From: Sulfurovum sp.
Lineage (GTDB): Bacteria; Campylobacterota; Campylobacteria; Campylobacterales; Sulfurovaceae
Direction of reading: 5' to 3'
DNA: 32,418 nucleotides
NCBI GenBank assembly: GCA_027071315.1
Contig: JALSUP010000077.1
Span: 1 to 32,418, forward strand
How positions within the stretch are numbered: the first letter of the stretch is position 1; every line of letters begins with the position of its first letter. Below are positions 1 to 32,418 of this stretch, piece after piece. The position numbers were made by a program, and so were the translations under genes. Under the pieces are notes generated by a model. The model was not told where the DNA came from and ran no database searches. It was given only the letters and a program-made list of their open reading frames with translations.

Positions 1-12
1 CTTAAAGAGGGA

Positions 13-972
13 ATGTCCCACGAAAAAGAGTTTGACAACTATATCGATATGGCAAAATATGCTGTAGAGTGGACACTGTTGTGCTCTTATGAGCTTAAGC
101 CCAATTCCCTTAATGGAAACTACAGGATCCTCTCTCTGCCCAATATACAGATCACCTACTCGCACTTTCGCGGTTCTCTCATGTATAACTATATTGCACC
201 CATAGATACCGTTAATTTTACGGTCGTACCCTTGGTCTCCAATAAAGCATGCATTGATCAGATGAAGATCAGAACAGATATGATCGGCATTAATGATGAT
301 AAAAAGCCCTACACCCTGATGTTCAACGATGAAGTGAAATTCATAGATGTCAGTCTTAAAAAAACCGCATACGCTTCACTATATGAGAGACTGACGCCTG
401 TAGTCGATAGCTATTTTATAGATACAGATAAAAAGATAGCTTCTCTGCTTATGGATATCTTGGATACCTATAGTGAAGACACAACAGCACTTACCCTGCA
501 AACAAGTATGAAAATTGAAGCACAGATCGTAGATGCGATGATGCATATTTTAGATACACAGGAAGCCAATGTGCCTCATTTTACCAAATCTGAGAAGACA
601 GCCCTTCGCATACGCAAAGCATTTTTTGATCACATGGATGCCCCTGTCAATATTGCTTCGCTGTCAGCCAAACATCACATAAGTGAAAAAAGTCTGCAAA
701 ACGCCTTTAAATCACTTTTTGGTTTTACACCCAATCAATTTTTCAGACTCACCAAACTCAATATGGTACATCATGAATTAGTCCAATCCAATGTCAAAGA
801 GATCTCTGTCATGAGAGTGGCACAAAAATGGGGATTTAGACATATGGGAAAGTTTTCAAAATACTATACTGAACTCTTCGGAGAAAACCCTTCAGTCACC
901 TTAAGAACGGTTGCTCCGATGATCGATGGTATGAGTGCACATTGTGTGGAGAGGAAAGAGGAGATGCTTTGA
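13..972 (+). CDS. AraC-family transcriptional regulator
   Basis: A 319-residue DNA-binding regulator. Residues about 200-298 form the double helix-turn-helix of the AraC family: a first HTH around NIASLSAKHHISEKSLQNAF, then the typical FGFTPNQFFR linker, and a second HTH around VMRVAQKWGFRHMGKFSKYY. The first 190 residues match no sensor domain I can name; this region varies between AraC subfamilies and usually binds the signal or the partner subunit. The ATG lies just after an AGAGGGA Shine-Dalgarno at the window edge, so the gene appears complete although its promoter is outside. It converges with the DUF1254 gene, which is a possible but unproven target. The family call is secure; the ligand is unknown. 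Confidence 0.88.
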   Translation: MSHEKEFDNYIDMAKYAVEWTLLCSYELKPNSLNGNYRILSLPNIQITYSHFRGSLMYNYIAPIDTVNFTVVPLVSNKACIDQMKIRTDMIGINDDKKPYTLMFNDEVKFIDVSLKKTAYASLYERLTPVVDSYFIDTDKKIASLLMDILDTYSEDTTALTLQTSMKIEAQIVDAMMHILDTQEANVPHFTKSEKTALRIRKAFFDHMDAPVNIASLSAKHHISEKSLQNAFKSLFGFTPNQFFRLTKLNMVHHELVQSNVKEISVMRVAQKWGFRHMGKFSKYYTELFGENPSVTLRTVAPMIDGMSAHCVERKEEML

Positions 973-1033
973 TATGAAGATAAATATCTTAAAATATTTA
1001 CCTTCTAATTACGTTCATACCATCTGTCCCGAA

Positions 1034-1059
1034 ACTGTGAAACAACCTCCATTCACAGT
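1034..1059. terminator. Hairpin between two convergent genes
   Basis: A perfect 8-bp inverted repeat, ACTGTGAA at 1034-1041 and TTCACAGT at 1052-1059, separated by a 10-base loop, lies in the 103-bp gap between the convergent AraC and DUF1254 genes. The position suits a bidirectional terminator, but neither side has a clear T-run, so the terminator role is inferred from position only. Confidence 0.4.
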
Positions 1060-1075
1060 CTCAAGGGTCGAAGGA

Positions 1076-2689
1076 TTATTTTATCTCTTCAAAATCACTT
1101 GGTGACCAGGTTTTGTCAAACCATGGCTGAAGCGGACCGTAAAGTCTTAAGAGAACGAACCATGCTTTATCCGGTACTGTTTGTGTCCAATTGGCTTCAG
1201 GTGCACCTTTTGGCACTTTAGGACCAAAGTAAAGTGTCACCGAACCATCTTTGTTGTAGACAAGCTTGTCGCGTTTGTTATTTTTACTCGGGTAGATAGA
1301 CCCGCCCGGTACCTGAAGCTCTGAACGTGTTTGAGGGTCATAGACAACAATAGACCAGAAGTCTTTGGCAGGGACATTGGCAGGCAGTGTCACTTTGTAG
1401 CTCTTCTCTCCATGCATGATCTTGCCCTCTTTGTCAGCCGTGGCAAATGCGTAGTTTGAACCCACTCCCGGAATTTCAAGTGCCATTGCCGGTGTATTGA
1501 CCGTTGCAGAGTAGAAGAAGAGCGTACGGGCATCGAGGTTTCGTCCGCCTTTACCGCCATCTAAAAGCCAGCGGTAATCTTTACCGACAAAACCGGTGTA
1601 CCACTGCTTCCCTTCAAAAAGATAGGCTTTGGGGTCACGTGGTCGAAGAGAGATCCCTCTTGCCGTCGCATTTCCTACCGCTACCGCATCTGTTAAGATC
1701 TTTTTCATTCTCTCATCGGGTTCAAATGCCTTCCCTTTTTCAATACCGATCGCTGCCGCCTGCCCGCGAAGTTCCGGGTCTAAAAATGAAATAGGTTCAT
1801 ACTGGAGGACATGATGCAACTCTTCGTAAAATTTGAAGTTGTTGGCATGGATGGTATTGAAGAACTTCTTGGAACCGTTGACGAATTTCATAGGTTTATG
1901 CTCTTTTGCTTTGTCCAAAGGATAGATCTTCAGTCCGGTTCTCCACATTTTTGAGGCAGCATCGGGTTTACCGTCTTTCAAAAAACCTCTCAGGATCATC
2001 CAGTTCGTATAAGAGGTTGATTGGGCGATCCACACTTTGGTCGGCTTTCCTCCCACATCTACGGTGACACGGGTATCTGCTTTCATGGTTGCCTGCATAC
2101 CGTTCTCGGTAGGCTTTAGATCACCTTTGTAATCCGGTGGAAGAAGAAGATAGGTTCCTCCCTTTTTGTGGTCCGGCCCCGGAGCACCCATATCAACCAC
2201 AAAACGGAAAAAGGCATCATTGATCGTTCCAGGCCCTGCACCCGCAGGCATTTCAACGATCGTTGGCCCGTTCTTTGCCAGGTCGATGATCGAACTTGCA
2301 TAGACCGTGTCTGTATTACCTGTTAAAAAAAGAGGAGAAGAGTCCATCAGATCATCCATGACCATCACTTCATTGTAATCCACCACACCCATAGACTTCA
2401 TACCCATACGCATCGCCTCAATGGACGTTGCAGGGATAAAGTTTAAAAATACATCTACCCCACGAATAAAGTCAAGATTATCATAAACTTTAACCAGCGT
2501 CTCTTTGGTTGGAAGACCATCATAAAAATGCAAGTCACCAATACGTGTTTTGACATTATCTGGCGTCATAATATCCGTAGGTATCTTATGGTTATATCCC
2601 GGTGTTGGCGTTTCATTTGTCGGCACTTCATTGGCCATCACTGTCATGGAAAATGCGATCAGGGAGCCTGCAAGGAGTAATTTTTTCAT
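1076..2689 (-). CDS. Secreted DUF1254/DUF1214 domain protein
   Basis: A 537-residue exported protein of unknown biochemical role. It begins with a clear Sec signal peptide (KK, then a hydrophobic stretch, cleavage probably after VMA near residue 19). The region of about residues 70-200 resembles DUF1254, with the SSPLFLTGNTDTVYASSIID segment typical of that family. The C-terminal portion of about residues 400-520 resembles DUF1214, with the pattern KDFWSIVVYD and FGP. The two domains commonly occur together in periplasmic proteins. Upstream (minus strand) only a weak AAAAGG ribosome site is seen, and no strong promoter. The gene is monocistronic and converges with the AraC regulator. Family assignment is from remembered domain patterns. 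Confidence 0.85.
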   Translation of the reverse strand: MKKLLLAGSLIAFSMTVMANEVPTNETPTPGYNHKIPTDIMTPDNVKTRIGDLHFYDGLPTKETLVKVYDNLDFIRGVDVFLNFIPATSIEAMRMGMKSMGVVDYNEVMVMDDLMDSSPLFLTGNTDTVYASSIIDLAKNGPTIVEMPAGAGPGTINDAFFRFVVDMGAPGPDHKKGGTYLLLPPDYKGDLKPTENGMQATMKADTRVTVDVGGKPTKVWIAQSTSYTNWMILRGFLKDGKPDAASKMWRTGLKIYPLDKAKEHKPMKFVNGSKKFFNTIHANNFKFYEELHHVLQYEPISFLDPELRGQAAAIGIEKGKAFEPDERMKKILTDAVAVGNATARGISLRPRDPKAYLFEGKQWYTGFVGKDYRWLLDGGKGGRNLDARTLFFYSATVNTPAMALEIPGVGSNYAFATADKEGKIMHGEKSYKVTLPANVPAKDFWSIVVYDPQTRSELQVPGGSIYPSKNNKRDKLVYNKDGSVTLYFGPKVPKGAPEANWTQTVPDKAWFVLLRLYGPLQPWFDKTWSPSDFEEIK

Positions 2690-2854
2690 TTTTTGAAACC
2701 TTTTATGTTTGATTTTAAATATCGTAGCATAAAAAGGTTATGTTGTCTATCCGAAAAGTGAAAATGAGAAGTAAGTTATGAAAGATCTTTCAAAAGCTAT
2801 TGAAAAGGAGATCCCCCTTAAGAGTAGATCAAATAATGAGACACTATCCAATTA

Positions 2855-3061
2855 TTAGGAGGTAGATTTTTTTTCTATTATTTTTAGGTTGAGCCAAGAT
2901 GGTGGATTATAAAAATGAAGATTACTTTCTTCCCAGTCACCTTTTTCACTATGGCGAGTGTGCAACTTGGCATCGATAAGCGTGTACTGTAACCCTGTAA
3001 TGCTACTTATGAGATTTTTACCTTCATTTAACGCTTCCAAAACAGCCTCTTTACTTTTCAT
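2855..3061 (-). CDS. Small hypothetical protein, 68 aa
   Basis: A short reading frame with a plausible ribosome site (AAAGGAAAT before the ATG). The protein is soluble and charged, with no signal peptide, membrane segment or motif that I recognise; the middle contains TRHSEKGDWEESNLHFYNPP. It follows the cold-shock gene on the same strand but is separated from it by a strong terminator hairpin, so it would depend on readthrough or its own promoter. Being short and unrecognised it could be spurious, but start, ribosome site and lack of a better frame favour a real gene. Confidence 0.5.
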   Translation of the reverse strand: MKSKEAVLEALNEGKNLISSITGLQYTLIDAKLHTRHSEKGDWEESNLHFYNPPSWLNLKIIEKKSTS

Positions 3062-3072
3062 ACATTTCCTTT

Positions 3073-3117
3073 AAACAGCTTTGAAAAAGACCTATTGGTC
3101 TCTTTTTGAAACTGTTT
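3073..3117 (-). terminator. Rho-independent terminator of the cold-shock gene
   Basis: A long imperfect inverted repeat, AAACAG at 3073-3078 to CTGTTT at 3112-3117, has a GACC/GGTC core and an A-tract and a T-tract on either side of the stem. On the minus strand it reads AAAAAGAGACC, AATA, GGTCTTTTT, the classical intrinsic-terminator shape, immediately downstream of the cold-shock gene. A second small hairpin, GGACAG/CTGTCC at 3124-3141, lies between it and the stop codon. Confidence 0.75.
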
Positions 3118-3153
3118 AAGCCAGGACAGAATACTCTGTCCATGGTGATGGTC

Positions 3154-3372
3154 TTAAAGACCAGTAACGTTTTCGGCTTGTAAGCCTTTTTCGCCTTCTG
3201 TCACTTCAAAAGTTACTTTTTGTCCGTCATTAAGAGAAACACGGTCATAACCATTATTGTTGATATTACGGTAGTGTACAAATACATCTTTTCCGCCATT
3301 TTCTTGTTCGATAAAACCGAAACCTTTTTCACTGTTGAACCATTTTACTGTTCCATTTACTTGATTTGCCAT
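3154..3372 (-). CDS. Cold-shock domain protein (CspA family)
   Basis: A 72-residue single cold-shock domain, the usual length for this family. The RNA-binding motifs are present: RNP1 as KGFGFI (residues 16-21) and RNP2 as VFVHY (residues 30-34, normally VFVHF), after the typical start [15 protein letters not shown]. Family members bind single-stranded RNA and DNA in the cytoplasm and melt secondary structure, often at low temperature. The ATG is preceded by AAAGGAA. A promoter candidate about 160 bp upstream implies a long 5' leader, as known for cold-regulated csp genes; cold regulation here is inference. The specific paralogue letter cannot be assigned. Confidence 0.95.
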
Positions 3373-3530
3373 TGCAATTCCTTTGGTTGTTTATACACAT
3401 CATTACTGAAGTGACTGAAAATATAAAGTGGAGTGTTCTTGGGGAGGATAATACTGCAAACGAAGGTCATCAATAAAAGTCAATCCAAAGATGAACTCTA
3501 AATCATCTTTCAATACGTGCAGTATAGCAG

Positions 3531-3539
3531 AATAGAGAA
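3531..3539 (-). promoter_or_regulatory. Extended -10 promoter for the cold-shock gene
   Basis: The minus strand reads TGCTATACT here, an extended -10 (TGn plus TATACT) about 160 bp upstream of the cold-shock start. Transcription would begin near 3524 and give a leader of about 150 nt. No good -35 is visible, which is common in Campylobacterota promoters. Confidence 0.45.
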
Positions 3540-3625
3540 ACGATAGCAAGCCATTGGCCGAGACTCGTATTTGGTTTAGTTAGGTCCTTAACTTTCGCAC
3601 CTAAATTCTAAGTAAATTCTATCCA

Positions 3626-3634
3626 CCCCCCCCC
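3626..3634. repeat. Homopolymeric C9 tract
   Basis: Nine consecutive C residues on the plus strand in a gene-free stretch. In Campylobacterota, C/G tracts of this length often vary by slippage and switch surface genes, but no open frame crosses this one; both strands around it are closed by stops. It lies next to decayed transposase-like sequence. Confidence 0.8.
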
Positions 3635-3641
3635 TTAATCA

Positions 3642-3830
3642 CTATTGCTGAGAGATGCTGCCTTGTGTCGCTTGACATCAATTTTCACAAGTGATATTTT
3701 CTATATCGATGACATCAGATATTTTATCCATTGCATTAGATTCATAAAGGGAAGATTCAAGTTTTTCTTTTTGGGAAGGTATCAGGCTTATGAGTTGTTT
3801 TAAAAGTTTTGAAAAAGCTTTACTTTACAT
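3642..3830 (-). pseudogene. Possible decayed IS1595-type transposase N-terminus
   Basis: Read on the minus strand from the ATG at 3828-3830, the frame gives M, stop, then SKAFSKLLKQL, an acidic spacer, ITCEN, a second stop (TGA, 3678-3680) and CQATQGS. The arrangement resembles the N-terminal helix followed by a zinc-ribbon (CPHCQ) of IS1595-family transposases. Two in-frame stops show it cannot be expressed. The match is weak, and the fragment is in the opposite orientation to the C-terminal-like fragment at 3883-4032. Confidence 0.35.
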
Positions 3831-3882
3831 GACTGCGGTCTTCTTTATCATCTTAACTTCTTATTGATTGTAACACTTTTGG

Positions 3883-4032
3883 ATGTACCTACTGTTAATT
3901 AATGCGGACATAGCCTTTCGATTTAATCGCAGATTATCTAAATATAGAGGTCTTGTTTTTAGAAGACTTTTGGAACAAGCCGTGGAAACATCCCCTATCA
4001 CAGAAAAAGATGTGACATCTGGGTATAATTAG
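3883..4032 (+). pseudogene. IS1595-type transposase C-terminal remnant
   Basis: An open stretch of 49 codons ending in TAG translates to a segment with AFRFNRRLSKYRGLVFRRLL followed by EQAVETSPIT. This closely follows the conserved end of IS1595-family transposases (pattern FRFNRR, then SRG, L, FYRLLEQAV, then P-T). The catalytic DDE part is absent. It is therefore a leftover of an old insertion, not a gene. It abuts the 3' end of the sulfotransferase-like gene. Confidence 0.6.
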
Positions 4033-4044
4033 CAACATGAGGAG

Positions 4045-5247
4045 TTAACAGACTAGCCTATTATTTTTTTGCTTGAACGGATGTTGAATCTTTTTCTCTG
4101 TTCTATGAATCATATCATGATTGATAGCTCTCCGTAATCGTTGCATAAGCACAATTAGATCATCAAGAGTAGCGCCTACAACATCATCTACGGAGATCAT
4201 ATTCGAAACATGTACTTTAAACTGCTCCATATTTTCTTTTGCCACAACAATAAGGTCTTTTTCACACCGGATCTCATCGACCTGGTCAAAGATCGTTGCC
4301 GCTTCATCCAGTAGTGGTGTATCGAGACGGGTTTCAATCCAATGTATATCTTCCTTGTACAGTTCAAACAATATATTGAACGCATACATAGAGATCTTCA
4401 CACTTCTCGTTCCAAATGATATCATATATTCTACTAAAGCATCATTCTGACGTTTTTTATTCGCTCCCATACCGTATCCCGGGCCGTATTTATAAAAGAG
4501 GTAAAGAAATGAGATAGCCTCAAGAGACAATGCCGTGTCTGTAAACCTGAACTGCGTTCTCTTGACTTTCAAATGATGACGCTCCAAAAAATCATTGGTA
4601 ATGTTCCCATCATACAATCCTTCTTTATCAAAAGGACACAGCTGTACATTCTTCTTCCCGAAAACATGGTCAAACTTGCTCAAACTGTGCCTATAGTGTG
4701 GATACAGAATATCCAGGTTTTCAAAATCGATACTGCCATCCTTCACTCTTTCCTGAGCCATACTGTTCATATAGGCAATAGGAGATCGGACATAGGCAAA
4801 GACTTCGATCTTTTCAAAAAACTGAGTAAGATATCTTTTAAGCTGTAGCAGTTCAGGTTGATCCAGCATAGTCACTCCTTCACCGGAAAGAACAAATGTT
4901 TTAGACTGCTCATTCCTCTGAACAGCTTGACGGAAGAGTTGATCAATACGTTTTTGTATCGATATAAGCCTTTCCGTAGCATACTTCAGTTCGGTCACAT
5001 ATTTGTTGGTCTTCTGCTTATTTCCAAAAAGTGCATAGAGCGGCATACTATGATCCGCCGTACCCAGGTCAATATATACGAAGTTTATATTGTTATCATT
5101 GTCAGCTAGATTCTTCTGAAGAGAAGAAGCCCCTGTCGTATGCATACCTATATGCAGGATGCAGCCCTTTCTTTTCGTTTTTACGGGTCGGTACATCATT
5201 TTTTGGATTTCTGTTGTCCCTGTATTTGCATGAGACCATCTTTTCAT
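4045..5247 (-). CDS. Sulfotransferase-like protein
   Basis: A 400-residue protein resembling the PAPS-dependent sulfotransferase superfamily. Residues 32-44, HIGMHTTGASSLQ, form the 5'-phosphosulfate loop (family pattern HIGMHKTGTTSIQ), and residues 150-160, FAYVRSPIAYM, form the 3'-phosphate loop, with Arg154 and Ser155. Two usual residues in the first loop (K and the second T) are replaced by T and A, so activity is uncertain. The start was placed at the ATG at 5247, which has a strong AGGAGGAG ribosome site two bases inside the upstream gene's end; the frame extends further upstream but overlaps that gene. It is the last gene of the kinase-cyclase operon, suggesting signal-dependent modification of a surface sugar or lipid (inference). 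Confidence 0.7.
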   Translation of the reverse strand: MKRWSHANTGTTEIQKMMYRPVKTKRKGCILHIGMHTTGASSLQKNLADNDNNINFVYIDLGTADHSMPLYALFGNKQKTNKYVTELKYATERLISIQKRIDQLFRQAVQRNEQSKTFVLSGEGVTMLDQPELLQLKRYLTQFFEKIEVFAYVRSPIAYMNSMAQERVKDGSIDFENLDILYPHYRHSLSKFDHVFGKKNVQLCPFDKEGLYDGNITNDFLERHHLKVKRTQFRFTDTALSLEAISFLYLFYKYGPGYGMGANKKRQNDALVEYMISFGTRSVKISMYAFNILFELYKEDIHWIETRLDTPLLDEAATIFDQVDEIRCEKDLIVVAKENMEQFKVHVSNMISVDDVVGATLDDLIVLMQRLRRAINHDMIHRTEKKIQHPFKQKNNRLVC

Positions 5248-5248
5248 A

Positions 5249-6202
5249 TTAAACTCCTCCTGTTGTTTGACGATAGAAAAGAAAATCAGATTTTCCGTTT
5301 GCTTTTGCCTGATACATAGCAAAATCCGCCTGCTGGATGAGTTCTTCTCTGTCAGAATTTCCTTCTATGCACATACTGATACCGATGCTGCAGGATACCT
5401 GTAAATGATTTCCTTTAAAGATGATAGGTGTGGAGGCTGATTTTATGATCTTTCTCGCCAAAACCATTAAACATTCTTTGCTAGAGACATTTTCAACTAT
5501 GAGTGCAAATTCATCTCCACCGATACGGGCCAAAAAATCACTTTTTCGAATAGTACTTCTGATATTATCTACTACACTTACAAGTATGGCATCTCCCGCT
5601 TTGTGCCCATAACTGTCATTAATATTTTTGAAATTATCCAGATCTATAAAAAAAAGTGACATGTCATTCTTCTCTATTTTCGACAATGAAATCGCCATAT
5701 TGAGCTGTTGATTAAAAAGAAAACGGTTTGGAATGGATGTCAACGCATCATGATGTGCCAGTTCATACAGTTTTTCCTCTTTCGCTTTACGTACCATTTC
5801 TTTTGCACGCTGTGCATCGATCTTATTTTGCAGATTTTGGGCTATCAATTCAAGTCTTTCCATCAGCAGTTCAACATTGATGGGCTTGACCACAAAACCA
5901 TCTATACAGATATTAATGGCATCCAAAAGAATACCTCTTTCATCAAATGCCGATACAATGACAATCGGCCGGGAGCGGTCCATGTTTTTTATGACCATAG
6001 CCATATCCAGACCGCTCATAACAGGCATATTGATATCGGTAATGATGATATCCGGTTTTTTTTCTTTATAATATGCCAACCCTTCTTCTCCATTATATGC
6101 CTGATAAAAGACTTTAACCTCACTCTGCAGTATCAACTTCATTTCTTCCTGTGTATTTTTATCATCTTCAACATATAAAAGTGTAAAATTATGTAGAGCC
6201 AT
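5249..6202 (-). CDS. Response regulator diguanylate cyclase (REC-GGDEF)
   Basis: A 317-residue protein that should make cyclic di-GMP when phosphorylated. The N-terminal receiver domain has the acidic pair, the phosphoacceptor Asp56 in DIIITDINMPVMSG, and the conserved Lys106 in VVKP. A coiled linker (about residues 115-148) leads to a GGDEF domain with the intact active-site GGDEF at 228-232 and the inhibitory RxxD site (RKSD, 219-222) exactly five residues before it, so product feedback is expected. The stop codon TGA of the kinase gene overlaps this ATG (TGATG), and an AAAGGAT ribosome site precedes it. A GTG three bases upstream is also possible. The kinase encoded upstream is the likely partner. 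Confidence 0.93.
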   Translation of the reverse strand: MALHNFTLLYVEDDKNTQEEMKLILQSEVKVFYQAYNGEEGLAYYKEKKPDIIITDINMPVMSGLDMAMVIKNMDRSRPIVIVSAFDERGILLDAINICIDGFVVKPINVELLMERLELIAQNLQNKIDAQRAKEMVRKAKEEKLYELAHHDALTSIPNRFLFNQQLNMAISLSKIEKNDMSLFFIDLDNFKNINDSYGHKAGDAILVSVVDNIRSTIRKSDFLARIGGDEFALIVENVSSKECLMVLARKIIKSASTPIIFKGNHLQVSCSIGISMCIEGNSDREELIQQADFAMYQAKANGKSDFLFYRQTTGGV

Positions 6203-7860
6203 CACATATCCTTTGGCAGAAAAATAGTAAAACGTACCCCTTCCTGGGTATTAGAAACCGTTACATTCCCATGCATATGATCAATAATGATCATTTTGAC
6301 CATATAAAGCCCTAATCCGGTACCATTCTTATTCTCTTTTGTCGAGAAATAATGATCAAATATCTTATCAATGATGGCATCAGGTATACCCCCTGCATTG
6401 TCCTCTATACTGATAACAATATCATTCTCCGTTTCATCGATTACGATCTGAATATGTTTTTCCTCCCGGGATCTTTCTACCAACGCATCTTTTGCGTTGG
6501 AGACAAGGTTCAATATTGCCTGAAAAAACTCATTCGGATATCCTTTTGCATAATATATTTGACCGGCTTTGAATTCAATATGAATATTGTGCAGTGTAAA
6601 CATTGCATCCGTCATACTAAGGACTTTTTCTATCGTTTCATTGATACAAAAGCGCTTTTTCTCTTTTTCATCCCTAAAAAAGTTTCGAAAATCATCAATT
6701 GTTCCCGACATATGCTCTATCAGTTTTTGGGACTTCTGTTTAAAAAGGTCCACATCATCATCTTCCAGTGTGTCACGATGATACTTCATTACCAGTAATT
6801 GATTGACAAGTGAGAGATTATTCAGAAGTTGTCTCCACTGATGTGCTATCATTGCTATCATTTCTCCCATTTGTACCAAACGACTTTGCTGCAACACCCG
6901 TAGCTGCCGCTCTTCATGTTCATGGTATTCTCTGTTGATCATTTGGTATAGTTCGCTGTTCGTTCTCCTCCTCTCTTCAAAAAGAACACCTACGACCAAA
7001 ACCGTTAAAACATGAGTCAAAATAAAAAAATTCATATTGATGATATTGTTGATGTCTGAATTGAAAGAAAATACACCGATACCACGATCAGCAGCGTATA
7101 CCGATACGCTCGCAATTATGACAGCATACAATGTACCGTAGGACATTCCTTTGTGTGCAACGATCAAGGTGGCCAACGGTATGGTAAAGGTCATGAGCAC
7201 AGAGAGATTTTCAATATCAAGTTTTATTTCCAGAAGATAGATAAACAGTGTGAATCCGAGACCATATAAGAAGAATTCCAAAAGACGGATCTGTTTGTAA
7301 TTAATAAGAAAAAGAAGTGTGAACGGTGCAAAAAGAAGCTCTTCAACCATATTGTCGAGCCACCACGAATACAGTGATTTACTATATACAATATTTTCGT
7401 TGAACATATATTGCAGCAGCCATATTATATTACTCAAAAGCGCACTGAACGGTTGCAATATAATGACAATGATCAATATGAGTCCCAGAACATCTTCCAG
7501 ACGTATCAACCTTCTGTCCAGTTTATACTCATCGAACAGATGGACCGCGAGCACAGCTTCGAGCGAAACTATCATGGCTATTTCAACTGATGGCATCCAT
7601 CCAAAACCACTGTTCAATGCTGCGATAAAATGACCGATAAAGATGCCTGGCCAAATCCTTTTTCCAAAAAAAAGTGCTGCACCCAAAGCGATGCCATCGG
7701 CAGGGAAGACAACAAGATCTCCAAAATTATGTCTGCCGGAAAACACATCAGTCGTATTAACAGTAACTACATAGAATATGGCAATCACCAACACGGGAAT
7801 CATAGAGTAAAAAGGTTGGTCCTGCTCATGTTTCATTTTGTGTAGTAGTCTGGTCAACAT
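6202..7860 (-). CDS. MASE1-type membrane sensor histidine kinase
   Basis: A 552-residue membrane kinase. Residues 20-295 carry about eight hydrophobic segments with the FPADGIALGAALFFGKRIWP signature of MASE1, an integral membrane sensor domain whose ligand is largely unknown. A short coiled coil leads to the phosphoacceptor box with His340 in IAHQWRQLLNNLS, a version common in Campylobacterota. The ATPase domain follows, with the N box around Asn455 (NLVSNAKDAL), the G1 box DNAGGIP near 487 and the G2 box GTGLGLYM at 513-520. All catalytic motifs look intact. It overlaps the cyclase gene by a TGATG junction and is divergent from an OmpR-type regulator; either could be its phosphotransfer partner. 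Confidence 0.92.
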   Translation of the reverse strand: MLTRLLHKMKHEQDQPFYSMIPVLVIAIFYVVTVNTTDVFSGRHNFGDLVVFPADGIALGAALFFGKRIWPGIFIGHFIAALNSGFGWMPSVEIAMIVSLEAVLAVHLFDEYKLDRRLIRLEDVLGLILIIVIILQPFSALLSNIIWLLQYMFNENIVYSKSLYSWWLDNMVEELLFAPFTLLFLINYKQIRLLEFFLYGLGFTLFIYLLEIKLDIENLSVLMTFTIPLATLIVAHKGMSYGTLYAVIIASVSVYAADRGIGVFSFNSDINNIINMNFFILTHVLTVLVVGVLFEERRRTNSELYQMINREYHEHEERQLRVLQQSRLVQMGEMIAMIAHQWRQLLNNLSLVNQLLVMKYHRDTLEDDDVDLFKQKSQKLIEHMSGTIDDFRNFFRDEKEKKRFCINETIEKVLSMTDAMFTLHNIHIEFKAGQIYYAKGYPNEFFQAILNLVSNAKDALVERSREEKHIQIVIDETENDIVISIEDNAGGIPDAIIDKIFDHYFSTKENKNGTGLGLYMVKMIIIDHMHGNVTVSNTQEGVRFTIFLPKDM

Positions 7861-7883
7861 AATGACCCTGGAGTACTTTGCAT
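7854..7883 (-). CDS. Putative 9-codon leader ORF of the kinase operon
   Basis: On the minus strand a GGGGGGAG Shine-Dalgarno stands seven bases before ATG 7881-7883, which opens a frame encoding MQSTPGSLC and ends in TGA at 7854-7856. That TGA lies inside the kinase start region, so the two frames overlap by seven bases. The kinase's own ribosome site (AGGG) is much weaker. Translation of the short frame could therefore feed ribosomes to the kinase start. This is a candidate only, since short frames also arise by chance. Confidence 0.35.
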   Translation of the reverse strand: MQSTPGSLC

Positions 7884-7920
7884 ATTTATTCTCCCCCCGG
7901 AAAATTCAATGATATCTGAT

Positions 7921-8029
7921 GTAAATATTTACAAGCTTTACAAGCTGTCAATAGAATAAGAATACTATTATCCTACATTTACAAAAGTTATATTAAATCC
8001 TTTTTATTTGGAATAAAATATTATATAAT
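7921..8029. promoter_or_regulatory. Divergent regulatory region with repeated TTTACAAGC boxes
   Basis: The 243-bp gap between the MASE1 kinase and the OmpR-type regulator contains two abutting direct repeats, TTTACAAGC at 7928-7936 and 7937-7945, a related TTTACAAAA at 7978-7986 and a palindrome GTAAATATTTAC at 7921-7932. On the minus strand TTGACA (7947-7952) overlaps the repeat block and could be the -35 of the kinase operon. On the plus strand TATAAT at 8024-8029 could be the -10 of the regulator. OmpR-family proteins bind direct repeats, so these boxes are candidate operators. Confidence 0.45.
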
Positions 8030-8103
8030 GAAACTCTCATCAAAAATACACTAAAATCTGTTAAATCTGTAGTTGTCAAGAATATCCGAAAAGGTTTGCT
8101 CAT

Positions 8104-8772
8104 ATGAAAGCACATAAAATACTGTTGGTTGAAGACGATGAAACAGCCTCAGAGATGATCTATTATTTTTTACAGGAATGCCATTTTAACGTGACACCTG
8201 TTTTTACAGTAACTGACGGTATTTCGCAACTCAATACCAATTACTTCGATCTGCTTATTCTCGACATAAACCTGCCTGACTTCAATGGTTTTGAGATCTT
8301 GAAAAACATCAAGAACCGCATTGCATTGCCCGTTATTGTCACCAGTGCTTATAGCGATAGAAAATCAAAATTAACGGCCTTCAAATATGGAGCAAGTGAT
8401 TATATGGTCAAACCGCTGGACCTTGAAGAGCTGGAGGCAAGGATCTGGGTACAGCTTGGCAGGCACAGTGCCATAAGAACAGAAGACCAACAGCCACTCT
8501 TTAAACTTCAGAACAGGATGGTATTGTTTAAAGGAAATGTTCTTGATCTGAGCACTATAGAATTCGAGATCCTGTCTCAACTAATCCAAAATGCAAATAC
8601 CGTCTTGGGCAGGGATACGTTGGTAGGGGCACTTTCTTCAATAAGCTCGCACCGTTCTCTCGACAACCACATCAAGAATATACGTAAAAAGATCGGTGAT
8701 AACGGGAAAAAGGCGACATACCTCAAAACTGTATATGGCGTAGGATACAAATTACATACACATATATTTTAG
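8104..8772 (+). CDS. OmpR/PhoB-family response regulator
   Basis: A 222-residue two-component regulator. The receiver domain spans residues 1-118 with the acidic pair in VEDDE, phosphoacceptor Asp54 in LLILDINLPDFNG, the switch Thr/Ser near 80 (VTSAY) and Lys103 in MVKPLD. The C-terminal winged helix (about 128-220) shows the family pattern LSTIEFEILSQLI, then RDTLVGAL, then SLDNHIKNIRKKIG and YLKTVYGVGYKL. It should bind DNA as a phosphorylated dimer. It is divergent from the MASE1 kinase operon, whose promoter contains repeated boxes, which suggests that it may control that operon and itself. No cognate kinase is adjacent on its own strand. Confidence 0.92.
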   Translation: MKAHKILLVEDDETASEMIYYFLQECHFNVTPVFTVTDGISQLNTNYFDLLILDINLPDFNGFEILKNIKNRIALPVIVTSAYSDRKSKLTAFKYGASDYMVKPLDLEELEARIWVQLGRHSAIRTEDQQPLFKLQNRMVLFKGNVLDLSTIEFEILSQLIQNANTVLGRDTLVGALSSISSHRSLDNHIKNIRKKIGDNGKKATYLKTVYGVGYKLHTHIF

Positions 8773-8791
8773 ATATCTACACCATATTTAC

Positions 8792-8829
8792 TTTTGATTG
8801 ATGAAAACAATATATACTTGCAATCAAAA
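8792..8829 (+). promoter_or_regulatory. Inverted repeat around the htpX -10 box
   Basis: A perfect 9-bp inverted repeat, TTTTGATTG at 8792-8800 and CAATCAAAA at 8821-8829, flanks a TATACT -10 candidate at 8813-8818 just upstream of htpX. The arms are 20 bases apart, about two helical turns (arm centres 29 bp apart). It could be an operator for a dimeric regulator of htpX, or a weak terminator for the regulator gene before it. It does not match the CIRCE heat-shock element. Confidence 0.4.
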
Positions 8830-8843
8830 ACAGAGGATCTGAT

Positions 8844-9674
8844 ATGGAACAATTCAAAACCTATGCCCTCATGACAGGACTCACTTTACTTTTTATCTGG
8901 TTTGGCGGTATGATCGCCGGACAGACTGGGATGGTGATTGCTTTTGTTGCTGCGGCAGGGATGAACTTTTATGCCTACTACTACAGTGACCAGCAGGTAC
9001 TGAAGCATTATGATGCTCACCCCGTTGACAGAAACCATGCCACAGGACTGTATGAAATCGTAGAGAGATTGACACAGCGTGCCAACCTGCCGATGCCGGC
9101 ACTTTACATTATTCCCGAAGCACAACCCAATGCTTTTGCTACGGGTCGAGACTATGAACATGCTGCCGTGGCAGTCACTGAGGGCTTGCTTGACCTGCTG
9201 ACACCTGAAGAGATAGAAGCGGTCATTGCCCATGAACTGAGTCACATCAAACACTACGACATGCTCATCGGTACCGTGGCTGCTACCATTGCCGGAGCCA
9301 TTGCCATGCTGGCACAGTTCGGTATGTTCTTTGGTGGCGGAGACAGAGACAGACCCAACCTCTTTGTGACCCTTGCACTGATGTTCATTATGCCCCTGGT
9401 TGCCACAGTCATACAGATGACAGTGAGCCGAAACCGTGAATATATGGCTGACGAAGGCGCTGCAAAAATGACAGGACATCCGGAATGGCTACAGAGCGGT
9501 TTGGCAAAACTGGACGATTATGCCAGAGGTATCGCTATGCCTGAAGCCGATCCGCAGACAGCGCATATGTTCATCATCAACCCTTTTACCGGACATGACT
9601 TCTCCATGCAGCAGCTCTTCTCTACCCACCCGAGTACGGAGCAGAGGATCGCAAGACTGGAAGCGTTGAAATAA
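8844..9674 (+). CDS. htpX: Membrane zinc metalloprotease HtpX
   Basis: A 276-residue M48B peptidase of the inner membrane, taking part in quality control of damaged membrane proteins. The zinc site HELSH is at residues 130-134, within [14 protein letters not shown], and the third ligand is expected in the [10 protein letters not shown] segment. Two hydrophobic segments precede the domain (residues 7-25 and 28-45) and two more follow the zinc motif. The segment [10 protein letters not shown] is characteristic of HtpX. The length is close to the usual 280-290. An AGAGGA ribosome site precedes the ATG. Its immediate neighbours do not form an operon with it; regulation may work through the inverted repeat just upstream. 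Confidence 0.95.
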
Positions 9675-9745
9675 GCACAGAAAAGACGAAATAAAGTCTC
9701 AGGCTTTTTCCTCTTTTTTTCAGACATCTTTTTATCAATTTCCAC

Positions 9746-9751
9746 TATAAT
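9746..9751 (+). promoter_or_regulatory. -10 box of the malate:quinone oxidoreductase gene
   Basis: TATAAT at 9746-9751 would start transcription near 9758. The ATG at 9765 would then lie only about seven bases into the message, which supports the second ATG at 9780, preceded by GAAGG, as the true start. Confidence 0.55.
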
Positions 9752-9779
9752 TTCTCAATACACTATGAAGGCTCATGAT

Positions 9780-11303
9780 ATGGAAAACAATCACTATGAA
9801 GTGCTCATTGTCGGTGCAGGTATCTCCGGTGCCGCCCTTGCTTATGAACTGGCACGCTATACCGATGTTGAAAGCATCGCTATTTTAGAAAAATATGAGA
9901 AAGTCGCACCGCTCAATACGCAGGGGAAAGCCAACTCACAAACCATTCACTTCGGTGACATTGAGACCAACTATACCGCTTCAAAAGCATCTATCACCAA
10001 AAAGACCGCCAAAATGGTTGAAAAATACTGTCTGCAGCACAAACTGGAAAACAAGATCACCTTCTCCCACCAGAAAATGGCACTGGGTGTGGGTGACAGA
10101 GAAGTCGAATTTTTACTTGAACGTTACGAAGAGTTCAAAGAGCTTTTCCCCAACCTTCAAGTCTGGGACAAAGAACACCTTAAGACCATAGAGCCGAAAC
10201 TGGTCTTTGACGCAGACGGCAAAGAGCGTCCTGAAACCATTGTTGGTATCGGTTCACAGGGCGAATGGACCACCGTTGACTACGGAAAGATGACGGAAAA
10301 CCTCATAGAGAATGCCAAAAAAGAGGAAGGATGCGAGACTGAACTCTTCCTGAATACACAGGTCAAAGAGATAGAGAAACAGGAAGACGGTACCTTTAAA
10401 ATCACCACGACAAAAGAGACTTTCACTGCGAACTCAGTCGTGGTCAATGCCGGAGCACACTCCCTCTTCCTTGCCCATAAAATGGGCTATGGTCTGGACT
10501 ATGCCACACTTCCAATGGCAGGTTCTTTCTACATGACGAACCAGACCATGCTCAACGGAAAAGTCTACATGGTGCAAAACCCGAAACTGCCGTTTGCAGT
10601 ACTGCACGGTGACCCGGAGATTTTAGAACATGGACTTACACGTTTTGGTCCGACCGCACTGGTACTGCCGAAACTGGAAAGATTCAAACCGGGCACCTAC
10701 CTTGACTTTTGGAAGACACTGAACTTCGATGCCAACATTGTCACCATCTTCTGGGACTTGCTCAAAGACAGCGACATTAGAAACTACATCTTCAGAAACT
10801 TTCTCTTTGAGATCCCCTACTTCAACAAAAAGCTTTTTGTCAAAGATGCCAGAAAGATCGTACCTTCTTTGAGTGTAGATGATATTCACTACGCAAAAGG
10901 TTTCGGTGGTGTACGTCCGCAGGTACTGGATAAAAAAGAGAGAAAGCTCATGCTGGGTGAAGCATCCATCAACACAGGCGAAGGGGTGATCTTTAACATG
11001 ACACCTTCACCGGGTGCCACCTCCTGTCTGGGTAATGCCAAACGGGATGTCATGAACCTCTGTACTTTCCTGGGCAGATCTTTTGACAAAGAGAAGTTTG
11101 AAGAAGAGCTTGTTGAACATAACCTTCCACAGTCTGTCATTGACGAGAAACTTCAGGCTGAGTATGTCTCTGAAATTAGAGCAGAAATTCACGAACATGA
11201 AGAGAAGTATTTCCAGAATGTCAATGAAGGGCATGAACTGCCCAGCTACTGGGAAAAACCCTACTCTCCATGGAGAAACAAGCGTGACCACTGGTCTATG
11301 TAA
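9780..11303 (+). CDS. mqo: Malate:quinone oxidoreductase (FAD-dependent)
   Basis: A 507-residue FAD enzyme that oxidises malate to oxaloacetate and passes electrons to the quinone pool at the membrane face. The N-terminus holds the dinucleotide-binding fold VLIVGAGISGAALAYELA, followed by LEKYEKVA and the N-S-Q-T-I-H-F-G-D segment typical of Mqo-like proteins. No transmembrane segment is evident, as expected for a peripheral protein. A related protein serves as the membrane malate oxidase in Helicobacter and other Campylobacterota. The start was chosen at 9780 because GAAGG lies eight bases upstream; another ATG is 15 bases earlier. The next gene, rnr, begins directly after its stop (TAAATG), so the two are co-transcribed. 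A different FAD-dependent substrate cannot be excluded. Confidence 0.8.
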   Translation: MENNHYEVLIVGAGISGAALAYELARYTDVESIAILEKYEKVAPLNTQGKANSQTIHFGDIETNYTASKASITKKTAKMVEKYCLQHKLENKITFSHQKMALGVGDREVEFLLERYEEFKELFPNLQVWDKEHLKTIEPKLVFDADGKERPETIVGIGSQGEWTTVDYGKMTENLIENAKKEEGCETELFLNTQVKEIEKQEDGTFKITTTKETFTANSVVVNAGAHSLFLAHKMGYGLDYATLPMAGSFYMTNQTMLNGKVYMVQNPKLPFAVLHGDPEILEHGLTRFGPTALVLPKLERFKPGTYLDFWKTLNFDANIVTIFWDLLKDSDIRNYIFRNFLFEIPYFNKKLFVKDARKIVPSLSVDDIHYAKGFGGVRPQVLDKKERKLMLGEASINTGEGVIFNMTPSPGATSCLGNAKRDVMNLCTFLGRSFDKEKFEEELVEHNLPQSVIDEKLQAEYVSEIRAEIHEHEEKYFQNVNEGHELPSYWEKPYSPWRNKRDHWSM

Positions 11304-13271
11304 ATGAGTGCTTTTTCCATACAGCTTGTCAATGGCTGCCTTGAATCTGACATTGAACAGGAAGACAAGAACAGTTTCCAAGCCCTGCAGCAACTGGGTG
11401 CCATTGAAGAGGTGAACGGACTCTGGACGCTCAACTCTCTCTACCGTGCCGGCCGCCTTTACATTGGGAAAGACGGACGTGGCTACGTAGAGGCTGACTC
11501 CAAAGAGCAAAAAGACCTTTTGATCGAACCTGACCACTTGGGTGATGCCAAACGCGGCGACGTGGTCGTAGCCAAACGTATCATTGCCAAACGCGGACGT
11601 GCCAGCGGAAAAGTCGTACAGGTCATTACCCCGGCCCACCTCTTTACCATTGCCTACACCCACAGAGACGAGCAGGGAAACTTCTCCGTTTTGAACATCA
11701 AAACAGGAGAGCCTACCCATGCTGTTATGGAGGGAATGGACCTCAAAGCCTTCAAACTCGGTACCGTACTCAAAGTCGACATTGATACGGATGAAGTCAT
11801 GGAAGTCTTCGGACATTTGGCTGACCCGAAAGTCGATGAAAAAATTTCCCTTGCCCTCTTCAACAGAGAAGATGCCTTCCCCGAAGAGTGTCTGCAGGAT
11901 GCCCTGGCTGTTGAAAAAGAGGTCATCAGAGAAGAGCACCCTGACCGTGTTGACCTCACAGCGCTTGACTTCTGTACCATTGACCCGGTCACGGCAAAAG
12001 ATTTCGATGATGCCATCTATTTTGACCTGGAGAGCTATACACTCTACGTGGCCATTGCCGATGTTTCACACTATGTACCCTACTTCTGTAACATTGACAA
12101 AGAGGCAAAGAAACGGGGCTTTACCACTTACCTGCCGCACAAATCTTTCCCGATGCTGCCTAGAGAGTTGAGTGAAAACATTTGTTCTTTAAAACCAAAA
12201 GTGGACAGACTTGCCTTTGTGGCCAAAGTCCAACTTGACAGAGCCACGCTTAAACCCTTGAAAGAGGAGTTCTTCGAAGCCATCATCCACTCCAAACACC
12301 GTTTTAACTATGAAAACATCGACAACATACTGGAACATGGTACGGAAGGTCTGGACGGTGTGGTCATGGAGATACTCAAGTGGCTGCTTCCTCTGCAGAA
12401 GATCACCGAAAGACTGCATACCGAGAGACTGAAACACGGTTTTGATTTCCGTTCGGAAGAGACCAAACTGACCATCAATGCCGAGCATCTGCTCACTGCC
12501 ACACAGATAGAGACCGGCACCCCTTCCCACTCACTCATTGAAGAGTGTATGCTTTTAGCCAATCAGGCTTCTGCCAAACGTTTTACAGGGGAAGGTGACG
12601 GTATTTTCAGAATACACGAACCGCCACAGCTTTCACGCACAGAACAACTGCTTGCAGAACTGGCAGCCGTGGGACTGTTTGTGGAAGAGTATGAAGACTC
12701 CCCTTCCCTCATACGTGCTATTCAAAAAGAGGCAGAGAAGATGGGTCTGGCAGCAGAAGTGGACTCAATGATCATCAAGTCTCTGCGTCAGGCGAATTAC
12801 TCCGCACACAATGTCGGCCACTTCGGACTGGGCTTCAGCCACTACAGCCACTTCACATCCCCTATCAGAAGATATGCCGACCTTATTTTGCACCGTCTCA
12901 TCAAAACACAGCTGAACGATGACAAAGAGGAGATGGCGTACCTGTTGCGAAACATTGAGCCGCTCTGTGCCAGAGTTTCAGACCTGGAACGTGAAGCCAC
13001 CAAAGCAGAATGGGACTTCAGAGACCGTAAATTTGCACGCTGGGCAGACTCTCAAAAAGGAATGTTCTTCGAAGCAGAAGTCATTGAAGCCGGAGAGAGT
13101 GCCAAAGCGGTACTCCAAGGTGACATTAAAGGCGTGGTCGTACACCTCAACGGAGACAACATCATGCTCTTTGACCGCATACGCGTGATGATCACCGAAG
13201 TGAACATCGCCCAGGCGATTATCATGGCTGAACTGGTGAATAAGATTTCAAAAGAGGAAACAGAACTATGA
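11304..13271 (+). CDS. rnr: Ribonuclease R (RNase II/R family exoribonuclease)
   Basis: A 655-residue 3'-to-5' exoribonuclease that degrades structured RNA. N-terminal cold-shock-like OB folds occupy roughly residues 50-170. The RNB catalytic domain begins near 217, with the metal-binding signature DPVTAKDFDDAIYFD at 227-241, and contains the later conserved segments YADLILHRL and HFTSPIRRYADL. A shortened S1-like region ends the protein. It is smaller than the 813-residue E. coli enzyme, close to the short form of Helicobacter. The ATG abuts the stop of mqo with no clear Shine-Dalgarno, pointing to translational coupling. The order rnr-holA-rpsF-ssb-rpsR is known in Helicobacter. Confidence 0.93.
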   Translation: MSAFSIQLVNGCLESDIEQEDKNSFQALQQLGAIEEVNGLWTLNSLYRAGRLYIGKDGRGYVEADSKEQKDLLIEPDHLGDAKRGDVVVAKRIIAKRGRASGKVVQVITPAHLFTIAYTHRDEQGNFSVLNIKTGEPTHAVMEGMDLKAFKLGTVLKVDIDTDEVMEVFGHLADPKVDEKISLALFNREDAFPEECLQDALAVEKEVIREEHPDRVDLTALDFCTIDPVTAKDFDDAIYFDLESYTLYVAIADVSHYVPYFCNIDKEAKKRGFTTYLPHKSFPMLPRELSENICSLKPKVDRLAFVAKVQLDRATLKPLKEEFFEAIIHSKHRFNYENIDNILEHGTEGLDGVVMEILKWLLPLQKITERLHTERLKHGFDFRSEETKLTINAEHLLTATQIETGTPSHSLIEECMLLANQASAKRFTGEGDGIFRIHEPPQLSRTEQLLAELAAVGLFVEEYEDSPSLIRAIQKEAEKMGLAAEVDSMIIKSLRQANYSAHNVGHFGLGFSHYSHFTSPIRRYADLILHRLIKTQLNDDKEEMAYLLRNIEPLCARVSDLEREATKAEWDFRDRKFARWADSQKGMFFEAEVIEAGESAKAVLQGDIKGVVVHLNGDNIMLFDRIRVMITEVNIAQAIIMAELVNKISKEETEL

Positions 13272-13292
13272 TAAAAAAATACTCTCTCCAAT

Positions 13293-13320
13293 CACTATTC
13301 ACTATTCACTATTCACTATT
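13293..13320. repeat. Heptamer tandem repeat (CACTATT)4
   Basis: Four exact copies of CACTATT, followed by a partial fifth, lie in the 80-bp gap between rnr and holA. Heptamer repeats of this kind are prone to copy-number change by slippage. It directly precedes the hairpin that covers the holA ribosome site, so repeat number would alter the distance between rnr and that hairpin. Confidence 0.9.
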
Positions 13321-13323
13321 CAC

Positions 13324-13352
13324 TTTAAAAATCTCCCAAGGAGATTTTTAAA
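13324..13352 (+). promoter_or_regulatory. Perfect hairpin sequestering the holA ribosome-binding site
   Basis: TTTAAAAATCTCC at 13324-13336 pairs perfectly with GGAGATTTTTAAA at 13340-13352 across a 3-base loop. The holA Shine-Dalgarno AAGGAG (13338-13343) starts in the loop and runs into the 3' arm, and the A of the ATG is the last paired base. In the message the ribosome site would be closed unless the hairpin is melted. The same sequence has an A-tract and a T-tract and could also act as an intrinsic terminator for rnr. Confidence 0.6.
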
Positions 13353-14329
13353 TGTATCAAAGAGAATTTGACCAACGGCTCAAACAGGCTTTTCCGAAAG
13401 CCGTTCTTTTTTACGGGCTAGATGACTACATGATAGACCATTATATGGAAGTCTATAAAACCCAACTTGATGCCAAAGAGAGTATGTTGACACTCTATTA
13501 TGATGAGTGGGATTTTCAGCAAGCAAAGGGTTACCTCTCTCAAACTTCTCTTTTTGGGGGAACCAATCTGCTCATTGTCAAGGGCGATAAAAAAATCCCT
13601 AAAAAAGAGCTTGACCAGCTCATTGTCCTTGCCAATAAAAATGCCGACAACTATTTTCTCTATGGTTTTGATGAGAGTAAAACATCTGCAAAAAGTTTGC
13701 AAAGCTCCTTTACCGAAAAGAAAGGCGGGGTCTGGGTACGCTTTTTTGAACCAAACATTCGTGACGGCATGGCTGTCCTGCAGCAAAAAGCCATAAAGAT
13801 CGGTCTGGACATTGACCATTATGCCCTACAGCACCTCATGCTGCTACTCAACAACAACATGGCACTCTGTGTCAATGAATTGGATAAACTGGCTATTTTG
13901 GGTATGAAGGTCACGTCCAAAGACGTGGACAGACTGGTCTACTCCACCGCACCGCTGGCAACGGAACAGCTGCTCATTGACATCTTCAATAAAAAAGCGA
14001 TCACAGAAACCATTACCAAACTGCTTGACCTGGGAGAAGATGAGTTCGATCTGCTGCGTGCCACACAGTATTTTGTCAATCAGATCTTTCTTTTCCATGC
14101 TTACATTAAACTCAACGGGCATGTAGATTCAGCAGCGATCCTGGGCTACAGACTGCCCAAACAGATAGAAGAGCAGAAAGCACAACTGGCACTTAAAGTC
14201 AAGTCTGCTGCACTGCTGAAAATATTTGAACACTTGCTCGAAGGTGAACTGGAGATGAAAAAAGCACCTGCCACCCAAAGAGAAGTGTTACTTTACAGTA
14301 TGCTCATCAAAATACAGAGTTATTTGTAA
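13352..14329 (+). CDS. holA: DNA polymerase III delta subunit
   Basis: A 325-residue clamp-loader subunit that opens the beta sliding clamp. The protein starts with a run similar to known Campylobacterota HolA proteins (MYQREFDQRLKQ, then VLFYGLDDYMIDHYME) and has the AAA-like layout without a Walker A motif, as expected for delta. The segment NNMALCVNELDKLAI, near residue 170, corresponds to the conserved N-x-x-x-L-x-x-E-L-x-K-L of the family, and the C-terminus forms the all-helical collar domain (about 205-325). The identification rests on that pattern, on length and on its position behind rnr. Its ribosome site is enclosed in a perfect hairpin, so translation may be throttled. Confidence 0.88.
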   Translation: MYQREFDQRLKQAFPKAVLFYGLDDYMIDHYMEVYKTQLDAKESMLTLYYDEWDFQQAKGYLSQTSLFGGTNLLIVKGDKKIPKKELDQLIVLANKNADNYFLYGFDESKTSAKSLQSSFTEKKGGVWVRFFEPNIRDGMAVLQQKAIKIGLDIDHYALQHLMLLLNNNMALCVNELDKLAILGMKVTSKDVDRLVYSTAPLATEQLLIDIFNKKAITETITKLLDLGEDEFDLLRATQYFVNQIFLFHAYIKLNGHVDSAAILGYRLPKQIEEQKAQLALKVKSAALLKIFEHLLEGELEMKKAPATQREVLLYSMLIKIQSYL

Positions 14330-14362
14330 AAAATACATTGATATATTGATTCATTATCATTA

Positions 14363-14437
14363 ACGCGTAAGGTGGATTTATCCACCGTCAAATCCCAATT
14401 TTAACATGTGTGGCGGTGGGAAATCCCACCCTACGTG
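14363..14437 (+). repeat. Double-hairpin repeat, copy A
   Basis: About 75 bp with outer inverted ends (CGCGTAAGGTGG and CCACCCTACGTG) and two inner hairpins: GGTGGATTTATCCACC and GGTGGGAAATCCCACC. It lies between holA and the end of dsbD. Copies D (21494-21568, same orientation) and B (15882-15950, inverted) share the GGTGGATT-ATCCACC hairpin and GTCAAA linker. The structure resembles REP/BIME or MITE elements. Confidence 0.85.
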
Positions 14438-14443
14438 AAAACA

Positions 14444-15808
14444 TTACTCCGCGATCAGATCAAGCGTATCATAAAATTCAGGTGCTGCCTGATAACCGTA
14501 GAACATGGCATCTTTTATCTCTTTACCGTCTGGTCCGAGGAACACAAAGCCCGGAGGTCCAAAGACACCGAACATCTTTTTCAGTTTTTCTATCTGCTGG
14601 TCTGACTTATCACTCATATTGACAGAGAGGGCGATGTACTTCTCTTTCAGTATCTGCTGTACTTTGGGGTCTTTAAAGGTGGTTTCTCTCAAACGTTTAC
14701 AGACCGGACAGGTGTCGGTGTGGAAAAAGAGTACCATACTTTTGTCGTTATTCATGGCTTCTGCTTTTTTCATTTCAAACGCAGTCACAGAAGCAACCTC
14801 TTCAAAAGGCATTTCGCCGGAGAGCTTTGGCTTGCCCTCTCCACCCACAACTGTCACATTGGTCGTAGGTAAAGGATGGTAAATGTCCTGCTGACCATAG
14901 CCTGCACCTACCATAAGGATCGTTCCCCAGATAAGAAAGATCACGGCTACCGTTTTTTGCAGCTTCTGCCAACCGTTACTTTTAAGGTGCAATCTTTGTG
15001 TCGCACCCAGATAGACGGCAATACCAATGGCGAACATACCCCAGAGAAGCAAAGTGTTGACCAGTTCCAAGGTAGAGAATATCTCTATGGCCACAGCAAG
15101 CAGAAGAACACCAAAGAAATACTTCACTTTGTCCATCCACATCCCTGCTTTGGGAATGAGATAACCCGCGCCAAAACCAAGCAATATCAACGGTACACCC
15201 ATTCCCAATGCCAGAGCGAACATCGTCAATGCCCCAAGTGTGGCATCTGAAGTGGCAATAGCCACAGAGAGGAAGGAGATAAGCACAGGCGAGACACAGG
15301 CACCCAAAATAAGTGCGGAGATCATCCCCAAAAGAAAGACCATTCCCAGATTACCACCTTTCATACCCTGTGACTCTGCATTGAGTCTGGACTGTATAAA
15401 AGAAGGGAGTTGAATGGTAAAAAGACCGAACATTGAAAGAGCCATGACTATAAAGATAATGGTCATCGCCCCGATCGCCCAGACATTTTGGAAATAAGAC
15501 TGCAACTGTTCACCTGTTGCGCCTGCCAAAGCACCCATAATGGCATAGGTGACTGCCGTACCCAAGACATAAGAGAGAGCCAGCATCACGGCTTTCGTCT
15601 TTGTCACCTCTTCACCCTGCCCGGCAATAATACTTGAGACAATGGGTACCATGGGTAAAACACAGGGAGTAAAGGTAAGCAGTACCCCGGAGAAGAATGC
15701 GCCCACCAAAATGGCTGCGGTACTTTGTGTGGCACCGTCTGCTGCCAGTAGTAGCGTAGTGGAGAAGATGAGTGACAGTAAAAGAAAGAGAAGTCTGTTT
15801 TGCTTCAT
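14444..15808 (-). CDS. dsbD: Thiol:disulfide interchange protein DsbD (CcdA-thioredoxin form)
   Basis: A 454-residue inner-membrane protein moving electrons from cytoplasmic thioredoxin to periplasmic disulfides. After a signal-like hydrophobic start, eight predicted membrane segments include the redox pair Cys49 (FTPCVLP) and Cys171 (GACVSP). A periplasmic thioredoxin domain follows from about residue 335, with the CPVC active site at 367-370. The usual N-terminal immunoglobulin-like DsbD-alpha domain is missing, so an alternative acceptor is expected. The start is the ATG at 15808 with AAGGACG in front; the frame runs on upstream into a repeat element but has no ribosome site there. The gene opposes its neighbours and sits between holA and rpsF, flanked by repeats A and B. 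Confidence 0.92.
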   Translation of the reverse strand: MKQNRLLFLLLSLIFSTTLLLAADGATQSTAAILVGAFFSGVLLTFTPCVLPMVPIVSSIIAGQGEEVTKTKAVMLALSYVLGTAVTYAIMGALAGATGEQLQSYFQNVWAIGAMTIIFIVMALSMFGLFTIQLPSFIQSRLNAESQGMKGGNLGMVFLLGMISALILGACVSPVLISFLSVAIATSDATLGALTMFALALGMGVPLILLGFGAGYLIPKAGMWMDKVKYFFGVLLLAVAIEIFSTLELVNTLLLWGMFAIGIAVYLGATQRLHLKSNGWQKLQKTVAVIFLIWGTILMVGAGYGQQDIYHPLPTTNVTVVGGEGKPKLSGEMPFEEVASVTAFEMKKAEAMNNDKSMVLFFHTDTCPVCKRLRETTFKDPKVQQILKEKYIALSVNMSDKSDQQIEKLKKMFGVFGPPGFVFLGPDGKEIKDAMFYGYQAAPEFYDTLDLIAE

Positions 15809-15881
15809 GGGTCGTCCTTGAAAATGATATTTCCGGTATTTTACAGCAAACATCTGTAATTTCTGTGTACTCTGCATATTT

Positions 15882-15950
15882 GCGTTGGGCGGGGTTGCCT
15901 GCCAATCATCCGATATTGGGATTTGACGGTGGATGAATCCACCCTACGGG
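15882..15950 (-). repeat. Double-hairpin repeat, copy B (inverted)
   Basis: Read on the minus strand this begins CGTAGGGTGGATTCATCC, continues with ACCGTCAAATCCCAAT as in copy A, and ends with a diverged second hairpin, TTGGCAGGC to GCCCAA, before an ACGC end. It is the mirror-oriented partner of copy A, and the two flank dsbD. It also overlaps the region upstream of the dsbD start and the rpsF promoter region. Confidence 0.8.
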
Positions 15951-15987
15951 AACCTCTTATTTTTAAACAAAAACGAAGGTAAATTAC

Positions 15988-15993
15988 TATAAT
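15988..15993 (+). promoter_or_regulatory. -10 box of the rpsF-ssb-rpsR operon
   Basis: TATAAT at 15988-15993, with no clear -35, would start transcription near 16000 and leave a leader of nearly 80 nt before rpsF. The position right after repeat B gives the ribosomal operon its own promoter, separate from holA. Confidence 0.55.
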
Positions 15994-16077
15994 ATATCGC
16001 TTCCAAAATTCTTGCTCATTTTTGGACGGGTATTGCTATCCGCATTTATATGGGCTATTAAACCAAAAGGAAACAAT

Positions 16078-16518
16078 ATGACTTGTTATGAAACACTGTT
16101 TGTAGTTAAACCTACACTGACAGACGAAGAGACTGCAGCACAGATCGCCAAGATCAAAGATGTACTTGCCAAAGAGGGTGCAGAACTTGTAGCCACTGAC
16201 GATATGGGAATGAGAAAACTTGCTTACCCTGTACAGAAAAATGACAGAGGATACTACACAGTATTGTTCTACAAAGGCGAAGGAACTGTGATCAACGAGC
16301 TTGAGAGAAATCTTAAGATCAACGAAGATGTCATTAAGTTTTTAACTGTAAAATATGTTAAAAATAAAGAGATCGCACAATTTGACAAACTTGTTGCAGC
16401 AGCGACTAAAAAAGCTGAAGCACCAGTTGAAAAAGCACCTGAAGCGACACCAGCTCCAGAAGCAGCACCTGAAGCTACACCGGCTCCAGAAGCAGCAGCT
16501 GAAACAACAGAAGCATAA
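16078..16518 (+). CDS. rpsF: 30S ribosomal protein S6
   Basis: A 146-residue ribosomal protein that binds 16S rRNA as a pair with S18 in the platform of the small subunit. The first 100 residues are standard S6 (MTCYETLFVVKPTLTDEE, then GMRKLAYPVQKNDRGYYTVL). From about residue 112 a low-complexity tail rich in Ala, Pro and Glu repeats the unit EATPAPEAAP; acidic S6 tails occur in other bacteria and can be modified or shed. The start is the ATG with AAAGGAAACA in front; the reading frame continues 66 bases upstream without a ribosome site. It leads the conserved rpsF-ssb-rpsR operon. Confidence 0.96.
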   Translation: MTCYETLFVVKPTLTDEETAAQIAKIKDVLAKEGAELVATDDMGMRKLAYPVQKNDRGYYTVLFYKGEGTVINELERNLKINEDVIKFLTVKYVKNKEIAQFDKLVAAATKKAEAPVEKAPEATPAPEAAPEATPAPEAAAETTEA

Positions 16519-16545
16519 TTTAACGCGACTAACAGGAGCAACCCT

Positions 16546-17049
16546 ATGTACAATAAGATCATTTTAGCAGGAAACCTAACCAGAGATGTAGAAGTAAGAT
16601 ACACACAAGGTGGGAGTGCCATTGGAAACACGGCAATCGCAACTTCACGTAAATTCAAATCTGCCACTGGTGAGCAAAAAGAAGAAGTTCTTTTTGTAGA
16701 CTTGACCTTCTTCGGAAGAACTGCTGAAATTGCAAATCAATATTTACGTAAGGGTAGCAAAGTTCTGGTAGATGGTAGATTGAAGCTTGACCAGTGGACA
16801 GCACAAGATGGAAGCAAGAGAAGTAAACACTCAGTGACTGTAGAGAACCTGCAGATGCTGGGGAGTAAAGATGAAGCACAAGGTGGCGGCTACAATTCAG
16901 CACCGGCTGGAGATACTTATTCTCAGCCTGCACCACAGCAGCAATCTTACTCTGCACCTTCTCAACCGGCTCCACAGGCTGCACCACAGCAGGCAGCACC
17001 AACCAACCTTCCAGAGATTGACATCAACGAAGATGAAATACCGTTTTAG
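16546..17049 (+). CDS. ssb: Single-stranded DNA-binding protein
   Basis: A 167-residue SSB that coats single-stranded DNA during replication and repair. The N-terminal OB fold (residues 1-108) starts [20 protein letters not shown] and carries the usual [19 protein letters not shown] and VDGRL segments. A flexible linker rich in Gln, Pro and Ala (115-155) leads to the acidic tip DINEDEIPF, the docking tail for partner proteins. An AGGAG ribosome site lies upstream. Its place between rpsF and rpsR is conserved across many bacteria, which keeps replication and translation genes under one promoter. Confidence 0.97.
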
Positions 17050-17060
17050 GAGAACAGACC

Positions 17061-17324
17061 ATGGCAGAAAGAAGAAAATTTAAAAAGAGATTTTGTAAAT
17101 ATTGTGAGCAGAAAGTTGATTTTATCGACTATAAAGATTTGAATGGACTTAAATTCAGTTTAAGTGAAAGATTCAAGATCATGCCAAGAAGATTGACTGG
17201 TAACTGTAAGCGTCACCAGGAGCTTGTAACAGTAGCGATCAAAAGAGCAAGACAAACAGCGCTTATCCCATACATCGTGGATAGAAAAAATGTTGTCGAG
17301 TCTCCATTCGAGAACTTGAGATAG
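17061..17324 (+). CDS. rpsR: 30S ribosomal protein S18
   Basis: An 87-residue basic ribosomal protein, partner of S6 in the platform of the small subunit. The core includes KFCKYCEQK-like ([17 protein letters not shown]), [16 protein letters not shown] and [17 protein letters not shown], all typical of S18; the two Cys in the CKYC unit are kept. An AGGAGA ribosome site lies 11 bases downstream of the ssb stop. The length is normal. The end of the gene is followed by double-hairpin repeat C, which may double as the operon terminator. Confidence 0.97.
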
Positions 17325-17331
17325 TAATTCT

Positions 17332-17405
17332 CACGCACCAAATATAAGGTGCGTGATTACGCACCCTACGCGTATTTTTTAATGGTCGGCTGAAGCCAAC
17401 CCTAC
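17332..17405 (+). repeat. Hairpin repeat of the same family, copy C
   Basis: Three overlapping palindromes lie behind rpsR: CACGCACC/GGTGCGTG (17332-17355), GGTGCGT GATT ACGCACC (17348-17365) followed by CTACGCG, and GGTCGGCT GA AGCCAACC (17384-17401) followed by CTAC. The stem sequences differ from copies A, B and D, but the palindrome-plus-CCTACGCG ending is the same, so it is likely a diverged relative. It may end transcription of the rpsF operon. Confidence 0.65.
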
Positions 17406-17450
17406 AATACATTTCCCCTTCTTAACGTATACTCCCTCTACATTAACCTT

Positions 17451-17467
17451 TGTGTATAATTTACACA
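17451..17467 (+). promoter_or_regulatory. Palindromic promoter-like site
   Basis: TGTGTA at 17451-17456 and TACACA at 17462-17467 form a 6-bp palindrome with a 5-base spacer, and TATAAT at 17455-17460 overlaps it. It could be an operator-overlapped promoter reading toward the protease, upstream of the riboswitch, but no further evidence is visible. Confidence 0.3.
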
Positions 17468-17539
17468 CATCATTGTTTACGATTCTAAATATCATATTTT
17501 AAAATAAATTTTAAGTGACAATAGTATATATTAATATGT

Positions 17540-17545
17540 TATAAT
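17540..17545 (+). promoter_or_regulatory. -10 box for the riboswitch-protease transcript
   Basis: TATAAT at 17540-17545 within a very A/T-rich stretch would start transcription near 17552, just ahead of the riboswitch aptamer. GTGACA at 17515-17520 is a poor -35 at 19 bp spacing. Confidence 0.5.
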
Positions 17546-17561
17546 TTTTAATTTAAAATTA

Positions 17562-17650
17562 TACTCTGCAAAAAGCCAAACTATTTGCGAAAATAGGACG
17601 GAAAGCTATGGGTCTCAAGTAGATCGCCAGGCATACTCAGAAATTAGAGG
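17562..17650 (+). promoter_or_regulatory. GEMM (c-di-GMP-I type) riboswitch
   Basis: The leader of the protease gene carries the hallmarks of the GEMM-I aptamer. AAAGCCAAA is followed by a 6-bp stem CTATTT/AAATAG closed by a GCGA (GNRA) tetraloop at 17587-17590. Next comes GACGGAAAGC (17597-17606), the conserved tetraloop receptor (consensus GACGCAAAGCC), then GGTCT-caagt-AGATC and GCCAGGC, matching the second arm. By alignment with remembered Vibrio and Geobacter sequences, the position that separates c-di-GMP from cGAMP binders (G20 versus A20) is G here, favouring c-di-GMP. The expression platform is not clear: no strong terminator follows, and a AAGGGGAG ribosome site comes next. Confidence 0.7.
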
Positions 17651-17691
17651 TTTTTATTAAATAAATATTATATATAACAAGGGGAGATAAT

Positions 17692-19452
17692 ATGAAAAGA
17701 ATACATAAACTAACACTTGCATTATTGCCATTAATGATGGCTAATAATGTTTATGCAGCAGATAATGCTAACAACATACTTACCAGTATTGATAAGAAGA
17801 TTTCTGTAGAGACGCAACCTGTAACAGTGATGGTTCGATTAAAAAAAGGCTTTAAACCGTCTATTGTCTATAAGAATTTTTTAGCGCAAACAAAACTACA
17901 AGCAAATGATATTCAAAATGTTAGAAGATTCGCACTTTCATCACATAAGCCTGGTATTTTAGCATCAGGGAAAAAACATATTTTAGTGTTAGCATCTTCA
18001 ACACTTACTGAAGATGAATTAGTACAAGCTGCAAAAACAATAGAAGGTATGGACTTGGTTGAAGTTTCAAGACCTATACAGCTTGACAGTATTTCTACAA
18101 ATGCCACGCCTAATGACCCAAGTTATAGCAGTCTTTGGGGTATGAATAATGCACAAGATGCAGACATAGATGCGCCTGAAGCATGGGATGTTGGCACAGG
18201 TAGTAGAACCGTTGTTGTAGGTATTATTGATACAGGTATCAACTATACGCATCCTGATCTTATCAACAATATTTGGACTAACCCTGGTGAAATAGCAGGA
18301 AATGGTATTGATGATGATGGCAATGGATATATAGATGATATCCATGGTATAGATGTCGTAAATGGTGATACTGATCCTATGGATGATAATAGTCACGGGA
18401 GTCATTGTGCTGGTACTATTGGTGCTGAAGGAAACAATGGAGAAGGTGTTGTTGGGGTAAACTGGGTTGTCTCAATTGCTGGATGTAAATTTTTAAGTGA
18501 TGCTGGTTCAGGAGGCACAGCTGGTGCAGTTGAATGTGTGAATTATTTTAATGATTTAAAAACTAACTATGGTGTTAACATTGTAGTTACAAACAACTCA
18601 TGGGGTGGAGGAGGCTACTCTTCAATCCTTGAAGATGCCATTGCTGAAGGTGCAGCAGCAGATATTATCTTTGCTGCTGCGGCAGGAAATAGTAGTGATG
18701 ATAATGATGCCGGTGACTATTATCCTGCTAACTATGATGTAGATAGTATTATAACTGTTGCGGCCACTGACAGTAATGATCAATTGGCTTCATTTTCAAG
18801 TTATGGGGCAACAAGTGTTGAACTTGCAGCACCTGGTGTTAGTATTTACAGTACCGTACTTGGAACTTCATATGGTACTAAAAGTGGTACATCAATGGCG
18901 ACACCTCATGTTGCAGGTGCTGTTGCATTGATGGCTTCAGAATTTCCAGATGAAACTGCTACTGAGAGAAAAATGCGTATTTTAAATGCTGTTGATCGTC
19001 TTCCAAACTTAAATGGCGTAGTGATTACAGCAGGACGTCTAAACATTGCCAGAGCAATTGTTGGAGGGACAACTACACCACCTTATACATATACTATACT
19101 TGATATTGATGATGAATGGACAGCTGAGTCAGAGAATGCAAGACATAGAGATGGAAGATATGCAGCTTACAATACCTTTACTTTAACACAAGAGACAGAA
19201 GTAAGCATTGATTTAACTTCAAGTACTGATACGTATTTATATTTATTAGATAGTGCTGATAATATCATTGCACAAGATGATGATGGCGGAGCTAGTCTAA
19301 ATTCTAAAATTACAAGAACTTTAGAAGCAGGAACGTATACAACAGAATCTACTACTTATAATGCAAGTGCGACAGGTGTATTTAATCTTAAAGTCACAGG
19401 AGAACGTGACGTTACTATGAATCCATCTATTATTACTTACCTTTTATTTTAA
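17692..19452 (+). CDS. Secreted subtilisin-like serine protease (S8) with PPC-like domain
   Basis: A 586-residue exported protease. A signal peptide (cleavage after VYA, near residue 22) is followed by an inhibitor-like propeptide (about 38-130). The S8 domain (about 140-460) has the complete triad: Asp180 in VVGIIDTGINYTHPDL, His235 in DDNSHGSHCAG and Ser401 in SGTSMATPHVAG, with the oxyanion Asn333 in AAAGN. The C-terminal portion (about 475-575) resembles a bacterial pre-peptidase domain, with DTYLYLLDSADNIIAQDDDGG. It ends in a hydrophobic YLLF. The A/T content looks higher than in its neighbours. It stands alone behind a GEMM riboswitch, so secretion is likely tuned to c-di-GMP. Confidence 0.93.
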   Translation: MKRIHKLTLALLPLMMANNVYAADNANNILTSIDKKISVETQPVTVMVRLKKGFKPSIVYKNFLAQTKLQANDIQNVRRFALSSHKPGILASGKKHILVLASSTLTEDELVQAAKTIEGMDLVEVSRPIQLDSISTNATPNDPSYSSLWGMNNAQDADIDAPEAWDVGTGSRTVVVGIIDTGINYTHPDLINNIWTNPGEIAGNGIDDDGNGYIDDIHGIDVVNGDTDPMDDNSHGSHCAGTIGAEGNNGEGVVGVNWVVSIAGCKFLSDAGSGGTAGAVECVNYFNDLKTNYGVNIVVTNNSWGGGGYSSILEDAIAEGAAADIIFAAAAGNSSDDNDAGDYYPANYDVDSIITVAATDSNDQLASFSSYGATSVELAAPGVSIYSTVLGTSYGTKSGTSMATPHVAGAVALMASEFPDETATERKMRILNAVDRLPNLNGVVITAGRLNIARAIVGGTTTPPYTYTILDIDDEWTAESENARHRDGRYAAYNTFTLTQETEVSIDLTSSTDTYLYLLDSADNIIAQDDDGGASLNSKITRTLEAGTYTTESTTYNASATGVFNLKVTGERDVTMNPSIITYLLF

Positions 19453-19471
19453 TAGAAACTTAACTTAAACG

Positions 19472-19495
19472 ATTCCCTCTTTCTAGAGAGGGAAT
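19472..19495 (+). terminator. Hairpin behind the protease gene
   Basis: ATTCCCTCT at 19472-19480 pairs with AGAGGGAAT at 19487-19495 over a 6-base loop, 20 bp after the protease stop. The stem is strong but no T-run follows, so it may stabilise the message end rather than terminate alone. Confidence 0.5.
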
Positions 19496-19551
19496 ATCTG
19501 TGCATGGAATTAAGTATATGCATACTCCATACTATCGCATCAAGTCAAGCA

Positions 19552-20253
19552 CTACTTTCCCAATACTATAAAGCGTTTATCCGCTTCCTCTAAGCCATAT
19601 AAATTCACTTCATCATCATTCAGTAATTTAAGTCCTGACAATTTTACTAAATCATCTACCCTATGATAATACTGATTTATGGTTTCTTGAGACTTTTTAA
19701 AACACTCACCCTCTTTTTCAAAAAGTGTGAATTCTGATACATACTCCCCGTTTTCAAAGTCGCTGTCTACAGTCACAAAGCGATCTTCATCATCGACAAT
19801 GAAAGACCCCACAGCTACATTTTCAAAACCGTAAAGTGTGTTGATGTCACAAAGGAAAAGTCCCCCGACATTGAGATGTGACTTCACACAGGTAAGGAAG
19901 CTTTCTAATTGTGTTTTGTTCAGGTAGTTTAACATATCGAAAACAGCTGTTATCACGTCGTAGTTGCCATTTAAATCACATAAGTCTATGCACTCTGCAT
20001 CATAGCCCTGTTCCTGTGTTTGAGCCACCATAAGAGGACTAAGGTCTATGCCTTTTACTTTTGGTATCTCCAAAGCACCCTGCATTTGACGCAGGAAATC
20101 TCCGGAGCCGCAGCCGACGTCCAAAAGAGTCGTGAAATCCTGTGTATTTAAAAAAAGGAGATAGTGGGCATAGAGGCTGGGAGCAGCCTCTTTGACGCCA
20201 AGAAGGTCCTCTACTTTGGCGTAGAGGTCGAGTGAATCGGAAGTGTTAGGCAT
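19552..20253 (-). CDS. Class I SAM-dependent methyltransferase
   Basis: A 233-residue methyltransferase of unknown substrate. Motif I is LLDVGCGSGDF (residues 43-53), followed by the acidic motif II region VKGIDLSPLMVAQTQEQGYD, and then YDVITAVFDMLNYL (motif IV region). No membrane segment or RNA-binding domain is visible. Its ATG overlaps the last eight bases of hisG, so it is translated with hisG, yet no methylation step is part of histidine synthesis. Co-translation could reflect simple convenience. Small metabolite or protein methylation are both possible. Confidence 0.85.
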   Translation of the reverse strand: MPNTSDSLDLYAKVEDLLGVKEAAPSLYAHYLLFLNTQDFTTLLDVGCGSGDFLRQMQGALEIPKVKGIDLSPLMVAQTQEQGYDAECIDLCDLNGNYDVITAVFDMLNYLNKTQLESFLTCVKSHLNVGGLFLCDINTLYGFENVAVGSFIVDDEDRFVTVDSDFENGEYVSEFTLFEKEGECFKKSQETINQYYHRVDDLVKLSGLKLLNDDEVNLYGLEEADKRFIVLGK

Positions 20254-20866
20254 TTCTTTCTACAACAGTTTTGATCTTTTCATAAAGTGAAAGGATTTCA
20301 CTTTTTTTAGCATAAAAGCTGTTTTTATTGGCAATGAGGTAAGCCGAAGAATCCATAATGTCTTCTGCCACTTTCAAGCCATTCTCTCTCATGGTAGACC
20401 CGGTTTCAACAATGTCTACAATGGCATCTGCTAAACCGACCAAAGGTGCAAGTTCTATAGAACCGTAGAGTTTTACTACTTCAACACCGACAGCTTTCTG
20501 TGCAAAGTAGTTTTTAGTGATATTGACCATTTTCGTCGCTACTTTAATATTCGGGCGGGACCAGTCAAGTTCATCTTCATTTTTAATACCAATGGCGACT
20601 TTACACTTGCCAAGCTGCATGTCTAGGAGTTGAATGATGTCCAGCTCTTTTTCTGTAATGACATCAAGACCCACCACACCAATGTCTGCGGCACCATGTT
20701 CCACATACGTTGGTACATCCTGGTTACGTACATTTAAAAAACGGAATTCGCCCATATCCAAAATGAGTTCTCTTCCTTCAAATTTAAACTCTCCGCCAAA
20801 GATCTCCGCAAAGATCTCCAAAGTCTGCTCTGCAATTCTTCCTTTTGGAAGTGCTACTGTTAACAT
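20246..20866 (-). CDS. hisG: ATP phosphoribosyltransferase, short form
   Basis: A 206-residue enzyme for the first step of histidine synthesis, joining ATP and phosphoribosyl pyrophosphate. The sequence begins LTVALPKGRIAEQTLEIF and contains the PRPP-loop segment AIVDIVETGSTMRENGL (around residues 148-164), a clear HisG signature. The length shows the short form (HisG-S), which lacks the C-terminal regulatory domain and normally needs the HisZ partner; hisZ is not in this window. It overlaps coaX by seven bases and the methyltransferase by eight. Confidence 0.95.
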   Translation of the reverse strand: MLTVALPKGRIAEQTLEIFAEIFGGEFKFEGRELILDMGEFRFLNVRNQDVPTYVEHGAADIGVVGLDVITEKELDIIQLLDMQLGKCKVAIGIKNEDELDWSRPNIKVATKMVNITKNYFAQKAVGVEVVKLYGSIELAPLVGLADAIVDIVETGSTMRENGLKVAEDIMDSSAYLIANKNSFYAKKSEILSLYEKIKTVVERNA

Positions 20867-21483
20867 AATTCATTATCCTTTAAGACTTGTCTCATTCCGG
20901 AGAACACAAGTAGTTCATCGTAAACGGCTTCTTCAAAAAAGGTGGAGAGGAACCTGCCGTCTCCCCCTGTAAAATAAAGTGCTTTACCCTGACTGTGTTT
21001 CTCTATGAGTGCTTTTATTGACGCGATTATACCATAGCTTATCTGCTCTTTTGTTGTAAGCGGGAGCTGACTTAAGTCAATGCTGCTATGGAGTTCTGTC
21101 TCTAAAACCGGAGAGATCATTTCATAACTCTTCAGCATCGCTTTGAGTCCGGGGAAAATAACACCGCCCCGATAGATCCCCTCTTCCATAACATCCAAGG
21201 TAATGGCTGAACCGGCATCGATAAAAAGTCCGTTTTGATGACTGAGACAGAGTGCTTTTCTATCCACGCCCATGGTCTCATACTCTCCGTCTATATGGAT
21301 TTTAGAAGAGATATTTTTCCAGTTTCCGATCGCTTCTATCTCATCACTCAGCTGATGTTTGACAGAGATATAACAGAGTTTCTCATGGGCATATTTGGAA
21401 ATCGCTTCACCATAAAGAAGATGCTCCACATTTTGACCATCAAAAATATGGAAATGGGTATTCCCGATATCGGCTAACAACAT
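20860..21483 (-). CDS. coaX: Type III pantothenate kinase
   Basis: A 207-residue kinase that phosphorylates pantothenate, the first step of coenzyme A synthesis. The ASKHA-fold phosphate loop is DIGNTHFHIF (residues 5-14), and the second conserved strand is FIDAGSAITLDVM, with the later LYFTGGDGRFL. The family is smaller here than the 255-residue average, common in Campylobacterota. The ATG has an excellent GGAGGA site directly after repeat D, which therefore lies immediately upstream of the ribosome site. It overlaps hisG downstream. Confidence 0.92.
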   Translation of the reverse strand: MLLADIGNTHFHIFDGQNVEHLLYGEAISKYAHEKLCYISVKHQLSDEIEAIGNWKNISSKIHIDGEYETMGVDRKALCLSHQNGLFIDAGSAITLDVMEEGIYRGGVIFPGLKAMLKSYEMISPVLETELHSSIDLSQLPLTTKEQISYGIIASIKALIEKHSQGKALYFTGGDGRFLSTFFEEAVYDELLVFSGMRQVLKDNELC

Positions 21484-21493
21484 CTTTCCTCCT

Positions 21494-21568
21494 CGCGTAG
21501 GGTGGATTCATCCACCGTCAAAATAAAATATGGGTGCAAGAGAATGGTGGGAAATCCCACCCTACGCG
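21494..21568 (+). repeat. Double-hairpin repeat, copy D
   Basis: The best-preserved copy: perfect ends CGCGTAGGGTGG and CCACCCTACGCG, with inner hairpins GGTGGATTCATCCACC and GGTGGGAAATCCCACC. It fills the gap between the 110-residue gene and coaX. The stop codon of the 110-residue protein (TAG, 21562-21564 on the minus strand) is supplied by the end of the element. Confidence 0.9.
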
Positions 21569-21894
21569 TTTTCATGCCAGACTTTCCAGTTATTTTCTTC
21601 CAAAAGTGCTTTAGCCTTAGAGCAAAGTGGTGCCTTAATAATAATGTACTTCTTAGTGATTTTAGAGTCGACATACTTTTCTACTTTTTCATGCAGCAGC
21701 ATCAACTCTGTAGCCTCTTTTTTCAAGATACGGCTCTTCTTTTCAATAGACATGACCAAAGCATAATAGCCCTGCATAGTCACACCCAGATAGAGGGCGA
21801 TCTTTTTACGTGAACCAAGCTCTTTTGGGCTTATCTCTTTGAGTGATTTGAATACCAGGTTTTTTGTGTGTAAATAATCTACAATTTCTTTCAT
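21562..21894 (-). CDS. Hypothetical protein, 110 aa
   Basis: An unrecognised small basic protein. It is soluble, rich in Lys and Leu, with a predicted helical middle (ATELMLLHEKVEKYVDSKIT) and no signal or membrane segment. The segment SRKKIALYLGVTMQGYYALVM could be a short helix-turn-helix, but no family can be named. It lies on the same strand as coaX-hisG, 78 bp upstream of coaX. The last codons and the stop lie in repeat D, so the original C-terminus may have been trimmed or extended by insertion of that element. Confidence 0.65.
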   Translation of the reverse strand: MKEIVDYLHTKNLVFKSLKEISPKELGSRKKIALYLGVTMQGYYALVMSIEKKSRILKKEATELMLLHEKVEKYVDSKITKKYIIIKAPLCSKAKALLEENNWKVWHENA

Positions 21895-21933
21895 CTTAAC
21901 ATCATAGCAAAATGCTGCTTCTAAGCAATTTTA

Positions 21934-24900
21934 TTACATTCTCAAAAGTTCCACAAGCTCTTTACCATCAAACTTCTCTTCCTTGTTTTCACCGTTCTTA
22001 TAAATGCCATCCTGTAAAGATTTTTTCTTTTCCTGAAGCTTAAGTATTTGCTCTTCGATGGAATTTTCTACTATAAGCTTATACACAAATACTGGTTTAT
22101 CCTGTCCTATACGATAGGCTCTGTCTGTGGCTTGGTTTTCTACTGCGGGGTTCCACCATGGGTCATAGTGTATGACCGTGTCCGCAGCTACCAGATTCAG
22201 ACCTACACCCCCTGCTTTGAGACTAATAAGAAAAATATTTGCATTACCCTTGCTAAACTTCTCTATGGCTTCTTCTCTTTTGCGTGTGGCACCGGTCAAC
22301 TTAGTATAGCTGTATTTTCTCTTTTTTATCTCCTCTTCAATGATACTAAGCATAGTAGTAAACTGTGAAAATACCAATACTTTTCTGCCCTCGCTCTGCA
22401 ACTCTTCCATCAATTCCAAAAAGAGTTCAAGTTTAGCTGATTCTTTTATATTTTTGGCTGCATCGAGCTGCAAGAGTTGAGGATGACAACATACTTGACG
22501 AAGCTTCAATAAGGCATCAAGTATAGTAATATGACTCCGTGAAAGCCCTTTACCTTTAATTGCCTCTCTTACTTTCTTTTCCATAGTGACACGTATATTT
22601 TCATACAGTGTCGCTTGTATTTTTGAAAATGTAGCTCTTTTAATAATCTCGGTTTTGCTTGGCAGTTCCAAAGCTACCTCATCTTTGGTTCTTCTGAGTA
22701 TGAAGGGTGCTACTTTTTTGTTTAGCAGTGCTCTTCTTGTCATATCATGCTCTTTTTCGATAGGGTTTTGATACAAACTTTTAAAGAGTTTAAGACTTTC
22801 TAAGAAACCAGGCATGACAAAGTCAAATATCGACCATAATTCTCCTAAGTGATTCTCTATAGGTGTACCGCTCAACGCCAGTTTATACTCTGAAGAAAAA
22901 GATTTGATTGCCACGGCCATTTTCGTTTTAGGATTTTTAATCTTTTGGGCTTCATCAAGTATAATATAGAGAAACTTCTCTGTCTTATATTTTTCTTCAT
23001 CTCTTTGTGCCAGCTGGTATGTCGTAAGTATAATATCATACGCACCTATTTTTGCAAATTTATCAGCTCTGTCTATACCATAAAGCTCTAGGAAACTAAG
23101 CTCTGGTGTAAACTTCTTTATCTCATTTTTCCAGTTTCCTATCAGTGAAGTCGGCATAATAATAAGTGTGGGGGCATTCAACTGATTCCTGCTTTTTAAA
23201 AGTTGTAAAAATGCTAAAGTTTGTACCGTTTTTCCCAGTCCCATATCATCTGCCAAAATACCTCCAAATCTAAAACTATACAGAAAATGTAACCAGTCAA
23301 GTCCGAACTGCTGATAGTCCCTCAACTCTGCATTGAGTGTTTTAGCAGGAGAGACAGACTCTATACCCTTAAAATTCTTAAGCTTGAGCGAAAGCTCTCT
23401 GAGCTCTTTCGCTCCTTTCCAGATGATGTCACTCTCTTCGTCCAATTCCAACAAATGTGCATCGTAAGGCTTGATCACAAGTGAATCACCCTCTTGTTTA
23501 TCAAAAAGTTCAAAGATTGTCCTCAAGATAGGTTTTATATCTTTAGATTCTATATGTAAAAACTTACCTTCTTCCATTTCAAAATTCAGTTTTTCAGGAA
23601 TCTCATCTATACTGTCATACTCTTTTAAAAGTGAACTGACTACAGGAAGAAGTTCTACTGACCTTCCTCCCACCTCTACAGAAAATGAAAGCTCAAACCA
23701 AGGATTTGTATCGCCTCCTTCAGATGCATCCACCACTACCGCATCAGCATACTCAAACGAAAAATTAAAACTCTCATTTATTTCAATCTCCCAACCAGCA
23801 TCACGTAAAGGTTCAATGTGATTCTCAATAAAATCACGCCAACGCTCGATGGCTTCCTGCATAGATGGATTTGCTAAACTAAGATAGGCTTGTAAAGCAT
23901 TTTCATAGGTAAATCCCAGTGATTCTATGGTCTCTGCATAACCCATCTCTTCTTGAATTGCTCTCACTATTTTAAGTGTCTTACTCTTTTGTGTCACCAT
24001 TTCATATTCACGTTGAGGGTAGATATTGACCTCGTAATCACCATACATCAAATGCAGCTCCATGACATGTACGGTTTGCAATACACTCTTTTTTCCAAAA
24101 AGGTAGAGGTAAGGCTTTGGTTTTACTTTAACCTCTTCAATAATAAAAGATTGAGGCAGAGGAAAACTCACATCTGGTAATTTCTCTACTACTTCCTGTG
24201 TTACCTTCGTGACTGTCTCCATCGACATTTCAGGTGCATGTAACATGCAAATAAGTCCCTCTTTATCGTACTCTGTATCCACATCATAGAGTCTATTGGT
24301 ATCGCTATTGATGCACATAGGAGGTATGGTATTTATTATAAGTTCCTCATTCTTGTGCAGATTTGAGATCAAATGTCCCTTACCCTCTTTTTCCATCCAT
24401 TCAAAAGTAAGTTTTTTGGATACATCTGCATAACAAAGCGGTACAGAACTGTCACGATAATAACATTTACCAGTTTTTACAAGTTCTTTAAGCATCAGTG
24501 CACCATATTCATCTATGAATTTAAATTCACGATGGTATGCCCCAACAGATGTATTATTAAGTTTAGCAATAAGTCTTCTGTCTTCATCTGTTAAATATGG
24601 ATAATAATATGTTTTATCATAGTAATACATCATATTTTCATTCGATACCTTAGCACCTTTTGAGATGCTGCCATTTTTTAAAAACTTCGCTTTACACAAA
24701 TCAAAATCATCAGTCCCATCCCGAAAAAGCCTGATAATCATAAGCTGTTCCTGCGCTTCATCCTGAAACGATTCTACTTTAGGCTGGTGTATTTTCATAA
24801 ATTTTTCAAGCCATTCTTTAGAGCTATCCACATCCCTTATCGTTGCATTGTAGGACATCATTTTAAATAAAACAGCAACCACATGTTTGCAGTCATAGCC

Positions 24901-25152
24901 AACAGGACAGGAGCATCTACCTTCTATAGTCAAATCATCATAGTTTGAAAACTCTATATATTGTTCATACTGACGAGTACCACTTACCTTTGAAACAACA
25001 GATGCACTATATAAAGTCTCTTCATTGAATCTATAATTTTTCACTCTGTTCTGTGCATAATATTGATAACCCTTGGTATATGTTTTGGCATCAAAATTTT
25101 CAAGTAAATCTCTTTTTGTTAATCTAAATGTATCTATCGTTTTAGTTTGCAG
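21934..25152 (-). CDS. SNF2-family helicase with SWIM zinc finger
   Basis: A roughly 1,072-residue ATP-dependent DNA translocase of the Swi2/Snf2 group. The N-terminus holds a SWIM zinc finger (CSC, then CKH; residues 80-90 in the numbering used here). The helicase core contains the Walker A ADDMGLGKTVQTL, the DEAQ box, SGTPIENHLGELWSIFDF, and the motif VI QATDRAYRIGQ. The frame has no ATG before residue 36; the first ordinary start is GTG at 25044, yet the residues before it (FDAKTYTKGYQYYAQNRVKN) look like the conserved SWIM-protein N-terminus. A CTG at 25150-25152 has AAGGAG exactly six bases before it and an in-frame stop just upstream, so I place the start there. It lies at the end of the xerH operon. 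Confidence 0.85.
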   Translation of the reverse strand: MQTKTIDTFRLTKRDLLENFDAKTYTKGYQYYAQNRVKNYRFNEETLYSASVVSKVSGTRQYEQYIEFSNYDDLTIEGRCSCPVGYDCKHVVAVLFKMMSYNATIRDVDSSKEWLEKFMKIHQPKVESFQDEAQEQLMIIRLFRDGTDDFDLCKAKFLKNGSISKGAKVSNENMMYYYDKTYYYPYLTDEDRRLIAKLNNTSVGAYHREFKFIDEYGALMLKELVKTGKCYYRDSSVPLCYADVSKKLTFEWMEKEGKGHLISNLHKNEELIINTIPPMCINSDTNRLYDVDTEYDKEGLICMLHAPEMSMETVTKVTQEVVEKLPDVSFPLPQSFIIEEVKVKPKPYLYLFGKKSVLQTVHVMELHLMYGDYEVNIYPQREYEMVTQKSKTLKIVRAIQEEMGYAETIESLGFTYENALQAYLSLANPSMQEAIERWRDFIENHIEPLRDAGWEIEINESFNFSFEYADAVVVDASEGGDTNPWFELSFSVEVGGRSVELLPVVSSLLKEYDSIDEIPEKLNFEMEEGKFLHIESKDIKPILRTIFELFDKQEGDSLVIKPYDAHLLELDEESDIIWKGAKELRELSLKLKNFKGIESVSPAKTLNAELRDYQQFGLDWLHFLYSFRFGGILADDMGLGKTVQTLAFLQLLKSRNQLNAPTLIIMPTSLIGNWKNEIKKFTPELSFLELYGIDRADKFAKIGAYDIILTTYQLAQRDEEKYKTEKFLYIILDEAQKIKNPKTKMAVAIKSFSSEYKLALSGTPIENHLGELWSIFDFVMPGFLESLKLFKSLYQNPIEKEHDMTRRALLNKKVAPFILRRTKDEVALELPSKTEIIKRATFSKIQATLYENIRVTMEKKVREAIKGKGLSRSHITILDALLKLRQVCCHPQLLQLDAAKNIKESAKLELFLELMEELQSEGRKVLVFSQFTTMLSIIEEEIKKRKYSYTKLTGATRKREEAIEKFSKGNANIFLISLKAGGVGLNLVAADTVIHYDPWWNPAVENQATDRAYRIGQDKPVFVYKLIVENSIEEQILKLQEKKKSLQDGIYKNGENKEEKFDGKELVELLRM

Positions 25153-25978
25153 TGGGAACTCCTTTTAGTGGATGATACTGCATCATCGTCTCTTTCAAAT
25201 TCTGCTTCTGTATGTGTGTGTATATCTGTGTGGTCTCCAACGATGCATGGCCCAATAACTCCTGTACCACACGTAGATCTGCCCCGCCGATAATGAGAGA
25301 AGAGGCAAAAGAGTGGCGCAGGACATGGGGAGAAACACCCAAATATTTTTTAACGATCTTATAGGCAGAAATACGACTCAAAGGGTCACCCTTGTAGTTG
25401 AGCCAAATATACGGACTTGCCATACTCTGCTCTTCCAAATATCTCTCCAGTGCTTCAGTAGCCATAGGTGCCAAGGGAACGACGCGCTCCTTTTCCCCTT
25501 TGGCAAAACGTATTTTGAGCCAGCCTTCCAAGATGTCTGACCTCTGTACAGACAAAGCTTCGGAGATACGGCAGCCGCTGGCATAAAGAAAAAGAATTAG
25601 TGCATAGTCCCGCAAGCCTGCCACTTTTGACCTGTCTATAAGGTCCACTCCCTGTAGTATCTCCTCTGCAGAGAGATATTTGGGGAGATTCTTGGGTACT
25701 TTGGCCATGGGTATCTTAATTTTTTCATGGGTAAAACTCTGGAGATGGCAAAAGTGAAAAAAAGTATTGACGGAAGAGAGTTTTCTGTTCAGGGTACGCT
25801 TGTTGTCAAAGGTGGATAAGAATTGCAAGACATCTGTGGTATCGAGTTTTGTGAGGGTTTTCTGAGTGAAAGTCTCTAACTGTTTTAAGTCCCCCAGGTA
25901 GGAGGAGACGGTCAAAGTATCCAATGCCTTGGTGACAGAAAGATACTCTTCAAAAGCAACAAGCAGGTCGCTATTCAT
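25142..25978 (-). CDS. xerH: Tyrosine recombinase XerH
   Basis: A 278-residue site-specific recombinase that resolves chromosome dimers. The full catalytic set is visible: Arg137 (GCRISEAL), Lys160 (KGEKERVVPL), His218 and Arg221 (SPHVLRHSFA), His244 (LLGHASLETT) and the nucleophile Tyr253 (QIYTH). The N-terminal core-binding domain occupies about residues 1-95. Many Campylobacterota use a single XerH with a difH site instead of XerC/XerD; length and lineage fit this, though a XerC-type paralogue cannot be excluded. It overlaps the bamB-like gene by eight bases, and its end overlaps the helicase start by eleven. No dif site was seen nearby. Confidence 0.9.
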   Translation of the reverse strand: MNSDLLVAFEEYLSVTKALDTLTVSSYLGDLKQLETFTQKTLTKLDTTDVLQFLSTFDNKRTLNRKLSSVNTFFHFCHLQSFTHEKIKIPMAKVPKNLPKYLSAEEILQGVDLIDRSKVAGLRDYALILFLYASGCRISEALSVQRSDILEGWLKIRFAKGEKERVVPLAPMATEALERYLEEQSMASPYIWLNYKGDPLSRISAYKIVKKYLGVSPHVLRHSFASSLIIGGADLRVVQELLGHASLETTQIYTHIQKQNLKETMMQYHPLKGVPTAN

Positions 25979-26996
25979 AACCTAATTTTGAAAGATAAAT
26001 GATCTTCCCGTCTTTATAGAGTTTGTTCCCCGTAATATAGACCGGTGTTTTCACTTCGCCGATATCATAGATCCTATACTTTGTCAGACTTGCGTTAAGC
26101 ACGATCAGTGAACCCTGCTGGTCAAGACCATAGATTCGTCCGCCTACGGCTGTAGAGGCAGAGAAGTGTACGAACTTGAATTTCTTTTTTGCTTTTTCGT
26201 TCAAGTCTTTGTCAAGTTTGATCACTTCACCCTCTTTGGTAAAGAGATAAATGTATCCGCTCTGCAAAGCGACATCTGAAATATTGGCTCTCAACTCATT
26301 CTGCCCGTCCGTACCAATGGTAATGAGTTTTTTAGGTGTCGATGCCACCATCGTATCACCCATACGAGAAAGGTAGATGACATTATTGAACACATTTTCT
26401 GAACTCAGGTAAATAACGGTGGCATTTTCCGGGTCATTTTTATCGACCACGACCAGTTTACCGTCAAGCATCGGGAAAACAACAAGGTTTTCAATATACA
26501 TTGGCGTTGCGGCACGTGTATCAATGGCATAGGTGATCTCAGACTTGTTTTCAGTGATCTTCTTGTCACTTCCGACACTGTAAAGACCATAGGCATTGTC
26601 ATTGAGAATATAGGCGACCATACCATTCTTAATAGAAGCAGAAACAACAGGAGCATTCATAGTGACTGTTCTGAGTGCTGTACCTGTCGATTTCTTAATG
26701 ATCTTCAAAGAACCTTCAGGATTACCTGCCAAAACATAGTTCCCGTTTTCAGACAGGAATCTGTATCCGGCACCAAGGGTGATACGGCTGATCCCGGCTT
26801 TACTGATGTAATGTCCGCTTTTAAGTGTTGCACCGTCACGGCTCTGATCCACGATCGTACCGCCGTAAGAACTTGCCGCAGCATCTGCAGAAAATGTTTG
26901 TGTCGGTTCAAAGTACTTTTTGGAGCTACATCCGGAAAACACCAATGTTAGCGCAGCAAGTACGATAAGTGAGCGTCCAGAACGTAAGTACATCAT
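25971..26996 (-). CDS. BamB-like outer-membrane assembly lipoprotein
   Basis: A 341-residue lipoprotein. The N-terminus is a type II signal ending in LVFSGC, the lipobox with the Cys near residue 23. The rest consists of repeated beta strands (for example GNYVLAGNPEGSLKII, NGMVAYILNDNAYGLYSV, LVVFPMLDGKLVVVDKND, GYIYLFTKEGEVIKLD and GGRIYGLDQQGSLIVLN), consistent with a PQQ/WD-type beta-propeller of BamB. In E. coli the yfgM and bamB genes are neighbours, as here, and the gene begins at the TAATG junction with the yfgM-like gene. Sequence similarity to BamB itself is not directly shown, so the function is inferred from fold pattern and context. Confidence 0.7.
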   Translation of the reverse strand: MMYLRSGRSLIVLAALTLVFSGCSSKKYFEPTQTFSADAAASSYGGTIVDQSRDGATLKSGHYISKAGISRITLGAGYRFLSENGNYVLAGNPEGSLKIIKKSTGTALRTVTMNAPVVSASIKNGMVAYILNDNAYGLYSVGSDKKITENKSEITYAIDTRAATPMYIENLVVFPMLDGKLVVVDKNDPENATVIYLSSENVFNNVIYLSRMGDTMVASTPKKLITIGTDGQNELRANISDVALQSGYIYLFTKEGEVIKLDKDLNEKAKKKFKFVHFSASTAVGGRIYGLDQQGSLIVLNASLTKYRIYDIGEVKTPVYITGNKLYKDGKIIYLSKLGYE

Positions 26997-27562
26997 TATT
27001 TTGCCTTTATCATTGAATGTTCAAGAAGCTTTGTCAGCATTTGAAGAGACGAACGCTCATCAATAAGTTCCAACTTGGCTTTTGCACTTTTTGTATCTCC
27101 GGATTGAATGGCGAGGTATGCATCTTCGAGCAATGCGAGTTCGTTGTAGAGTTTCGAATCAACAGGATGCTTATCGATCGCTGCTACCGTATATTTACTT
27201 GAGTCGGCAATGATCTCATTTTTACTGCTGCTCAGACTTTTCAGTGTGTTAACATCATTGGCATGTGCTGCTACCGAAAAACTGTAAAGTTCGAACAGCG
27301 CAGGGTTTTTGGCTTTAAGTGTTGCTTTCGCTTCCGCATTGTCCGGTGTTTTCTGAAGTGTTAAAAATGCTTTATTGGCATCTTCAAGCTTTGCTTCATG
27401 TAAACTTGCCATGATCGTTTGAGAAAGGAAGAAAAGCACAATCGCTGCTGCTGCACCCCAAATAAAAAATTTATATTTTTTATACAATGTTTCCAGTTTA
27501 AAAGCACTTTCCAGTACTTTTTCGTCACTACTTAACTCTTTTTTAACATCTTGAATGTTCAC
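26996..27562 (-). CDS. YfgM-like membrane TPR protein
   Basis: A 188-residue inner-membrane protein with a short cytoplasmic N-terminus, one transmembrane segment at about 33-51 (FFIWGAAAAIVLFFLSQTI), and a periplasmic helical part with tetratricopeptide-like alanine-rich helices (for example LYNELALLEDAYLAIQSGDTKSAKAKLELI). The topology matches YfgM, a partner of the SecYEG/PpiD chaperone branch. It stands next to a beta-propeller lipoprotein, as YfgM stands next to BamB in E. coli. The stop overlaps the next start (TAATG), and a -10 box precedes it, so it leads the operon. The link is inferred from topology and gene order. Confidence 0.65.
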   Translation of the reverse strand: MNIQDVKKELSSDEKVLESAFKLETLYKKYKFFIWGAAAAIVLFFLSQTIMASLHEAKLEDANKAFLTLQKTPDNAEAKATLKAKNPALFELYSFSVAAHANDVNTLKSLSSSKNEIIADSSKYTVAAIDKHPVDSKLYNELALLEDAYLAIQSGDTKSAKAKLELIDERSSLQMLTKLLEHSMIKAK

Positions 27563-27593
27563 AAATATCTCCCGAAATTGTTTAATGGGGTAT

Positions 27594-27599
27594 ATTATA
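27594..27599 (-). promoter_or_regulatory. -10 box of the yfgM-bamB-xerH-SNF2 operon
   Basis: On the minus strand TATAAT (27594-27599) lies within the palindrome GGGTATA-T-TATACCC at 27588-27602, in the 58-bp gap after mutS2. The start point would be near 27587. The palindrome covering the box could be an operator; no good -35 is seen. Confidence 0.5.
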
Positions 27600-27620
27600 C
27601 CCTTTGGAGTTTATACTTAG

Positions 27621-29849
27621 CTACAACTCTACGACCGTAATACCTAAATTCCCCGGCATTCGGTAGAATTTATCTATTTTCGGATGCTGTTTCAGGTACT
27701 CGGAAACCAGTTTGGAGAGCACTCCCCCGCCCGTACCGTGAATGATCTGCACTTCTGAAAGCCCGTTTACCAAAGCATCGGAGAGAAACTTGTCTACTGT
27801 ATCTATGGCTTCATCGGCATACATACCCAAAAGTTTGACAGAAACAGATGCACCTGTTTTTTCGACAGAAACATTGGCTTTGGGTGCTCTTGGTTTTGGT
27901 TTCAATTTGACCTTCGGCTCTTCTCCTCTTCGTTTGAGTTGGGAAAGCGGCACACGCATTTTAAGCCCGTCGACAATGATGGTGGCATCTTTTCCACGTA
28001 GAGAGAGCAGTTCCCCTTTATGGGAACGGTACTTGACCTTGTCCCCCTCTCTTAAAGGCACAGACTCTTCAAGTTTGACCTCTTTTTGCTTGAACTCTTT
28101 ACGCTGATGCGCCGTATTGAGCAGTCTTCGCCCCTCGGTAGACTCTTTAGCTTTGAGGGCTTCTCTGGCTTTTTTGGTCGCGGCATTGTAACGATTCTCC
28201 AACGTGGCAATGGCTTTTCTATGGCTCTCCTGCAATGTGTGTTCTTCATCCAAAAGTTTCTGCTTCTGTTTCTCTACCGCTTTGAGCTCTTCATCCACTT
28301 TATTGATCTTCATGCGCATCTCACGCTCGAGTGTGGTGGAACGTTCTATCAACTCATTGAGATTCTCTTTGTCTTCTCCGTAAACCTCTTTTGCACGGTT
28401 CACTATGGACACAGGAACACCGTAGCGCTGTGCCGTCTCAAAGGCGTAGGATTTTCCGATGCTTCCCTGTAAAAAGGTGTAGGTCGGTACCCTTCGCTCT
28501 TCATCATAGAGTGCGGCAATGAGCTCCACCTCATCATCGGAAGCCATTAGAGAGGCCAGTCGTTTATGGTGGGTAGTGACAATAAAGGTGATCCCTTTTT
28601 TACGCAACTCATCGAGCATCACCCTAAAGAGAGAAGCCGCTTCATCGGAATCTGTCCCCAGTTCTATCTCATCGACACCGACAATGGCATCCTCTTTGTG
28701 GAAGAGTTTGGCAAACTCCTGCATACGTCCGGCAAAGGTAGAGATGTCATTTTTGACCGACTGCGGGTCATCAATGACCGCTTCGATACTTTTATAGTGC
28801 CCTACTTCCGTTTTGGTACTGTCACATTTAAAAGGCAGGAGGTATTTACTCATGTAAACGGCTGAAAGCATGGACTTGAGCAGCATGGTCTTACCACCGG
28901 CATTCACACCGGTGACCAGCATGATCTGCTTATTCATATCCATCGTGACGGGGACAGGGTTATCTATGGCAGGGTGGGCGAAATCCTGCAGTTTGATACG
29001 TTTGCTTTTACTTGGCAGTATGAATTCATACTCTTTGGCTCTGGCAAAACTCACCCGTGCCTGATAGTGGTCAAAACGGTCATACTCTTTGTTAATGTAG
29101 GCCAAAAAGCGTTCCCAACGGAAGAAAACTGCTGAAATATCTTTACAGTAACGGTAAATGACCTCTTCTTTGTTACTCAAAAGTGCGGACTCTTTCTCTT
29201 TGAGGTGAGAAATACTCTGCGGGATGATGTAAAAGAAACCTCCGGAAGATCGTGCCACTACCGTTGCTTTCACGGCATTGTTGAATCCACCGCGTACCAA
29301 AAGCGTCTCTTCTCCCCCGTTAAAGTGTACCTGGGTATCCACCAGATAGTCTCGCAGTCTGCTTGAGTGTGCCAGCTTATAGAGCGTGTTTTTAATGTCT
29401 GCTTTGTTCTGTTTAATGGCACGTTCAAGTTTGTAAAGTTCAGGGTCTCGTTCAGGATTAATGTCACCCTCTTCCGTAAAATACCCAATAATTTCAAGAA
29501 TCTCTTCATGTATCTCAATATCCTGGATCCAGGCATTAAGAGGTTCGGGGAAGCCCACTGCTTTGAGTGTATTGAAGTAAGAGAACATCGTGACAAAAGC
29601 ATAGATCTCATCGAGTGAGAGTACCCCCTGTTTTTTGACAAGGTTTAGCTCTCTGTCCAGGTTGGGAACTTCTTTTGGCAAAGGGAATTCTACTTTTGAG
29701 AGTGCCTGAATATAACGGTGGTGCTGGTTGATGTCACCCATCATCGCCACCGGCTTTTCTCTGGCTAAAAACTGTTTAAACTGTTGAATGTAGCCATCTA
29801 GGTCAAGTTTCTGGATGATGGTTTTTTCAAAATGCTGTTCTTTAGACAC
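27621..29849 (-). CDS. mutS2: Endonuclease MutS2
   Basis: A 742-residue MutS paralogue without the mismatch-reading domains. It acts on recombination intermediates, and in some bacteria on stalled ribosomes. The core has Walker A GVNAGGKT (314-321) and a Walker B region around VGVDEIELGTDSDEAAS near 391-407. A long coiled coil (about 510-590) is followed by a KOW-like beta region and a C-terminal Smr nuclease domain (about 665-742) ending in VQIIHGTGGGVLSKLVSEYL and GNLGITVVEL. The start is GTG with AAGGA eight bases before it; an ATG just upstream is out of frame. It is divergent from the esterase gene, with shared promoter DNA. Confidence 0.92.
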   Translation of the reverse strand: MSKEQHFEKTIIQKLDLDGYIQQFKQFLAREKPVAMMGDINQHHRYIQALSKVEFPLPKEVPNLDRELNLVKKQGVLSLDEIYAFVTMFSYFNTLKAVGFPEPLNAWIQDIEIHEEILEIIGYFTEEGDINPERDPELYKLERAIKQNKADIKNTLYKLAHSSRLRDYLVDTQVHFNGGEETLLVRGGFNNAVKATVVARSSGGFFYIIPQSISHLKEKESALLSNKEEVIYRYCKDISAVFFRWERFLAYINKEYDRFDHYQARVSFARAKEYEFILPSKSKRIKLQDFAHPAIDNPVPVTMDMNKQIMLVTGVNAGGKTMLLKSMLSAVYMSKYLLPFKCDSTKTEVGHYKSIEAVIDDPQSVKNDISTFAGRMQEFAKLFHKEDAIVGVDEIELGTDSDEAASLFRVMLDELRKKGITFIVTTHHKRLASLMASDDEVELIAALYDEERRVPTYTFLQGSIGKSYAFETAQRYGVPVSIVNRAKEVYGEDKENLNELIERSTTLEREMRMKINKVDEELKAVEKQKQKLLDEEHTLQESHRKAIATLENRYNAATKKAREALKAKESTEGRRLLNTAHQRKEFKQKEVKLEESVPLREGDKVKYRSHKGELLSLRGKDATIIVDGLKMRVPLSQLKRRGEEPKVKLKPKPRAPKANVSVEKTGASVSVKLLGMYADEAIDTVDKFLSDALVNGLSEVQIIHGTGGGVLSKLVSEYLKQHPKIDKFYRMPGNLGITVVEL

Positions 29850-29877
29850 GTCATGATTCCTTAGCGTTATTGTTGCA

Positions 29878-29890
29878 ATTATACTATAAT
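29878..29890. promoter_or_regulatory. Palindromic divergent -10 boxes
   Basis: ATTATA-C-TATAAT is a perfect 13-bp palindrome carrying a TATAAT on each strand (29885-29890 plus, 29878-29883 minus). It lies between mutS2 (minus) and the esterase (plus), so the two -10 boxes are back to back and only one polymerase could occupy the site at a time. Confidence 0.5.
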
Positions 29891-29911
29891 ACTCCCAACA
29901 TAAGGAGACAA

Positions 29912-30523
29912 ATGAAATATATACTCATTGCCGTCGTTGTGCTACTGGCACTCCTAAACCTCAATAGAAAAGAGACAAGAGACGTGACACTCACACCACA
30001 AGACAGTATTTTAGCTTTTGGAGACTCTCTGACCTACGGTTTTGGGGCCAATCCTGGAGAAAGCTACCCCTCTCTACTCTCAGAAATGTCCGGACTCAAA
30101 GTCATCAATGCCGGTGTGAACGGTGATACTTCAGAAGAGGGACTGAGACGTTTGGCACCCTTTCTTCAAGAGCCTACGGTCAAACTCATGATCCTCTTTT
30201 TTGGCGGTAACGACATCATGCAGAGACAAGCCATGTCCCAACTGAAAGCCAACCTTAAGACCATGATAACCATGGCAAAATCAAAAGAGATCGATGTACT
30301 GCTCGTTGCCGTACCCAATATAGGCATTTTCGGGCTCTCTCCCCTTGATCTCTATGAAGAGGTGGCAGAGGAAGAGAACATCCCTCTGCTTTCGGGGTTG
30401 CTCTCAGACATTCTCTCAAACCCCGCACTCAAAAGTGACCAGATACACCCCAACAGACAAGGCTACAGGGTAATGGCAGAAAAGATCTTTGAGAGTCTAA
30501 AAACCCATGGCTGGATCAAGTAA
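29912..30523 (+). CDS. SGNH/GDSL esterase (arylesterase/TesA-like)
   Basis: A 203-residue exported or membrane-anchored hydrolase. A hydrophobic N-terminal segment (residues 2-16) precedes the SGNH blocks: nucleophile Ser39 in AFGDSLTYGFG, Gly in NAGVNGDTSEEG, Asn100 in FFGGND, and the Asp176/His179 pair in KSDQIHPNRQGY. This matches the TesA/arylesterase group, which act on thioesters or aryl esters; the actual substrate cannot be read from the sequence. The start is the ATG behind TAAGGAG; the frame continues upstream across the promoter and was not used. It converges with the dynamin gene, five bases apart. Confidence 0.9.
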   Translation: MKYILIAVVVLLALLNLNRKETRDVTLTPQDSILAFGDSLTYGFGANPGESYPSLLSEMSGLKVINAGVNGDTSEEGLRRLAPFLQEPTVKLMILFFGGNDIMQRQAMSQLKANLKTMITMAKSKEIDVLLVAVPNIGIFGLSPLDLYEEVAEEENIPLLSGLLSDILSNPALKSDQIHPNRQGYRVMAEKIFESLKTHGWIK

Positions 30524-30528
30524 AAAGT

Positions 30529-32418
30529 TTAGTTGTTCTTCTTAACTGGCACTATAGAATCTTTAATCTGATGCAGATCTTCTATCTTCTCCCTATAAGG
30601 TATTTTTTCTACTTCAACAAAGGCTGTTTTCTCTTCTACAATTTCTAAAAAATGTTTTTTCATCTCTTTCACTTCCACATGCAGGTAAGCATTTTTGGAA
30701 AGAAGCAAGTCATCGAGTTTCGCAAAGTCGAAATTCATTTTCAACTGCTCCAGTATCTCCTCTTCTGTCGGTTCACGGATCGTGAATCTGGAAGGATCTT
30801 GTAAATGGACTGCTTCAGAGTCAAGAATTTTCTTTTCTATCTGATCCATACTCACCTGCACCGTCTGTATAAGATTCGATGAGAGTGCTCCATTGAGATA
30901 AGCACTCTGTTTATTGAACGATTCAATGTGTCCCAAAGTAGCCGTATGAAAGGTGTTCAAAATATTTTCATAGACTTTGGAAGCAAAGCGTTTCACCTTT
31001 GAAAACTCAAGGTCAGAAGCAATCTCCCTGTTTTTAAAGAGGAGCAGGTATTTGTGCTGCCAGGAGATGACATCACTCTGTACTTCAGTATAAAGTGCTT
31101 TAAAATCTCTGTTGATTTTTCCTTCAAAACGCTCCAAGTACTGCATCACCGACTTAATACTGCCTTCCACACGCTGCTCATTGTAAAAGAGAATATCCAG
31201 TACGGCATTTTTATCAACCCTGAAACTCTCAAAAGCGTGTTTCTCGATCTTCTCCTGTTTCAGGAATGAGGAAGTACGCTCTTTGTAATGCACCACACTC
31301 TGGAGTGAAATATGCCCGTAGATCTCCTGTGCCACATTTTGGAAGATCATCTCTAAACGTTTATGAATCTCTTGCAGGTCTGAACTGTACTGCCGATCCA
31401 GTGCATCCAGTCTTTTGGTCAATTTAGTCTCTGAGTCTTCTAAAATACGGCTAAGTGCATCATATACCCCGCACATGGTTTCATAAGAGTTGATCAGAAT
31501 ATCACAAATATTTTTAAGATCATTTTTGATTCGAAACGCTTTCATCTCAGTGGCAGAGGGACGCATCACCTCTTCAATATAGGTTATAACCTGATTGATA
31601 TTGGACGCTTCAAGCTTTGCTTCAAGTGCCGCTGTATCTTGAGAACGTATGCGTTCTACTTCTTCTTTGAAGTCTGCAAAATCATCAGAGAAAAATTGTA
31701 AAGAGTCACAGTTCGGATTTTCATTGAGCCCTTTTCTAAAGGCTTTGATCATGTCGTTCATTGCACTGTCTATGAGAGTTGCAGGTTCCAGACATCGTGC
31801 ATCGAGTGCCATCTTTGCAGAGACAGGAATGACTTTTGAAAAATAGTCAGCAAATTTATTTTCGATGTACGCCAACGTGGTCGCTATTTGTGTTTCGGAA
31901 AACTTATCTTTTTGATTCAAGAGGCACAATGTCTTGGTTTTAAACGCTGACATAGTGCGTTCCAAAATCTCCTCTTCACTTCGCTTGCCTGCATTGTCTA
32001 TCATCGTCAGCCAAATAATGCCGCCCACATCCTGAAATACTTTTTGCGTACTTTCCGTGTCTTGCTGTGATTGAGAATTGAGCCCAGGAGTATCCACAAA
32101 GGAGAGCTCTTTTAAAATCTCTGAAGGGACATAGATAGAGAGGTATTTAATATTGTCCATTGTACTTTTTCTCTGATCGGAAAAGGTGGCAATGTGTTCT
32201 ATGGGAAAGTACTCATGGACCCCGGATTTGTAGGTGACCCTGAGTTTATGCGCTTCGCCGTAGTTGATGTAAATGACTTTTGAAGTGACCGGTGTAATAC
32301 CTGTGGGTAAGATGTCTTTGGAAAGAAGGGCATTGAGAAAGGTGGATTTTCCAGAAGAGAATTGCCCAACAATGGCCACTTCCATTGGGTAGACAGCACG
32401 TTTTATCTGTTTATTGAG
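30529..32418 (-). CDS. Dynamin-like GTPase, N-terminus outside the window
   Basis: A partial large GTPase, at least 629 residues here. The G1 loop is GQFSSGKST, the threonine of G2 is in TGITPVTS, G3 is DTPGL, and NQKD fits G4. Long helical and coiled regions follow (about residues 250-600 of the portion seen), as in bacterial dynamin-like proteins, which remodel membranes. The frame runs open to the window end (codons giving LNKQIKRAVYP before the internal Met), so the protein starts further upstream. In Campylobacter two such genes sit in tandem; a partner may lie just outside. Confidence 0.88.
   Translation of the reverse strand, partial: LNKQIKRAVYPMEVAIVGQFSSGKSTFLNALLSKDILPTGITPVTSKVIYINYGEAHKLRVTYKSGVHEYFPIEHIATFSDQRKSTMDNIKYLSIYVPSEILKELSFVDTPGLNSQSQQDTESTQKVFQDVGGIIWLTMIDNAGKRSEEEILERTMSAFKTKTLCLLNQKDKFSETQIATTLAYIENKFADYFSKVIPVSAKMALDARCLEPATLIDSAMNDMIKAFRKGLNENPNCDSLQFFSDDFADFKEEVERIRSQDTAALEAKLEASNINQVITYIEEVMRPSATEMKAFRIKNDLKNICDILINSYETMCGVYDALSRILEDSETKLTKRLDALDRQYSSDLQEIHKRLEMIFQNVAQEIYGHISLQSVVHYKERTSSFLKQEKIEKHAFESFRVDKNAVLDILFYNEQRVEGSIKSVMQYLERFEGKINRDFKALYTEVQSDVISWQHKYLLLFKNREIASDLEFSKVKRFASKVYENILNTFHTATLGHIESFNKQSAYLNGALSSNLIQTVQVSMDQIEKKILDSEAVHLQDPSRFTIREPTEEEILEQLKMNFDFAKLDDLLLSKNAYLHVEVKEMKKHFLEIVEEKTAFVEVEKIPYREKIEDLHQIKDSIVPVKKNN

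Follow-up and report, generated by a model that had tools for sequence, protein, structure and literature searches.

A c-di-GMP-I riboswitch aptamer, one of ten in its genome, precedes the gene of a secreted subtilase in Sulfurovum

Aptamers of class I c-di-GMP riboswitches (GEMM-I; Rfam RF01051), among them Vc2 of Vibrio cholerae and Cd1 of C. difficile, have two arms and a GNRA loop, and in Vc2 the base G20 selects between c-di-GMP and cGAMP (PMC9262584). PPEP-1, a secreted protease of C. difficile, is under the control of a riboswitch of this class, in the opposite sense to the adhesins that are its substrates (PMC11477304, PMC6366702). GEMM-Ib riboswitches of Geobacter respond to cGAMP, which is made by Hypr GGDEF enzymes, and G. 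sulfurreducens has 17 GEMM-I elements (PMC8835794). Further points of comparison are the c-di-GMP-I-GGC variant (RF03167) and, among secreted S8 proteases, deseasin MCP-01 (PDB 3vv3).

We analysed a leader in a 32,418-nucleotide stretch of Sulfurovum sp. DNA (assembly GCA_027071315.1, contig JALSUP010000077.1), hereafter the window. We consider it highly probable that a genuine c-di-GMP-I aptamer, of which the genome has ten, forms this leader and that the mRNA which it opens is monocistronic and encodes a secreted, deseasin-like subtilase; we infer that the aptamer binds c-di-GMP and that binding changes protease production. This would tie a secreted protease to an attachment-governing signal in the Campylobacterota, for which hardly any riboswitches are mentioned in the literature searched. 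A sequence-only reading of the same DNA had presented such an exoprotease as a direct link between lifestyle switching and secretion in this lineage; the novelty is weaker than that implied, since a c-di-GMP-I riboswitch on a secreted protease is already known from C. difficile (PMC11477304). The arrangement is of a known kind, apparently not yet reported from this lineage; text searches for riboswitches with Sulfurovum, and for c-di-GMP riboswitches with Epsilonproteobacteria, found no paper on the subject. The clostridial counterpart, PPEP-1/ZmpI (CD2830) of Clostridioides difficile, likewise has its gene behind a class I c-di-GMP riboswitch, but is a Gram-positive metalloprotease made at low c-di-GMP and with known adhesin substrates, whereas the window encodes a serine protease.

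The aptamer and its parts are as follows.

17565–17640, + strand: c-di-GMP-I (GEMM-I) riboswitch aptamer, above the RF01051 gathering score
17565–17568, + strand: predicted 5′ strand of P1, UCUG, pairing with CAGA at 17638–17641, by sequence reading
17575, + strand: G, equivalent to Vc2 G20 (c-di-GMP versus cGAMP selectivity), by covariance-model and genus alignments
17581–17596, + strand: 6-bp hairpin, P1b in one naming scheme and P2 of the crystal structures, by reading, Rfam and alignment
17602, + strand: A, equivalent to Vc2 A47, in all 118 collected elements
17604–17634, + strand: second arm (P3), with CU:AG receptor pairs for the GNRA loop, by Rfam match and alignments
17633, + strand: one-base bulge A at the base of P3, beside the predicted ligand site, by alignments
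17636, + strand: C, the presumed Vc2 C92 equivalent, in 116 of 118 elements

A scan of the whole window against Rfam (cmscan) aligned all model positions, 1–87, of RF01051 to 17565–17640 on the + strand, scoring 46.6 bits where the gathering score is 35, with an E value of 2.9e-6 against 4227 families; this was the only match at gathering level in the window. The two-arm layout proposed from the letters was found in place throughout: the 6-bp stem (17581–17586 with 17591–17596) closed by the GCGA loop (17587–17590), then GACGGAAAGC at 17597–17606, and the second arm closing with GCCAGGC at 17626–17632. A covariance model built for the genus gives 75.7 bits (E 4e-21), a score that is not independent because the window copy is among the 31 training rows of that model. 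Compared with RF01051, the window copy shares the full-length match, both arms, the GNRA loop and the equivalents of G20, A47 and C92; its junction pairs are C-G/C-G (GCC...GG) against G-C/C-G, its loop is GCGA with a CU:AG receptor against the consensus GAAA, and the bulge A17633 is extra. By general GNRA rules, the GCGA loop presumably matches the CU:AG receptor, and docking of the two is predicted. We take C17636 to be the C92 equivalent from the alignment together with the Vc2 structure.

The arms are conserved in relatives, as the same reading had required of a real aptamer: an alignment of 31 sequences supports 20 stem pairs, and 13 of them show compensatory, two-sided changes. With the genus model we collected 118 further elements, the window copy being the 119th, and their core bases are nearly invariant (G in 117, A in 118 and C in 116 at the equivalents of positions 20, 47 and 92). 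Their hairpin loops are mostly GUGA (83) or GCGA (18), and the CU:AG receptor in P3 is present in 115 of the 118, so that the genus set as a whole departs in this loop and receptor from the GAAA type of the Rfam consensus. Pairing like that of P1 in the window copy can also form in paralogues (UCUGC/GCAGA in L006, UCUG/CAGA in L008). The bare aptamer fold is no more stable than that of shuffled sequence (z 0.34); in aptamers of this kind, much of the stability is tertiary. This modest folding energy is all that speaks for a likeness by chance, a reading of negligible probability that is refuted by the E value against 4227 families, the nine paralogues in the genome and the genus-wide covariation.

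Ten copies in the genome exceed the RF01051 cut-off, and the window copy ranks seventh among them by bit score. The claim that the aptamer stands alone thus applies to the protease transcript and fails for the genome. Within the genome, the window copy has close paralogues, 78–89% identical over 81–119 nt, before thiE and before the genes of two outer-membrane barrel proteins. The thiE copy (locus L012, contig C120, 3330–3416) lies between apparent thiG and thiE (TMP-TENI) genes, an odd target within a thiamine operon. Another match in the genome (L016, contig C202, 5785–5880, − strand) is weaker, at 58.3 bits with the genus model; it is directed into the 3′ end of an opposite-strand gene, with no gene close downstream, and may be a relic or act in antisense as a riboswitch.

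The window copy also has blemishes. The A17633 insertion occurs in none of the other 118 elements, a C-U mismatch adjoins P1, and, lying near the ligand site, the bulge may weaken binding. A decayed, ligand-blind copy of once-working c-di-GMP-I riboswitches, with the bulge and the mismatch as the cause, is the reading favoured by the uniqueness of the bulge and by the seventh place of 46.6 bits among the ten copies. We regard such decay as unlikely, given that the core bases and every other helix are intact, and that sibling copies with still lower scores (39–43 bits, contigs C148 and C4) still precede genes for exported proteins.

The reading of a working c-di-GMP-I aptamer raises the question of ligand supply; two adjoining genes in the window are listed here.

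5249–6205, − strand: response regulator with a GGDEF domain, by domain search and motif reading
6202–7860, − strand: MASE1 sensor histidine kinase, adjoining the GGDEF gene, by domain search

The first protein has a GGDEF motif, an upstream RKSD I-site and GHKAGD, as in enzymes that make c-di-GMP, and is a possible source of the ligand. The sequence-only reading had noted a diguanylate cyclase operon in the same window; the receiver-GGDEF gene is indeed there, but it belongs to a different operon, some 10 kb from the leader, and this neighbourhood is a coincidence rather than evidence. The genome encodes five clear GGDEF domains, all with GH..GD, and three EAL domains; the Hypr serine (GH..GS) was found in none of the five, in a search for cGAMP synthases that covered GGDEF domains. 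As had been read from the letters, the selectivity position holds G (G17575), not the A of GEMM-Ib, and at the 47-equivalent the window copy has A17602 in place of the G of RF03167 (GACGCGAA in the model consensus). From this consensus, the letters GGC in c-di-GMP-I-GGC appear to denote bases 20, 47 and 92, with 47 as the middle letter. Taken together, the G, A and C core bases, the GH..GD domains lacking the Hypr serine and the EAL domains make c-di-GMP the expected ligand.

Sensing of another dinucleotide, either 3′,3′-cGAMP or the ligand of the c-di-GMP-I-GGC variant, is very improbable on these grounds. Under relaxed thresholds, RF03167 matches the window copy over the full model and slightly outscores its parent (51.7 against 46.6 bits), which is what this alternative has in its favour; the score nonetheless falls below the RF03167 gathering score of 59, and the model has G where all 118 elements have A. 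The Geobacter GEMM-Ib riboswitches share the scaffold and the high copy number per genome with the elements described here but sense cGAMP, whereas here G stands at position 20 and none of the clear GGDEF domains of the genome is of the Hypr type. One element in a tandem pair (L098, 2380–2471, − strand) is the sole one in which the 20-equivalent is A and the 92-equivalent is T, and is a candidate for an altered ligand or for decay.

The transcription unit around the aptamer comprises the following features.

17358–17374, + strand: intrinsic-terminator-like hairpin with a T-run, 3′ of rpsF-ssb-rpsR, by terminator search
17537–17545, + strand: candidate extended −10 promoter TGTTATAAT, with a predicted RNA start at ~17552, just 5′ of the aptamer, by sequence reading
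17680–17686, + strand: Shine-Dalgarno sequence AGGGGAG, by sequence reading
17692–19452, + strand: secreted subtilase, 586 aa, deseasin MCP-01-like, by Pfam, PDB 3vv3 and triad motifs
19472–19495, + strand: putative inverted repeat ATTCCCTCT...AGAGGGAAT, in the gap that separates the protease gene from its convergent neighbour, by sequence reading

The gene order in the window is rnr-holA-rpsF-ssb-rpsR, an order known from Helicobacter that points to the Campylobacterota, and the hairpin at 17358–17374 is the only terminator-like site in 17300–17750 (mean of 0.2 in shuffled sequences). Together with the convergent downstream gene, this upstream hairpin suggests that the protease unit is probably monocistronic, and the inverted repeat at 19472–19495 is the probable transcript end. 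The promoter is a call by reading, because TATAAT-like sites upstream of the genus aptamers are barely above the shuffled level (105 of 117 against a mean of 90, a slight excess). Elsewhere in the window, the − strand encodes a SNF2/SWIM helicase of 1036 aa (21934–25044) and a dynamin-family protein of 618 aa (30529–32385).

The subtilase ATG, at 17692, follows the aptamer end by 51 nt. The protein has a signal peptide at aa 1–22 (MKRIHKLTLALLPLMMANNVYA, called by reading), a propeptide region, a catalytic domain at about aa 139–457 and a weakly matched PPC domain at aa 495–550. The complete catalytic residues ascribed to it are borne out by the Peptidase_S8 match (Pfam, E 1.4e-50) and by an intact triad of D180, H235 and S401 in DTGI, HGSHCAG and GTSMATPH motifs. 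Its best structural match, PDB 3vv3, covers aa 139–464 with 380 bits (E 1.8e-112), against 142 bits for the next-best structure, so that the catalytic domain is shared with deseasin MCP-01. In MCP-01, a PPC domain also follows the catalytic domain, and a PKD domain is present; Pfam found no PKD domain in the window protein.

Of 78 genus genomes, about eleven encode homologues with 49–55% identity, and no aptamer was found before them in the upstream stretches read. A contig search returned only distant subtilase relatives, which belong to other phyla and of which none has a convincing aptamer. A second type of subtilase, with about 40% identity along part of the protein, follows tandem aptamers in three genomes (G027, G075 and G100). 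Because this independent type also has aptamers, secreted subtilases probably came under such aptamers on two or more occasions.

How the aptamer might act on the protease gene was approached by folding, in which one further element emerged.

17558–17567, + strand: possible anti-Shine-Dalgarno strand AUUAUaCUCU, complementary to 17683–17691 and overlapping the P1 5′ strand, from the minimum-energy fold

In the minimum-energy fold of the leader (−21.7 kcal/mol), both arms are formed and 17558–17567 pairs with 17683–17691, whereas forcing P1 gives −14.3 kcal/mol, a cost of about 7 kcal/mol that ligand binding could pay in this model. The masked Shine-Dalgarno sequence weakly suggests a translational ON switch, which we hold to be the most likely mechanism, at about an even chance. 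Without ligand, AUUAUaCUCU would lie on the Shine-Dalgarno region and block initiation; with ligand bound, UCU would be drawn into P1 (17565–17568 with 17638–17641) and the ribosome site freed, so that a rise of c-di-GMP in attached cells would raise protease export. Statistical comparisons count against this model. Against swapped leaders, the Shine-Dalgarno helix of the window ranks at 0.075, which is not significant, and 3 of 80 leaders reach 0.05 or less; an anti-Shine-Dalgarno strand in P1 or P3 was not enriched over swapped leaders in the 80. In constrained folding, ribosome-site access was unchanged in the window leader (0.39 both ways) and had no common direction across 79 leaders. Orthologous leaders (PAS, LysM, DUF4382, PilJ, CAP and barrel genes) revealed no shared platform, their stems mostly ending at the aptamer.

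Terminator control of the protease gene was ruled out: a search of 104 leaders returned 24 weak candidates, several of them outside the leader, and none in the window leader. In 65 genus leaders, the linkers between aptamer and Shine-Dalgarno sequence are C-skewed and richer in pyrimidines than control upstream regions (0.552 against 0.485, p 4e-8); Shine-Dalgarno masking or Rho are guesses at the reason. Such linkers would also fit a functional c-di-GMP-I riboswitch of the opposite sign, in which c-di-GMP lowers the protease and the enzyme is made on leaving the surface. That is the direction of the closest precedent, PPEP-1 in C. difficile, and we consider an OFF switch a real possibility, if short of an even chance. 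It fits poorly with a window leader that has no terminator and whose linker is A/T rather than C/T and has no match to the Shine-Dalgarno sequence; in a relative (L146), moreover, a terminator-like hairpin overlaps P3, a layout that would make for an ON switch. What the protease is for depends on the sign of control, ON implying feeding while attached and OFF release from surfaces.

Across a sample of 60 genomes, own genome included, 37 carry RF01051 elements: 35 of 37 in the genus, with 1–21 copies each, and 2 of 23 outside it (34 of 36 genus relatives, also with 1–21 copies, when the own genome is left out). In a wider sample of the order, 27 of 160 genomes and 11 of 62 genera are carriers, and confinement to one genus was ruled out, as ten other genera carry 1–7 copies per genome.

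For 101 aptamers, we took the first downstream gene; these genes fall into 46 clusters. A signal-peptide-like start was found in 70 of the 101 genes against 56 of 196 other ORFs from those loci (odds ratio 5.6, p 2e-11), the call being our own simple heuristic and homologous genes not being independent in the test. The families include cadherin-like/Calx-beta adhesins, lectins, FN3 lipoproteins, DUF4382 proteins and OmpA-type barrels, as well as LysM-NlpC/P60, CAP and PilJ proteins, PAS sensors, an ABC exporter and subtilases. GEMM was named for 'environment, membranes and motility', and this regulon-like tie to exported proteins is in line with that pattern. A broader, tentative and on present evidence rather unlikely reading is that the genus has a dispersed c-di-GMP riboswitch regulon for exports, of about 20 aptamers per genome at most, acting mostly without terminators, through pyrimidine-rich linkers and an undescribed expression platform. 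If true, its exports would comprise adhesins, lectins, barrels and proteases, joined in relatives by a lasso-peptide cluster. The genus set offers more than 100 natural variants for learning how genes are controlled without an obvious terminator.

The newer observation may be that, in relatives, riboswitches also flank lasso-peptide clusters; our literature search found no paper joining lasso peptide, riboswitch and c-di-GMP. Two loci, L189 (G029:C1:786000-805000) and L190 (G027:C6:394500-412000), hold lasso-peptide-type clusters with c-di-GMP-I aptamers, comprising a B2 protein over the cut-off, cyclase-like, PqqD-like and HprK-like proteins and an ABC exporter. The aptamers there precede the ABC exporter, an ORF of 54 aa (L024/L189) that carries the leader-like motif YxxPxLxxxG and, as tandem copies, the subtilase (L190).
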